64,000 bases of DNA from the NCBI GenBank assembly GCA_016928025.1, contig JAFGLN010000015.1, forward strand, positions 1 through 64,000. The letters run 5' to 3'. Positions within the stretch are counted from its first letter, which is position 1. Each line of letters starts with the position of its first letter. The position numbers were made by a program, and so were the translations under genes. Origin of the DNA: Deltaproteobacteria bacterium (GTDB taxonomy: Bacteria > Desulfobacterota > Syntrophia > Syntrophales > JAFGHS01). This document shows positions 1 through 64,000 of the stretch, one piece after another. The notes below the pieces were generated by a model, which worked only from the letters and a program-made list of their open reading frames with translations, ran no database searches and had not been told where the DNA came from.

Positions 1-1062
1 AAGGCCGCGGAGGAAGCCAGACGAAAAGCTGAGGAAGAGGCGCGGTGGAAGGCCGAGGAGGAAGCCAGACAAAAAGCCGAAGAAGAAGCTTTACGTCAAG
101 CCCAGGAAGAAGCGAAAAGAAAACTCGAAGAAGAAGCAAGGATTTTTATCGAAGAGGAAGCCAAAAGGAAGGCTAAGGAGGGAACTAAACTAAGAGCCGA
201 CCAGGAGACGAGACGTAAACTGGAGGAGGAGGCCAGGCGACGGGCTGAAGAAGAAGCTTTACGTAAAGCACAGGAAGAAGCGAAAAGAAAACTTGAAGAA
301 GAAGCAAGGCTTTTAATCGAAGAGGAAGCAAAAAGAAAATTCGAAGAAGAGGCAAGGGTCAAGGCTCAGGAAGAAGCAAGAAAGCAGGCTGAAGAAAACG
401 TAAGAAATCAATTTGAGAAAGAATTAAGGCAAAAAGCTCAAACCGCTCGAATGCTGGTAAAAACCGACATAGAGAGCCAGGAACCAACAGCAAAGACAGC
501 GGGTCATATAGCAACCTCGTTACCGGATGGTAGTAAATACATAGGTGAACTCAATGAAGGCATTCCTCACGGACAGGGCATCATGAATTATAATGACGGC
601 TCCAGATATGTCGGCGAATGGAGAAATGGTGTTCGTGAAGGGCACGGCATTGTTACCTTACCGGACGGCTCCACTTACATTTGCCAATGGAAGGATGACA
701 AGAAAAACGGCAATGGGACGATGATCAAAGCTAATGGTACCAGATATGTAGGTGACTGGAAAGACAACCTCTATCACGGACAGGGCACCCTGATTTTATC
801 CGATAACAGAAAATACACCGGCGAATTTAGAAACGGTATGTCAAACGGCAAAGGAATTTTAGAGTTTCCGAACGGTGATCGTTATGAAGGGAAATTCAGG
901 AACAATAAATACCATGGCCAAGGATCATTGATCATGACCGACGGCAGGAAATATACAGGGCAACTTGAAAACGGTCTGCCCCATGGTTATGGAATTATGA
1001 TATTAGCAGATGGGAGAAGATTCGCCGGTGAATTCGATAATGGCGTATTTCTCAGAAAATAA
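1..1062 (+). CDS. Coiled-coil (Glu/Ala/Lys/Arg-rich, TolA-like) protein with C-terminal MORN repeats, 5'-truncated by window edge
   Basis: Frame 1 is open from base 1 through the track ORF 451..1062. N-terminal part reads KAAEEARRKAEEEARWKAEEEARQKAEEEALRQAQEEAKRKLEEEAR; C-terminal part has repeated YxGexxnGxxHGxGxx MORN units. Confidence 0.85.
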   Translation, partial: KAAEEARRKAEEEARWKAEEEARQKAEEEALRQAQEEAKRKLEEEARIFIEEEAKRKAKEGTKLRADQETRRKLEEEARRRAEEEALRKAQEEAKRKLEEEARLLIEEEAKRKFEEEARVKAQEEARKQAEENVRNQFEKELRQKAQTARMLVKTDIESQEPTAKTAGHIATSLPDGSKYIGELNEGIPHGQGIMNYNDGSRYVGEWRNGVREGHGIVTLPDGSTYICQWKDDKKNGNGTMIKANGTRYVGDWKDNLYHGQGTLILSDNRKYTGEFRNGMSNGKGILEFPNGDRYEGKFRNNKYHGQGSLIMTDGRKYTGQLENGLPHGYGIMILADGRRFAGEFDNGVFLRK

Positions 1063-1667
1063 TGATAAAAAATATGATGATAAAAAAATCTCTGAACAAA
1101 AAAATTTTTGAGGATAAATATGGGCAGTCACTCTTTCAATTTCAATGGGAAGAAAAACCTTTCAACGGCGCCGGGAAATGCACCTTTCAAAACGGCGCCG
1201 CCTACGATGGCCTTTTCAAGACCAGTTCGTTTGACGGAAGCGGCGTATTTACCTGGCCTGATGGAAGCCGCTACGAAGGTCAATGGCGGGACAATCTGCC
1301 CCATGGTATGGGAACCCTGCTTCTTCATGACGGCTATCGGTATGAAGGCGAATGGAAGGATGGTGTTGCAGAAGGCAAAGGAACGGAAACAATGCCCGAC
1401 GGGGGCAGGTACAATGGAGAATGGGTAAACGGATTAAAGCATGGTAATGGAGAAATTATCTACGCCAATGGTAAGAAATACAAAGGCAAGTGGGAAAACG
1501 GCATGCACAATGGACGCGGCATTCTCTATTTCTCCGACGGGTCCCGCTACGAAGGGGAATGGAAGGATAACACGATTGTGGGAGAAGGCGTACTGATTCT
1601 TGCCGATAATAAAAAATACAAGGGGACGTGGAAAGGAACGGAATTTAACATCCTCGAATCTTTGTAA
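1062..1667 (+). CDS. MORN repeat-containing protein
   Basis: Repeated GSRYEGQWRDNLPHGMGTL / YEGEWKDGVAEGKGTE units; ATG overlaps the upstream stop (TAATG), suggesting translational coupling. Confidence 0.85.
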   Translation: MIKNMMIKKSLNKKIFEDKYGQSLFQFQWEEKPFNGAGKCTFQNGAAYDGLFKTSSFDGSGVFTWPDGSRYEGQWRDNLPHGMGTLLLHDGYRYEGEWKDGVAEGKGTETMPDGGRYNGEWVNGLKHGNGEIIYANGKKYKGKWENGMHNGRGILYFSDGSRYEGEWKDNTIVGEGVLILADNKKYKGTWKGTEFNILESL

Positions 1668-1683
1668 CATCCGCCGCCGGTTG

Positions 1684-1727
1684 AAACTAAGAAAGGGAAC
1701 GATATGCATCGTTCCCTTTCTTAGTTT
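1684..1727. terminator. Long perfect hairpin between convergent genes
   Basis: AAACTAAGAAAGGGAACGAT-ATGC-ATCGTTCCCTTTCTTAGTTT, 20-bp perfect arms, 4-nt loop. Confidence 0.7.
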
Positions 1728-1778
1728 ACCTTGAACCCTGTTCCTTGTCCCTTGATCCTTGATCCTTGATCCTCACCC

Positions 1779-3026
1779 TTACACCCAGCCCCGAAGTTTC
1801 ATGGCTTCTACAACACGTGCCACCGCAACAACATAGGCCGCCTGACGCATGTTGATGTTGTATTTCTTTGACGCATCAAGAACCGAATGATAGGCAACGG
1901 TCATCTTCTTATTCAAGCGCTCATGAACATCCTCGACATCCCAGTAATACATATAAAAATTCTGCACCATCTCGAAATATGAAACGGTAACGCCACCGGC
2001 ATTGCACAGGAAGTCGGGAATCACATGGACACCGTTTTTATGAAGAATTTCATCAGCCTCCGGCGTCGTTGGCCCGTTAGCCAGTTCAGCGATGATCTTG
2101 GCTTTCATTTTCGAAGCGTTAGCTTCCGTGATGACATTTTCCAGTGCCGAGGGCAAAAGGACATCCACTTCCATTTCCAGAATTTCTTCATTCGATATCG
2201 CAGTGGTATTCGGGAAATTCACGACAGAGGACGTTTTTTCCTTATGCTTTCCAACCGCTTCCGGGTCAAGACCATCAGCGCTATAAATTCCGCCTTTGGA
2301 ATCGCTAACGGCCACAATCTTGGAACCAAAAAGCTCCTTGGCCAGGACTGCTGCATAATAGCCGGCGTTGCCGTAACCCTGAATCGCAATCGTCGCCTTT
2401 GACAGATCAATACCGCATTCCTTGGCCGCTTCACGAACCGTATACAATCCGCCTCTTGCCGTCGCGTCCCCTCTGCCCGCGGAACCGCCTAATGCCAAGG
2501 GCTTGCCCGTTATAACGCCGAACTGGTTCTTGCCGGCCAATTTTGAGTATTCATCGACCATCCAGGCCATGATCTGGGGATTGGTATAAACATCAGGCGC
2601 CGGAACATCATTCTCCGGTCCGATGATCTGCCAAACCTTGTCGACATAAGCGCGGCTGAGACGCTCCAATTCGGCCTGCGACATCTCCTTGGGGTTGCAG
2701 ACAACCCCCCCTTTCCCACCGCCCAAGGGCAGATCGAGAAGTGAGCACTTCCAGGTCATCCAGGCCGCCAGAGCCCGGACTGTATCAATGGTTTCATCAG
2801 GATGAAACCGGATACCGCCCTTGGTCGGCCCTTTCGCGTCATTGTATTGGACCCTGAATCCCTGAAATACCTTATAAGAACCGTCATCCATGCGAACCGG
2901 TATGGAAACGTGTAGTTCTCGGGACGGCAGACGAAGCATGGCCTGGACGCCGGGATCCAAGTTTAAAATTTTTGCACACTGATCCAACTGTTTTTGCGCT
3001 ACCGCAAACGGATTTAAATCTGACAT
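1779..3026 (-). CDS. gdhA: Glu/Leu/Phe/Val dehydrogenase (glutamate dehydrogenase)
   Basis: [29 protein letters not shown] and [11 protein letters not shown] motifs; 415 aa. Confidence 0.92.
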
Positions 3027-3194
3027 ACAAAATCCTCCTCATCATTTTATACTTTATTCTTTAATACGGTCCCTTAGGATCGACAACTTTATAAAAATGC
3101 CCGGATGTCCGGTATGTCGCGGTATTGCACCTCATGAATAACAATTTGCCTATATTGACGGTGGGCTTTTAATAACGTTGCACAAACCCATTTT

Positions 3195-4256
3195 TCAACT
3201 TCCCTTCGAACCATCATTCATCAAATCCCCAAATTTCCTGAGCTGTTCATATTCAATCAGCGTCGACATGGCGTAATTCTCCATTTCGATTCCCGCTTCG
3301 TGGGCACATGCGACAGGATTCAAGCCGCCGTATAAGATCATCCCCACTTTGTTCAGATCTACGGGGGTTTGACAAACGGGCTCGCTGATTTCACCCAACG
3401 AAAGAACGCCGTGTATACCGACTTTTTGAAGATCCGACAAAATATCTTTAACCAGATCGCGGCTGGGAGCCGGGATTTCTCTGAAATTCGCTAATATCTT
3501 ACCCTTGCCCTCTTCCGCAGCATTCCTGACAGAGGTCATTTTCCCCAAGATAAAGATTTCCGATGGATCGACCGACGTACCCGAATAATAAATCAACTCA
3601 ACAAAACGCAGAGGCTTGCCGTTACGGAGTTGAATAATGCCGCCAAATTTGGAATCCATGGGAATTCCGTTTTTCAACAGGACCCCGTTAACAACAATAC
3701 TGCATACCGTGGCAAAGCCGATCCTGTCTTCCGGGATCAGAATATCGCCCAGCCGGCTTCCCGGTTCGGCATACGCTACAAGATCACTAACATAAAGGCC
3801 CTTTTCAAAAGCCGGCTTCATCGTCTCCAATGCGTCATCAAATCGTTCTTTGGGGAAAAAAGACACATTAACCGGCAAAAGGCCCTTTCGTTTCGCCATA
3901 TTGAGGGTCGTTTTAAACGCCAAAACCTCAATACGGGCAATCGCCAACCCTATCTTGTCCCGCACCCGGGCATTGTTGAGTTCGTCGATACCCATCTGCG
4001 TAATGACTCTTCCATCATGCCTGCCGATGAGTTTCGTCAGCCCCCTTTCATCCATCATCTTCAGATGATAGCGTACGGTTCTTTCACTCAGAGCAATACC
4101 GTAATCCTGCATATGCCTTGCAATCAGACGCGCACCGACAGGCGTCTGCAAGTTATTCAGGATTCGCAAAATCAGAATGATTTTTTTTTCTATATCTTCG
4201 GGATTCACTATACCATTCATCGGCAAACGGCCATCCTTTGCCGTTCGCTCTAACAT
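3195..4256 (-). CDS. NrpR-family (DUF128) transcriptional regulator, N-terminal winged HTH plus one NrpR domain
   Basis: HTH-like N-terminus (ILRILNNLQTPVGARLIARHMQDYGIALSERTVRYHLKMMDERGL) followed by NrpR-type ligand domain (CSIVVNGVLLKNGIPMDSKFGGIIQLRNGKPLRFVELIYYSGTSVDP). Confidence 0.8.
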   Translation of the reverse strand: MLERTAKDGRLPMNGIVNPEDIEKKIILILRILNNLQTPVGARLIARHMQDYGIALSERTVRYHLKMMDERGLTKLIGRHDGRVITQMGIDELNNARVRDKIGLAIARIEVLAFKTTLNMAKRKGLLPVNVSFFPKERFDDALETMKPAFEKGLYVSDLVAYAEPGSRLGDILIPEDRIGFATVCSIVVNGVLLKNGIPMDSKFGGIIQLRNGKPLRFVELIYYSGTSVDPSEIFILGKMTSVRNAAEEGKGKILANFREIPAPSRDLVKDILSDLQKVGIHGVLSLGEISEPVCQTPVDLNKVGMILYGGLNPVACAHEAGIEMENYAMSTLIEYEQLRKFGDLMNDGSKGS

Positions 4257-4624
4257 TAAAATTTCTGCTTGTCAAATACAAATTTGCTGCGAGAAAATAA
4301 ATTTATTTAAAACATGTAATTTCTCTGTTGGACTTTTAACCGGGATGATGGTATAAAGCGCCGCATTGTGCTAAATAATTTTCTTTAGTCATTTTTTAAT
4401 GCCGGTTTTCCAGACCGTAATAAAAAAAGCTGTGGGGACCGGGATTTGACATTACCATTATCAAGATGTACTTTTTGGCTCGAAATGATAAACAGTTCAT
4501 TAAGTCACATCCCACCGTGCGGTATTCCAGTTTTTGATACCTGTATTCGAAACAAATCCGCAACGACAAAAACAAAATAATAATGGTTATAAAATAAAAT
4601 ATATAAAGAAGGGACAATATTACG

Positions 4625-5944
4625 TTGCCGAAAAAGTCAAAAAAACCAAAAATTTTCTTTGGCTGGTGGACCGTCTTTGCCGGTGGATTGCTGGCCCTGT
4701 GGGGGCACGGTTTTCACGCTTATGGGATTTCAGCTTTATTCAAACCGATTGCAACGGAACTGGGGTTCAACCGCACCCTGACTTCCGTCGCCGCCAGCAT
4801 AGGACGGCTGGAAGGTGGTTTTGAAGGCCCCCTGGCCGGATGGATCACCGACAAATTCGGCCCCAAATGGATTGTCTTCATCGGTGCCGCCGTTATCGGT
4901 GTCAGCCTGGTGTTGATGTCCGTTATTCAATCCCTGTGGCACTTTTATATCGTCTGGGGCCTTTTGCTGGGAACAGGCGTCAACATCGCCCTGGCCATTC
5001 CTCTGGACACAGCCATATCCAACTGGTTCGTAAAAAAAAGAGGCACGGCCCTCAGCATTAAATGGCTTTTCTCCGGTCTCTCCGGCGTCCTGGTTATGCC
5101 CCTGATCGCCTGGCTGATCACGACTATCGGCTGGCGGAAAGCCTGTCTCACCGGTGGGATTGTCATGCTGATTGTTGGTTTGCCTCTGGTTCTATTATGT
5201 TTTAGATCGCGCCGTCCCGAATATTATGGCATGTTGCCCGATGGTGGCACAGCGGAAGGAGAGGATCTGGATGAAGAAGCAATGATTAAAAGGGGCATCG
5301 AATACGCAGCGGAGACCAGCGAGATCGAATTCACGATCAGGCAAGCCATCGTGACATTACCGTTCTGGCTGCTGATTGCCGTTCATGCCGTCCACGGCTT
5401 GGTAGCGCCCGCGATCAATATACACTGCATCCCTTTCTTAACCGACCGCGGCATCGATCAGACGGTTGCCGCAGGCATGATGGCCGTCATGATTGCCGCC
5501 AGTATCCCTGGCAGACTTTTCGGAGGATATATAGCCGATCGTCTTTCCACAAAAAGGCTGCCCTGGAGTATGGCCTTCGCCTATTTTTGCCAGAGCATCG
5601 GTATTCATGTATTTTTGATGTTTAATTCCGTTATTTCCATCTATGCTTGGTTCATTCTTTACGGAATCGGCATGGGCATGGCCTTACCGATCAACACCGC
5701 TATCAGGGCCCGCTTCTTCGGAAGAAAGGCGCTGGGAACGGTCATTGGGACATCCATGATGTTGATTACACCCGTCGGCGTCGTTGCACCCATTTATGCC
5801 GGATGGATGTATGATACGACAGGCTCATACCAAACCGCCTTCATTGTCTTTACCGTGCTGCTTTATATTTCCGCAGCACTATTACTCTTCTTGCACCCTC
5901 CCAAACCGCCGGAAGAGATCACGGATATCCGCAAAATCACCTGA
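4625..5944 (+). CDS. MFS transporter (oxalate/formate-antiporter or MCT-like)
   Basis: 12-TM-like hydrophobic pattern, GWWTVFAGGLLALWGHGFHAYG start, RLFGGYIADRLS motif; TTG start. Confidence 0.85.
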   Translation: MPKKSKKPKIFFGWWTVFAGGLLALWGHGFHAYGISALFKPIATELGFNRTLTSVAASIGRLEGGFEGPLAGWITDKFGPKWIVFIGAAVIGVSLVLMSVIQSLWHFYIVWGLLLGTGVNIALAIPLDTAISNWFVKKRGTALSIKWLFSGLSGVLVMPLIAWLITTIGWRKACLTGGIVMLIVGLPLVLLCFRSRRPEYYGMLPDGGTAEGEDLDEEAMIKRGIEYAAETSEIEFTIRQAIVTLPFWLLIAVHAVHGLVAPAINIHCIPFLTDRGIDQTVAAGMMAVMIAASIPGRLFGGYIADRLSTKRLPWSMAFAYFCQSIGIHVFLMFNSVISIYAWFILYGIGMGMALPINTAIRARFFGRKALGTVIGTSMMLITPVGVVAPIYAGWMYDTTGSYQTAFIVFTVLLYISAALLLFLHPPKPPEEITDIRKIT

Positions 5945-5952
5945 TCACAAAA

Positions 5953-5998
5953 ACCGGCAGGGCATATCGCACAAAAACAGTGGATATGCCCTGCCGGT
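5953..5998 (+). terminator. Hairpin downstream of MFS gene
   Basis: ACCGGCAGGGCATATC...GATATGCCCTGCCGGT, 16-bp perfect arms; no clear U tract. Confidence 0.6.
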
Positions 5999-6106
5999 CC
6001 AACCGTCTATTTATACGAAGGCTTTATTTATCCGATGGATTAATCAAAGAGGCAACGGTCAACCGCTTGAGGTGTATCCTGTAAAACCCAAAGCCCCTTC
6101 CTTCGG

Positions 6107-7735
6107 CTATCCGCCGTGTTTTTGCGTGATAACATCAACGGCCATACTGTAAAGGTCATCCATGTATTTTTGCTGGGTTCCCGTCAAGAGTGAGCCTTTT
6201 TTGTTCTTGTCCGCGTAAAAAAGTCCGATCGTACTGCCTTTGATAACGAGGGGGTAAATCAGAAACGCTGGCGCCGCGATATTTGACTGATACCAAGCCG
6301 GCAGATTTTTTGTGATGTTTGGGGCGCCGGCGTCTTCGATCATCATTCCTTTTCCTTTGGTTATGGCAATATTAAAAATGTCCGATGACCGACTGATGTC
6401 GATCTGGAAACTCGCTACAATATGCTCGGCATTTTCACCGAGTCCGAATCGCGCAACCATCTTCGTCTCTTTGACCTCTTTGAGACAGAAAATAACCCGA
6501 TGGAATTCACACCCACGATACATGGTCTCCAGAATCATGTACATGACATCATTGAGGCTGTAAGAACTCTTCATGGCGTCGGCAATTTCATTGACGCCGT
6601 TGGATACAATCATACGGGCCATCTCCGGGGTCACAACCTTGGATTGTTTCGATAAATCACTGACTTTATCAATTTGGACATCATGGTGAGATGGTTCATC
6701 GGCCGAAGATTGATCCGGCGGGTGTTCGTCTTCTGTTTTAAGATGGGACGACAGCCTGTTCATCAATTTGCTGGATTTCGGATCCAGCCTGACGATACTG
6801 GAAAAATGATCGATCCTCTCAGATGTCGATTGCAGAAGGTTCTCAACCTCTTTCACCGGCAGAGGAACACTCTTCTGATAGCGATTGGCCATCTCAGAGA
6901 CGGCCTTTGACCATTCAGGTTCTTCGGTTTTGGCAATAACATCACAGAGATCATTGGCGTAGTTTGTCAGATTCCGCAATATTTCTTGCTCCGTTTTGGG
7001 TGAACCTATAACGCCGGGAGGCGGCTTTTCCATGCTCCGCACAATCATATCCGGAAAGTTCCATGTCCGCGAAACAGCCATACCCACTTCGCTGTAGGAT
7101 ATCCCTAAAACGGAATGAACCGCTTTTTCTTCATCGACACAGTCCTCGTTAACCAGTTTCCTGATCGCATCATACTCTTCGGGAAAATAGCAAATTACCA
7201 GCATTTTCCCGAGGTTATAAAGCATGGCGCAAATAAACGCTTCTTCGCCGCGCCCCATTTTCAAATCTTCCGCTAATTTCATGGCGATGATGCCGCTCAT
7301 AAATGATTCCATCGCCGCTTCTTTGAGTTCCATCGCCATACTTTTATTTTCGAGATGATCAAAAATGAGCAGGGTTGAGGCAATCATCCGCACCTTCTCA
7401 AACCCCAGCAGCATGACAGCCTTGGAAACCGTCGCCACCCGGCCGGAAAAATTACCGTAAATAGCGGAGTTCACAACACGAAGGAGCTTGTTGGTCAAAG
7501 AAAAATCCTTCAGGATGATATTGGCCAGATCGCCCATGGCGGAAAGATTTAGGGCTTTTAAGGAAGACAACTTGCTGTTGATTTCAATAATGTGTTTGGA
7601 AAAAGCGGGAAGATCGCCCTTATGGCGCATACGCCGAAAAAGAAACTCTACCGTCTCATGCCCTTCCTCGATTTTCTTTGAATGTTTATTGACCATTCCT
7701 GTTTTTAATTCCGGCTGTTTATCACTTGTTGCCAC
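6107..7735 (-). CDS. HDOD domain plus C-terminal GAF domain signalling protein
   Basis: LPAFSKHIIEINSKLSSLKALNLSAMGDLANIILKDFSLTNKLLRVVNSA typical HDOD; C-terminal GAF-like IGLFYADK. Confidence 0.82.
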   Translation of the reverse strand: MATSDKQPELKTGMVNKHSKKIEEGHETVEFLFRRMRHKGDLPAFSKHIIEINSKLSSLKALNLSAMGDLANIILKDFSLTNKLLRVVNSAIYGNFSGRVATVSKAVMLLGFEKVRMIASTLLIFDHLENKSMAMELKEAAMESFMSGIIAMKLAEDLKMGRGEEAFICAMLYNLGKMLVICYFPEEYDAIRKLVNEDCVDEEKAVHSVLGISYSEVGMAVSRTWNFPDMIVRSMEKPPPGVIGSPKTEQEILRNLTNYANDLCDVIAKTEEPEWSKAVSEMANRYQKSVPLPVKEVENLLQSTSERIDHFSSIVRLDPKSSKLMNRLSSHLKTEDEHPPDQSSADEPSHHDVQIDKVSDLSKQSKVVTPEMARMIVSNGVNEIADAMKSSYSLNDVMYMILETMYRGCEFHRVIFCLKEVKETKMVARFGLGENAEHIVASFQIDISRSSDIFNIAITKGKGMMIEDAGAPNITKNLPAWYQSNIAAPAFLIYPLVIKGSTIGLFYADKNKKGSLLTGTQQKYMDDLYSMAVDVITQKHGG

Positions 7736-7936
7736 GATTATTTATATACCATATAGGAGATGGCACTGTTGCCTGTCAAGTTAATTAAGTACGAAGCGTT
7801 TCGAAAGGTAAATTATCTCAGGCGATGGAATTATATTTTTGCCTATTTCACGTATATTGTGTTATCGGTCTTTCGATCAACGTTCCTTTACGCTTTTCAT
7901 AGACAACCAATTTCAGAGAATGAGGGAGAACAAAAT

Positions 7937-9490
7937 ATGAGCGAGGTCATTGTCGAAACAACAGGCGGAAAAGTTCGCGGAAAGGTGGAAAACGAAGTCT
8001 TGGCTTTCAAGGGAATCCCCTATGGCGCACCCACGGGAGGCAAAAATCGCTTCAAGGCGCCGATGCCGCCGGAACCTTGGGCGGGCGTCCGCGACGCAAC
8101 CCGGTTCGGTCCCATCTGCCCTCAGTTTGGAAGGCTGGTCGACCCGCCGCAGGCCGGTGCGGATGCTCTGGGACAGGAGCTGCATTTCACCATTGGTGAA
8201 GACTGCCTGGTTTTGAATATCTGGACGAAGTCGACTAATGACGGCGGTAAGCGGCCGGTGATGGTTTGGCTCCACGGTGGCGGATTTGCCAGCGGTGCCG
8301 GTTCCGAAGCCCTCTATAACGGGGCGGCCCTCACCCGGCGGTCGGATGTTGTCGTGGTAACGATTAATCATCGCCTCAACGCCTTCGGCTTTCTGTATCT
8401 GGCGGAAATCGCCGGTGAAGAATATGCCGCTTCGGGCATGGCCGGGATGCTCGATATCGTGCAGGCCCTGGAGTGGGTCCGCGACAATATCAAAAACTTC
8501 GGCGGTGATCCCGGTAATGTGACCATCTTCGGCGAGTCCGGCGGGGGGAGAAAAGTCAGTATATTAATGGCCATGCCCCCGGCAAAAGGGTTGTTTCACC
8601 GGGCCATTATCGAAAGCAGCCCGGCATTGCGCGGCCAAAGCCCCCAAAAATCCACGGAGATGGCGGAACAATTTCTGGACGTCTTGGGTGTCAAAGCGAG
8701 TGAATTAGAGAAACTGCAGGAACTGCCGGCGCAGCAACTGCTGAATGCTATCTTCAAAGTGCCGGCCCCTCCGGGAGCGTCAAAATTACTCGATGAGACT
8801 GTCGGCCCATTGCTGATGTTGTCTCCCGTTGTGGACGGCCGCTATCTGCCCGCCGATCCCTTCGATCCCGTCGCATCGCCCGCCTTGAATGATGTCCCGC
8901 TCATCATCGGCACAAACCGCGATGAAGCGGCCCTGTTTGTCGCCGTCGATCCGCGGCGCCGCCGCCTGACGGAACCGGAGCTGCATGAAAGGATTACGGC
9001 CCGTTTCGGCGAACGAGCGGACGGCCTCATCGCCGCCTATCGGAAGTCGCGGCCCGACGCCACCCCCTGGGACCTGTATATCGGCATTTTAACCGAGGAC
9101 AGAAGACTGGGCTGCATCCGCCTTGTGGAAAGCAAACTGGCCGCCGGAAGTGAAACCGTGTTTATGTATCTGTTCCGCTGGGAATCGGACTATAAAGGTT
9201 ATCTCTTCAAATCCTGTCATGCCCTGGAAATACCGTTCGTGTTTTATAATCTGGATGCCTTGCCTCTGGTCGGCTCTCGGCCTGACCGGTTTGAACTGGC
9301 CGAAATCATCAGCACTGCCTGGGCCGCCTTCGCCGAAAACGGCGATCCGAATCATCCGGGAATGCCGCACTGGCCTGCCTATACCCTCGAAGACCGGGCC
9401 ACGATGATATTGGATATCCCCTGCTCCGTGGAAAACGACCCGGCCCGGGAGGAATTGGACGCTTGGGAAGGCATGGACATCATTCCATAA
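7937..9490 (+). CDS. Carboxylesterase/lipase family protein (type B)
   Basis: [14 protein letters not shown] and TIFGESGGG catalytic motifs. ATG at 7937 preceded by GAGGGAGAA is a better start than the track start at 7760. Confidence 0.88.
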
Positions 9491-9563
9491 CAAATGGAAT
9501 AAAAATGGTCGCAATTTGCACTAAAACGAAAATCGCACTGTTCTGATTCAGATTACCAATAAA

Positions 9564-9600
9564 AAAAGTCAGTGGGGACAAAAAATCACCACTGACTTTT
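9564..9600 (+). terminator. Hairpin downstream of carboxylesterase
   Basis: AAAAGTCAGTGG...CCACTGACTTTT, 12-bp arms ending in T run. Confidence 0.65.
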
Positions 9601-9661
9601 ATATATAAACTGAGAGGTACTGATATCCATAAACCCCTCAGGAAGCAAATGATAAAAAAAA

Positions 9662-9718
9662 GGGGGGGGGGGGACGGCAGATGGCCAAAACGAGGAACCC
9701 CAAAAACCATCTGCCGTC
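9662..9718. repeat. G12 homopolymer abutting a perfect 12-bp-stem hairpin
   Basis: A8 (9654-9661) then G12 (9662-9673), then GACGGCAGATGG(9673-9684)/CCATCTGCCGTC(9707-9718). Confidence 0.8.
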
Positions 9719-10333
9719 AAAGTGCAACACAGAACCCGCGCAGATTCCATTAATCAGCGGGATAATCACTAAAATACGTAAACATATAATGGGGGAATTT
9801 GATATTAAGCCTCGTAGCGCGTCATAAATCAAGCGCCCAGGATTTCAAATTCCCCCCGGTGCGGCAATTAAATTATTAACCTCCTTTACAACGCTTAATT
9901 GTCAACGCTGCTTATCGAGAAATTTACGCTATATGATCGATCAGGCGATGTCGCGTAAATTTAACCCTTTACATTCATCCCATCGCTAAGGTCGGTTAGG
10001 GAAACGAGTAAGGAAATAGTTAAAATTGGTGCGGTTCTTTCTATCCCCTTTCACGATCTATAAGTTTAAATAATTAACTTTCCACACTCTCTTTCAATTC
10101 ACCGCATTCATCAAAGTGAATCAGTTTCTCAATTCGTATCTTAATAACTACATTAAACATGCCAAAATGAAACGATCCAGCAGCAAAATATCATTTACAA
10201 GATATTACAGCATGTTACGATCATTGTTGTCCTAAAATGATTGGATGACGGAATAAAAAAAGTGATACAACATGTCATGCTGATATATAGATATGGAATA
10301 AATTTGTACTTAAATTATGCAATATCAAATAGT

Positions 10334-10388
10334 TAATCGAACTATGCCATGATGGCATATAACATGTCATTATGGCATAGTTCGATTA
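10334..10388. repeat. 17-bp inverted repeat containing two operator-like palindromes
   Basis: TAATCGAACTATGCCAT...ATGGCATAGTTCGATTA; nested ATGCCATgATGGCAT (10344-10358) and ATGTCATtATGGCAT (10364-10378). Confidence 0.8.
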
Positions 10389-11761
10389 CAATCGAATAAT
10401 TTTAACTTTCTCTGGAGTGTGCGCAATCCTATCCCGAGAATCCTGGCGGCCTGGGTACGGTTATGCCCCGTTGATTCAAGAACATGCATGATATGTTGTT
10501 TTTCAATTTCATCCAAAGGCATGAGGCCGACACCTCTTTTTCCGGCAGGGGGACGAAACGATTTTATTTCTTGCGCTGAAGCGAGACTCAGAAAAGGTTC
10601 TTCTTCAAGAAGAACGGTCTTGGCGATAATATTTTCCAGTTCCCGCACATTCCCTGGGTACGGATAATCTAAAAGGCACTCCACCAAATCAGGATCTATT
10701 GTTTGAATATTCTTATCGTTTTTTTCAGCATGACGCCGCAGGAAATGCCGGGCCAATGGTAAAATATCGTCTTTTCGCTCTCTCAGCGGAGGTATATTAA
10801 TGTGGAACATATTCAGACGAAAAAACAAATCCTTGCGGAATCGCCCATTTTTTATTTCTTCTTCGATGTCGGCGTTAGTGGCCGAAATGACTCTTACATC
10901 GACATTTCTTGATTCCGTGCTTCCCAGCCTGTACAGTTCGCGTTCCTCGATTACCCGAAGCATTTTACCCTGCAGGGCCTGTTCCAGTTCAGTAATCTCG
11001 TCAAGGAAAAGAGTCCCCCCCTGAGCCGCTTCGAAGAAGCCCTTTTTTTCACTAAAAGCACCGGTATAGGCGCCCTTAACATGACCGAAGAAGTCATCTT
11101 CAAAAAGCGTTTTGCTGAAGGATGCCATATTAACAGCCACAAAGTTGCCGTTTGATCGGTTACTCAGATTATGGATGATTCGGGCCAGCATTTCTTTACC
11201 GGTTCCCGACTCACCCGTAAGGACTACATTATAATCTGTAGGAGCGGCGATTTCGGCCTGATGAAAAACCATAGCCATGGCCTGATCTTCGGCAACCATC
11301 GCTTCAAACGCCGCGGGATTTTTCAAATCGGTGTATGATGGTTTTTTTTCGAACAAGGCCAATTTATTGCGCAAATTGTATCGTTCCAGCGCCCGATTGA
11401 CGGTAATGATTAATTTTTCGCTGTTGACGGGTTTAACCAGATAATCAAACGCACCATACTTCATGGCTTGGACGGCATGCGATACATCATCAACGGCTGT
11501 TATGATGATACATTCTGTGGTCGGAAATTCTTCCTTGACCTGCCGGAGAATGTCCATGCCGCCGATATGGGGCATAATGAGATCCAGCACCAGCAGGTGA
11601 AAACTATTTGTTCTGACTAAATCCATAACCGTTCGGCTGTCGGCCACGACCATCGGTTCCGGCAATCCCGAACTGGCGATGGTTGCTTTAATGCTCAGAA
11701 GAAGCCCGATATCATCATCAACGACCAATACCCGATTTTCCAAACCAGGAGAAGATTTCAT
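10370..11761 (-). CDS. Sigma-54-dependent response regulator (REC-AAA+-Fis HTH)
   Basis: VLVVDDDIGLL receiver, GESGTGKEMLARIIHNLS Walker A, GAYTGAF, C-terminal HNRTQAARILGIGLRTLQRKL Fis HTH. Confidence 0.95.
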   Translation of the reverse strand: MKSSPGLENRVLVVDDDIGLLLSIKATIASSGLPEPMVVADSRTVMDLVRTNSFHLLVLDLIMPHIGGMDILRQVKEEFPTTECIIITAVDDVSHAVQAMKYGAFDYLVKPVNSEKLIITVNRALERYNLRNKLALFEKKPSYTDLKNPAAFEAMVAEDQAMAMVFHQAEIAAPTDYNVVLTGESGTGKEMLARIIHNLSNRSNGNFVAVNMASFSKTLFEDDFFGHVKGAYTGAFSEKKGFFEAAQGGTLFLDEITELEQALQGKMLRVIEERELYRLGSTESRNVDVRVISATNADIEEEIKNGRFRKDLFFRLNMFHINIPPLRERKDDILPLARHFLRRHAEKNDKNIQTIDPDLVECLLDYPYPGNVRELENIIAKTVLLEEEPFLSLASAQEIKSFRPPAGKRGVGLMPLDEIEKQHIMHVLESTGHNRTQAARILGIGLRTLQRKLKLFDCNRTMP

Positions 11762-11780
11762 TGTTTATTCAACGCCCCCA

Positions 11781-14700
11781 TCACGTTTCTATGGAAGGAA
11801 ACATTAACAAAAAGGTGGTTCCTTTTCCCTTTTTGCTTTCAAATGTGATGCTGCCTCCATGGGCCTCAACAATATTATAGGTAATGGAAAGGCCTAGGCC
11901 GATACCTCCCTCGACCTGCTTGTTAGAGACAAAAGGATCAAATATCTTGTCTGCGATTGAGGGATCGATACCTTGACCGTTATCCGATATGGAAACAAAC
12001 ACACATCGATCCTTTTTCTTCAGGCCGGTGGTAATTTCTACCCTACCGTTTTCCTTATCAATAGACTGGATAGCGTTCAAAATGATGTTTATCACGCTTT
12101 GCTCAATGCTGCTCAAATCTCCTTCAATCAGCGGGATATGCACTCCGAGGTCCACATTTAATTCGATCCTTGACGTTTTTAGAGGCATTCGGATGAGTCT
12201 AAGGGCGTTGGTCACCGCTTCATTGATCTGTATGGGACGCCTATCGGTGATATTGGAACGCCTGGCAAAATCTTTTAAATTACCGACTGTTTTAGCCACT
12301 CGATTGGCTGCAAGATCCATATCAGACAAAAGCTGCGGTAAATTATTTTCTAAAAATTCATAGGTCAGGCCGCCATACTTTCTGTCCGGCGATTTTTCGG
12401 CCTGTTCTTTAAGATCAGGTAGCACGTCATGCCAGATTTTTTGCAGAAGGGGTATGTCAAAAATAATTTTATTGACCGGGTTGTTGATCTCATGGGCAAC
12501 GCCGGCCACCAAAGTTCCCATGGTTTCCATTTTCTGGGCGTGGCGAAGCTGAGCTTCCAACTGCTTTCTTTCTTCCTCCGCCCGCTTATGTTCCGTAATG
12601 TCTTCACCGGAGCCAAGAGTGCCGATGATCTTTTGGGTTTCATCCGTTAATACCGTGTTGTGCCACGCAATCGTTCTTTCCTCTCCGGTCTTTGTCAAGA
12701 CAGGATTTTCAAAATATTCGACTGTTGCAAGTTTTCCTTCTATCAACTCCTGAAAAACAGATTGGACTTCATCGCGAATCCGCTCCGGAAGAAATCTGTC
12801 GAACCAGTTCTGCCCCAATATTTCTTCTTCACGATAGCCCAGAACATCGCAACCTTTTTTATTGATCAGGGCAACGGATTGATCTTTATTGATGGCAACC
12901 AATATGACTTCCGCAACGTCAAGGTATTTTTGCGCCCGGTCCCTCTCCTGCTGCAACACCTCCCTCGTCCGTCGGCGCTCCGTAATGTCAACATTGGTCC
13001 CCACCATTCTCGTCGCATTTCCTTCATGATCGCGGCTGACAATCTTGCCCCTCCATAAGAGCCATTTCCATTCGCCGGATTTCGCTTTCATGCGAAATTC
13101 CATTTCAAAGGTCTCCGATGTATCCTTCATAAGATGTAGATATTTCGGAGGGGCATACTCCCGGTCATCAGGATGAATAAGATCGATCCATGTCTCCAGG
13201 GTGGACGGCATTTCATAGGGCTTATAACCGAGCATCGTATAGAAGCGAGGGCTGAAATAGATCTCGTTTATCAGAAGATTCCAATCCCATAAACCGTCAT
13301 AAGTTGCTTCCAGTGTCAACTTCAGACGTTCTTCGCTTTCACGGAGCGCATCTTCCGCCTGTTTTCGGTCCGTAATGTCCTGTCCCTGAGCCAGGGTGGC
13401 AATGACTGTTTTCCCATCATCGACATAGGTGTTATAAGAATTCCAAAAAACAGTGCGGATGTTGCCGTCTTTGCGTCGGACAGGAATCTCTTCCGCTTCC
13501 CAGTTTCCCTCACCCTTGGACGCCTTCTCAACCTTCAGCAGAGAAGACGCACGGGTATTGTCGGGAAATAGAATGTCAATGGGCTGACCGATTATTTCAT
13601 CTTCGGACCAACCACTCATTTTTTCAAAAAAACGATTGATTATGGTTACCCTTTGAGCGGGGTCCCAGACCATGATGGGTGCGTTGGCCGATCGTATCAA
13701 ATTATCCAGATAGTCTGTTGTTTCCTTCAATTCATTTGTTCTTTTCTTAACCTCTCTTTCGAGGGAATAGGACCAACGATAGGCGGAAACGGAAAGAAAA
13801 GACCCGGCTGATATGAGGATGAGCAGAACAAAACCGAATCCAAACACGGCCTCCCGGGCCGCAGCCCGAATGATTCGATCCACTTCAGTGACGGGAGCGG
13901 CAACGGATACAGACCATAACTGATCGACAATGCGGGCCGGTGAATAAGCTATCAACTTTTCTATGTGACCGGTCTGCCCCCGGTGCCAGCCGGAAACATA
14001 GCGTCCTATCCCTTCATTGCCGGCCAGCACACTTCTCTGGATTTGATTGATGGATTCAAAGGTCAGATCGGGACTCTTTTCCGTGCGGATATTGAAAGCA
14101 TCTTGGCCGACAAACTCTTTTTCATAGTGGGCGATAAAATAACCCTCGTGATTGATTAACCAGGCATAGCCGGTTTCTCCCGATACAATGGGTTCAATAA
14201 ACACACGAAAAATATCATCAATATCAAATGAAACAACCAGAGCTCCTCGGAAACGGCTTTTGTCATTTTCTTTTCCATCGGTTCGAAAAATGGGAACGGA
14301 CATTCTGATCCGCTTCTCATTCCGCTCATTGATGATGATGCCGGAAATAGAGACACCTGTCGCTTGCTTTGTTTTTATGAAGAAAGCATCATGACTGTAG
14401 TCCCGATTAATGAGTTTTTGCCGCCAGTCGCTGAAAGGATAAATAAAACGCAAAATGCCAGTCTCATCCAAATACCGGATCGATGTCCGTGGGAGAAAAC
14501 CTTCATACATATTTTGTAGATGCTCAATCCCATCGGGATACATGTTCTGAATCGACGGCAACTTGACGGCGGTGGAAAGAGAGGTGCTGACCTCGGTGAA
14601 ATAGGTTTCGATACTGTTGGCGGTTGATCGGGCCAGAATCAGTTGCTGCTTATTGAATTGATCCAAGGCGGTAAGCCGGCTTTCATAAAAAGCACGCCTT

Positions 14701-14837
14701 CCGAATAACACCGTGATGGCAACAGCAAGGAGTGTAAACGCGATGATAACGCCCATCAACCACCATGACGGTTTTCCGGAACCTTTAAGGAAATGAAGGC
14801 TCTCTATTTTTTTTGAAAATCGCTCGACTCCACGCAT
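11781..14837 (-). CDS. Membrane sensor histidine kinase with extracellular Cache-like domain and multiple PAS domains
   Basis: TM near N-terminus, PAS/PAC motifs, LVAGVAHEINNPVNKI H-box, GIGLGLSITYNIVEAHGG ATPase motif. Confidence 0.93.
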   Translation of the reverse strand: MRGVERFSKKIESLHFLKGSGKPSWWLMGVIIAFTLLAVAITVLFGRRAFYESRLTALDQFNKQQLILARSTANSIETYFTEVSTSLSTAVKLPSIQNMYPDGIEHLQNMYEGFLPRTSIRYLDETGILRFIYPFSDWRQKLINRDYSHDAFFIKTKQATGVSISGIIINERNEKRIRMSVPIFRTDGKENDKSRFRGALVVSFDIDDIFRVFIEPIVSGETGYAWLINHEGYFIAHYEKEFVGQDAFNIRTEKSPDLTFESINQIQRSVLAGNEGIGRYVSGWHRGQTGHIEKLIAYSPARIVDQLWSVSVAAPVTEVDRIIRAAAREAVFGFGFVLLILISAGSFLSVSAYRWSYSLEREVKKRTNELKETTDYLDNLIRSANAPIMVWDPAQRVTIINRFFEKMSGWSEDEIIGQPIDILFPDNTRASSLLKVEKASKGEGNWEAEEIPVRRKDGNIRTVFWNSYNTYVDDGKTVIATLAQGQDITDRKQAEDALRESEERLKLTLEATYDGLWDWNLLINEIYFSPRFYTMLGYKPYEMPSTLETWIDLIHPDDREYAPPKYLHLMKDTSETFEMEFRMKAKSGEWKWLLWRGKIVSRDHEGNATRMVGTNVDITERRRTREVLQQERDRAQKYLDVAEVILVAINKDQSVALINKKGCDVLGYREEEILGQNWFDRFLPERIRDEVQSVFQELIEGKLATVEYFENPVLTKTGEERTIAWHNTVLTDETQKIIGTLGSGEDITEHKRAEEERKQLEAQLRHAQKMETMGTLVAGVAHEINNPVNKIIFDIPLLQKIWHDVLPDLKEQAEKSPDRKYGGLTYEFLENNLPQLLSDMDLAANRVAKTVGNLKDFARRSNITDRRPIQINEAVTNALRLIRMPLKTSRIELNVDLGVHIPLIEGDLSSIEQSVINIILNAIQSIDKENGRVEITTGLKKKDRCVFVSISDNGQGIDPSIADKIFDPFVSNKQVEGGIGLGLSITYNIVEAHGGSITFESKKGKGTTFLLMFPSIET

Positions 14838-15213
14838 ATCTAAAATGCATCCGCCTCTCTGTGATGGATCCGACTTTATTTATCCGTCCTGTCCAGTCGA
14901 ATAAAGGCCGAATTATTTTATTTAGCCCGGTAAATTTATTTACAGAAGATTCACAAAACTGAGAAAACCGAAGACTACGCTATGCCATAAAATTCGCTGA
15001 TTATGAAATCATGTCATCGATGAATAATCCATTAACTATTGGCATATGATATCCAAAGTGGCCAACCAATGGAACGGGAACGGCTGTTTTCGGCCTATAA
15101 TGAATAATTTACACAGGCGGTCTCAAGCTTAAAGTTTGATACCTGAGGAAGACAATACTTATCGGGAATGTTTCTGTTGTTGCCGCAGCCCCCTTTAATT
15201 GATTTCATTAATA

Positions 15214-15318
15214 TTAAAAATATATCACAAAACGTGATAAAAATTCGACAATTATATTTTCATCAAGAAGCGACCGCCCTTGCCGTCTTCTCATGATGGT
15301 TTGCGTATGCTTCATCAT
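15214..15318 (-). CDS. Possible small ORF (34 aa, MMKHTQTIMRRRQGRSLLDENIIVEFLSRFVIYF)
   Basis: Preceded by AGAGGAG at good spacing; no homology recognised. Confidence 0.2.
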   Translation of the reverse strand: MMKHTQTIMRRRQGRSLLDENIIVEFLSRFVIYF

Positions 15319-15684
15319 AAAAAGCTCCTCTCACTACCTCAAAATTTTATATTAATAAAAAGAGAACCGATCATTTGTTTCATCAACCCGGCAGTCCCGC
15401 ACGCACTGAGACTCAATTTGCTGACTTAAGGAGATGATAATATGTTCTTATAACGAATGGAAAAATTTTGGGAACAATCCAGGTATAAAAGCTCCTGCTT
15501 TAAAATCAATCTTTCTAAGATCCCGATAGATTTCGGTCAAGAGAGTGAAAATTTTTTCGACTTGCAAAAGTGAACCGTTAAAATGTATCTTGACCAAACG
15601 GGTCAGTTTTGAGATGGTGGGGAAAAAGTGGGGTTTTTAATTATACTCAATTGCATTTTAGGTTTTTAAACGAAAAGGAGCAGC

Positions 15685-16038
15685 ATGGTCGAGGAACGAA
15701 GAAAGCGAACGAGAATTCCCGTGGAATTTGATGTGAAAATAGTTTTCCGAGACCAAACGATAAAAGTTAAAACCCTGAACATCAGCATGTCCGGTATCAG
15801 GTTTAGAGGCTCGCAGGTATTTCAGGCCGGTGAAAAGTGCGCCATTCATTTGCCCCTCAGCGATGCAGCGCATCTGAGTATCGAAGCCGTCATTCTCCGT
15901 TCAAATGATCAGGAAACCGTTGTCTCATTCCAGTCCATGGATGAAGAGACTTTTTATCACCTGAAAAATATCATCCGGTATAATGCTCCCGATCCTGATC
16001 AAGTTGAAAAAGAATTGACAAAGTCGGCTTTTCCTTAA
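15685..16038 (+). CDS. PilZ domain protein
   Basis: ERRKRTRIPVEFDV...TLNISMSGIRFRG PilZ motifs. Confidence 0.85.
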   Translation: MVEERRKRTRIPVEFDVKIVFRDQTIKVKTLNISMSGIRFRGSQVFQAGEKCAIHLPLSDAAHLSIEAVILRSNDQETVVSFQSMDEETFYHLKNIIRYNAPDPDQVEKELTKSAFP

Positions 16039-16074
16039 TCGGTGCCGTCCCATCACTACTCTGAGGAATAACCG

Positions 16075-16866
16075 TCATAATTTCAGGCAGCCATCAATTG
16101 ATTTCCAAAAGAGGTACTGCCGGACATCGTGGGTCGTCCAGTTCCTGTGATCCCAATCATCTCCGCTTAAGTCGTCGCCTGCATAGAGGTACTGTCCGAA
16201 CTTGACGTTCCTGAAACGGCTTACGGCAATGAAGGCGGAACATTCCATATCCACGGTTAAACATCCTTCGGATACCCGCTGATTAATCTTGTCTTTCGTC
16301 TCCCGGTAAGGGGCATCGGTCGTCCAGGTTCTCCCGATGATATAAGGCATACCGTCTGCCTTCATTTCGTCTTCAAGAACCGCAACTGCCGCATCATCCA
16401 TTTCGATGATGCGGCTTGCCGGCTGGTAATGAAAAGATGTTCCTTCATCCCTCAAGGCCGATGAGGGGATGACGATCTTCCCCGCCTGGATGTCCTTCTT
16501 AAGAACCCCGGCGCCGCCGCAGGCAACGAACCGTTTGAAGCCATAGGCGATGGCCTGTTCGAAAAAGAGGACGGCCAGAGGCGCGCCAATGCCGGAGTAA
16601 TAGATTCCCACATCTTTTCCCTTATAGGGAATGCCGTATAAAGGGAAATCACCGACGTCTTTTGCGAACCGGCCTATCTTCTTTGCTTTTTTTTCGCGAA
16701 CTACCTTCTCGACGACTTCCGGAAAGAAAGTGATGACGCAGCAGTCGGCGCCGGCAATGGGTCGCTTAAGTCCCGCCGCATTAATCAATGCGCAGGGATT
16801 GCCGTCGAAATCGGTTAATGGAATGTCCATAGGGGTAAATATTTGTTTATTGTTTTTCATCATCAT
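16075..16866 (-). CDS. Nucleoside phosphorylase
   Basis: YYSGIGAPLAVLFFEQAIAYGFKRFVACGGAGVL and TVDMECSAFIAVSRF typical of uridine/purine nucleoside phosphorylases. Confidence 0.85.
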   Translation of the reverse strand: MMMKNNKQIFTPMDIPLTDFDGNPCALINAAGLKRPIAGADCCVITFFPEVVEKVVREKKAKKIGRFAKDVGDFPLYGIPYKGKDVGIYYSGIGAPLAVLFFEQAIAYGFKRFVACGGAGVLKKDIQAGKIVIPSSALRDEGTSFHYQPASRIIEMDDAAVAVLEDEMKADGMPYIIGRTWTTDAPYRETKDKINQRVSEGCLTVDMECSAFIAVSRFRNVKFGQYLYAGDDLSGDDWDHRNWTTHDVRQYLFWKSIDGCLKL

Positions 16867-16919
16867 AGCGAAGAATTATATGATTCTCTGTTAATACGTT
16901 TTAATATCTTGAAGCCTTG

Positions 16920-19094
16920 TCAGTCCATATTCCGTATCAGCCAATCGTTATACTCCACCAACCGGGCCAGAACGTTGACGGCGCGCTCCGGCGTCAGGAA
17001 GGACACGCCCTTATAATCCTTGCCGGGCAGCTCTTCGACGATATTGGCCCCTTCGTAATCGAGAAGCCGGACGCCGATGATCGGCTTTTGATACTGTTCC
17101 ATCAGCCTGATGGTTTGATCGAAGAACTCTTTTTCACCGTCATCGACAAACTGCGACTGCATTTCCAGATCTTCTTTGACAAGGCCCGGATGGGCCACCG
17201 TATTGGCCTTAATCATATTAGTCACCATGTACTGCCTGCCGACGGCGCCAAGATGGATTAGGGCGTCGCACCCGTCCCATTTAACCAGTTCCTCAATGAT
17301 TCTGAATGGAATAGACGGGTCCCATTCTCCCACCAAATCGACGGGATTTGTGCGGCTCCAGTAAGGGGGAAGGATCTTGTCAATCTCGGCGATCAAATCC
17401 AACGACAATGGGGGGACTTCGAGACCTGATTCGATGCAGGCATCGGTGGCGACAACGCCCCAGCCCCCCCCGAGGGTCATGACGGCCACGCGGTTCCCTT
17501 TGGGCAAGGGCAGGGCGGAAAAGCCCGTGGACAGATCGAGAAGCTCCATGGGTCTTTTGGCCAACACGATCCCCGCCTGGCGGCAGGCGGCATTGAAGAT
17601 TTCAATATTGGATGCCAGGGCGCCCGCATGGCTCGCGGCGGCACGGTTTCCCGCGTCGGTTCGCCCGCCTTTCAAAACGATGATCGGTTTTTTCCTGGAA
17701 ACCCGGGTAGCCTCCTCGACAAATCGCCGGCCGTCCTTGACACTCTCAATGTAAAGGACGGTCGTTTTCGTCAGGTCGTCATGTTCGAAACCGCGAATGA
17801 AATCTTCGATGGTGATCATGGCTTCATTACCGGACCCGCAAAAGGCCCGGATCCCGATCTCTTCCTGTTCGGCAAAACAGATAAGTTGTGTTCCCAGATT
17901 GCCCGACTGGGAAACCAGGCCGATGGAGCCGGGTTTGGGCCAGGAGGGCGTCCCGGTGCAGTAGAATTTTGTGTGGGGATTGCAGATTCCCATCGTGTTG
18001 GGCCCCAGGATCAGGATACCGGCCTTGGCGGCTTCTTCCACGAGGTGCTGTTCCAACTGTCTTCCTTCCTCGCCCGTCTCAGCGAAACCCGATGTGATCA
18101 GAAGCATGTGTTTGATGCCCTTGGCCTGGAATTGAGGAAGCAGATTCAACACATGGGCGGCCGGCAGGGTGACGATGCCCAGGTCGACGTCGCCGGGTAT
18201 GTCCGCAATCGATTCGTAGACCGAACGGCCGAAGATCGGCTCACCTTTGACATTGACCAGATAGGTATCTCCTTCGAAGCCTCCGGCCGCACAGTTCGTA
18301 AACAGCATCTGCCCCCATTTGCCAAACTGGGCCGAGGCGCCAATAAAGGCGATCGATCGGGGCGCAAAAATTTCATGGATGTCTCGGATATCGACAGTAG
18401 GACGGCTTTTCGTGGCCTCCGGCCTTTTTCCGAGCACGATGAGGGCGTCAACTGCGGTGAGATGTCCGTCGGTGTCGGCGATAAGGGGATTGATGTCCAC
18501 CTCCGTGACATTCTCCAACTCGAGTCCGAGGCAGGCCAGGCCGACCAGCGTCTTAATGAGTTCCTCCCGGTTCACAGGTGCATCGCCGCGAAAAGCCTGC
18601 AAGACACGCTTGGTACGAAGCTCGTCAATCATGGCCTCCGCCTGCGCCTCCTTCAAGGGTGCCACACGGAAGGTCACATCCCCGATGGCCTCTGTAAAGA
18701 TGCCGCCCAGACCGAACATAATGACGGGACCAAACTGGGGATCGCAGGACAAGCCCGCCACAAATTCCCGGCGGCCGGCGATCATGGGCTGCACGAGATA
18801 ACCATCGAGGTCGGCGCCCGCCGCTTCGCCGACGGCCTGCGCGGCCGCCAGAATTTCGTCTTTATTTTTGAGATTGAGGCGAACCAGTCCCCGCTCCGTT
18901 TTGTGGGTCAGTTTGGAGCCCAATCCCTTCAGGACAGCCGGATATCCGATCTGATCGCCGAGCTTTGCGGCTTCTTCAGGCGTTGACGCAATCACCTCTT
19001 TCACGACCGGAATGCCGTAAGCGTCCAGAATCTGTTTCGCTTCCGCTTCCGTCAGGGTGAATCGGCTTTCCGCTTTTGCCTTATTGATGAGCAT
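16920..19094 (-). CDS. Acetate--CoA ligase (ADP-forming)-type acyl-CoA synthetase, fused ATP-grasp and CoA-binding/ligase domains
   Basis: N-terminal ATP-grasp (YPAVLKGLGSKLTHKTERGLVRLNL), C-terminal FAPRSIAFIGASAQFGKWG and GLVSQSGNLGTQ; 724 aa. Confidence 0.9.
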   Translation of the reverse strand: MLINKAKAESRFTLTEAEAKQILDAYGIPVVKEVIASTPEEAAKLGDQIGYPAVLKGLGSKLTHKTERGLVRLNLKNKDEILAAAQAVGEAAGADLDGYLVQPMIAGRREFVAGLSCDPQFGPVIMFGLGGIFTEAIGDVTFRVAPLKEAQAEAMIDELRTKRVLQAFRGDAPVNREELIKTLVGLACLGLELENVTEVDINPLIADTDGHLTAVDALIVLGKRPEATKSRPTVDIRDIHEIFAPRSIAFIGASAQFGKWGQMLFTNCAAGGFEGDTYLVNVKGEPIFGRSVYESIADIPGDVDLGIVTLPAAHVLNLLPQFQAKGIKHMLLITSGFAETGEEGRQLEQHLVEEAAKAGILILGPNTMGICNPHTKFYCTGTPSWPKPGSIGLVSQSGNLGTQLICFAEQEEIGIRAFCGSGNEAMITIEDFIRGFEHDDLTKTTVLYIESVKDGRRFVEEATRVSRKKPIIVLKGGRTDAGNRAAASHAGALASNIEIFNAACRQAGIVLAKRPMELLDLSTGFSALPLPKGNRVAVMTLGGGWGVVATDACIESGLEVPPLSLDLIAEIDKILPPYWSRTNPVDLVGEWDPSIPFRIIEELVKWDGCDALIHLGAVGRQYMVTNMIKANTVAHPGLVKEDLEMQSQFVDDGEKEFFDQTIRLMEQYQKPIIGVRLLDYEGANIVEELPGKDYKGVSFLTPERAVNVLARLVEYNDWLIRNMD

Positions 19095-19458
19095 TTTGAC
19101 ATTTATATCTTACCCTCGTTTAATGATTTAAAGAAACGACATCGTCTTTTTTTACGGAGAAACTTTTCCCTTGTCAAAGGAATTTGTGTAAGACTATAAA
19201 AAAAAGCCGCTCATCTCGTAGGCGGTTTTCAGGTTAGCGATCCGCCACCGACAGCATTTTATCTTCGTCTCGGTCAAGCTCTCCAGTTAATAACAAGGCG
19301 AGTTGTCGTAATAGTATACCTGCCCTATAATTCGCTTCCAAAATTCAATTGACATGCTCAAGCCTCTTTCATATATTAATAAAGGAAAGCGATCAATAAT
19401 CAATAGGTTGTTAATGTTAAACGGGTGACGCCATTCGACAAAAAGAAAGGAGGATGCC

Positions 19459-19905
19459 ATGGAAACGCCTAAAAGAATCTTGGTACCGACCGATTTTTCA
19501 GAGTCCGCAGAAAAAGCCTTAGATTATGCCCTGATGCTGGCCCATGAATTCGATGCGGAGTTATATCTGCTTCACATCATCTCCGACATCGATCACCATG
19601 CCATTGATTACAGTCTGACGGAAAGCATGGTCAAGCAATACAGGGAGACCAGTTTTAATAATTCAAAAGAAAAAATGGGAAATGAAATCAAAAAGCGTCC
19701 TGAAACAAAAGATATGAAAGTTATAACCGAAATCAGGATTGGTCATCCTTACCAGGAGATTCTGAATGTAACCGAACAAAAGAAAATTGACTTAATTGTT
19801 ATCTCCACACACGGCAGAAGCGCTTTTATTCATCAGATCATGGGCAGTGTCGCTGAGCGTGTACTGCGCGGAGCGAAATGCCCGATCCTGCTGATGCGGT
19901 TTTAG
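19459..19905 (+). CDS. Universal stress protein
   Basis: RILVPTDFSESAEKALDYALMLA ... VISTHGRSAFIHQIMGSVAERVLRGAKCPILL. Confidence 0.93.
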   Translation: METPKRILVPTDFSESAEKALDYALMLAHEFDAELYLLHIISDIDHHAIDYSLTESMVKQYRETSFNNSKEKMGNEIKKRPETKDMKVITEIRIGHPYQEILNVTEQKKIDLIVISTHGRSAFIHQIMGSVAERVLRGAKCPILLMRF

Positions 19906-20066
19906 CAATATCAAAGTAAACGCGTCTTCAAACAAGGGACAATCATCCAGTTGATGCGTCGATCACATTTTGCATACAATGCCTTCGTTTGGATGCGGGT
20001 TTTTAATCAAAGTCCTTGTTTATGTATATATTTCTGCGATCAATGAGCTCTGATGAACCCGGCCGA

Positions 20067-20483
20067 TCAAAGATCGAAAATCACTCTCGCTTTCCACATA
20101 TCATCACTCCGGAGAACCTCAAGCTGATGGTACGTGGCGCTTTTGACCGTTGTCTTAATCGAATGGCGTGCCGGGTCATATCTTTCCCCCCGGACTGTCG
20201 CTTCGATATGGCGGTTATCGATTAACGTGATATCAAAAACGGCAAACAACAAACCTTCCGTGTCAAATAAAAAATTTAATTCATTCAGCCAGTGAACCAT
20301 CAGTTCTTCAACCTGATCGGCCTCCAGTGAGATGATCCGGGAATCACGTACATCAATGGTCTGAATATCCGTAATTATCTACGTAAACGCCTCACCGGCG
20401 TGCTGAAAAAGATCAGCAGGATTTCTGCCGAAAATTTCGACACCAAGATCGCCCGTATGATCGACGAATCGAAATTTATCCAT
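20067..20483 (-). pseudogene. Archease (RtcB cofactor), interrupted by in-frame TAG at codon 35
   Basis: Manual translation from ATG 20483: MDKFRFVDHTGDLGVEIFGRNPADLFQHAGEAFT*IITDIQTIDVRDSRIISLEADQVEELMVHWLNELNFLFDTEGLLFAVFDITLIDNRHIEATVRGERYDPARHSIKTTVKSATYHQLEVLRSDDMWKARVIFDL. The track shows only the last 77 aa (20067..20300). SD AAGGA overlaps the rtcB 3' end. Confidence 0.85.
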
Positions 20484-20485
20484 GG

Positions 20486-21922
20486 TCATCCTTTGATAAC
20501 GGCCATAGGCACCAGTTTGACAATTTTTTTAGCGATCCCCGCCTGGTGAAGCACACTCACGACATTATCGACATCTTTGTAGGCCTCGGAAATTTCCTCG
20601 ACAATAGTCCGCATACTCGCTCCCCGGACGATGATTCCCCTGTCCTCCAGTTCCCGGCTGACTGACCGGCCTTTGGCTGCTTTTTTGGCCTGATGGCGGC
20701 TTAGTCTTCGGCCCGCGCCGTGGCAGGCCGAACCGAAGGTTTCCTGATATCCGTTTTCAGTGCCAGTCATAATGAAAGAATAGCGTCCCATATCTCCCGG
20801 AACCAAAACCGGCTGACCGATGGGGCGATACTTTTCCGGAATATCCGGATGGCCCGGCGGGAAGGCCCGGGTAGCGCCTTTTCGGTGCACGCAAACCGTA
20901 AGGTCCCCTCCTTCGACCTTGTGCGTTTCAATCTTGGCGATGTTGTGGCAGACATCATAAACCAGCTCCAGCCGAAGATCTTCCGGCTTTTTCTGAAACA
21001 CCTTTCCAAAAACCTCCCGGGTCCAGTGCATGATCATCTGCCGGTTGACAAAAGCAAAATTAGCCGCACCGGCCATGGCTTCCAGGTAATCTTTTCCTTC
21101 TTGGGAATCAATCGGTGCGCAGCATAGCTGACGGTCCGGCAGACTAATCCCATATCGCTTGGAAGCATTGAGCATAACAGAAATATAGTCATCACATATC
21201 TGATGGCCCAGCCCTCGGGAGCCCGTATGAATCAGCACGGTTACCTGATCTTTTTCAAGTCCCATGACCGCGGCCGCTTCGGGATCGTAAATTTCTTCAA
21301 CAAAACCGACTTCCAGAAAGTGGTTACCCGAACCCAGGGTTCCCAACTGGCCTTTGCCTCGCTCCAGAGCCCGTTCACTGATTTTGTCCGGATTCGCCTT
21401 TGCGATACAGCCGTTGTCTTCAATGTAGGTCTGATCCTGTGTTGTGCCATACCCGTTTTTCAAGGCCCATTTAACACCGTCAACCAGCACCCGGTTCATT
21501 TCCTGCCGGTTCACCTTCAGATCTTTTCTCTGGGACCCAACACCTGAAGGAATGGCAATGAACAGCGCTTCAATAAGGTCACGGGCTTGTTTCCGGATTT
21601 CTTTTCGGCTCAGACCTGAGCGGATAAGCCTCACGCCTCAATTGATATCGTATCCCACCCCCCCCGGCGAGACCACGCCGGAAACAAGATCAAAGGCCGC
21701 CACTCCGCCGATAGGAAACCCGTAACCCCAGTGAACATCGGGCATGGCCAGAGACTTGCCAACAATTCCGGGAAGGGTGGCAACATTAACCACCTGCTGC
21801 AGTGACTGATCCTTGCGAATATCGGCCATCATCTTCTCATCCGCGTAGATCAGGCCATCTACCCGCATGTTTGCCCGCGCCGGGATTCTCCATCTCCAGT
21901 TGTCCACTTTTTCAATGTCCAT
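20486..21922 (-). CDS. rtcB: RNA-splicing ligase RtcB, predicted selenoprotein (TGA = Sec at 21638-21640)
   Basis: Track ORFs 21638..21949 and 20486..21634 are in one frame, separated only by TGA and GGC. Joined protein: ...[11 protein letters not shown]-[TGA][13 protein letters not shown]..., where other RtcBs have GYDINCGVR. Downstream [34 protein letters not shown] and CHGAGR motifs are intact. Alternative TTG start at 21949. Confidence 0.85.
21605..21624 (-). promoter_or_regulatory. bSECIS-like stem-loop downstream of rtcB UGA
   Basis: mRNA UCCGCUCA-GGUC-UGAGCCGA: 5-bp upper stem GCUCA/UGAGC, C x C mismatch, then C-G and U-A; loop GGUC begins 21 nt after the UGA. Confidence 0.8.
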
Positions 21923-22160
21923 AGTCACAGTGTCCTGCGCAATACCCAATTATCCGTAGATCTTATTATATCCGATCAATCTAAATTAACATCTATTTTA
22001 TCGCTTCAGTCCTATGAGTCAATAAAGTATTTCACGTATTTGTGAATCCATCAAATCCAAGGACCGGGAACGATGATGTCTTAGCCGCTGTGTTTCCGCC
22101 TTTATTCTTATGGCATGTCAGCACAAAACCATCATAACGCATCCCGTATTTGAATTATAT

Positions 22161-22196
22161 AAAAAAACCCCCTCCCGAGATGACTCAGGAGGGGGT
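22161..22196 (-). terminator. Terminator of ilv operon (after ilvD)
   Basis: ACCCCCTCCTGAGTCATCTCGGGAGGGGGTTTTTTT on the minus strand. Confidence 0.9.
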
Positions 22197-22221
22197 CTGG
22201 GATGCTGTATTGGGGTTTTGT

Positions 22222-23949
22222 TTAGTCCTTAAAAACGGCACCGGTACTGGCGGAGGTCACCAGTTTGGCATAGCGGCCCAGGTAACCTGTTGTGATGCGG
22301 GGTTCTTTGGGTTTAAATGACTTTCGGCGCTTGGCCAATTCCGCGTCGCTCACCTTGAGCGTCAACTTCTTTTTGGGTATATCGATGAGGATCTTGTCCC
22401 CCTCTCTAACCAAACCGATGGGGCCGCCTTCGGCAGCCTCGGGTGAAATATGTCCCAGAGCCGCGCCGCGGGTCCCGCCGCTGAAGCGTCCGTCCGTGAG
22501 CAGCGCGACGGATTTATCAAGCCCCATGCCGACGATGGCCGATGTGGGGGAAAGCATTTCCCTCATCCCCGGTCCGCCCTTTGGCCCTTCATAACGGATA
22601 ACCACCACATCACCGGCTTTGATCCTGCCGCCCAGAATGGCCTTGATGGCATCGTCTTCGGAGTCGAAAACACGGGCCCTCCCTTCATTCATCTGCATGT
22701 CCGGAGCGACGGCCGACTGTTTGACCACGGCGCCGTCAGGAGCCAGATTGCCGCGGAGAATGGCAATACCGCCTTCTTTGTTATAGGGACTTTTAGCCGG
22801 ACGAATGACTTCCGGATTAACGACCTGTGCTTTCTTCAAATTTTCACCGACGGTTTTCCCATTGACCGTCGAAGACTTCCGATCGATGACACCGACGCTG
22901 CTGATTTCCTTCATCACCGCCTGGATACCACCGGCGGCATCCAAGTCTTCGACATGATGAGGCCCGGCAGGACTGAGATAACAGATATTCGGCGTCTTTT
23001 TGCTGATTTCATTAAAGAGATCGAGGTCCAGTTTAATGCCCGCCTCATGGGCGACGGCAGGGATGTGTAGAACCGTATTGGTCGAGCAGCCTAGGGCCAT
23101 ATCCACGGCAATAGCGTTTTTAAAAGCCTTCAGGGTCGCGACGTCCCGAGGCCGGACATCTTTCCTTACAAGATCCATGACCCGCATGCCCGCCTCTTTG
23201 GCCAGACGCCGTCGGGCGGCCTGAACGGCGGGGATCGTGCCGTTTCCCGGCAGACCCAATCCCAGGGCCTCCGTAACGCAATTCATGGAATTGGCCGTAA
23301 ACATGCCGGAACAGGAACCACAGCCGGGGCAGGCGCAATCTTCCAGCACAACAAGTTCGCGCCGGGTCATCTGCTTCGATTTAACTTTTCCCACACCCTC
23401 AAAGACCGTTATGAGATCGACCGCTTCGCCTTCAAGCCTGCCCGCCATCATGGGACCACCGCTGATAAAGATGGTCGGAATGTTCAGGCGCAGGGCCGCC
23501 ATTAACATACCGGGAATGATCTTGTCGCAGTTCGTGACCATGACCAGGCCGTCAAAAGGGTGGGCCATGGCCATAATCTCGATGGAATCGGCGATCAGTT
23601 CTCGGCTGGCCAGTGAATATTTCATGCCATCATGCCCCATGGCAATGCCGTCACAGACGCCGATTGTGGGAAATTCGACGGGCGTTCCGCCCGCCATACG
23701 GATACCCGCCTTCACATCTTCCGCAATAATATCCAGATGAATATGGCCGGGAATGACTTCATTGGCCGAATTCACCACACCGATCATGGGACGGGACAAC
23801 TCCTCATCGGTATACCCCATCGCTTTATAAAGAGATCGATGGGGCGCCCTTTCCAAGCCTTTTTTCATTAGATCGCTTCGCATGAATCTCATTACCTCCC
23901 TTATTGATGAAGACAGGCGGGACACCTGTCCTAAGGTTTCTGAAGACAT
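22222..23949 (-). CDS. ilvD: Dihydroxy-acid dehydratase
   Basis: [32 protein letters not shown] and [11 protein letters not shown] motifs. Confidence 0.97.
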
Positions 23950-23964
23950 TCAATCTACAACCTT

Positions 23965-25011
23965 CTATTTGTTGCGTCTTTCCGGTCTTAAAGCGCGAAC
24001 GGCAGCACCGGCCAACCACATCTCGCTGTTTTTAATGGTGTCGAGTTCTTTCTGGAGTTCATCCCGATAATTCGGCGCGCTGCCCTTTGTCAGGACGATT
24101 TCCGTTTCCTTTCCCGTTATGACACGGTCGTAAAGTTCATCAAAAACCGGAGCGACGGCGTCGCGAAATTTATTCTTCCAGTCCAGAGCCCCCCGCTGGG
24201 CCGTCGTGCTGCAATTGGCATACATCCAGTCCATACCGTTTTGGGCGACCAGAGGCATGAGGCTCTGCGTCAACTCCTCGACCGTTTCGTTGAATGCCTC
24301 GGAGGGGCTGTGGCCGTGTTTTCTCAGGAGATTGTACTGGGCTTCCAGAACGCCGGCCAAACAACCCATAAGGACGCCGCGCTCTCCAGTCAGATCGCTG
24401 AAAACCTCTTTTTCAAAAGTCGTGGGAAACAGATAGCCGGAGCCGATGGCCACACCGACGGCTAGGGTCCGCTCAACCGCTTTTTTCGTGTAATCCTGGA
24501 AAACGGCATAACTGGAGTTGATGCCGCTTCCGGCCAGGAAATTGTCGCGAACCGTCCGCCCGGCCCCTTTGGGCGCCACCATGATGACGTCGATATCGGC
24601 CGGCGGGATAACGCCCGTTTGCTCTTTATAGACAATCGAAAATCCATGGGAAAAATAGAGAGCCTTACCCTCCGTCAGTTGCGGCTTGAGTTCCGGCCAC
24701 ATGGCCTTCTGTCCCGCATCATTCAGGAGATACTGAATGATCGTGCCGTGTTTGGCCGCTTCAATGGGCGGGAAGAGGGTTTCACCCGGAACAAAACCTT
24801 CGTCAATGGCCTTCTGCCAGTTGTAATCCCCTTCACCCACAATACATTTGATGCCGTTATCCTTCATATTCAGCGCCTGTCCGCGTCCCTGCACGCCGTA
24901 GCCAATGACGGCCACGGTTTCGTCTTTCAGGACATCGCGGGCATGTTCCAGTGTAAATTCCTCCGAAGTGATGACCTCTTCTTCAATTCCCCCAATATTG
25001 ATCTTCGACAT
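23965..25011 (-). CDS. ilvC: Ketol-acid reductoisomerase
   Basis: VAVIGYGVQGRGQALNMKDNG, IDVIMVAPKGAGRTVRDNF, SDLTGERGVLMGC. Confidence 0.96.
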   Translation of the reverse strand: MSKINIGGIEEEVITSEEFTLEHARDVLKDETVAVIGYGVQGRGQALNMKDNGIKCIVGEGDYNWQKAIDEGFVPGETLFPPIEAAKHGTIIQYLLNDAGQKAMWPELKPQLTEGKALYFSHGFSIVYKEQTGVIPPADIDVIMVAPKGAGRTVRDNFLAGSGINSSYAVFQDYTKKAVERTLAVGVAIGSGYLFPTTFEKEVFSDLTGERGVLMGCLAGVLEAQYNLLRKHGHSPSEAFNETVEELTQSLMPLVAQNGMDWMYANCSTTAQRGALDWKNKFRDAVAPVFDELYDRVITGKETEIVLTKGSAPNYRDELQKELDTIKNSEMWLAGAAVRALRPERRNK

Positions 25012-25176
25012 AACGTCCTCCTTTTATATGCATATTTTAAATGACTTCCTAATCCCTATGCAGGACCCATAAATAAGTAAAGATTAAAAAGCGCCTCCTG
25101 GCCCTGACGAAAAGGGTATGTTCAAACAAAAATATTCTTCAGATTTTAGATGGGGTATATGGTTTTATTTTTTTAG

Positions 25177-25668
25177 TTACGGATGAATTTGTTCCAGAGC
25201 GATCGTCCCGGTTCGGGTAAAATCATCCATACCAAATTTTTCAAATTGATCAATGATATTAACGATATCATCGGCATCGCCGGTTATTTCAACGATCCAG
25301 CTGCCGCCTTCTTTGCTCAATACTTTTCCTTCCAGCTTTTCTATCGTTTGGCTGACGCGCTTTTGATTTTCCTTGGAAACCTTCAGCCGAATGAGGAGCA
25401 TTTCCCGCCTGACGGAAGGGATTTTTGTTAAATCGTTTACCTGTACAATATCAACCAGATTATTGATCTGTTTTTCAATCTTGTCGAGATTTACCTGATT
25501 GCCTCTGGTCGTCAAGATGATTTTGGTCATCCGCGGATCCTTCGTGATATTGGCCGAAATACTTTCAATATTGAAAGAGCGGAGACTGAATACACCGGCA
25601 ATTCTGGCCAGGACATCCGGTTTATTATTTACCAGAATGGAGACCGTTTTTTCCTTCACTTTTGTCAT
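25177..25668 (-). CDS. ilvN: Acetolactate synthase small subunit (second copy)
   Basis: ACT domain VSILVNNKPDVLARIAGVFSLRSFNIESISAN; 163 aa. Confidence 0.93.
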   Translation of the reverse strand: MTKVKEKTVSILVNNKPDVLARIAGVFSLRSFNIESISANITKDPRMTKIILTTRGNQVNLDKIEKQINNLVDIVQVNDLTKIPSVRREMLLIRLKVSKENQKRVSQTIEKLEGKVLSKEGGSWIVEITGDADDIVNIIDQFEKFGMDDFTRTGTIALEQIHP

Positions 25669-25718
25669 GGAAAACCGCCTTTCTTTTCCGGATTTAACAT
25701 TACTTCCACCGGCATGTT

Positions 25719-27401
25719 CTATTTCAGGAGCATGTCATCCAGAGACGCGCCCGGCTTCACCATAGGATAGACGCCTTCTTCCGGTTCCACGAGAAAATCC
25801 ATAACGACGACGCCGGGTGTATTGAGACCCTTGAGCAGCATGGCCTCCATCTCCTCCGGTTTGTCGGTTCGCAGGCCTGTAGCGCCGTAGGCCTCCGCCA
25901 GCTTCACAAAATCAGGGTAACTGGGAAGGTTCGTATGGGAATAACGTTTACCGTAGAAGAGTTCCTGCCATTGGCGCACCATGCCCAGATAGCTGTTATT
26001 CAGGATGAGGATCTTCACCGGCAGTTTGCTGGTCACAGCCGTTGCCAGTTCCTGAATATTCATCTGGATGCTCCCGTCGCCGGCAATATCGACCACCAGT
26101 CTGTCCGGATAAGCAACCTGAGCGCCGATCGCCGCAGGCAGACCAAAGCCCATGGTACCGAGGCCGCCGGAGGTAATGAAGGTGTTCGGTTCATCGAAGC
26201 CGTAAAACTGGGCCGCCCACATCTGGTTTTGTCCCACCTCCGTGGTAATAATGGCTTTGCCCTCCGTCAGCCGGTACAGCGTCTCAATGACCCATTGCGG
26301 CTTGATCTTTTCGCCCTTACAATAGCCCAACGGAACTTCTTTCTTCCACGCGTCAACCCGCTTGAGCCAATCTGCCGTCTGTTGGGCAGGTATATCATAC
26401 CGCCCGCTGTCCATCAAATCATTGAAAATCTTCAATGTCGGCTTGCAGTCACCGACAATGGACAAATGGGATTGAATGATCTTATCAATCGTGACGGGGT
26501 CGATATCGATATGAATGATTCTTGCGTAGGGCGCAAAGGCATCGACCTTGGACGTGACACGATCATCAAAACGCACACCGATCGCCAGCATGACATCGCA
26601 GTTGCTGATGGCCATATTGGCATAATAGGTGCCGTGCATTCCCAGCATGCCGAGCCAAAGCGGATCGGACGCCGGGAAAGCCCCCAGCCCCATGAGCGAG
26701 GAGGTTACTGGGATGTTGACCTTTTTCACAAATTGGCGGAGTTCCTGCGAGGCCTTTCCGATGACAACGCCACCGCCGGCAAAGATGATCGGTTTTTGTG
26801 CCCGCGCAAGAAGGGCCAAGGCTTCCTGACACTGCGTGACGCTCGGGACATAAGATTTTTCCACCGGCATGGTAACAACAGGAAGCTCTCCTTCTTCAAT
26901 CTCCATCTGAATAATATCGACGGGCAGATCGATCAAAACCGGTCCGGGGCGCCCCGATCGGGCAATATGGAACGCGTCCTTTACCGTCTGACCGATATCT
27001 TCAATCTGGCGGATCATGAAATTGTGCTTTGTGCAGGGACGCGTAATGCCGGTAATGTCGGCTTCCTGAAATGCGTCAGAACCGATGAGGTAAGATTGGA
27101 CCTGGCCGGTCAACACAACGATCGGAATAGAATCCATAAAGGCATTGGCAATGCCGGTCACCGTATTGGTGGCTCCCGGGCCCGATGTCACCAGGCATAC
27201 TCCGACTTGGCCCGACGCCCTCGCATAAGCATCGGCGGCATGAGCGGCACCCTGTTCATGACGAACCAGTATGTGTCTGATGTCGCTTTGATAAAGTTCA
27301 TCAAACAAATCCAAAACCTTGCCGCCCGGATAACCAAAGATGGTATCGACATTTTCCTCCTGCAAAGCCTTGAGCAGTATTTGCGATCCTTTTAATTTCA
27401 C
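25719..27401 (-). CDS. ilvB: Acetolactate synthase large subunit (second copy)
   Basis: TPP-enzyme motifs: IFGYPGGKVLDLFDELY, GLGTMGFGLPAAIGAQ, GDGSIQMNIQELATA. Confidence 0.95.
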   Translation of the reverse strand: MKLKGSQILLKALQEENVDTIFGYPGGKVLDLFDELYQSDIRHILVRHEQGAAHAADAYARASGQVGVCLVTSGPGATNTVTGIANAFMDSIPIVVLTGQVQSYLIGSDAFQEADITGITRPCTKHNFMIRQIEDIGQTVKDAFHIARSGRPGPVLIDLPVDIIQMEIEEGELPVVTMPVEKSYVPSVTQCQEALALLARAQKPIIFAGGGVVIGKASQELRQFVKKVNIPVTSSLMGLGAFPASDPLWLGMLGMHGTYYANMAISNCDVMLAIGVRFDDRVTSKVDAFAPYARIIHIDIDPVTIDKIIQSHLSIVGDCKPTLKIFNDLMDSGRYDIPAQQTADWLKRVDAWKKEVPLGYCKGEKIKPQWVIETLYRLTEGKAIITTEVGQNQMWAAQFYGFDEPNTFITSGGLGTMGFGLPAAIGAQVAYPDRLVVDIAGDGSIQMNIQELATAVTSKLPVKILILNNSYLGMVRQWQELFYGKRYSHTNLPSYPDFVKLAEAYGATGLRTDKPEEMEAMLLKGLNTPGVVVMDFLVEPEEGVYPMVKPGASLDDMLLK

Positions 27402-27611
27402 GTGTAAACCCCCTGTTGAAAAATAATTTTAATATGATGCTCAAAATCTTTATTGGGATGGAACCTCTTTCAGTCATCCTCCCGGGCATATCCAAAAGGA
27501 AATACATCGCATTTTTGTGATTCAGCGCCTTGTTCCGGGGACATTTTGCTAAGTCCTGCTAAACTCCTTTGCTCCTCTAACTCTCAAAAGTCCACTCATG
27601 TCTTGTCTTAC

Positions 27612-27655
27612 GAACAAAAAACCGTTACCAGTTCCCCGGCAACGGTTTTTTGTTC
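27612..27655 (-). terminator. Attenuator terminator upstream of second ilvB
   Basis: GAACAAAAAACCGTT...AACGGTTTTTTGTTC, 15-bp arms, located between the leader peptide stop and ilvB. Confidence 0.85.
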
Positions 27656-27678
27656 AGACGAATATGAAACTTAAACCA

Positions 27679-27768
27679 TCACCAGGATACCTTATCAGGA
27701 CTAATTATCCCGTTAATCAATCCGGCGATGATATTGACGACGTACTTGGCAAATTGCAAAAAATGCAT
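27679..27768 (-). CDS. ilv leader peptide 2 (Ile/Val-rich): MHFLQFAKYVVNIIAGLINGIISPDKVSW
   Basis: 30-codon ORF with VV, II, LI and II runs immediately upstream of a strong terminator and ilvB; alternative in-frame ATG at 27783. Confidence 0.7.
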   Translation of the reverse strand: MHFLQFAKYVVNIIAGLINGIISPDKVSW

Positions 27769-27796
27769 CCCTAAATACCCCATTTACTGGCCGAAT

Positions 27797-27825
27797 TGAA
27801 TAACAATGTCCATGATCGTTGTCAA
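27797..27825 (-). promoter_or_regulatory. Candidate sigma70 promoter for the second ilvBNCD operon
   Basis: TTGACA (27825-27820), 17-nt spacer, TATTCA (27802-27797), between the first ilvN stop and leader peptide 2. Confidence 0.4.
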
Positions 27826-27838
27826 GAAGAAAATGACG

Positions 27839-28342
27839 CTATACCTTGTTGCGGCGCACGGAAATCGGACCCGTCCGGTTGATTTCCTCGACATCGTAGA
27901 GCTGGAAATGGCTGAGGACGGCCGTATTTTCTTCTTTTGTCCCCGTAATTTCCAGAACGTAGTAATCCGTTGTCATGGTAATGATTTTACAGTGGAACAT
28001 CTCGATGGCCCGAAGAATTTCTGAACGACTCTCAGGCTTTAACTGTATTCCGATCATCATCATTTCCCGATGAATGTAATCCGGACCGGTAAAATCGGAA
28101 ACTTCAACCACATCAATCAATTTGTCCAGCTGCTTTTTGATCTTCTCCGTGAATGTCCGTTCCGCCTGACTGGTCAGGGTAATTCGGGAAATATTCGGAT
28201 CGATTGTTTCGGCAACGCAAAGGCTCTTGATATTATAACCGCGGCTGCTGAAGACCCCGGAGACCCGGGACAGAACGCCCGGCTGGTTCCTGACGAGTAT
28301 GGAAATAGCATGTTCTTCCTTTTTCATAGCGTACCTTTTCAC
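27839..28342 (-). CDS. ilvN: Acetolactate synthase small subunit (first copy)
   Basis: ACT domain AISILVRNQPGVLSRVSGVFSSRGYNIKSLCVAET. Confidence 0.93.
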   Translation of the reverse strand: MKRYAMKKEEHAISILVRNQPGVLSRVSGVFSSRGYNIKSLCVAETIDPNISRITLTSQAERTFTEKIKKQLDKLIDVVEVSDFTGPDYIHREMMMIGIQLKPESRSEILRAIEMFHCKIITMTTDYYVLEITGTKEENTAVLSHFQLYDVEEINRTGPISVRRNKV

Positions 28343-28364
28343 CTTTCAGTATACATATTTTTAA

Positions 28365-30065
28365 TCAAACTGCTTTACCGAAAATCATCTCAACATTCGA
28401 TCGGCCCGGCGGAATGATCGGATAAACATAGCTCTCCGGATCGACCATAACTTCCAGCAGATAAGGGCCATTCACCCGGCTCATTTCGTCAATGCCCTCT
28501 TTCGGATCTTCATCAATGAGCACCCGTCTTCCCTCGATACCGAAACCCCGCGCCACGGCAACCAGATCAACACGATTGCCCAGTTCACAAGTCGTGAAAC
28601 GGCTGCCGTAAAAAAGATCCTGCATCTGGCGGATCATGCCTAAATGTCCGTTATTGATCACGACAATTTTGAGAGGAAAGTTGTAGTAACTGATGGTTGC
28701 CAATTCCTGGATATTCATATAAAAACCGCCGTCGCCGGTGATCACGACGACATCGCGATCGGGCATACCGACCTTGGCCCCGATTGCAGCCGGCAAACTA
28801 AATCCCATGGTGCCCATGCCACCGCTGGTAATCAAGTTTCGCGCCGCTCCGGTCTGCCAGGTTCGAACAGTCCATATCTGATTCAGACCCACATCCGCCA
28901 CGGCGATCGTGCCCGCCGGCATTTGATTCTGGATCGAACGGATTAAATGACCCGCCGGTCCGCAGCCGTTATCAGGATTCTTTTCATGGTAATCCGTTTT
29001 TTCATTTTTTGTTCTGGCAAGCCATTGAGTTCTTTCTTTGAAAGAAACCATTGGCAGCAATGCCGTGACGGTTTCTTTAATATCTCCGATGAAGGGTAAA
29101 TCGACTTTTATATTTTTACCGATGGATGTCGGATCGATATCGATTTGAGCGATGGTGGCCATGGGGGCAAATTCATGCGTAATGGACGTGCTGCGATCGG
29201 AAAAACGCGTGCCGACGGCCAGGATAAAGTCGGACTGATGGACCATCCGGTTGGCCAGTTCATAACCATGGGTCCCAATAAATCCGAAATCATAACCGTT
29301 TCCTGCGCTGATGGAACCGATCCCCATCATCGTCGTGACAAATGGGATTTTGGCCTTTTCGACAAGCACCCTGATTTCATTGTCCGCACCGCTCAGCTTG
29401 ACCCCGCCGCCGAGAATCAGCACCGGCCTTTCACTCTGATCCAGGGCTTTAGCGATTTTCTCCAATTGTTCGGGATCGTCGATGTCTTTCGCCGAGACTT
29501 CCGCCAAATTTTCATAAGGTTCATTCGGACATTTGCATTTCGCGGCCAGAATGTCTCTGGGAAGATCGACGACGACAGGCCCCGGTCTCCCGGTTCCCGC
29601 CAGATGGAACGCTTGCTTTAACGCATACGACAGATTATTGATATCGTTTACCTGAAAGCTGTGTTTCGTGATCGGCATGGTGATACCGATAATGTCCGTT
29701 TCCTGAAAAGCATCCTGCCCCAGCAGGCTGGTATTGACCTGGGCGGTCAGGGCCACGATGGGGGATGAATCCATAAAAGCCGTGGCAATGCCCGTTACCA
29801 GATTTGTGGCACCGGGCCCTGACGTCGAAAGACAGACACCCACTTTTCCCGTCGCACGGGCATAGCCGTCGGCCGCATGGGCCGCCGCCTGTTCATGCCT
29901 CGTCAAATAATGACGGATGGGACTATCCAATAAACGGTCATTAAGAGGCAGAGAGTTAGCACCGGGATAACCGAAAATAGCGTCAACGCCTTCTTCCTGA
30001 AGAATCTTGACAATAATGTCCGCCCCGATTGTTTCCATTTTTTGCAACTCCTTTCCGGTATTCAA
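28365..30065 (-). CDS. ilvB: Acetolactate synthase large subunit (first copy)
   Basis: IFGYPGANSLPLNDRLL, GGMGTMGFSLPAAIGAK, GDGGFYMNIQELATI. Confidence 0.95.
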   Translation of the reverse strand: MNTGKELQKMETIGADIIVKILQEEGVDAIFGYPGANSLPLNDRLLDSPIRHYLTRHEQAAAHAADGYARATGKVGVCLSTSGPGATNLVTGIATAFMDSSPIVALTAQVNTSLLGQDAFQETDIIGITMPITKHSFQVNDINNLSYALKQAFHLAGTGRPGPVVVDLPRDILAAKCKCPNEPYENLAEVSAKDIDDPEQLEKIAKALDQSERPVLILGGGVKLSGADNEIRVLVEKAKIPFVTTMMGIGSISAGNGYDFGFIGTHGYELANRMVHQSDFILAVGTRFSDRSTSITHEFAPMATIAQIDIDPTSIGKNIKVDLPFIGDIKETVTALLPMVSFKERTQWLARTKNEKTDYHEKNPDNGCGPAGHLIRSIQNQMPAGTIAVADVGLNQIWTVRTWQTGAARNLITSGGMGTMGFSLPAAIGAKVGMPDRDVVVITGDGGFYMNIQELATISYYNFPLKIVVINNGHLGMIRQMQDLFYGSRFTTCELGNRVDLVAVARGFGIEGRRVLIDEDPKEGIDEMSRVNGPYLLEVMVDPESYVYPIIPPGRSNVEMIFGKAV

Positions 30066-30070
30066 ATACT

Positions 30071-30105
30071 AAAAAAACCGCATCTCGTTAGAGTTTGCGG
30101 CTTTT
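30071..30105 (-). terminator. Second hairpin/U-tract between leader and first ilvB
   Basis: AAAAAGCCGCA...TGCGGTTTTTTT on the minus strand (one bulge). Confidence 0.55.
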
Positions 30106-30111
30106 TCGAAT

Positions 30112-30144
30112 AAAAAAAGCCGCGGGTTTGGGGGACCCGCGGCT
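30112..30144 (-). terminator. Attenuator terminator upstream of first ilvB
   Basis: AGCCGCGGGTcccccaaACCCGCGGCTTTTTTT on the minus strand. Confidence 0.9.
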
Positions 30145-30165
30145 CATATTTCCTAAATCAAGGGA

Positions 30166-30258
30166 TCATAGAAACTGAGCGGCAGTCCCCGTCCGTACGA
30201 CTACGAGGATAAGGCTCAGTACTTTTACCAACCCGTCGACCACATATCGGTAACTCAT
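30166..30258 (-). CDS. ilv leader peptide 1 (Val/Leu-rich): MSYRYVVDGLVKVLSLILVVVRTGTAAQFL
   Basis: 31-codon ORF, SD GAGAGGG, 7 Val, 5 Leu and 1 Ile in 30 aa, directly upstream of a strong terminator and ilvB. Confidence 0.8.
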   Translation of the reverse strand: MSYRYVVDGLVKVLSLILVVVRTGTAAQFL

Positions 30259-30343
30259 AAATCCCTCTCTTACACAAAAGATGGTTTTCTTCTATTATAA
30301 AAAAAAATCCCTGTCAAGCAAAAATATCAGATAAAGATCTGAT

Positions 30344-32395
30344 TTAATGCATGCCGAAATCCTGCACGTGCAAAGAATCCTGATCTTCTCCTCCGCCGAT
30401 GATGACCCCGGCATTATCGGTCGTACCTTCCACGAAACATTCAAAAATGGCGTTCTCTGACGACGCCGTCGCCGGATATCCCGTGTCCGGATCGGTCTTA
30501 ATAAAAACAATCCCGTTAGGGATGGGAAAGCTTTCAATCGGCATTTTTTTGAGCGCCTCTTTCATAAAGTATAGCCAGATCGGTGCGGCTGCCCGGCTGC
30601 CGGTTTCCAACTTGCCCAAGGTCTTTTCCTGATCGAATCCTACCCAAACGCCCGCCACCAGGGACGGCGTAAAGCCGATAAACCAGGCGTCTCTCACATC
30701 ATTCGTCGTGCCTGTCTTCCCGGCAACGGGTCTGCCGATGCTCTTTACCCTCCGGCCCGTTCCACTCTCAACGACGTCCCGCATCACATAAGAAGACAGA
30801 AAAGCAATCCTCGGATCAATAACCTGCTCGACCCTGATACGGCTCTCTTCAAACACCTGCCCCGTGCGATCAAGAATTTTCTTGATAAAAAACGGCGTTA
30901 CCTTTCGGCCTTGATTCGCTAAAACGCCGTAGCCCCTCACCATTTCTTCAAGGGTAACACCGGACGTCCCCAGGGCCAGCGAATAATCCCTGGCCAGGGG
31001 CGATGAGATTCCCATATTCGCCGCATAGGCAATGACATAGTTCAAGCCTATCTCTTGAAGAAGTTTAATGGTCACAATGTTTCTTGAATGAACCAGGGCC
31101 GTTCTCATCGTAATGGGACCCATAAATTTTTCATCGAAATTCTTCGGCTTCCAAGTGGCATCATTTTCTTCATCCTCGAAGATGATGGGAGAATCGATGA
31201 ATCGTGTCGCCGGCGTCAGACCTTTGTCAAAGGCGGCGGTGTAAATGAACGGCTTAAACGCGGAACCCGGCTGTCGTCTCGATTGCGTGGCGCGATTAAA
31301 CTCGCTTTTTTTAAAATCCCGGCCGCCGACCATGGCCAGGATCGCCCCCGTCCTGGCATCCATACACAAAAGAGCCCCCTGTACCAGGCCTTTAGGATGA
31401 TTTCCCCTCGTTTCAAGCTCAGCCAGCCCCTGCTTGACGCTTTCAACGGCCGCCTTCTGCATATCCATATCCAAGGTCGTAAAAACTTCCAACCCCTCGC
31501 GATAAAGGACATCGCTGCCGTATTTTCCCAAAATATAACGCCGGATATTTTCAATAAAATAAGGGGCGATCTTCTCTTTGGGCTTAATTGAACAGAGCAT
31601 AATAGGAAAAACCAAGGCCTGGTCCTTATCCTTCGCCTCGATATAACCGTCCTCCAGCATGCGTTCCAAAACATAGGCCTGCCTCTGTTTGGCTTTGTCA
31701 AAATGCTGAAAAGGAGAATAATTGCTGGGTGCTTTCGGCAAACCCGCAAGTAGTGCCGCCTCGGCAAGATGGATGTCTCCGGCGCTTTTACCAAAATATC
31801 CCTGAGATGCCGCTTCGACACCATACGTGCCATGGCCGAGATAAATATGATTCAGGTACAGATTGAGGATCTCTTCTTTGGTTAAATACTTATCAATTTT
31901 GTATGCTAAGATGGCCTCCTTCATTTTTCGCAAATAACTTTTTTCCGGTGACAAATAGAGGGTTTTGGCCACTTGTTGGGTGATCGTACTGCCCCCTTGA
32001 ACAATACGTCCGGCCGCCATATTTTTAAGGAAAGCCCTCATGATACTTAGAAGATCAACACCGCTGTGCTGCATGAATCGAGCATCTTCCGCAGCGATAA
32101 AGGCCTGAATGACGTAGGGCGGCAAGTCGGAAATTTTTATGACTTTCCGGTCTTCCAAATAGAATTCATCGATGAGTTCATTATTATCGGCATAAACACG
32201 GGTGGCGATACTCGGCCGATAATCCTTCAAAACCGCAATGCTCGGCAATTCCCTGAGCATAATATAGTAAAACATCACGCCGCCGGCCAAGACGGCAATC
32301 ATGCAAAAAAGGATTACCGTAACAATCAGCGTTTGTAGAACGCTCATGGACTTCTTTTTGGATCTGCGACGGGATGATCTTTTATAGGCGCTCAT
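30344..32395 (-). CDS. Penicillin-binding protein 1A (transglycosylase/transpeptidase)
   Basis: EDARFMQHSGVDLLSIMRAFLKN GT51 motif; RQPGSAFKPFIY, VAGKTGTTND transpeptidase motifs. Confidence 0.95.
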   Translation of the reverse strand: MSAYKRSSRRRSKKKSMSVLQTLIVTVILFCMIAVLAGGVMFYYIMLRELPSIAVLKDYRPSIATRVYADNNELIDEFYLEDRKVIKISDLPPYVIQAFIAAEDARFMQHSGVDLLSIMRAFLKNMAAGRIVQGGSTITQQVAKTLYLSPEKSYLRKMKEAILAYKIDKYLTKEEILNLYLNHIYLGHGTYGVEAASQGYFGKSAGDIHLAEAALLAGLPKAPSNYSPFQHFDKAKQRQAYVLERMLEDGYIEAKDKDQALVFPIMLCSIKPKEKIAPYFIENIRRYILGKYGSDVLYREGLEVFTTLDMDMQKAAVESVKQGLAELETRGNHPKGLVQGALLCMDARTGAILAMVGGRDFKKSEFNRATQSRRQPGSAFKPFIYTAAFDKGLTPATRFIDSPIIFEDEENDATWKPKNFDEKFMGPITMRTALVHSRNIVTIKLLQEIGLNYVIAYAANMGISSPLARDYSLALGTSGVTLEEMVRGYGVLANQGRKVTPFFIKKILDRTGQVFEESRIRVEQVIDPRIAFLSSYVMRDVVESGTGRRVKSIGRPVAGKTGTTNDVRDAWFIGFTPSLVAGVWVGFDQEKTLGKLETGSRAAAPIWLYFMKEALKKMPIESFPIPNGIVFIKTDPDTGYPATASSENAIFECFVEGTTDNAGVIIGGGEDQDSLHVQDFGMH

Positions 32396-32422
32396 GATTG
32401 CTCGCTTTACCCACTTTCCTTT

Positions 32423-33166
32423 TTAACTTTCTCGATTTCCTTTTTTCCCAGCCAATTTTGCCACAAAGATGCTCAATTCATAAAGCAGCAAAAGCGGAAC
32501 GGCCATCAGGAGTTGGCTGACGGCATCCGGCGACGGTGTCAGAACGGCGGCCGCAATAAATATTAGTAAGATAGCGTATTTTCGTTTCTTTTTCAATATC
32601 CCGGCACTGACCAGACCGATTTTCGTCGCAAAAAAAATAAAGACGGGGAGTTCAAAAGACAATCCGAAAGCCAAAAGAAACTTAAGCGCCAAAGACAAAT
32701 ATTCCCGGAATGATATCATGGGCTTGAGCGAATCGGTCGTAAACGCCACAAAAAACCGGAATGCCGGCGGCAGCGCAATAAAATAGCCAAAAAGGATCCC
32801 ACCGGTAAAAAGGATGGTTGAGATGATAACAAACGGCGCAACATACTTTTTCTCCGATTTGTACAGGCCTGGCGAGACGAACTTCCATACCTGATAAAGC
32901 AGAAAGGGACTGGTAAGCACAATGGAGGCAAAGAAGGCAATCAGCATATAGATAAAAAAAGCCTCCGTAAGGCCCGTAAAGATCATGAAGCTCTTTTCCG
33001 GAAGCACGTCAAAGAGCGGCTTGGTAATAATTATGAAAAGTTGATCTTTCAACAGATAACAGGCCGCAAACCCCAAACCGATAGCGATAAGCATGTTTAT
33101 CAGTCTTTTTCTCAACTCTTCGAGGTGAGAGGTCACAGGCATCTTTTCATCCAGAGTCTCATTCAT
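32423..33166 (-). CDS. tatC: Sec-independent protein translocase TatC
   Basis: MPVTSHLEELRKRLI; six hydrophobic segments; LTPSPDAVSQLLMAVPLLLLYE. Confidence 0.95.
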   Translation of the reverse strand: MNETLDEKMPVTSHLEELRKRLINMLIAIGLGFAACYLLKDQLFIIITKPLFDVLPEKSFMIFTGLTEAFFIYMLIAFFASIVLTSPFLLYQVWKFVSPGLYKSEKKYVAPFVIISTILFTGGILFGYFIALPPAFRFFVAFTTDSLKPMISFREYLSLALKFLLAFGLSFELPVFIFFATKIGLVSAGILKKKRKYAILLIFIAAAVLTPSPDAVSQLLMAVPLLLLYELSIFVAKLAGKKGNRES

Positions 33167-33222
33167 AAGTCAGATCGTATCGGCTCCTCATTTGCTGATA
33201 TATGGGATAGCACACACCCGGA

Positions 33223-33546
33223 TCATTGTTGGGTTTTCGCATCGGTATCTTGAGTTAAAGGTTCTTTTCCTTCTTCTGGGACAGATGAAGAGGTTGGTTG
33301 ATTATCTTCAGGTTTTTCATTTTTTTTACCGTATAGAAGAGAATTTTTCATATCATTCAAATCGGATTTCAAATCATCGGTATCGAGACTATCCTTTAAA
33401 GTTTCCGTTACATCATCAGCGGCTTTCCGGAATTCGGCAAGTCCTTTCGCCAAAGATTTGGCAAGGTCAGGCAGCTTCTTCGGGCCCACGACCAGCAGGG
33501 CCACTATAATGATCACAACAACTTCCGGTACACCGATGTTAAACAT
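33223..33546 (-). CDS. Twin-arginine translocase TatA/TatB family protein
   Basis: MFNIGVPEVVVIIIVALLVVGPKKLPDLAKSLAKGLAEFRKA. Confidence 0.92.
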   Translation of the reverse strand: MFNIGVPEVVVIIIVALLVVGPKKLPDLAKSLAKGLAEFRKAADDVTETLKDSLDTDDLKSDLNDMKNSLLYGKKNEKPEDNQPTSSSVPEEGKEPLTQDTDAKTQQ

Positions 33547-33781
33547 AATATCAGGGCCTGTTCTCTATTATTGATGATGTGAATCTATATGCAGTATTCA
33601 TGCTTTGTCAACATTTAATACAACCGTTAAAAAATTGAAAATAGTGGCGAATTGTCCGTCAACACGCCCATCAGCCATTCACAGCGTTATTTTTGAAATA
33701 TTTTGCCATGTCATGGTTTTTATGATAGACATTTTGCCGTTTTATGAAGTTACTTCATTGCCTTTTAAAGAAAGGAAATTT

Positions 33782-34840
33782 GTGACCAAAAAGACAGGCA
33801 TCGTCAAGGATATCAGGTATTTAAAGCACGGCACCGCCTTTATGGAACCGGAAACGTCAAAGAGGCTTCTATCCATATACACCATGCTTGAATCTTCCGG
33901 AATGAAAGACAAACTGATTGATATTGAACCTCGATATGCCGAGATCAGCGAACTTGCCCTGTTTCACGAGACTGCTTACATCGACATGGTGGCCGGGACG
34001 GCGGGGAAAAAATATTGTTCCCTTGATCCCGATACGGGAACGACGGAAGACTCATACGATGTGGCACGCTTGGCCGTCGGGGGCGTATGTAACGCTGTTG
34101 ACCGCGTCCTGACCGGTGATTGTGACAACGCCTTTGCCCTGGTCAGGCCACCGGGTCACCATGCCGAACCCGGCCGGGCAGCAGGCTTCTGCATATTCAA
34201 CAACATCGTGATCGGTGCCCTTTATGCCTTGACCAGGCGTGATGTTCATAAAATTCTGATCGTCGACTGGGATCTACACCACGGCAATGGAACGCAGAAC
34301 GCGTTTTACTCAGACAACCGGGTGCTATACTTTTCGATCCATGAATATCCGTCATATCCGGGCACCGGGGCCGCGGAAGAAATCGGCCGAGATGGAGGAG
34401 AAGGATATAATATCAATATCCCCTTAGCACCGGGTGCGGGAGATGCCGACTATTTGGCCATAACCGGAACGGTGCTTGAGCCCGTAGCTAATGAATTCAA
34501 GCCGGATTTGATCATGGTATCAGCAGGATTTGACATCTACCACCGGGATCCTCTGGGAGGGATGAAGGTAACGGAAAAAGGGTTTGCCGCCTTAACCCGA
34601 GTCATCATGAACATCGCCGACCGGTGCTGCAGGGGAAAACTGGTGGCCACCCTCGAAGGGGGCTACCACATTGGCGGATTAACGGGATCGGTTAAGGCCG
34701 TCCTGCACGAACTGCTCAACGAGACCCCTCTGTCCGAAGCCGAATTGGACGACATGGAACGTGACGGGCTACACCGGCAGGATTCCGTTATCAAAAGGGT
34801 CAGGGAAAACATCGAACCGTTTTGGCCGGTATTTAAATAA
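33782..34840 (+). CDS. Histone deacetylase-family (acetoin utilisation/acetylpolyamine aminohydrolase-like) protein
   Basis: RPPGHHAEPGRAAGFCIFNN, ILIVDWDLHHGNGTQ, SAGFDIYHRDPLG; GTG at 33782 with AAAGGAAA SD is the likely start. Confidence 0.9.
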   Translation: MTKKTGIVKDIRYLKHGTAFMEPETSKRLLSIYTMLESSGMKDKLIDIEPRYAEISELALFHETAYIDMVAGTAGKKYCSLDPDTGTTEDSYDVARLAVGGVCNAVDRVLTGDCDNAFALVRPPGHHAEPGRAAGFCIFNNIVIGALYALTRRDVHKILIVDWDLHHGNGTQNAFYSDNRVLYFSIHEYPSYPGTGAAEEIGRDGGEGYNINIPLAPGAGDADYLAITGTVLEPVANEFKPDLIMVSAGFDIYHRDPLGGMKVTEKGFAALTRVIMNIADRCCRGKLVATLEGGYHIGGLTGSVKAVLHELLNETPLSEAELDDMERDGLHRQDSVIKRVRENIEPFWPVFK

Positions 34841-34860
34841 TTTTTGTGGAGAAATCCCCA

Positions 34861-35148
34861 ATGAAAATTACAAAAAAAGAAGTGGAATATGTCGCGCATT
34901 TAGCGCGACTGGAATTTGCAGAGGAAGAAAAGGAAAAATTCACCTCCCAACTCAACGACATCCTGATGTATATGGAAATGTTGAACCAGATTGATACGGC
35001 GGGCGTTGAGCCTATGAGCCATGCCATCGCCCAGAAGAACGCTTTCCGGGAAGACAGCATCGGCGAATCGTTGGATAATGAAGCCGCCCTCGCCAATGCC
35101 CCCGATCCGCGAGGGGATTTTTTCCGGGTACCGAAAGTGATTGAGTAA
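34861..35148 (+). CDS. gatC: Asp/Glu-tRNA amidotransferase subunit C
   Basis: [46 protein letters not shown]. Confidence 0.95.
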
Positions 35149-35152
35149 AACC

Positions 35153-36610
35153 ATGGAACTGAACCAACTGACCATTCATGAATTGCAAAATAGATTGCGG
35201 GCCGGAGAAGCAACCGCCCTGGAGATTGTCCAGGCTCTTTTCAAAAGGATCGAGACGGTTGAATCCCGCCTAAAGGCTTATATCAGCCTCATGAAAGAAG
35301 ACGCTTTTGAAGGCGCAATCCGGGCGGATGAAGCCATCAAAAAAGGCGACATCAACCCTCTGACCGGCATCCCCATCGCCCTCAAGGACATATACTGCAC
35401 CAAAGGAGTCCGCACGACGTGCGGATCGCGGATATTGCACAATTATATCCCGCCATACAATGCCACCGTCGTGGAAAAATTGCAGCAGGCGGGAGCGATC
35501 TTTACGGGAAAAACCAATATGGATGAGTTCGCCATGGGGTCCTCCACGGAGACGTCGTTTTTCGGCGCAACCAGAAATCCTTGGGACCCGGAAAGAATCC
35601 CCGGCGGTTCCAGCGGCGGTTCCGCCGTGGCCGTCGCCGCCGACGAATGTATTGCCGCCCTCGGCTCCGATACCGGGGGGTCCATCCGGCAGCCCGCCGC
35701 CCTCTGCGGTGTTGTAGGCATGAAGCCGACCTATGGCCGGGTTTCCCGTTTCGGCTTGATCGCTTTTGCCTCGTCCCTTGATCAGATCGGGCCCTTTACC
35801 AAGGACGTCGAAGACTGTGCCATCATCATGAATTGTATCGCCGGCTACGACCCGAAGGAATCCACGTCCGTTCCCGCCGATGTGCCGGATTACCGGGATT
35901 TTTTATCTCGGGATATCAAAGGCTGGACGATCGGGGTTCCCAAAGAGTATTTCATCGAGGGCATCGATCCCGAAGTGGAACAGGCGGTGAGACAGGCGAT
36001 TAAGGTCGTCGAGGGGCTGGGAGCCAAAACCAGGGATGTTTCCCTTCCCCGAACGAAATACTGTCTGGCCGTCTACTATATCGTCGCCCCGGCGGAGGCC
36101 AGCTCCAATCTGGCCCGTTATGACGGAATAAAATACGGTTACCGGACTCCGGACAGCCTGGATCTTCTGGACATGTACAAGAAAAGCCGTTCCGACGGAT
36201 TCGGCGCCGAGGTCAAAAGGCGCATCATGCTCGGGACTTACGCCCTGTCATCCGGCTACTATGACGCCTATTACAAAAAGGCCTCCCAGGTCAGGGCTCT
36301 GATTAAGCAGGATTTCGATGAGGTCTTCAGAACCTGCGACATTATCCTGACGCCGACCACACCGACCCCAGCTTTCAAACTGGGCGAAAAAACCGACGAC
36401 CCCTTGCAGATGTATCTCTCCGATATATTAACCATCTCGGCGAATCTGGCCGGCATCCCCGGTATTTCCGTTCCCTGCGGCTTTTCCGGAAGCGGGCTCC
36501 CCATCGGGCTGCAGTTTCTCGCTAGTCACTTCGAGGAGGGAAAATTGATGCAGATCGCATCGGCCTACGAAAAGAACGCCAATCTGGAAAAAAGGAGACC
36601 CCATCTCTAA
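35153..36610 (+). CDS. gatA: Asp/Glu-tRNA amidotransferase subunit A
   Basis: Amidase signature [36 protein letters not shown] at 35153. Confidence 0.96.
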
Positions 36611-38043
36611 TGAAATACGAAGCGGTTATCGGGCTGGAAGTCCATGCCCAGTTATTGACGGATACAAAAATATTCTGTAATTGCTCGACGAAATTCGGTG
36701 CGGCACCCAACAGCCACACCTGTCCCATCTGTTTGGGCATGCCCGGTGTTCTGCCGGTCCTGAATAAAAAAGTCGTCGAATACGCGATCAAGATGGGTCT
36801 GGCCACCCATTGCCGTATTAACGCGCAGTGCAGCTTCGCGCGGAAAAATTATTTCTATCCCGATCTGCCCAAGGGCTACCAGATTTCCCAGTACGCCGAA
36901 CCCCTGGCGGAGTTCGGCCATGTGGACATCGAAATCAACGGGGAGAAAAAGGCCATCGGGATCACCCGAATCCATATGGAAGAAGACGCGGGCAAACTAC
37001 TCCATGATGAACATAACCCGGTAAGCTATGTGGATTTGAACCGCACCGGCGTTCCCCTGATCGAAATCGTCAGTGAACCGGACATGCGAAGCGCCGAGGA
37101 GGCGGCCGCCTACCTGAAAAGACTTCACGAAATTCTGGTGTATCTAGAAATCTGCGATGGTAATATGGAAGAGGGCAGCTTTCGCTGTGACGCGAATATA
37201 TCTCTCAGGCCCTGGGGTGAAACGGCTTTCGGAATCCGGACAGAGTTAAAAAACATGAATTCCTTCCGCAATGTGCAGCGGGCGCTGGAATATGAAATCA
37301 AGCGACAGCAGTACATCCTCGACGATGGCGGCGAGGTGGTTCAGGAAACAAGGCTATGGGAAGACGGTCAGGGGGTCACCCATTCCATGCGGAGCAAAGA
37401 AGAAGCCCATGACTATCGCTATTTCCCCGATCCGGATCTGGTTCCTATCGATATCGGCAGGGACTGGGTTGACGAGGTTGAAAAGAACCTGCCCGAACTG
37501 CCTCTGGCGAAAAGGGAGCGGTTCATGGGCGAGTATCAAATTTCCGCTTATGACGCGGGCGTATTGACGGTAAGCCGGGCGTTGGCCGACTATTTTGAAG
37601 AAGTCGCCAAGCGCTCCGGCAAGCCGAAGATAGCGGCCAACTGGGTAATGGGCGACATTCTCAAGTTCCTCAACGAGGAGAAAAAGGATATCAAAGATTG
37701 CCCCATTACCCCTTCCGCCCTGGCCGATCTTATCGGATTGATCGATAAGGGCACGATAAGCGGCAAGATGGCCAAGGATGTCGTCGAACAGATGTATCAG
37801 ACCGGCAAAGCCCCCACGGCCATTATTGAAGAAAAGGGCATGGTCCAGATAACCGACGAAAGTACCCTGTCTAAAATCATTTCCGAAGTCATCGAAGCCA
37901 ATCCGGAGCAGGTTGCGCAGTATCGGAGCGGGAAGGAAAAGGTCTTCGGTTTCTTTGTCGGCCAGATCATGAAGGCCACCCAGGGGAAAGCCAATCCCAA
38001 AATCATCAACGATCTGCTGAAAAAGATGCTGACGAAATCATGA
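36610..38043 (+). CDS. gatB: Asp/Glu-tRNA amidotransferase subunit B
   Basis: [42 protein letters not shown]-terminal YqeY-like tail. Confidence 0.97.
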
Positions 38044-39149
38044 GCGACATCCGAACAATATACTGGAAAGACCGGACGGTTGTCATGATCGACCAGAAGG
38101 TCCTGCCGGCGGAAGAGCGCTATATCACTTGCCGCCACCATGAAGACGTCATTGAGGCCATCAAGGACATGACGATCCGCGGCGCTCCGGCCATCGGCAT
38201 TGCCGCCGCCATGGGTATCGCTCTCGGGACCTTCCATTTGAAAGCCGACAATGACGAAACCTTTCATCAGGCTTTCCATCTTATCTGCGATGAATTTTCC
38301 CAGACCCGTCCGACAGCACGGAATCTTTTCTGGGCCATCGAGCGGATGAGGAAACGGTTCATCACCGCCATGGCGGACCGGCCGGCTTTGGAAAAAAGTC
38401 GAACGGCGGAGCAAGCATTGGATGATGTTTATGCGCCTGTAAAGCAGGCCCTCATCGAAGAGTCGATCCGGATCGGGAAAGAGGATGTTGCGGCCAATCG
38501 CCGAATCGGCCTTAACGGCCGGGCTTTCATCAAAAACAACAACGGCATCTTAACCCATTGCAATGCCGGAGCCTTGGCCACGGCCGGTTACGGGACAGCC
38601 CTCGGCGTCATCCGGGCCGCCCATGAGGAAGGAAAAGCCATCCATGTTTTTGTGGACGAAACAAGACCGGTCCTCCAGGGCGCCAGGCTGACCGCTTGGG
38701 AACTGGTGAAGGACGGCATCCCGTCAACCCTGATTACCGATAATACGGCCGGCTTTCTCATGCAGCAGGGGAAAATCGATCTGGTCATCGTCGGAGCGGA
38801 CCGGATCGCCGCCAACGGTGATGCCGCAAACAAAATCGGCACTTATTCCCTCGCCGTCCTGGCCAAGGCCCACGGCATCCCCTTTTATGTTGCCGCCCCC
38901 CTGTCCACAGTCGATTTGCATATCCGAACAGGAACCGATATCCCCATCGAGGAACGGGCCGCACAGGAAATCACAAACATTCAGGGTCATCGTATCGCCC
39001 CGGAAGAGATTGACGTCTATAACCCCGCCTTCGACGTGACACCCGGCCGTTACATTACGGCCATCATCACGGAAGCGGACGTGGCTCTGCCACCATTCTC
39101 GGAAAATATCGCCAAGCTCTTCCCGCATCAATCTTTCCAGACCTCATAG
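38040..39149 (+). CDS. mtnA: S-methyl-5-thioribose-1-phosphate isomerase
   Basis: [61 protein letters not shown] overlap with gatB. Confidence 0.95.
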
Positions 39150-39472
39150 AACGCGACGAGAATAAAATATATCTGAAAACCGTTACTGCACAGGCGGGAT
39201 TCCATTCTTCTTTGTGATTTAGAGTCCCTGCTTTTTACCGGAACGAACAGACAAGTGCTTAATTTTTCATTGACATGCAGGATCGGCTTCCATATAGTTC
39301 CGCAGGTTGTCACGCAATTTTTCTATGGTTATTGATTTGCAAAGCGGGGCATTTGTCGAGTACCCTGCTTTTTGATTGATGAATCCGGTCTCCTGCATCC
39401 CGTAATACGGCAGGCCAATTCAGGTGATCTTGCGGGCAGGCCCAATGGTAAAAAACAATCAGGTGTTATGAC

Positions 39473-40510
39473 ATGAAGGCCATGGTTCTCAACAAACTGG
39501 GTAGTCTCGAGTACAACAAAGACCCACTCGAATTAACAGAGCTTCCGGAACCGGTCCCCGGGCAGAAAAAATTACTTGTCAAGGTCTTTGCCTGCGGTGT
39601 TTGCCATACGGAGTTGGACGAGATTGAGGGAAGAACGCCGCCGCCAAAATTGCCTGTGGTTTTAGGTCACCAGGTCGTCGGCAGGGTTGAAAAAGTGGGA
39701 GAGGGTGTGTCCAAATTCCGAATCGGTGACAGGGTGGGAATCGGCTGGATCTATTCGACCTGTGGCCATTGCCATTTCTGTTTATCCGGCCGGGAAAACC
39801 TCTGCAAACAATTCCTGGCGACAGGCCGGGATTCAGATGGCGGTTATGCAGAATACATGAAAGTTCCGGAAACCTTTGCCTACCCGATACCCGATTACCT
39901 GACCGACGCCGAGGCGGCGCCTCTGTTATGCGCCGGTGCCATCGGCTATCGGTCCCTGAGACTCTCAAACATCAGCGACGGTCAAAATCTTGGCTTGACC
40001 GGTTTCGGCGCATCAGCGCATTTGGTCCTCAAAACCACGCGATTCAAATATCCTGCTGCGAAAATTTTTGTTTTCGCCCGCAGTGAAAAAGAAAGGCAGT
40101 TTGCCATGGAGTTGGGCGCCGCCTGGGCCGGCGCGACGGAGGATTACGCCCCGGAAAAACTGGACGCGATCATCGATACGACACCGGCCTGGAGACCTGT
40201 TGTTCATGCGTTGAAGAATCTGAAAAGCGGCGGGCGACTGGCGATCAATGCGATTCGAAAAGAAGAAACGGACAAAGAGGACCTTTTACAAATAGATTAT
40301 CCGGAACATCTTTGGATGGAAAAAGAAATAAAAAGTGTTGCCAATGTTACGGGGATTGATATAAGTGAGTTCCTGCATCTCGCAGCGCAAATGAAAGTCA
40401 GACCGGACATCCAGGAGTTCCCCTTGGAAGATGCCAACAAGGCCCTTATGGAACTTAAAAAAGGAAAGATCCGCGGCGCCAAGGTTTTGAGAATCAGTGA
40501 CGAAAGATAA
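39473..40510 (+). CDS. Zinc-dependent alcohol dehydrogenase family protein
   Basis: ACGVCHTELDEIEG, LGHQVVGRVEKVGEGVSKFRIGDRVG, CGHCHFCLSGRENLC. Confidence 0.9.
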   Translation: MKAMVLNKLGSLEYNKDPLELTELPEPVPGQKKLLVKVFACGVCHTELDEIEGRTPPPKLPVVLGHQVVGRVEKVGEGVSKFRIGDRVGIGWIYSTCGHCHFCLSGRENLCKQFLATGRDSDGGYAEYMKVPETFAYPIPDYLTDAEAAPLLCAGAIGYRSLRLSNISDGQNLGLTGFGASAHLVLKTTRFKYPAAKIFVFARSEKERQFAMELGAAWAGATEDYAPEKLDAIIDTTPAWRPVVHALKNLKSGGRLAINAIRKEETDKEDLLQIDYPEHLWMEKEIKSVANVTGIDISEFLHLAAQMKVRPDIQEFPLEDANKALMELKKGKIRGAKVLRISDER

Positions 40511-40538
40511 ATAAATACAGGAGAGAGGAATCGTTCAC

Positions 40539-41597
40539 ATGGCAAAGACGTATAAAATCGCCCTGGTTCCGGGGGACGGAACGGGTCCTGAGGTTCTCAC
40601 CGAAGGGGTCAAAGTGATCAAAGCAGCCGCAAATCAATTCGGCTTCAAGCTGGATTTGACGAATTACGACCTGGGTGGTGAACGCTACAAACGGACAGGA
40701 GAAATTCTGCCCGACAGCGTTCTTGAAGAGTTTCGCCAATTTGACGCTATCTATTTAGGCGCCATCGGTCATCCCGATATCAAGCCGGGCATACTGGAAA
40801 AGGGGATTCTGCTGACGATGCGCTTTGCCCTGGATCAATACATCAATCTGCGCCCCGTCAAATTATATCCCGGCGTCGAAACGCCCCTGAAAGACAAGGG
40901 GCCGTTGGATATCGACTTCGTCGTCGTCCGGGAAAACAGTGAGGGCTTATATACGGGCGCGGGCGGCTTCCTGAAAAAAGGCACTCCCGACGAGGTGGCG
41001 ATTCAGGAATCCATCAATACGAGAAAGGGCGCAGAGCGCTGCATCCGCTATGCTTTTGACTTCTGCAGAAGACGCAATAAAGAAAAGAAACTGACCCTCT
41101 GCGGAAAGACCAACGTCCTGACCTACGCCTTTGATATGTGGGAGCGGACTTTCTATGACGTCGCCAAAGAGTACTCCGATATTAAAACGGATTATGCCCA
41201 CGTCGATGCGACCTGCATGTGGATGGTGAAAAACCCGGAATGGTTTGACGTTATCGTAACGGACAACATGTTCGGCGACATCATCACGGACCTGGCCGCC
41301 ATGATCCAGGGCGGTATGGGCATTGCGGCGGGCGGCAATATCAATCCCGAAGGCGTATCCATGTTTGAACCCATGGGCGGCTCGGCGCCGAAGTACACGG
41401 GTCAAAACATCATCAATCCCATGGCGACCATCATGGCGGGGCAAATGATGCTGGACATCCTTGGCGAAGAACAGGCCGCCATGGCCGTTGAACAGGCGGC
41501 TGTTAAGGTCGTCTCCACGAAACTTAAAAGCATGGCTGCGGGACAAATGGGATATTCGACCTCCGAAGTCGGAGATCTGGTGGCAGAATTTATTTGA
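40539..41597 (+). CDS. Isocitrate/isopropylmalate dehydrogenase family (3-isopropylmalate dehydrogenase-like)
   Basis: KIALVPGDGTGPEV, VVRENSEGLYTGAGG, DNMFGDIITDLAAMIQGGMG, PMGGSAPKYTGQ. Confidence 0.88.
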   Translation: MAKTYKIALVPGDGTGPEVLTEGVKVIKAAANQFGFKLDLTNYDLGGERYKRTGEILPDSVLEEFRQFDAIYLGAIGHPDIKPGILEKGILLTMRFALDQYINLRPVKLYPGVETPLKDKGPLDIDFVVVRENSEGLYTGAGGFLKKGTPDEVAIQESINTRKGAERCIRYAFDFCRRRNKEKKLTLCGKTNVLTYAFDMWERTFYDVAKEYSDIKTDYAHVDATCMWMVKNPEWFDVIVTDNMFGDIITDLAAMIQGGMGIAAGGNINPEGVSMFEPMGGSAPKYTGQNIINPMATIMAGQMMLDILGEEQAAMAVEQAAVKVVSTKLKSMAAGQMGYSTSEVGDLVAEFI

Positions 41598-41647
41598 AAT
41601 TTTCAAAAATATTTGTAATTCGTAGCGTATTTCGGTAGGCAGAGGTT

Positions 41648-41674
41648 GCCTTTCCTCAAGAAGGGCGTTTTTTT
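41648..41674 (+). terminator. Intrinsic terminator
   Basis: GCCTTTCctcaaGAAGGGCgTTTTTTT. Confidence 0.75.
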
Positions 41675-41968
41675 ATTGTACCCGAAAAACGTCATTAGGT
41701 CGCAGGAACCACCGGTAAACTCAAAAAAGCCAACACCGGTTTAGCATCACGGAGAATCTCATTGCCCGAAGCGATTCGCCACTTCCCGCTACACGCATCG
41801 CACAAAATATATCAGGAATCACAAGGGCGTTAAAAGGTATCCAATAGGGAATATCAATGAAATTTCAGGAGAGGTAAAGATCTCCGCTTTCGACCACATC
41901 GAAAGATATACCCTGGCGATATCCGTTCTGGTTCAGTACGGCGAAATTAAGAGACGATGAGAAGACGG

Positions 41969-42454
41969 CTATAAGTCATAAAGCGTATCATCCACACGGG
42001 GTCTTATTTTTTTACCTTTTGGTTTGGCAGACGCTTGGAGGATGAAGGGTTCTTCATTCTCCAAAACATCCGCCATTTCAGCTTCGATCTGCTCCGGATC
42101 CTCGCCTTTTTCCAGCCTGCTGATCGCTTCTTCCATGCCGGGCCCAAAGTTGATGCCGGCCTTGGAGAGCTGTCTCATGAGCCTGGCGGCCGCCCGCGGA
42201 TCATCTTCTTTCATTTTTTCCGCTTCGTTGGCCAACGTAGCCATGGTCTTCTCCAACACCGAGGGATCGACCCGTAATTCATCGCTTTCTTGTCCTTCTT
42301 TTCCCTTCGATGGATTTGCAAATACGGACATTTGACGTTTGAGCTTTATACGCTTGCACTGCGGACACGTCGGGATCTTTGTCGTATTTGCGGTTTTTGA
42401 AAAGAAATTATAAACGGTATTACATTGATGACAGTAGAATTCGTATATCGGCAT
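41969..42454 (-). CDS. FmdB-type zinc-ribbon protein
   Basis: MPIYEFYCHQCNTVYNFFSKTANTTKIPTCPQCKRIKLKRQMS. Confidence 0.85.
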   Translation of the reverse strand: MPIYEFYCHQCNTVYNFFSKTANTTKIPTCPQCKRIKLKRQMSVFANPSKGKEGQESDELRVDPSVLEKTMATLANEAEKMKEDDPRAAARLMRQLSKAGINFGPGMEEAISRLEKGEDPEQIEAEMADVLENEEPFILQASAKPKGKKIRPRVDDTLYDL

Positions 42455-42721
42455 AGCTTCTCCTCCCTGATTAACGCCGTATATTTATTCGATACGTAAG
42501 GAATCATTCGAAATAAATTCAAATCGGTTTTATTGAACCGACTCGACCAAGGGCAAGTTTAATGATTCTCCAACGAAAATCAAGTGACTTTTACGATGAA
42601 TTTTAAGGGAATACGGTATTGATAAGAATTACTAATAGCGTCAAATAAAAGGCGCAACACCTCTTTTACGTCAAATATTAGACACATACACAGTCAGCAT
42701 GGCAAGGAAGACTTTGGCAGG

Positions 42722-44263
42722 TTATTTTATAACGGCAACTTCCACGCGATTCCGACCGTTATTTTTTGCCTTGTACAAAGCGTCGTCCGCTTTTTTCAGG
42801 ACGGTCGGGGCATCATTGCCATGACCGGGAAAGGCGGCGACACCCAGGGAAATCGTCACGGCGCCAAGATCCACCCCCTGGTAATGAAAATTGTAGTTCT
42901 TGAGTTCGTCCCGCAATTGGTTCGCCCGCTGAGTGGCCACATTCAAAGGCATATCCGGCATAATCAAGACAAATTCCTCGCCCCCAAAGCGACAGACGAT
43001 ATCTTCCTTGCGAACATTATTTTGGAAAATGTCACTCAATATCTTAAGTAGATCATCCCCGGCATCATGGCCGTATGCATCGTTAAAAAGCTTGAAAAAG
43101 TCAATATCAACCATAATAATGCTGACCGGATGGCGTTTGCGCGCGGCCCGATGAAACTCACGCTCCAGACATTCTTCCATATAGCGTCGATTAAATAATC
43201 CGGTAAGAGGATCCCGAATGGCCTGGGCGCGCAATGTGTCCTGCATTTTCAGATTGGCCAACGACAATGCCAGGTGTTCGGCAACGACCAGGGCCAGTTC
43301 CTTGACGCCTCTCTCGTAGGCTTCGTCTTCATTATAAAATCCCAGGTGTAAAATGCCCTGCACCTGTCCTACGGCTTTCATAGGGATACACATAGCGCTA
43401 CAGATACCGATCCAATTATCGCTGTCACAAATGCAGCTGTTCAGAGTTGTTTTTTGGCCTCCTTCCGTCTTACCCTTCTTTTCCAAGGGTTTGCCAACTC
43501 TTAAGGCTTCACAGTCACCGGGAGCCAACATGATATCTTCATTTGAATAATTGCCCCATTTGACGACGGATCTCATTTTTTCGCAAGATTCATCCAAGGT
43601 ATACAGACTCCCGTTCGTCTTGGGAAATAATTGAGGGCCGTACTGCTTGATTATCGGTGACGCATCTTCGACATTCCGGCAGGTATGCAAAGCTTCGCCC
43701 ATCCTGCGCAAAAGGTTCATTCTACTGTTTTGCATCTCCAGTTCACAAACCCAGACTTTAAGCTTTTCATTTGCCCGGGCAAGCTCTTTTTCGGTTCTTT
43801 TGGCGTCCGTTAGATCATGACAGAACATCATATATTGGTCGCCAACGTTAACAAATTTAAATTCCACATAACGCTTCGCCCCGTCTTTGCAGATGACGTA
43901 TGTTTCAATTGAATCAATCTGCCGGCCATTTTGTATCGCTTTTGCGATATTATTCTGCCAACTATTGATAACTTTATCGCCTCCGCTTCTATCAGAATAA
44001 GAAACTCGCCACCAGTCATTCAGTGTTGCGATCTCCTGCCGGTCGTAGCCGAATGTTTCTTCAAATTTCCGGCTGAGATACAAAGTCTTCTGATCTCTAT
44101 CACTGACAACAACCGGCACCGGGGAAGATTCGACAAACGTTCGAATCAATTCATCAAATTTCAACCGTCTTTCTTCATCGAAATCCAGTTGTCCGACCTG
44201 TTGCCGAAATACTGATAATTCTTCAATAAGTTGGCGCTTTGTCTTTTTTTCGTCTTTTATCAT
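42722..44263 (-). CDS. Diguanylate cyclase with PAS and GAF domains
   Basis: RDPLTGLFNRRYMEECLERE ... CRFGGEEFVLIMPD (GGEEF). Confidence 0.93.
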   Translation of the reverse strand: MIKDEKKTKRQLIEELSVFRQQVGQLDFDEERRLKFDELIRTFVESSPVPVVVSDRDQKTLYLSRKFEETFGYDRQEIATLNDWWRVSYSDRSGGDKVINSWQNNIAKAIQNGRQIDSIETYVICKDGAKRYVEFKFVNVGDQYMMFCHDLTDAKRTEKELARANEKLKVWVCELEMQNSRMNLLRRMGEALHTCRNVEDASPIIKQYGPQLFPKTNGSLYTLDESCEKMRSVVKWGNYSNEDIMLAPGDCEALRVGKPLEKKGKTEGGQKTTLNSCICDSDNWIGICSAMCIPMKAVGQVQGILHLGFYNEDEAYERGVKELALVVAEHLALSLANLKMQDTLRAQAIRDPLTGLFNRRYMEECLEREFHRAARKRHPVSIIMVDIDFFKLFNDAYGHDAGDDLLKILSDIFQNNVRKEDIVCRFGGEEFVLIMPDMPLNVATQRANQLRDELKNYNFHYQGVDLGAVTISLGVAAFPGHGNDAPTVLKKADDALYKAKNNGRNRVEVAVIK

Positions 44264-44751
44264 ACCTCCCCAACCCTTTTGACAAGCATAGTGATAAACA
44301 GCATTTTTGCATTGACGGCCCGAATGACAGGCATAAAAACATTATTTTTTTAAATCATCATGTGTAGACCCATCATGAACCCTTGTTGTTCTCTTAACTT
44401 ACACGATGCCGCAATTGACGCAAAAATAACCGACGCTCAACTGCTTTTTTGCGTAATTTTTACAGTTCCCACCTATGCGATTATTTTTCGTCAAAAAAGC
44501 AAAAAATATTAATATTAAGAATTTGCATGTTTCATGCCGAGTGGCATCAAATCCATTAAAATCCACCTGTTTTTATTGAAATTGCGCAACAACTCTCAAA
44601 CAAGGCGATGGCGATTATCTGAATTTTTTTGATGATCAGGCGTGATAAAAAGATCGTCTGGACATTATGGCTTAAGGGAAAAGGATTGTTCGTTCGCGAA
44701 AATATTAAAAGCCAGTGACGAAGAAGGTCGTGATCCCGTTCCAAGTAATGC

Positions 44752-45249
44752 TCAATTGATTAAAAAAATCCATAAATTGAGCACTAGGGCCAAACCGACC
44801 CAGATGATATAGGGAACCAACAGGATAGCGGCTGCCTTCGAAAAGATGGAAAACGTTTTCATCGTCCACAAAATCGCCCCGAAAAGAAGGATAACGACAA
44901 CCAAGCCGCCGATAATCGAATGAAACCCGAAGAAAACAACAGACCATAAGATATTCAGTAGTAATTGGAAAATGAAAATAGTTAGAGTGTTTTTTAACTG
45001 TCGATTTTCAAATTTATGAATCCATATCAGAAAAAAAGAGACCCCCATAAGGATGTAAAGCACTGTCCAGACAGGGGCAAATACCCAGTCCGGTGGACTG
45101 ATGGGAGGCTTTCTGATTAAGGGGTACCACGAGTCAACCGATTGCGCCGTAAAAAAGGACCCCATGACACCTGCCGACAGGCAAGCGGCAATGCTGAGCA
45201 CTAATTTAAAAATTTTCTTCCTCGCCTGCGGATTCATATAACGTGTCAT
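44752..45249 (-). CDS. TspO/MBR family protein
   Basis: SWYPLIRKPPISPPDWVFAPVWTVLYILMGVSFFLIW, NILWSVVFFG. Confidence 0.92.
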   Translation of the reverse strand: MTRYMNPQARKKIFKLVLSIAACLSAGVMGSFFTAQSVDSWYPLIRKPPISPPDWVFAPVWTVLYILMGVSFFLIWIHKFENRQLKNTLTIFIFQLLLNILWSVVFFGFHSIIGGLVVVILLFGAILWTMKTFSIFSKAAAILLVPYIIWVGLALVLNLWIFLIN

Positions 45250-45676
45250 TTAACCTACATCCGTAATGCGATTTTTTGTCATTACCGCACAAACAAAATG
45301 ATTCAAACAAAATGAATTTTATTATAAAAAATGGTCTTTAGCTGTGTCAAGGTTTTTAGAGGCGGTACCACAAACGTTGCGGCAAAAATTTATTCACGTT
45401 TTTTCTTACCACAAAATAACATCATGCGGTGTTAATCTCATTGACAAAATATATGGACTTCCATAAGAATCGAAACAGGATTTTTGAAAATACTTGCCGG
45501 GAATATCCGAGGACCCGAGTTTCTCAAAATGCTCCCATAAAAAACAGTAATCCGGTCATGACCATAAAAAGTTTTTGCCGTTATTGTTGATATGGCAAAA
45601 AAAAATTAATACTGTTTTCTTCTGGGACCGAATTACAGAGCGCGGTTAACACGGTAAGATATGGAGGGCGTAAAGG

Positions 45677-46201
45677 ATGAACTATTCAGATATTATTAAA
45701 TTCCACGGACATTCCTGTCCGGGGTTGGCCATCGGATACCGAATGGCGAACACCGCCATGGATGAGTTGAGAACCATGCGTTCCGCCGATGAGGAGATCG
45801 TCGCCGTTGTGGAAAATAATGCCTGTGGTGTTGACGCCCTCCAATGCGTCACCGGCTGCACCTTCGGAAAGGGGAACCTGATGTTTCGTGATTACGGCAA
45901 GCACGTCTATACGCTGTACTCCCGGGCGTCGGGCAAGGGAGTTCGTGTCGTCTTTCACGGACGGGGCATTCCCGCCGAATTGCGGAGTAATCGTCAGGCT
46001 TTGATCAAACTCATTTTAGAGATGCCGGCGGATGAGATTTTGTCCGTCTCCGAGGTTGTCATAAATGAACCCGCAAGAGCGGAGATTCATAAGTCCGCCT
46101 TTTGCAGCATCTGCGGCGAGTCGGTCATGAGCACACGTTTGCGATATTTGGATGGAAACCCCGTTTGTATCCCCTGCGCCGAGGGGGAAAATGTAGTCTG
46201 A
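45677..46201 (+). CDS. FmdE-family protein with C-terminal zinc-ribbon-like Cys motifs
   Basis: FHGHSCPGLAIGYRMA, NNACGVDALQCVTGCTFGKGN, CSICGESV..CIPCAEG. Confidence 0.88.
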   Translation: MNYSDIIKFHGHSCPGLAIGYRMANTAMDELRTMRSADEEIVAVVENNACGVDALQCVTGCTFGKGNLMFRDYGKHVYTLYSRASGKGVRVVFHGRGIPAELRSNRQALIKLILEMPADEILSVSEVVINEPARAEIHKSAFCSICGESVMSTRLRYLDGNPVCIPCAEGENVV

Positions 46202-46316
46202 CATGCTGGAATAGCGTTCGAAAGGACCCGGGAATCTGGGCACCAGAATCAAAAGAGGAATGACGCGGAGACCTCCGGTGACGCCCAGCCGGTGATGCGG
46301 GATATCAGCCGCCTTT

Positions 46317-46784
46317 TTATTGGACATCCTTTATATTGACGTCCACCACAAATTCACCAAATTCCGTTTGAAAAGGAACAACGATACTCGGCCCGCCCAG
46401 AACATGCCTGATAAGATGCCCCTTTCCCGAAAGCACTGCGGGAATGTTGGCACCGATCAGATGTCCCTGACTCTGCAATCTCTTTCTTGCGTCGCCCGAT
46501 ATCATGTTTGTCAATTCTCCTGCCGCATCCTTCGTGATGTTGTTGATTGTTTTGATTTCCTCACCCAACATATTGGATACGATCTTTAAGATACAGGATT
46601 CGGAAAAGCTAAGAGCTAATGAGCCGGTTAATGATCCCGAAAAGGCGATAATTCCCGAAACATCACCGCGTGCGACGGAATCGTTTTTCAAATAAGGCTT
46701 CCCGGCCTTGGCCTCCATAAACGCCATGACTTTCAATACGTTTATAGCGCTTTCAATGAAGGCGTTGATGTATATAACGTTCAT
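46317..46784 (-). CDS. CheX-like chemotaxis phosphatase-family protein
   Basis: MNVIYINAFIESAINVLKVMAFMEAKAGKPYLKND; SILxNMLGEE, DAAGELTNMISGDARKRL. Confidence 0.82.
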   Translation of the reverse strand: MNVIYINAFIESAINVLKVMAFMEAKAGKPYLKNDSVARGDVSGIIAFSGSLTGSLALSFSESCILKIVSNMLGEEIKTINNITKDAAGELTNMISGDARKRLQSQGHLIGANIPAVLSGKGHLIRHVLGGPSIVVPFQTEFGEFVVDVNIKDVQ

Positions 46785-46808
46785 GATCTTCCCGCTGAGT
46801 GAATGATT

Positions 46809-47192
46809 TCAAATTGACCCCGGCATGACTTTTTCCAGGCTGGCTATAAGAGCTTCAGCCGTAAAAGGCTTTGATATAAAATCGCTGACCCCCGACTGAA
46901 AAGCAGTCTCCATACTGACATCCAATCCTTCGACGGATACGACGATGAAGGGTGTTTTGCTGATTTCGTTGTCTTGCCGGACTTTCTTCAACAGTTCTAT
47001 CCCACTCATGACGGGCATATTCCAGTCGGCGATGATCAAGTCGATTTTTTGCGACTTCAGTAATTGGAAGGCCGACATTCCGTCACCGACTTCATAGACG
47101 TTTTGGTAACCTTTCTTTTCCAGGATACGCCGGATGACGATCCTTATCGATTCATTATCGTCGGTAACCAGAATTGAGATATTTTTGTCCAT
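46809..47192 (-). CDS. CheY-like single-domain response regulator
   Basis: ISILVTDDNESIRIVIRRILEKKGYQNVYE, LIIADWNMPVMSGIELLK; likely ATG 47192 (track start 47237). Confidence 0.9.
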   Translation of the reverse strand: MDKNISILVTDDNESIRIVIRRILEKKGYQNVYEVGDGMSAFQLLKSQKIDLIIADWNMPVMSGIELLKKVRQDNEISKTPFIVVSVEGLDVSMETAFQSGVSDFISKPFTAEALIASLEKVMPGSI

Positions 47193-47549
47193 AGGCCTGT
47201 CCTTCCATCCTCCCGGTAACGATTGTTTGCATGACAAACATTAACCGCAAACTCGCCGGATATATAAAAATTATTTTAAGATATGTGAAACAAATAGAAA
47301 AACGGGGTAAATATTGGTGGATCATCCCATTCGTTTAAATGAATTCCTGCTTGACATGACACAGGGTCGCTTATTAGAGTAATACGATTTTCTCACAATG
47401 CCATGGCTTATGATACTTGAATGCCTTAGCCTTACATAAAGAGGAAATCATGATAACTAATGCTGATCAAATCGGGCATCCTTTCTTTTCCAACCGGGAG
47501 CAACTCATGAAACGGGTCTGTGTACATATTGAACAGGAGGAATATATTA

Positions 47550-50018
47550 ATGTCCCAAAGAGCGTTGGAAGGTCTTAAAGTTGTAGAATATGCCTCTATG
47601 GTTTCCGGCCCCTATTGCGGCAAACTTTTAGCCGACATGGGTGCCGATGTCATCAAGGTGGAGCCGCCGGAAGGCGATCCGGCAAGGGCCTGCGGACCCT
47701 TTCCGGACGGTGTGAAAGATCCGGAAAAAAGCGCCCTGTTTCTCTATAACAACACGAGCAAGCGGGGCATGATCCTTGATATCGAACAGCCGGCGGGGCT
47801 GGCCGCATTCAAAAAGCTTCTCCTCTGGGCGGACGTTTTCATCGACAATCAGCCGGGGACATATTTTGAGCAGCTGGGACTCAGCTGGAATGAATTGCAG
47901 AAATTAAACCCCGGACTCGTTTACTGCTCCATTACCCCTTACGGACGCACAGGTCCCCGAGCCAACGCCAAAGGAGACGATCTCACCCTGATGCATGCCG
48001 GCGGCGAGGCCAACCTTCTGCCCGTCCGTTCCGCTGATTTGTCTTTGCCACCCGTAAAAATCGGCGGCTATCAGGTCGGGTACACGGGGGCCCTACAGGC
48101 AACCGTTGCCGTCATGGCGGCATTTCTGGATAAGATAAGGACAGGCAAAGGCAGGATGATCGATATATCCTTACAGGAGGTGATCATCAATCTGCTTCTC
48201 GGCGTCTTTCACAGCAGCCGTTACGACGGAATGACATGGTGCCGGGTGCCCGATCGCCCGCCAGCCATGGGCCGGATGGAAACGAGTGACGGGTACATCG
48301 TCCTGGGTGCTTTGGACGATCATCATTTCCACGCTCTCCGGGAACTCATCGGTATGCCCGACTGGCTCAAGGACGACCGCTGGGACGATCGGGTCTGGCG
48401 GACCACCCATTTGATGGACATTGCCCAGCAACTTGACGACTGGATGAAGAAGCAAAAGAAAAAAGAAATCTGCAAAAAGATTTCTGCGGCAGGCATCCCC
48501 TGCGGGCCTGTGAATTCGGCCAAGGATGTCATGGAGTATGACCAGTATCAGGCCCGAGGCTATTTTACCGAGGTCGACCATCCCCGAGCCGGGAAATATC
48601 AATATGCCGGATGGCCTTTTAAAATGACCGCTTCACCGCCCCAAGCATACCGTCCGGCACCGCTTTTAGGCCAGCACACCGAAGAGGTTTTTCAAGAAAT
48701 CATCAACAAGAGTGGGGCGTCAAATGTCCAATTGACCGTCGAATGGTCCAATCCGGTCAAGGCCCTGAAAGACCCCGTTTTTGATCGATATCAGAATCTG
48801 CCGTTGAAAGGGCTGCGGGTCCTTGAATTTTGCTGGGTTTGGGCGGGGCCTTATTCGACGATGCTTCTGGCCAATCTCGGCGCCGAGGTCATCAAGGTCG
48901 AAGGGCATACCCGTACGGACCTCATCCGTCGCGCCGTCAAGTGGCCGCGGGAAGAACCGGAATCCACGAGGTTGCCCCTCAATCAGGGTATGAGCTATAA
49001 CTCCATCAACCGTAACAAAAGGAGCATCACCCTCGATCTGAGCAAAAAAGAAGGTGTCGAGCTGGCCAAAAAACTCGCCGCCATGAGTGACATTGTCATC
49101 GACAATATGCGGCCCGACGCCATGATCAAAATGGGTTTGGGTTATCAAAACCTGAAGGCTTTAAAACCGGACCTCATCGTCGTTTCCACGTCCGGCCGGG
49201 GCCATGAAGGACCGGAATCGAAATATCTCGGTTTTGCGACCATCCATCAAAGCATCGGTGGATACACTTACCTATCCGGCCATCCGGAAGATCATCCCAC
49301 CCACGGCTCGCCGGGAAATACGGATGTCATCAATGCCGTCACAACGGCTTTCGCAACCCTGGCTGCCATCCATCATCGCATCAACACCGGCGAGGGTCAA
49401 TTCATCGATTATTCCCAGTGTGAGGGCGTCACGTCCATCATGGGTGAAAAGCTGCTGGGTTATTTGATGACCGGTGAAATCCCCGAGCGGATGGGCAACG
49501 CCCATCCCGAATACGCCCCCCATAACGTCTATCAGTGCTGGGGCGTCGATCGTTGGCTTGCTTTGGAATGCCACAAGGATGAGGAATTCCAGGCGTTGGC
49601 CGGCGTTATCGGAAAGCCGGAACTGGCCGATGATCCTCGCTTTGCCACCATGGCCGCCCGCAAGAAAAATGAAAAGGAACTGGATCAGTTGATCACGGCC
49701 TGGACCCGGCAGCGGGACCGGGACTGGATGGTCAATGAATTCATGGCCACCGGACTGGCCGTTGCCCCGTCCCGGGACGGGAAAGACATTTATGCCGACC
49801 GACATCTGCAGGCCAGGAATTTCTTCGTGTCCATCGATCATCCCGAACGGGGTGAGCTCATGATGGCCGGTCCCCCCTGGAAGCTCAGCGGCGGTGAGAT
49901 GCCCGCCATTCACGCGCCTCTTCTGGGCGAGCATAACGACCTGGTCTTCAAGGAACTCCTTCATCTGACGGACACGGAACTGGCAGAGCTGCGCAAAAAG
50001 GGCATTATCATGAAATAG
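47550..50018 (+). CDS. Tandem-fused CaiB/BaiF-family (type III) CoA-transferase
   Basis: Two complete CaiB-like units: ALEGLKVVEYASMVSGPYCGKLLADMGADVIKVEPP and LKGLRVLEFCWVWAGPYSTMLLANLGAEVIKVEG; ATG 47550 with AGGAGGAAT SD. Confidence 0.9.
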   Translation: MSQRALEGLKVVEYASMVSGPYCGKLLADMGADVIKVEPPEGDPARACGPFPDGVKDPEKSALFLYNNTSKRGMILDIEQPAGLAAFKKLLLWADVFIDNQPGTYFEQLGLSWNELQKLNPGLVYCSITPYGRTGPRANAKGDDLTLMHAGGEANLLPVRSADLSLPPVKIGGYQVGYTGALQATVAVMAAFLDKIRTGKGRMIDISLQEVIINLLLGVFHSSRYDGMTWCRVPDRPPAMGRMETSDGYIVLGALDDHHFHALRELIGMPDWLKDDRWDDRVWRTTHLMDIAQQLDDWMKKQKKKEICKKISAAGIPCGPVNSAKDVMEYDQYQARGYFTEVDHPRAGKYQYAGWPFKMTASPPQAYRPAPLLGQHTEEVFQEIINKSGASNVQLTVEWSNPVKALKDPVFDRYQNLPLKGLRVLEFCWVWAGPYSTMLLANLGAEVIKVEGHTRTDLIRRAVKWPREEPESTRLPLNQGMSYNSINRNKRSITLDLSKKEGVELAKKLAAMSDIVIDNMRPDAMIKMGLGYQNLKALKPDLIVVSTSGRGHEGPESKYLGFATIHQSIGGYTYLSGHPEDHPTHGSPGNTDVINAVTTAFATLAAIHHRINTGEGQFIDYSQCEGVTSIMGEKLLGYLMTGEIPERMGNAHPEYAPHNVYQCWGVDRWLALECHKDEEFQALAGVIGKPELADDPRFATMAARKKNEKELDQLITAWTRQRDRDWMVNEFMATGLAVAPSRDGKDIYADRHLQARNFFVSIDHPERGELMMAGPPWKLSGGEMPAIHAPLLGEHNDLVFKELLHLTDTELAELRKKGIIMK

Positions 50019-50037
50019 CTGTTGTCGTCGGGGAATG

Positions 50038-51297
50038 TCAATTCTGCATCTCGACGGCCCAGCGATCGTATCGGAGGAGAAGCAGCAATCCGGGCAAGGC
50101 CAAGGCTGCACAAATCACGAAAAATATGATCCAACCCGTAGCCTCGGCAAGGTATCCTGTCGGCGCCCCTGTCACATAGCGACTTACGGCCATCAGGCTG
50201 CTCAGGAGGGCATACTGGGTCGCCGTAAATTTTCTGTTGCATAAGCCCATCAGCAGGGCCGTATAAGCCGCCGTCCCCATGCCGCCGCTGAAATTCTCCG
50301 TACCGATCACCAGGGCAAGAGCCGAAACCTGCCGGCCGGTAAATTCCAACAGAATGAAAATCAATGTAGAGATAGCCTGCAAAATGCCGAAAACCAGAAG
50401 CGATGTTTTCAGACGCCACTTGACCATGACGGCGCCTCCCACCAGGGCACCGACGATGGTCGCCAGCATGCCGAATCCTTTGTATACGGCACCCAGTTCG
50501 GTGCGCGAAAAACCGATATGCTTTAATATGTATGGCGTTGTCATCTGCGCCGCCGCAATATCCCCGATTTTATAGAGGATGACGAACAGGAGGATCTCAA
50601 CGGCCCCCGGTCTTTTGAAAAATTCCACAAAAGGAATGACGGCGGCCTCGTAAAGATTTTTCGGCGGCTCGACGGAGACGGCACGTGGATTTGCCTTCAG
50701 AGGCTCCGGCGAAAGGAGGGCGGCGATACAGCCGATGACCATCGAAAGCCCCATGATGAGATAAACGATTCGCCATGAGATGTGGTCCGAAAGAATCAAG
50801 GCGAGGGCACCGCTGACAAGGAGGGCCATTCTGTAACCCATGATCCAGACGCCGGAGCCCGCCCCCCGTTCCTGAGGATCAAGATATTCCGTCCGATAGG
50901 CGTCCAGAACAATATCCTGACTCGCACTAAAGAAGGCAATGGCCACGGCCATCAGCGCAACCATCAACGGCATGGACGACGGATGAAAAAAACCCATGGC
51001 AGAAATCGTCAGAATCAGGACAAGCTGTGTGATGATGATCCAGCCGCGCCGCCTGCCCAGAAACGGCGGGACATATCGGTCCATCAACGGCGACCAGACA
51101 AACTTAAACGCATAGGGCAAACCGACAAGAGAATACAGGCCGATGGTTCTGATATCGACGCCCTCCGCAACCAGCCAGGCGGAAAGTGTTGAACCGGTGA
51201 GCGTCAGGGGCATGCCGGAGGCAAACCCCAAAACCAGCATCAGGATCATTTTCTTGCTGAAATAGACTCTGATAAAGGACAAAGGCTTTCGGTTCAT
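50038..51297 (-). CDS. MFS transporter, AmpG-like
   Basis: MLVLGFASGMPLTLTGSTLSAWLVAEGVDIRTIGLYSLVGLPYAFKFVWSPLMDR. Confidence 0.9.
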   Translation of the reverse strand: MNRKPLSFIRVYFSKKMILMLVLGFASGMPLTLTGSTLSAWLVAEGVDIRTIGLYSLVGLPYAFKFVWSPLMDRYVPPFLGRRRGWIIITQLVLILTISAMGFFHPSSMPLMVALMAVAIAFFSASQDIVLDAYRTEYLDPQERGAGSGVWIMGYRMALLVSGALALILSDHISWRIVYLIMGLSMVIGCIAALLSPEPLKANPRAVSVEPPKNLYEAAVIPFVEFFKRPGAVEILLFVILYKIGDIAAAQMTTPYILKHIGFSRTELGAVYKGFGMLATIVGALVGGAVMVKWRLKTSLLVFGILQAISTLIFILLEFTGRQVSALALVIGTENFSGGMGTAAYTALLMGLCNRKFTATQYALLSSLMAVSRYVTGAPTGYLAEATGWIIFFVICAALALPGLLLLLRYDRWAVEMQN

Positions 51298-52085
51298 GTT
51301 TTTGGCATCGCTGCTTGGATAAAGGCACGGAAAATATTTTTTTGCAGCGCCTCATTCTGCATCCTCTCAGGGTGCCATTGAACCCCCAGAACAAATCGGG
51401 CGTTTCCAGCCCACGGCGAATCAGGCATCGGTTCGATCGCCTCTATGATTCCATCCTCCGACCAGGCGGAAGCGCGAAGCCCCCGCCCAAGCCGCTCCGG
51501 ATGCACCGCTTGATGATGGACGGAGTTCGTCGTGAAGACCTCATCCGGAGATGCATCAACGGTGCGGGCAACCAGGCTGCCTTTCTCCAGGATAACGGCA
51601 TGACGAAAGTCTGCTCCCGGCTCGTCTTTTCTGTCTCTCCCGGAGTGAGGGATAACCGGCCGGCCGGCCGGGACATTCCATTCCGTTTTGATATCCTGAA
51701 CCAAGGCACCGCCCAAGGCTATGTTGATGAGCTGACAGCCGCCGCAAATGCCGAGAACGGGCAGTTCGGTCTCCTGCAAGACGATTTTGGCAAGCTCCAT
51801 GTCAAAGCGGTCCTGGCGCTCGGGATTCAATTCGTTTTCCGGCTGCGGTCGGCCGCCATAGTTATCCGGCCGGTAATCCGCACCACCGATAAAAACCATG
51901 CCGTCCAGAAGCCCTAAAATCTGCCTCACTGCATCTAAATCGTTACAAACCGGCAGGCAGAGCGGTATCCCGCCGGCACCGGCTACGGCATCCGAGTAGG
52001 CCATCGGCACCGACAGCCTGAAGCGTCCCGATGAACCAATGGACGCCATCGACATGTTGAGTCCGATGAGGGGATTGTCGGCCAT
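51294..52085 (-). CDS. Gamma-glutamyl-gamma-aminobutyrate hydrolase family (peptidase C26)
   Basis: PVLGICGGCQLINIALGGALVQDI, VLGVQWHPERM; likely ATG 52085. Confidence 0.92.
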   Translation of the reverse strand: MADNPLIGLNMSMASIGSSGRFRLSVPMAYSDAVAGAGGIPLCLPVCNDLDAVRQILGLLDGMVFIGGADYRPDNYGGRPQPENELNPERQDRFDMELAKIVLQETELPVLGICGGCQLINIALGGALVQDIKTEWNVPAGRPVIPHSGRDRKDEPGADFRHAVILEKGSLVARTVDASPDEVFTTNSVHHQAVHPERLGRGLRASAWSEDGIIEAIEPMPDSPWAGNARFVLGVQWHPERMQNEALQKNIFRAFIQAAMPKT

Positions 52086-52117
52086 ATTACGTATCCTTTT
52101 ATGAGATCGTTTCTTTA

Positions 52118-52160
52118 CCGGCCGGGAGCAGAAAACGTTCCGTTTTCTGCTCCCGGCCGG
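52118..52160. repeat. Perfect 20-bp inverted repeat with 3-nt loop in the 5' region of the C26 peptidase gene
   Basis: CCGGCCGGGAGCAGAAAACG-ttc-CGTTTTCTGCTCCCGGCCGG. Confidence 0.9.
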
Positions 52161-52420
52161 ACCGCTTTGCAACTGACATGACCATTTAAAGCTTTGCCAC
52201 TATAAGAGAACAGCGTAACTGTGTCAACAGTCACATACAGTGAGACTTAAAATAATTAGTCTCTCCATACCTTATTTGAGCCGGGTCTAAAAATTGATCA
52301 GGCAGGAGGCACCAATATATCAGGTGTAGGAATGTTGAAACAAATTTGATAAACATCAGGAAATTGTTTTTCCGCTTTAAAGAAATACGCGGACAGGCAA
52401 TCGAGTTCACAGCATACAAA

Positions 52421-52927
52421 TCAGTTCGTATATTTTTGTAGAGCTTTGAAGGCGTAAACGTCGTGGTTCAAAAGCTCAGCCCCAAACTGGATGTCATCCT
52501 CCGATTCAACAGCCCACTTGGGGAGGCATTTGATGTGAATCGGCCAATGATGGTCAGGCAAATGAAATATAATGCAGAGCTCGGAGGTTTTGCCATCTTT
52601 CGGGATTTCCAGCGTCGCATCTTTGGGAACAGACAATCGGACTCCCAAAAGCGAAATATCAAGGATGGCACCCTGCTCAAAGTCTCTTCTGTGCCAAGAC
52701 GGCTCACCGATGAAAGCATGAAGACGGGTGGGCTTCCGTTCAAGTCGCCGACGATTCGCGGCGCGATCCCCCTCGGCTTTATGTTCCTCCAGATACCGGC
52801 CGACAATGGATTCGACAACTGAGGAAATGCTCTGATTTTTCTTCATCGCAATATTTTCCAAAGCCCATCGCATTTCTGGCGTTGTCTGAATATAAATAAC
52901 ATTGTTTTTTTCTTCCATGATTGTCAC
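52421..52927 (-). CDS. PilZ domain protein with ribbon-helix-helix-like N-terminus
   Basis: N-term NNVIYIQTTPEMRWALENIAMKKNQSISSVVESIVGRYLEEH; C-term RRRLERKPTRLHAFI...GAILDISLLGVRLSV PilZ. Confidence 0.72.
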   Translation of the reverse strand: MTIMEEKNNVIYIQTTPEMRWALENIAMKKNQSISSVVESIVGRYLEEHKAEGDRAANRRRLERKPTRLHAFIGEPSWHRRDFEQGAILDISLLGVRLSVPKDATLEIPKDGKTSELCIIFHLPDHHWPIHIKCLPKWAVESEDDIQFGAELLNHDVYAFKALQKYTN

Positions 52928-53248
52928 CCTATCCTGAATAAATTACTTTTGTAACAAAAAGACAAGCACAAATCATACCCATATCATAGCTGTCGAATAT
53001 TTATCGGTCACTGACTTGAACAAACCATGCCGGAAGATTGATATTGCAAACATTTCCGACACCGGTTAAAAAGAATCGCCCATCGGACACCATCAGATTA
53101 GATGACTTTCAGATAGCTTTCTGATATGAAAACGGAAGCAGGAAATCCGGCTTCCAAAACATAAGAATGAGAATGGCGATTTTATCAAACCGTTCTGCCG
53201 TAGAATATAACTTATTCGCGGGAATCAATATTTGAGAAGGAGCAAATC

Positions 53249-54031
53249 ATGAAAGATCTTTTTAACGTCAAAGGCAAAATAGCCGTCGTGACAGGCGGGG
53301 GCCGTGGTATTGGGTACATGATTGCCAGAGGTTTCGTTGAATCAGGCGTCAAGGTTTATATCTCTTCGCGAAAAGCCGCCAATCTTGAGGCGGCGGCCAA
53401 AGAGCTGTCCAAGGAGGGGGGGCAATGCGTCGCTATTCCCGCCGATTTGTCTAGGGAATCAGGGGCCAAGAAACTGGGCGACGCCATCAAGGAACGGGAA
53501 GAAAAAATTCACATTCTTGTCAACAACGCCGGCGCGACCTGGGGGGCGCCTTTTGAGGAATTTTCCGATGATGCCTGGGAACGGGTCCTCAACATCAACG
53601 TGAAGGGACCTTTCTTCGTCACGCAGGCACTCATGCCTCTTTTGAAAAAAGCAGCCACACCGGAAGATCCGGCCAGAATCATTAACATCGGTTCCGTTGC
53701 CGGATTTACGACGGGAGGGGTCGCGTTCTCCTATGGCCCCAGTAAGGCAGCCGTCCATCATATGACGAAAAATTGGGCCTGTCAGTTCGCCAAAGACTGG
53801 ATTACCGTCAACGCCATTGCGCCAGGCGCTTTTCCCAGTAAAATGATGGCCTTTATTACGGATAACGATGAAGCACGTAAGGCCATTGAGGCCAGGATTC
53901 CCTTAAATAGAATCGGTTCGCCTGATGATGCCGCCGGTTTGGCAATTTTCCTGAGTTCCAGGGCGGGTGCCTATTTGACCGGCACTGTTATCCCCCTTGA
54001 CGGCGGCAGTCTGATTCGGTCCGGAGAATAG
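53249..54031 (+). CDS. SDR-family oxidoreductase
   Basis: GKIAVVTGGGRGIGYMIARGF, NNAGATWG, YGPSKAAVHHMTK. Confidence 0.93.
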   Translation: MKDLFNVKGKIAVVTGGGRGIGYMIARGFVESGVKVYISSRKAANLEAAAKELSKEGGQCVAIPADLSRESGAKKLGDAIKEREEKIHILVNNAGATWGAPFEEFSDDAWERVLNINVKGPFFVTQALMPLLKKAATPEDPARIINIGSVAGFTTGGVAFSYGPSKAAVHHMTKNWACQFAKDWITVNAIAPGAFPSKMMAFITDNDEARKAIEARIPLNRIGSPDDAAGLAIFLSSRAGAYLTGTVIPLDGGSLIRSGE

Positions 54032-54230
54032 GAAAACGACGTTCAAGAACCAAGGCATTAGGTTCAAGGTTATTCAAAAGGGTATGGGGAGAGATTGACA
54101 ATCTGTCCCCATACCACTCAGATCTTTTGGCGGATCTTCCAAATTTTCCATCGCCAAATCCTTTGTTTTGAACCGTTATCCTGTAAGGATTCGCTGGATT
54201 GCCCTATTATTATTAATTTAGCCCTAAATC

Positions 54231-55916
54231 CTATCCCCGGACAAGACGGCGATATTTAATGCGGTGGGGTTGGCCGGCGGCGGAACCGAGGCGCGCTTTG
54301 CGGTCCGCCTCGTATTCGGTGTAATTACCGTCATACCAACAGGTTCGGCTTTCGTCCTCAAAGGCAAGGATGTGGGTCGCGATCCTGTCCAGAAACCACC
54401 GGTCGTGGCTGATGACCAGGGCGCAGCCGGCGAAGTTGTCGAGGGCCTCTTCAAGGGCGCGCATAGTATTGACATCAAGATCGTTGGTCGGCTCGTCGAG
54501 GAGCAGGACATTGGCGCCCTCCTTGAGCATCCGCGCCAGATGAACACGGTTGCGCTCACCGCCGGAAATACCGCCCACTTTTTTTTGCTGATCCGTACCG
54601 GAAAAGTTGAAACGCGCTACATAGGCCCGCGAATTGATGAGCTTACCGCCCAGCGGGATCATCGCCTGACCGTCGGATATGGTTTCCCAGATCGTTTTAT
54701 CGGGATTCAGAACGTCCCGGCGTTGGTCCACATAGGCAAGTTTGACGGTCTCGCCGACCCGGATCATTCCCGAATCGGGCTGTTCCTGATTCGTAATCAT
54801 CCGGAAGAGAGTCGTTTTCCCCGCCCCATTGGGACCCACGATTCCCACAATCGCGCCGGGGGGCAGAGCAAACGTCAGTCCTTCCATCAGGAGCTTGTCA
54901 CCATAGCCTTTGGTCACATCCTCCACTTCAATGGCAAACTTGCCGAGGCGGGGACCCGGCGGGATATAGATTTCCAGGTCAGCGGCACGTTTCTCCCCCT
55001 CCTGCCCCAACAGGACCTCGTAGGCATTGATACGGGCCTTCGATTTGGCGTGCCTTCCCTTGGGCGACATGCTGATCCACTCCAGTTCCCGCTGCAGGGT
55101 TTTCTGGTGCTCCGAGGCGGTTTTTTCTTCCTGTTTGAGGCGGATCTGCTTCTGCTCGAGCCAGGAAGAATAATTGCCCTTCCAGGGGATGCCCTCCCCC
55201 TTGTCCAACTCCAAGATCCAGCCGGCCACATTGTCGAGAAAATACCGGTCATGGGTCACGGCAATGACGGTCCCGGCGTAACGCTGCAAATGCTGTTCGA
55301 GCCAGGCGACGCTCTCCGCATCCAGATGGTTCGTCGGCTCATCCAGCAGGAGGATATCGGGATTTCTCAGAAGCAGCCGGCAAAGGGCGACCCGCCGTCT
55401 TTCACCGCCGGACAGGACGTTGACCGGCATGTCGCCGGGGGGACAACGCAGGGCATCCATGGCCATCTCCAGACGGGAATCAAGGTCCCAGGCATCCAGC
55501 GCATCCAGTTTTTCCTGGACCCTTCCCTGCTTTTCAATCAGCACGTTCATTTCCTCATCCGACATGGGTTCGGCAAATTTCTCATTGATCCGGTTGTATT
55601 CGGCCATTAGATCGACTGCTTCCCGAACACCCTCCTCGACAACTTCTCGGACGGTCTTCGTTTCATTGATGAGGGGTTCCTGTCCCAGATAACCGACCGT
55701 GTAGCCCGGCGACAGAATGGTTTTGCCGTTGAACGACTGATCGACGCCCGCCATGATGCGTAAAAGAGTGCTTTTACCCGAACCGTTCAGCCCCAGGACA
55801 CCGATCTTGGCACCGTAAAAATAGGACAAGGAAATGTCCTTGATCACCATTTTCTTATCGTAGGTCTTGCTCACACCGATCATGGAATAGATGACCTTGT
55901 TCGCTTCATTCGTCAT
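54231..55916 (-). CDS. ettA: ABC-F family energy-dependent translational throttle protein
   Basis: Two ABC ATPase domains: GLNGSGKSTLLRIMAG, LSGGERRRVALCRLLL, GPNGAGKTTLFRMI, ISGGERNRVHLARML. Confidence 0.93.
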   Translation of the reverse strand: MTNEANKVIYSMIGVSKTYDKKMVIKDISLSYFYGAKIGVLGLNGSGKSTLLRIMAGVDQSFNGKTILSPGYTVGYLGQEPLINETKTVREVVEEGVREAVDLMAEYNRINEKFAEPMSDEEMNVLIEKQGRVQEKLDALDAWDLDSRLEMAMDALRCPPGDMPVNVLSGGERRRVALCRLLLRNPDILLLDEPTNHLDAESVAWLEQHLQRYAGTVIAVTHDRYFLDNVAGWILELDKGEGIPWKGNYSSWLEQKQIRLKQEEKTASEHQKTLQRELEWISMSPKGRHAKSKARINAYEVLLGQEGEKRAADLEIYIPPGPRLGKFAIEVEDVTKGYGDKLLMEGLTFALPPGAIVGIVGPNGAGKTTLFRMITNQEQPDSGMIRVGETVKLAYVDQRRDVLNPDKTIWETISDGQAMIPLGGKLINSRAYVARFNFSGTDQQKKVGGISGGERNRVHLARMLKEGANVLLLDEPTNDLDVNTMRALEEALDNFAGCALVISHDRWFLDRIATHILAFEDESRTCWYDGNYTEYEADRKARLGSAAGQPHRIKYRRLVRG

Positions 55917-56180
55917 GGGCCTTTAATGCCTCCTCACGGTGGGATTCGATATACGGTGGATTTCAATCCAAGGCGGCGGATTGAAATATTGCGGCCTCAT
56001 ATCTATCATATGTGAGGACAGAGGTCATGATTTTATTTTTTAAGAACGACTTACGCTTTGAACGGTTAGGAAGATCCAAAGAAAAGATAGGATGACGCCC
56101 GTTGCCCTACGCCGTCAGAAGTAAAATCCAGGGGCAAGGCAAGAGCCAAAGAGTCGAAGCATCAGAAAAGGTCTATTGAT

Positions 56181-59100
56181 TTACGGAAAAGCCATCAAGG
56201 TCATGGACACCGCCGTGTTGCCGGACGCGATGGTATTGGCCAGAGAGATACTATTTGAGCCGTAATACCATTGATTCATGTACCCGTCGGCCGTTACGAG
56301 GATTTTATAATCACTCCCCTCGACAAGCCCTGGGAATGAAAAGGTATTGTCCTGAACTTTTGTATAGCCTATATACTTTAAACCTTTATAGAGGAATACA
56401 TAGATATCTTTATCGGCGGGAAATATGGGGCTGCCGAACACATAGCCGGCGATTTCCTGGCCGAGAGGGATGGTGAAGTTCAGGGATATATCGGCGTTAT
56501 CAACGGTAAAGCTGTTCGATTGCAGGGGCAGATTACCGTCCGGAAGCACGGTCACCGTATAATTTCCGGCATGGATGAGTCCGGTTACTGCATAGGAGCC
56601 GTCTGCGGCGGTCGTCGTTCGGACAAAGAAACTCAGCAATTTCGATGACACCAGAACCGTCGCATTCTGCACAGGTGAATCATCGCTCATTTTGACCGTG
56701 CCGGAAACCTGATAGGTTGCGAGGGGTTTGGACAGAGTGAAATCGACGATCGTCCCCGACGAAGAGGGTTGTTGATCGGTCATCATCTGCCGTTCATAGT
56801 CTTTCTTCTGAGCAATGACGATATAATCGCTTTTAGTCTCATCGAGACCATAGATGGTGTAACCTCCCGTACTGTTGGTCATTGTGTAGACCGGCGTGGC
56901 CCCGTCCCGGGTGGCAAGAATCGTTGTCCCGGCGACGGGCTCGCCCTGGGTATCTTCAACAGTACCTTGAAAGGATGCGCCTTTTTCCATCGCCACCTGG
57001 TGGGTGACATTGGATGTCCCGATCGTCAGGTCCGCTGAGTAGTTACAATAGTCGGAATGGAAAACCTCAAGGGTGTAGTTGCCGCCCGGGACATCATGGA
57101 TGCTGTAGTTGCCGTTCGTATCGGAATAGTAGACCCGCCCGCCGCTCAAGATGCCCGTTTGACGGTCCTTGATATAATACATGGCGCCGGAAACCGGTTT
57201 GACGGGATTGGAATTGCTCTCGGTAATCGCACCGGATAGAACGGCTCCGCCGCCGATAACAAAATCTTTCGTTGTATCAACGCCGGCAACGATGGATGTT
57301 TTCTGGACCGGATAATTGCCGCTCAGGGGCTTCACGGATACGGAATAAGTAACACCGCTTCGCAGTCCGCCGACACTGTAATGACCATCAGCGCTCGTTA
57401 GTCCCAGGCTGCCCTCCGTTGCCGTGGAAACCGTAATCAACGCATTGGCAACCGGCTCCCCGCCCGCCGTGAGATATGTGACATTCCCTTCCAGCGTCCG
57501 ATCGCCTTCGGTGATGTCAATGTTGGTGTTTGCGATGGTCTGCCCGTTGTCAGTGATGATTCGGGGAAGGGCATAGGTCTCATTCTGGGTCGGCGTACCG
57601 TCCTCTTTAAAAAAATAGAAGATCTTCCCGTTTCCCTTGATGACAAAAATCAAATAGGTGCCGGGTGCCGCCTTGAGATCATATGTCCCGTCGGATATGG
57701 TCCTCGTAAACACCGTGGCGGAGGTATTGATCTCATATCCATAAACGGTCAATCCGCTGATATTGCCACCCGATTCGGAAACGGTGCCGGTGATATGGCT
57801 TTCGGGGACCGTCAGCATAAAATTGATATTCGTTGCGTTTTCCGCTGCAATACTCACATAATCGGCGTCATTGACGGTGTACTTACCGTCGTAATAGGTC
57901 ACGGGAACATCCGGCGCAACCAGAACGACCTGATAGTCGGCGGCAGGAACCAGCAAATCAACGACGTAGGCGCCATCGGCAACCACGGCTATCGACTTTT
58001 GCAGCATGCCGGACGCGGTCTTGACGGTGATGACGCCGCCGCCGGCAGGCAGGCCGGTGATTGTCCCGCTGATCGACTTCAGGACGGAGGTGTCAAAAAC
58101 GGTGGCGTTTTTAGCCGAAAGCAGATTTCCATAGGCAAGGTACCAATCATAATCACCGGGCGGCAGGAGGTCACTACACCACGTGCCGTCATCCGCCACA
58201 TCATAAACGCCGACGATTGTCGACTCAGAATTGACAACAAGAACGGAAAGGCCGGGGATGTTTCCTGCCGTCACCTGACTGCTGAGATAGACAGGCGGCT
58301 CCGTGTTCTCCACGGTAAACGTCGCACTGGCCCCGCTCGCCGCCGCCTGATTTCCCACCGTATCAGTTGCCGTCCCCGCCGCAATAGATATGCCGATACT
58401 GCCCTCTCCGCTGATGTTGGACAGGGTTACCGTCCGGGTAAAATTGCCGGAGCCCGATACCGCTGCGGTCCCATCGGCCGTTCCCGTTTTGTTTAAGGTT
58501 ATATCTTCGGCGGAAAGACTGATCGAAGCGGCTCCCGTATACGTCACCGTATAGCTGACAGGGCCTGAGTTTGTGCTCGCCGCTGAAGGACTGCCGATGG
58601 CCAGGGTGGGCGGCGTCGTGTCCAGTGTGATGGTCGCCGCCACAGGGGGTGACCAGTTACCGGCAGACCCTTTAAACTTCGCATAAATGGTCTTGACGCC
58701 GTCACCGGCGGTCAGGATCCATGGTTTCACCTCAGCAAACGGCTCTGCGACCGACCAGGCCGTCCCATCGTTACTGAATTGCATTTCGACAATCGGCACA
58801 GACGGATTGACGGGGGCTATATTGATGGCAACGGACACACTATTCGTGACGGCGGCACCGCTGTTGACGGTAATGGTTCCCAGGTTCGCGGTTGATACCT
58901 CCGGAGTCGGTATGCTTTCCAGACCTCGTGTATCGATGGCCGTCACGACAAAATAATAGACGGTTTGATCTTCTGAAAAATGCAGGGTGATCCGGGTATT
59001 GTTTTTATCGATGGTGATCGGTTTCGGGTCATTAAACGGATCAATGGATATGGGATTACCTCCCACCAGCGTATACGAAGCGGCATAAGCGGTGGTATTT

Positions 59101-59327
59101 AAGGACTCAGGCTGTTGGGAAACCGTGTAATAATAGACCCGATAGGACTGAAGATACGGGGCGTCAATACTTTCATCCCACATCAGGGTTATATCTTGTT
59201 CCGCTGCGTGGACAGTCCCCGTGAAGGAAATGGATGCAGCTATGCCAATGATTAAAAACAGGCAAAAGATGGAAAAGGCCGTGTCAAAGAATTTTAAAAG
59301 ACGGGATACTTCTTTACAACATCTCAT
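56181..59327 (-). CDS. Large secreted/surface protein with fibronectin/Ig-like modules and multiple carboxypeptidase-regulatory-like repeats
   Basis: Signal/TM segment FFDTAFSIFCLFLIIGIAASISFTGTVHA; repeated GTVxxxxGxPVAGATVxxxxxxGxYxIxGLxxGxYxV units; 1048 aa. Confidence 0.85.
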   Translation of the reverse strand: MRCCKEVSRLLKFFDTAFSIFCLFLIIGIAASISFTGTVHAAEQDITLMWDESIDAPYLQSYRVYYYTVSQQPESLNTTAYAASYTLVGGNPISIDPFNDPKPITIDKNNTRITLHFSEDQTVYYFVVTAIDTRGLESIPTPEVSTANLGTITVNSGAAVTNSVSVAINIAPVNPSVPIVEMQFSNDGTAWSVAEPFAEVKPWILTAGDGVKTIYAKFKGSAGNWSPPVAATITLDTTPPTLAIGSPSAASTNSGPVSYTVTYTGAASISLSAEDITLNKTGTADGTAAVSGSGNFTRTVTLSNISGEGSIGISIAAGTATDTVGNQAAASGASATFTVENTEPPVYLSSQVTAGNIPGLSVLVVNSESTIVGVYDVADDGTWCSDLLPPGDYDWYLAYGNLLSAKNATVFDTSVLKSISGTITGLPAGGGVITVKTASGMLQKSIAVVADGAYVVDLLVPAADYQVVLVAPDVPVTYYDGKYTVNDADYVSIAAENATNINFMLTVPESHITGTVSESGGNISGLTVYGYEINTSATVFTRTISDGTYDLKAAPGTYLIFVIKGNGKIFYFFKEDGTPTQNETYALPRIITDNGQTIANTNIDITEGDRTLEGNVTYLTAGGEPVANALITVSTATEGSLGLTSADGHYSVGGLRSGVTYSVSVKPLSGNYPVQKTSIVAGVDTTKDFVIGGGAVLSGAITESNSNPVKPVSGAMYYIKDRQTGILSGGRVYYSDTNGNYSIHDVPGGNYTLEVFHSDYCNYSADLTIGTSNVTHQVAMEKGASFQGTVEDTQGEPVAGTTILATRDGATPVYTMTNSTGGYTIYGLDETKSDYIVIAQKKDYERQMMTDQQPSSSGTIVDFTLSKPLATYQVSGTVKMSDDSPVQNATVLVSSKLLSFFVRTTTAADGSYAVTGLIHAGNYTVTVLPDGNLPLQSNSFTVDNADISLNFTIPLGQEIAGYVFGSPIFPADKDIYVFLYKGLKYIGYTKVQDNTFSFPGLVEGSDYKILVTADGYMNQWYYGSNSISLANTIASGNTAVSMTLMAFP

Positions 59328-59387
59328 AGCAGAACCTCAGTGCTTAGTTCCGCCGGGCAAAACCAGCATGACCGAGGTGCTGCTATT

Positions 59388-59475
59388 GCCTGGCAACCCT
59401 TCTGCCATATCCCGGTTCAGGACTTAGGCAAGTGGCTTTGCGTCCCATACTTTCGTATGGTTTGCCTTTTTCAGG
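59388..59475 (-). ncRNA. c-di-GMP-I (GEMM) riboswitch aptamer
   Basis: Minus strand: CCTGAAAAAGGCAAACCATACGAAAGTATGGGACGCAAAGCCACTTGCCTAAGTCCTGAACCGGGATATGGCAGAAGGGTTGCCAGG, with GGCAAACC, CCATAC-GAAA-GTATGG, GGGACGCAAAGCC and GCCTAA consensus blocks. Confidence 0.9.
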
Positions 59476-59695
59476 TTTTATCCTCCGTTATCCAACGAGG
59501 TATTTTTAATGATGTTAAGCCATGATATTCAATTCAATCGCCTAACTTTATCTACGTTATCAATATCGGCAAAATATCCCAATGACTTTAGGTCGGTTTT
59601 TCAAATATTTTTCAGCAGATTCATTATTTTCTTCGTGTGAATATTTTGAAGAGATGATCCCTGCATTTTACGTTCTTGACAGCTGAAACTTACTT

Positions 59696-61102
59696 TTATC
59701 CGGCGGCCCGTCTTGATACCCATTCGAAGTATGTTCCGATAGAATAGACAGCGTCCTGTATTTTGGCATATACGGGAAACCCGGCTTTTCTCAGGGTGGC
59801 AAATGTTGCAATCCTGGCCCGTTCCGCATCCAGATTGTCTTCAACGAAGCTGGACAGAATGGGAACAACCGGCTTTTTAATTTGTTCGGCCATCTTGAAG
59901 ATGGTTTCCGCATTATTTTTGACGTTGAGAAAGAATTCCGACCGCATAATGTATTCAACAGAAAAATAGGGGATAATCACATCGATCCCGTCATCTTCAT
60001 CAAGGGCTTTCATCGTATGCAGCATGACGTTCAGATCAAAACCAAAGGCGCCCAGATCGACAGGGTTGGCCGTCGAGGTATTGACGCCCCTGATCACTTC
60101 GCCGATTTTTTGCTGCGTTTTTTTATTCAATTCAGGCAGATGAAGTCCCGCCTCCACGGCAAGATCGGTGAAGAGGACGGAAACCCCTCCGCCGGCACCC
60201 AGGAATCCCACGCGTTTCCCTCTCAATACTTTTCCGTAGGTTCCCAGCATGACGAGGTCCATCATCTGATCGAAATCATCAACTAAAAGCCCCCCATGCT
60301 GCCGGACAGCAGCGGCCCATATGGTATAATTGCTGGCCATGGCACCCGTATGGCTGGCGGCGGCCTTCGAACCTGTATCGGTCTTCCCTCCCTTGAGAAT
60401 AATCACCGGTTTGATCGATGTTACCCGTTTGAGGGTCTTGAGAAACACCTCGGCATCCTTAATGTCTTCAATATAACAGGCAATCAGCCGGACACCTTTG
60501 TCATCGGCCAGATAGTCGAGATAATCTTCAACTCGAAGGTCGATCTGGTTTCCGTAAGAGACGACTTTGTTGAGAAATATTTTTCTTGTCGTCGACGTCG
60601 CAAGAAAATTCCCTGTGACGCCGCCTGATTGCCCTAAAAATGCGACGGGGCCAGTGGATGCATCCTGGACACCGGGAGTGAATGCCAGTTTCGATTCGGC
60701 ACAAAACACGCCGACGCAGTTGGGACCGACAATTCTAAGGTCCCCTTTCCGGGCTTCCCGGACCATCTCTTCTTCCAATTGCCGGTTTCCCGTTTCTCCA
60801 AACCCGGACGTGAAAAAATGAATAAATTTAAATTTATTGCGGACGGCCGCCTTGACGATCTCGATGGATTGCTCGACAGGCGCCGCAACGATGGCATAAT
60901 CAACCGGTTCGGGAAGCTCATCAAGGGACGGATAGGCTTTGACGCCGTCCACCTCATCTCGACGCGGATTAACCGGATAGAGGGCTCCGTTGAAGCCGCT
61001 TGCCCGCAATATTTGGAAATAGGGCATCTTCCCTCCGCCAAGATTGTCGGAGGCACCGATGACCGCCACACTTTTTGGATAAAATAATTTTTCAAGATTC
61101 AT
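59696..61102 (-). CDS. Acyl-CoA synthetase (ADP-forming)-type alpha subunit (CoA-binding/succinyl-CoA ligase-like), no ATP-grasp domain
   Basis: FYPKSVAVIGASDNLGGGKMP, GPVAFLGQSGGVTGNF, LKGGKTDTGSKAAASHTGAMA; 468 aa. Confidence 0.85.
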   Translation of the reverse strand: MNLEKLFYPKSVAVIGASDNLGGGKMPYFQILRASGFNGALYPVNPRRDEVDGVKAYPSLDELPEPVDYAIVAAPVEQSIEIVKAAVRNKFKFIHFFTSGFGETGNRQLEEEMVREARKGDLRIVGPNCVGVFCAESKLAFTPGVQDASTGPVAFLGQSGGVTGNFLATSTTRKIFLNKVVSYGNQIDLRVEDYLDYLADDKGVRLIACYIEDIKDAEVFLKTLKRVTSIKPVIILKGGKTDTGSKAAASHTGAMASNYTIWAAAVRQHGGLLVDDFDQMMDLVMLGTYGKVLRGKRVGFLGAGGGVSVLFTDLAVEAGLHLPELNKKTQQKIGEVIRGVNTSTANPVDLGAFGFDLNVMLHTMKALDEDDGIDVIIPYFSVEYIMRSEFFLNVKNNAETIFKMAEQIKKPVVPILSSFVEDNLDAERARIATFATLRKAGFPVYAKIQDAVYSIGTYFEWVSRRAAG

Positions 61103-61433
61103 TGTCTATCTCCTTCATGACCGGGGCCAGATTGCAGGATGTGTAAATCATCCTGCGACATCCAATGTCCGTCCCTATTCATCCACCACAAGCAGCACGA
61201 TATGAGGATGGGGCGTTCCTTCGGGTTCTGGCTGTCCCCCGGTGAAATGAATCGGCGCATTGCCCGGAAAGACTTCGCCCGGCAACGCCTGTAGAAAGCA
61301 GAAAAAAGGATATCATTTTGTCTGGATATGTTATTGGACAAGATGATTTGATAGATTGGCCCGGTCAAATCATTTTAAACATCCACACAACCCGTCTTAT
61401 TGACAGAGCCTTCTGGTCGTCTTCTGTCACGAC

Positions 61434-62354
61434 TTAAATCTTATCACTTAAAAACGTCACTTGGTATTTCTTCTTCAAATGCTCCAGATCTTTTTCCAAA
61501 ACGTTGTTATGCTTCTCTCGCATCAGGGTTGATTCGATCCTCGGCGTGGCCTCTTTCAAATCCATTATCATGCCTTCTTGGCGATCATTGAGTTTTACGA
61601 TATGATAACCCAAAGAGGTTTTAAACGGCCGGCTGATCTCGCCGACTTTCATCTTAAAGATGGGACCGGAGAATTCCGGAACCATCTGCGCCTCCGAAAA
61701 ATACCCGAGGTCACCGCCGCTTTCCTTACTGCCCGAATCATCGGAATGCGCCTTGGCCAGTTCGCTGAAATCGGCGCCCGCATCCAACTCTTTTTTCAAT
61801 TTTTCCGCTTTCGCCAAGGCGGCCTTATCCTCTTCGGGTTTGGCGTCCCGCTTCAGTTCGATTAAAATATGCTGGACATTCACAGCGGTCGGTTTGATTA
61901 GTTGAGCCTCGTTCTCATCATAGTACTTCTTGATTTCAGCATCCGTTACCTTCTCGACGCCGGATAGTTTCATGCGAACATATTCCTGGGCAAGCACACC
62001 GTTGATTGCATCTTCAATCTTTATGGCCACCAGCTCATTCTCGTCGATTTTTTCCTCTTTCGCTGCCAAAGCAAACAATTGGGTTTGAACAAGGATCTCC
62101 ATAAAATCCTTTCTCGCCTTTTCATCCTTTAAATTTGCTTGATATTGCGGAGGTAGAGTTTTGATCCTTGCCTCAAACTCTTTTTTTGTTATCTTTTTCG
62201 GTCCAACCTGGACAAGGATTTCCGAACCCACCGGCAATGCTCTTGCATCGCTCTTTTTCGATTGGGCATGGGTAAGGCTGATCGCGCCAAAGCTTACAAA
62301 GAGCCCTATCGCCAGCACCAGGATAGGAACCGAAACACATTTCTTCATTCTCAT
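61434..62354 (-). CDS. Periplasmic peptidyl-prolyl cis-trans isomerase (PpiC/SurA-like)
   Basis: Signal peptide VPILVLAIGLFVSFGAISLTHAQ; VQHILIELKRDAKPEEDK...FSELAKAHSDDSGSKESGGDLGYFSEAQMVPEF parvulin domain. Confidence 0.93.
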   Translation of the reverse strand: MRMKKCVSVPILVLAIGLFVSFGAISLTHAQSKKSDARALPVGSEILVQVGPKKITKKEFEARIKTLPPQYQANLKDEKARKDFMEILVQTQLFALAAKEEKIDENELVAIKIEDAINGVLAQEYVRMKLSGVEKVTDAEIKKYYDENEAQLIKPTAVNVQHILIELKRDAKPEEDKAALAKAEKLKKELDAGADFSELAKAHSDDSGSKESGGDLGYFSEAQMVPEFSGPIFKMKVGEISRPFKTSLGYHIVKLNDRQEGMIMDLKEATPRIESTLMREKHNNVLEKDLEHLKKKYQVTFLSDKI

Positions 62355-62586
62355 ACCTCCCCTTGATGGTTAAAATAAATATCAACGTTGTTTCCCCAAT
62401 TTTGGGAAACTGAGCCTATCGCAAAGTCACCTTTTTTTCCATAAAAAAGGCGTATCTAAAATCATTTAATAAGATGGATTTATTCAAAATCCCCTTTCTT
62501 CACGTGAAGCAGAGAGGACATTAATCATCTTGCCAATCGGACCAGATACTGCTATAGAGGCACGATTTTTTATGATTAAGGAGTAA

Positions 62587-63621
62587 ATGATGGAGATAGG
62601 GATTCTGGGACTTCCCTCGAGTGGAAAGAGCACTCTTTTTGAAATCATGACGGGCGTCAAAAGCGCTGAAAAATATGGCGAAAAATGTGTTCCGGGACTG
62701 GCTACCGTGCCGGATGAGCGATTTTCAAAGCTTGTGGATATATTTCAACCCGTTAAGGTATCCCCAGCCCAGATTAGGTTTATCGATGTCAATGCCCAGG
62801 GGAAAAACAGCTGGGACGTCATTCGCCAAACACTGAGTTCCGCCGACGGACTGCTTCATATTGTCGATGGTTTCACCGCCAAGACGGCGAAGGATTGCGC
62901 GGCTTCTTATCGCAAACTGGAAGATGAACTGATCCTGTCGGACCTGATGATTATTGAGAAGCGATTGGAAAAGCTGCTTAAAATGCCCAAAAATGTCATC
63001 AAGCCTCAGGATATCTCCCAAACGGACATATTAACCCGCGCCAGAGCACATCTCGAGGAGGGAAAGCCCCTCAGGACCCTCAACCTGTCGGACGATCAGG
63101 TTTTTTCTCTCAGAAGTTTTTCCTTCTGGACGATCCGGCCGGAATTGATCTGCGTCAACCTGCGGGAGGACAGACTGTCCATGATCGATGCCTTTTTGGA
63201 AAAGGTTGCCCCCGAGGCGCCGACCATTGGCATCTGCGGCCTCGTCGAAGCGGAGCTGGCCGATCTTTCGCTTGAAGATCAAAAAGAATACCTTGCCTCT
63301 ATGGGCATTGAAGAAGCGGCCTTCCCGAAAATCATCCGACAGGCGTTTTCTCTGCTTAATCGCATATCTTTTTTCACTGTCGGACAAGACGAGGTCAAAG
63401 CCTGGGTCATCCCGGCCCAAACCAAAGCGCCGAAGGCCGCCGCGGCCATCCACAAGGATTTCGAGCGAGGCTTTATCAAGGCCGAAGTCTGCGCTTATGA
63501 GGATTTTATCGCTTCCGGCAAAACCATCGCCGCCACGAAATCCGCCGGGAAGCTGCGCCTTGAGGGAAAAGAATACATCGTCAAAGACGGCGATATCATC
63601 ACTTTCCGCTTCAATGTCTGA
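62587..63621 (+). CDS. YchF/Obg-like GTPase, divergent and short
   Basis: GILGLPSSGKSTLFEIMTG P-loop; DUF933/TGS-like C-terminus (FFTVGQDEVKAWVI..AAAAIHKDFERGFIKAEVCAYEDFIA..GKEYIVKDGDIITFRFNV). Confidence 0.85.
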   Translation: MMEIGILGLPSSGKSTLFEIMTGVKSAEKYGEKCVPGLATVPDERFSKLVDIFQPVKVSPAQIRFIDVNAQGKNSWDVIRQTLSSADGLLHIVDGFTAKTAKDCAASYRKLEDELILSDLMIIEKRLEKLLKMPKNVIKPQDISQTDILTRARAHLEEGKPLRTLNLSDDQVFSLRSFSFWTIRPELICVNLREDRLSMIDAFLEKVAPEAPTIGICGLVEAELADLSLEDQKEYLASMGIEEAAFPKIIRQAFSLLNRISFFTVGQDEVKAWVIPAQTKAPKAAAAIHKDFERGFIKAEVCAYEDFIASGKTIAATKSAGKLRLEGKEYIVKDGDIITFRFNV

Positions 63622-63790
63622 CGGATGAATCGGCAACAAAACGTCTCCCCCCGTCTCATGACAACGAACAGACGGTAACCCAATCGATAGATCCGTCATA
63701 CAGGCTTCCGCCGAAGCGGGACAAACTACTCGTTGACATCCGGACCGACTCGCTATATTTTCAGCAAAGTGAATCTTCAGAGGACCGCCC

Positions 63791-64000
63791 ATGTTGAAAC
63801 GTCCGTTGAATCATCTTATAGTTGTCATAACGGGTACCGCCTGCCTTTTGCTCGGCCCCCTATCATGTATGCCTGATCGGCCCTTATCACCGGCCGTTTA
63901 TTCCCTGAACATCCTTCATATCAATGATACCCATTCCCGTGTGGACCCGGAAGAATGGACCGTTAAAATCGACGGCCGGGAAACGAAGATCCAATTGGGC
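63791..64000 (+). CDS. 5'-nucleotidase/metallophosphatase-like lipoprotein, 3'-truncated by window edge
   Basis: Open from ATG 63791 to the end: MLKRPLNHLIVVITGTACLLLGPLSCMPDRPLSPAVYSLNILHINDTHSRVDPEEW (LSC lipobox, HINDTHS motif). Not in ORF track. Confidence 0.75.
   Translation, partial: MLKRPLNHLIVVITGTACLLLGPLSCMPDRPLSPAVYSLNILHINDTHSRVDPEEWTVKIDGRETKIQLG

Follow-up and report, generated by a model that had tools for sequence, protein, structure and literature searches.

Vc2 (tfoY, Vibrio cholerae), a close described relative of the leader analyzed here, reportedly masks the ribosome-binding site, to judge by the title of Inuzuka et al. 2018. It is a GEMM-I translational off switch, in which binding of c-di-GMP restricts translation (PMC7371385). 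In Cd1 (Clostridioides difficile), the aptamer and a terminator coexist and compete with a transiently stable antiterminator, while the pilM riboswitch has cGAMP as its ligand and is an ON switch through termination avoidance (PMC9262584). In Bc1, a c-di-GMP-I riboswitch of the Bacillus cereus group, the ribosome-binding site and AUG are able to enter a stem (PMC11218506).

The leader described here lies in the window, by which we mean the whole 64,000-nucleotide stretch of Deltaproteobacteria DNA that was analyzed. Like Vc2, it has a GEMM-I aptamer with a predicted translational OFF response, and it differs from Vc2 in that the sequestering arm starts two bases past P1, the hairpin includes the start codon, this codon is 61 nt past the aptamer, and the target gene encodes a secreted fn3 protein. 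The predicted OFF logic is like that of Cd1, with a repressive hairpin compatible with the bound aptamer and a transient alternative fold that uses the P1 3' strand; whereas Cd1 acts by transcription termination, the leader here has no terminator and would hide the Shine-Dalgarno (SD) sequence and start codon. By analogy, the platform is predicted to work like a cross between Vc2 and Cd1. The pilM and Geobacter GEMM-Ib riboswitches share a related aptamer and a formerly delta-proteobacterial lineage with the window leader but differ from it at G20 and in its translational platform. Bc1 is likewise GEMM-I, with a ribosome-binding site and AUG that can be drawn into a stem, but it has two intrinsic terminators and dual control, and the leader here is without such terminators.

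The original prediction had placed a GEMM aptamer at 59475-59388 on the minus strand. The Rfam RF01051 model (c-di-GMP-I, GEMM-I) matched this element over model positions 1-87 with 84 bits (gathering threshold, 35) and an E value of 4.2e-15, which confirms the aptamer and shifts its coordinates by one base, to 59476-59389. All 22 annotated pairs are canonical, P2 carries a GAAA-type tetraloop (CGAAAG), and the ligand-pocket sequence GGGACGCAAAG is present, where the assignment of pocket bases other than G20 is one that we presume. By every feature testable here, this element belongs to the GEMM-I class. The features used below are as follows.

59389-59476, minus strand: c-di-GMP-I (GEMM-I) aptamer (Rfam RF01051).
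59472-59475, minus strand: P1 5' strand CCUG, which pairs with CAGG 59392-59389 in folds (own versus swapped strands, z -4.9, n=25).
59465, minus strand: G at the Vc2 G20 position, a ligand-contacting base, preceding CAAACC (sequence; G in 104/104 leaders of the order; PMC11218506).
59389-59392, minus strand: P1 3' strand CAGG, used by both P1 and the antisequestor (alternative folds).
59386-59394, minus strand: antisequestor 5' side GCCAGGCAA, which pairs with UUGCCCGGC in transcripts that stop short of the SD arm.
59371-59386, minus strand: arm a, sequestering (AUAGCAGCACCUCGGU), which pairs with 59341-59326 in the full-length fold (compensatory changes in relatives).
59364-59368, minus strand: arm b, UGCUG, which pairs within arm a in the antisequestor hairpin (truncated-transcript fold).
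59352-59360, minus strand: antisequestor 3' side UUGCCCGGC (alternative folds; swap test of the homologous pairing, z -5.8).
59346-59364, minus strand: OFF-state inner hairpin, GGUUUUGC 59364-59357 with GCGGAACU 59353-59346 (minimum-energy fold; swap test of the homologous pairing, P 0.002).
59326-59341, minus strand: arm c, from SD GAGG (59338-59335) to the A and U of the start codon (sequence; helix with arm a).
56181-59327, minus strand: regulated gene, encoding a 1048-aa secreted protein with a signal peptide, an N-terminal fn3 domain, and CarboxypepD_reg repeats (Pfam domain matches; paralog comparison).
42722-44263, minus strand: PAS-GGDEF diguanylate cyclase with the motif GGEEF, a possible ligand source (PF00990, 168 bits; sequence).

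The 12-of-13 complementarity originally proposed between AUAGCAGCACCUC (59386-59374), which starts two bases past the aptamer end, and GAGGUUCUGCUAU (59338-59326) is exact. In the minimum-energy fold this helix lengthens to 59386-59371 with 59341-59326 (15 of 16 positions paired, one C-U mismatch at 59379/59333) and encloses an inner hairpin, 59364-59357/59353-59346. Its 3' arm covers the A and U of the AUG at 59327, as had been stated, and additionally the SD sequence GAGG (59338-59335). We found that the 191-nt leader folds with -66.9 kcal/mol (z -4.24; 0/200 shuffles equally stable) and that shuffling the 5' arm 300 times never gave a duplex as strong as the real one. A scan of 59250-59760 found no intrinsic terminator (hairpin plus U run) on the riboswitch strand in the platform, and the only terminator-like site in this interval is on the opposite strand, within P2. 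Since the platform is without an intrinsic terminator, a transcription-terminating GEMM-I riboswitch of the Cd1 or pilM type was rejected, and translation, not termination, is the likely level of control.

In an order-level sample of 155 genomes, we found GEMM-I matches in 79 and inspected 104 leaders; a class-level search gave the same result, as the class sample comprises one order. The platform layout is present in 23 of the 104 leaders (22 besides the window leader), which span four families (f1, f2, f6, and f16) and share a CAGG/CGGG-type P1 strand, directly followed by a GCAGCACCUCC-type arm and then by a GGAGGUGUUGUC-type SD arm, with the start codon 59 to 71 nt past the aptamer. The layout was also found in 11 of the 28 best leaders of a phylum-wide sample, some of which have very different arms (for example, GCAGUACCUCC/GGGGGGUACUGC), and in one Syntrophorhabdus genome (class Syntrophorhabdia, Thermodesulfobacteriota). 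In all 35 platform leaders, the start codon lies 49 to 73 nt past the aptamer.

The sequestering helix covaries in these relatives. In a sequence-only alignment of 16 leaders, 82.8% of the cells in its 12 aligned pairs are paired, compared to 37 to 61% when the register is slid by 1 to 3 bases, and two-sided changes occur at 7 of the 12 pairs. None of 500 shuffles reached the observed paired cells, two-sided changes, or covariation score, figures that carry some selection, as the leaders were chosen partly for arm likeness. Because relatedness can inflate a shuffle test, we added an arm-swap test in which the arm a of each of 25 less redundant leaders was paired with the arm c of all the others. 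This test is less prone to selection, since all of its leaders have an SD-like and an anti-SD-like arm. Own arms pair with a mean of -17.85 kcal/mol and swapped arms with -14.23 kcal/mol (z -6.2; 0/50,000 permutations), an effect that persists when the SD bases are left out (z -4.3, n=25). As in Vc2, the platform is thus predicted to be able to hide the ribosome-binding site, through a covarying helix over the SD sequence and AUG. Recurrence of this helix at a similar start-codon distance in more than 30 leaders supports the translational control by a GEMM-I aptamer that had been suggested for this gene.

The remaining GEMM-I leaders in the order stand upstream of genes for prepilin peptidase, pilin-like proteins, and other products. 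Leaders of family f15 (L085-L091 and L121-L130) often precede a prepilin peptidase gene (FGAAIGSFLNVC...), and in these leaders a shorter pairing, UCCAG:CUGGA, is possible close to the ribosome-binding site. We also observed two to four tandem c-di-GMP-I aptamers, ~75 to 165 nt apart, in several genomes of family f15 (L118, L119, L120, and L083; G123:C38, G114:C44, G109:C84, and G110:C102).

A third element had been overlooked in the original prediction: an antisequestor in which GCCAGGCAA (59394-59386) pairs with UUGCCCGGC (59360-59352). Its 5' side consists of the P1 3' strand of the aptamer (CAGG, 59392-59389) and adjoining bases. In the folds, its formation disrupts P1 and withholds arm a from the SD sequence, and UGCUG (59368-59364) pairs into arm a; the antisequestor and the combination of P1 with the SD helix are mutually exclusive. 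By computed energies, which contain neither ligand nor tertiary contacts, the antisequestor is favored by 6.3 kcal/mol at a transcript length of 127 nt, by 10.6 kcal/mol at 130 nt, by 6.0 kcal/mol at 136 to 142 nt, and by 2.3 kcal/mol at 145 nt; the two folds are nearly equal at 148 nt, and from 154 nt, with arm c transcribed, aptamer plus sequestor is preferred by 6.9 to 8.8 kcal/mol. This crossover in stability with transcript length implies an OFF switch that operates during transcription. In the complete leader, the sequestered state is preferred by 8.8 kcal/mol even without ligand, so that a purely thermodynamic model predicts a leader that is permanently OFF and switching needs kinetic trapping. 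The barrier to refolding from antisequestor to sequestor is ~20 kcal/mol along an estimated path, a value that is an upper bound.

The antisequestor is the less certain of the helices. Its swap test gave a z of -5.8 (n=25 leaders), but it did not pass either of two other tests: 46 of 500 column shuffles reached its covariation in the 16-row sequence-only alignment, and the swap test was not significant in the ten nearest leaders alone (P 0.18). The column-shuffle result arises partly from a one-base offset of the first leader and a "GGGCGA" group in the alignment. Pairing of the P1 3' strand with downstream sequence was also considered as a marker of the platform and was rejected as non-discriminating, as it was predicted in controls too (0.53 versus 0.66).

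We consider it likely that this leader is a c-di-GMP-I riboswitch that acts co-transcriptionally, under kinetic control, and that high c-di-GMP turns translation of the fn3/carboxypeptidase-regulatory-repeat protein OFF; ligand binding, the direction of the response, its kinetic nature, and the effect on translation are all predicted. Without ligand, the CAGG strand of P1 and the next bases would form the antisequestor GCCAGGCAA:UUGCCCGGC once its 3' side is transcribed, opening P1 and trapping arm a in a hairpin, and the SD/AUG arm made later would be free for translation. c-di-GMP bound during transcription of the first ~30 nt past the aptamer would keep P1 closed and block the antisequestor, and arm a would then pair with the SD sequence and start codon, turning translation OFF. 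The OFF direction is predicted because the antisequestor, which frees the SD sequence, is incompatible with P1.

In other bacteria, high c-di-GMP commonly induces surface adhesins. An ON switch, in which c-di-GMP would free the SD sequence and start translation as for an adhesin needed at high c-di-GMP, has that precedent, and gbpA is promoted by Vc1 when c-di-GMP is high (PMC11218506). We regard this direction as unlikely here, as the SD-freeing antisequestor is the very element that P1 formation precludes and, once P1 has formed, arm a is available and has the SD arm as its only strong partner left, with no equally strong competitor for it in the bound state. It is improbable, too, that the leader is constitutively closed, with a helix that lowers translation and an aptamer that acts, if at all, on RNA stability, through Rho termination, or through an early end of transcription, and not by switching this helix. 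At equilibrium the sequestered state is indeed preferred whether or not ligand is present, and the title of a reference in PMC7371385 reports an RNA-stability effect for Vc2, but the alternative pairing, which draws on strands of both P1 and arm a and recurs in relatives (z -5.8), would be superfluous in a purely static hairpin.

The co-transcriptional OFF reading takes c-di-GMP to be the ligand. G immediately 5' of CAAACC, which had been noted at this locus, is present at 59465 and in all 104 GEMM-I leaders examined from the order. We take A at position 20 to be the mark of the GEMM-Ib cGAMP class, and the window aptamer has G there. Work on G20A gives indirect support to A20 as this mark (PMC6274999), and in Vc2 the ligand is contacted at G20 (PMC11218506). 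Nine GGDEF matches were found in the genome, one of them inside the window, in the PAS-GGDEF gene at 42722-44263, ~15 kb from the riboswitch. Its product keeps FND..YGH..GD, presumably the pattern of an ordinary diguanylate cyclase. Because of G20 and the diguanylate cyclases in the genome, including the one in the window, the ligand is probably c-di-GMP. Although 3',3'-cGAMP is sensed by related Geobacter aptamers (PMC8835794), it is very unlikely to be the ligand here, given G at position 20 in this and every other leader of the order and the FND..YGH..GD of the window enzyme, whose selectivity we assume. The window also encodes, at 52421-52927, a 168-aa protein with PilZ-like sequence features (RRRLERKPTR, DISLLGVRL), a possible c-di-GMP effector that had no Pfam match at 0.001.

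That the aptamer and arms are a chance or vestigial arrangement is scarcely credible: a genome search found this to be the sole GEMM-I of the genome and the one congener genome examined has none, but an 84-bit aptamer, a fold z of -4.24, compensatory changes, and recurrence in other families and classes stand against it, and the comparative data from relatives rule out chance or a lone occurrence.

The regulated gene occupies 56181-59327, and the carboxypeptidase-regulatory repeats ascribed to its 1048-aa product were found (CarboxypepD_reg, 129 bits) in the C-terminal half. The protein had been called giant; it is large, and at 1048 aa that label is relative. We also found an N-terminal fn3 domain, absent from the original prediction, at residues 40-137 (28.1 bits; cutoff, 25). 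In 17 of the 23 platform genes of the order (one more is cut at a contig end), the encoded protein begins with a signal peptide and then an fn3-like domain (AAEVTLAWDPNPEPDIAGYKIYYG and similar), and the fn3 cutoff was exceeded in 6 of 7 platform proteins tested with Pfam; by eye, the 11 platform genes of the phylum have a similar signal-peptide/fn3 start. The C termini of the platform proteins vary, with PKD, BACON, CFI-box-CTERM (NF041770), or carboxypeptidase-regulatory repeats. In two leaders, L003 (G064:C35) and L069 (G032:C75), the protein encoded behind the same platform is a small one predicted to lie in the membrane (219 and 171 aa, respectively); neither is an fn3 protein, and no Pfam match was found for either.

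A paralog in the same genome (L063:12203-15229; contig C48, ~76.2 to 79.2 kb, outside the window and ~17 kb from the window gene) shares residues 266-1044 of the window protein, its C-terminal three quarters, at 37% identity. Its N terminus differs and is without fn3, and its neighborhood encodes secretin, T2SSE (GspE-type) ATPase, STN, cohesin-domain, and CFI-box-CTERM proteins. No Rfam riboswitch match up to an E value of 1 was found in the stretches at this paralog and at the G042 homolog. Because the riboswitch-less paralog shares the C terminus and differs at the N terminus, the comparison suggests that the leader and N-terminal module were joined to an existing C-terminal region.

Literature searches outside subscription journals found neither a link of c-di-GMP riboswitches to fibronectin type III in Deltaproteobacteria nor work on the GEMM motif with fn3 or on the platform itself. 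The leader is probably a c-di-GMP-controlled off switch for translation, an established type of device in a new, widespread setting, with the same layout before related surface-protein genes across Desulfobacterota. We give about even weight to the broader proposal of a portable Desulfobacterota cassette, in which a GEMM-I aptamer, an antisequestor/sequestor platform, and a signal-peptide/fn3 module stand before differing C-terminal modules (PKD, BACON, CFI-box-CTERM, and carboxypeptidase-regulatory repeats). If so, a family of surface proteins would be under one kinetic c-di-GMP off switch, and its many natural arm variants could serve the study of kinetic control in a translational riboswitch. 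The mechanism would offer a testable OFF control of surface proteins in a large group of mostly uncultured syntrophic and sulfate-reducing relatives, and the fn3 proteins would be made at low, not high, c-di-GMP, a reversal of the usual rule for adhesins.
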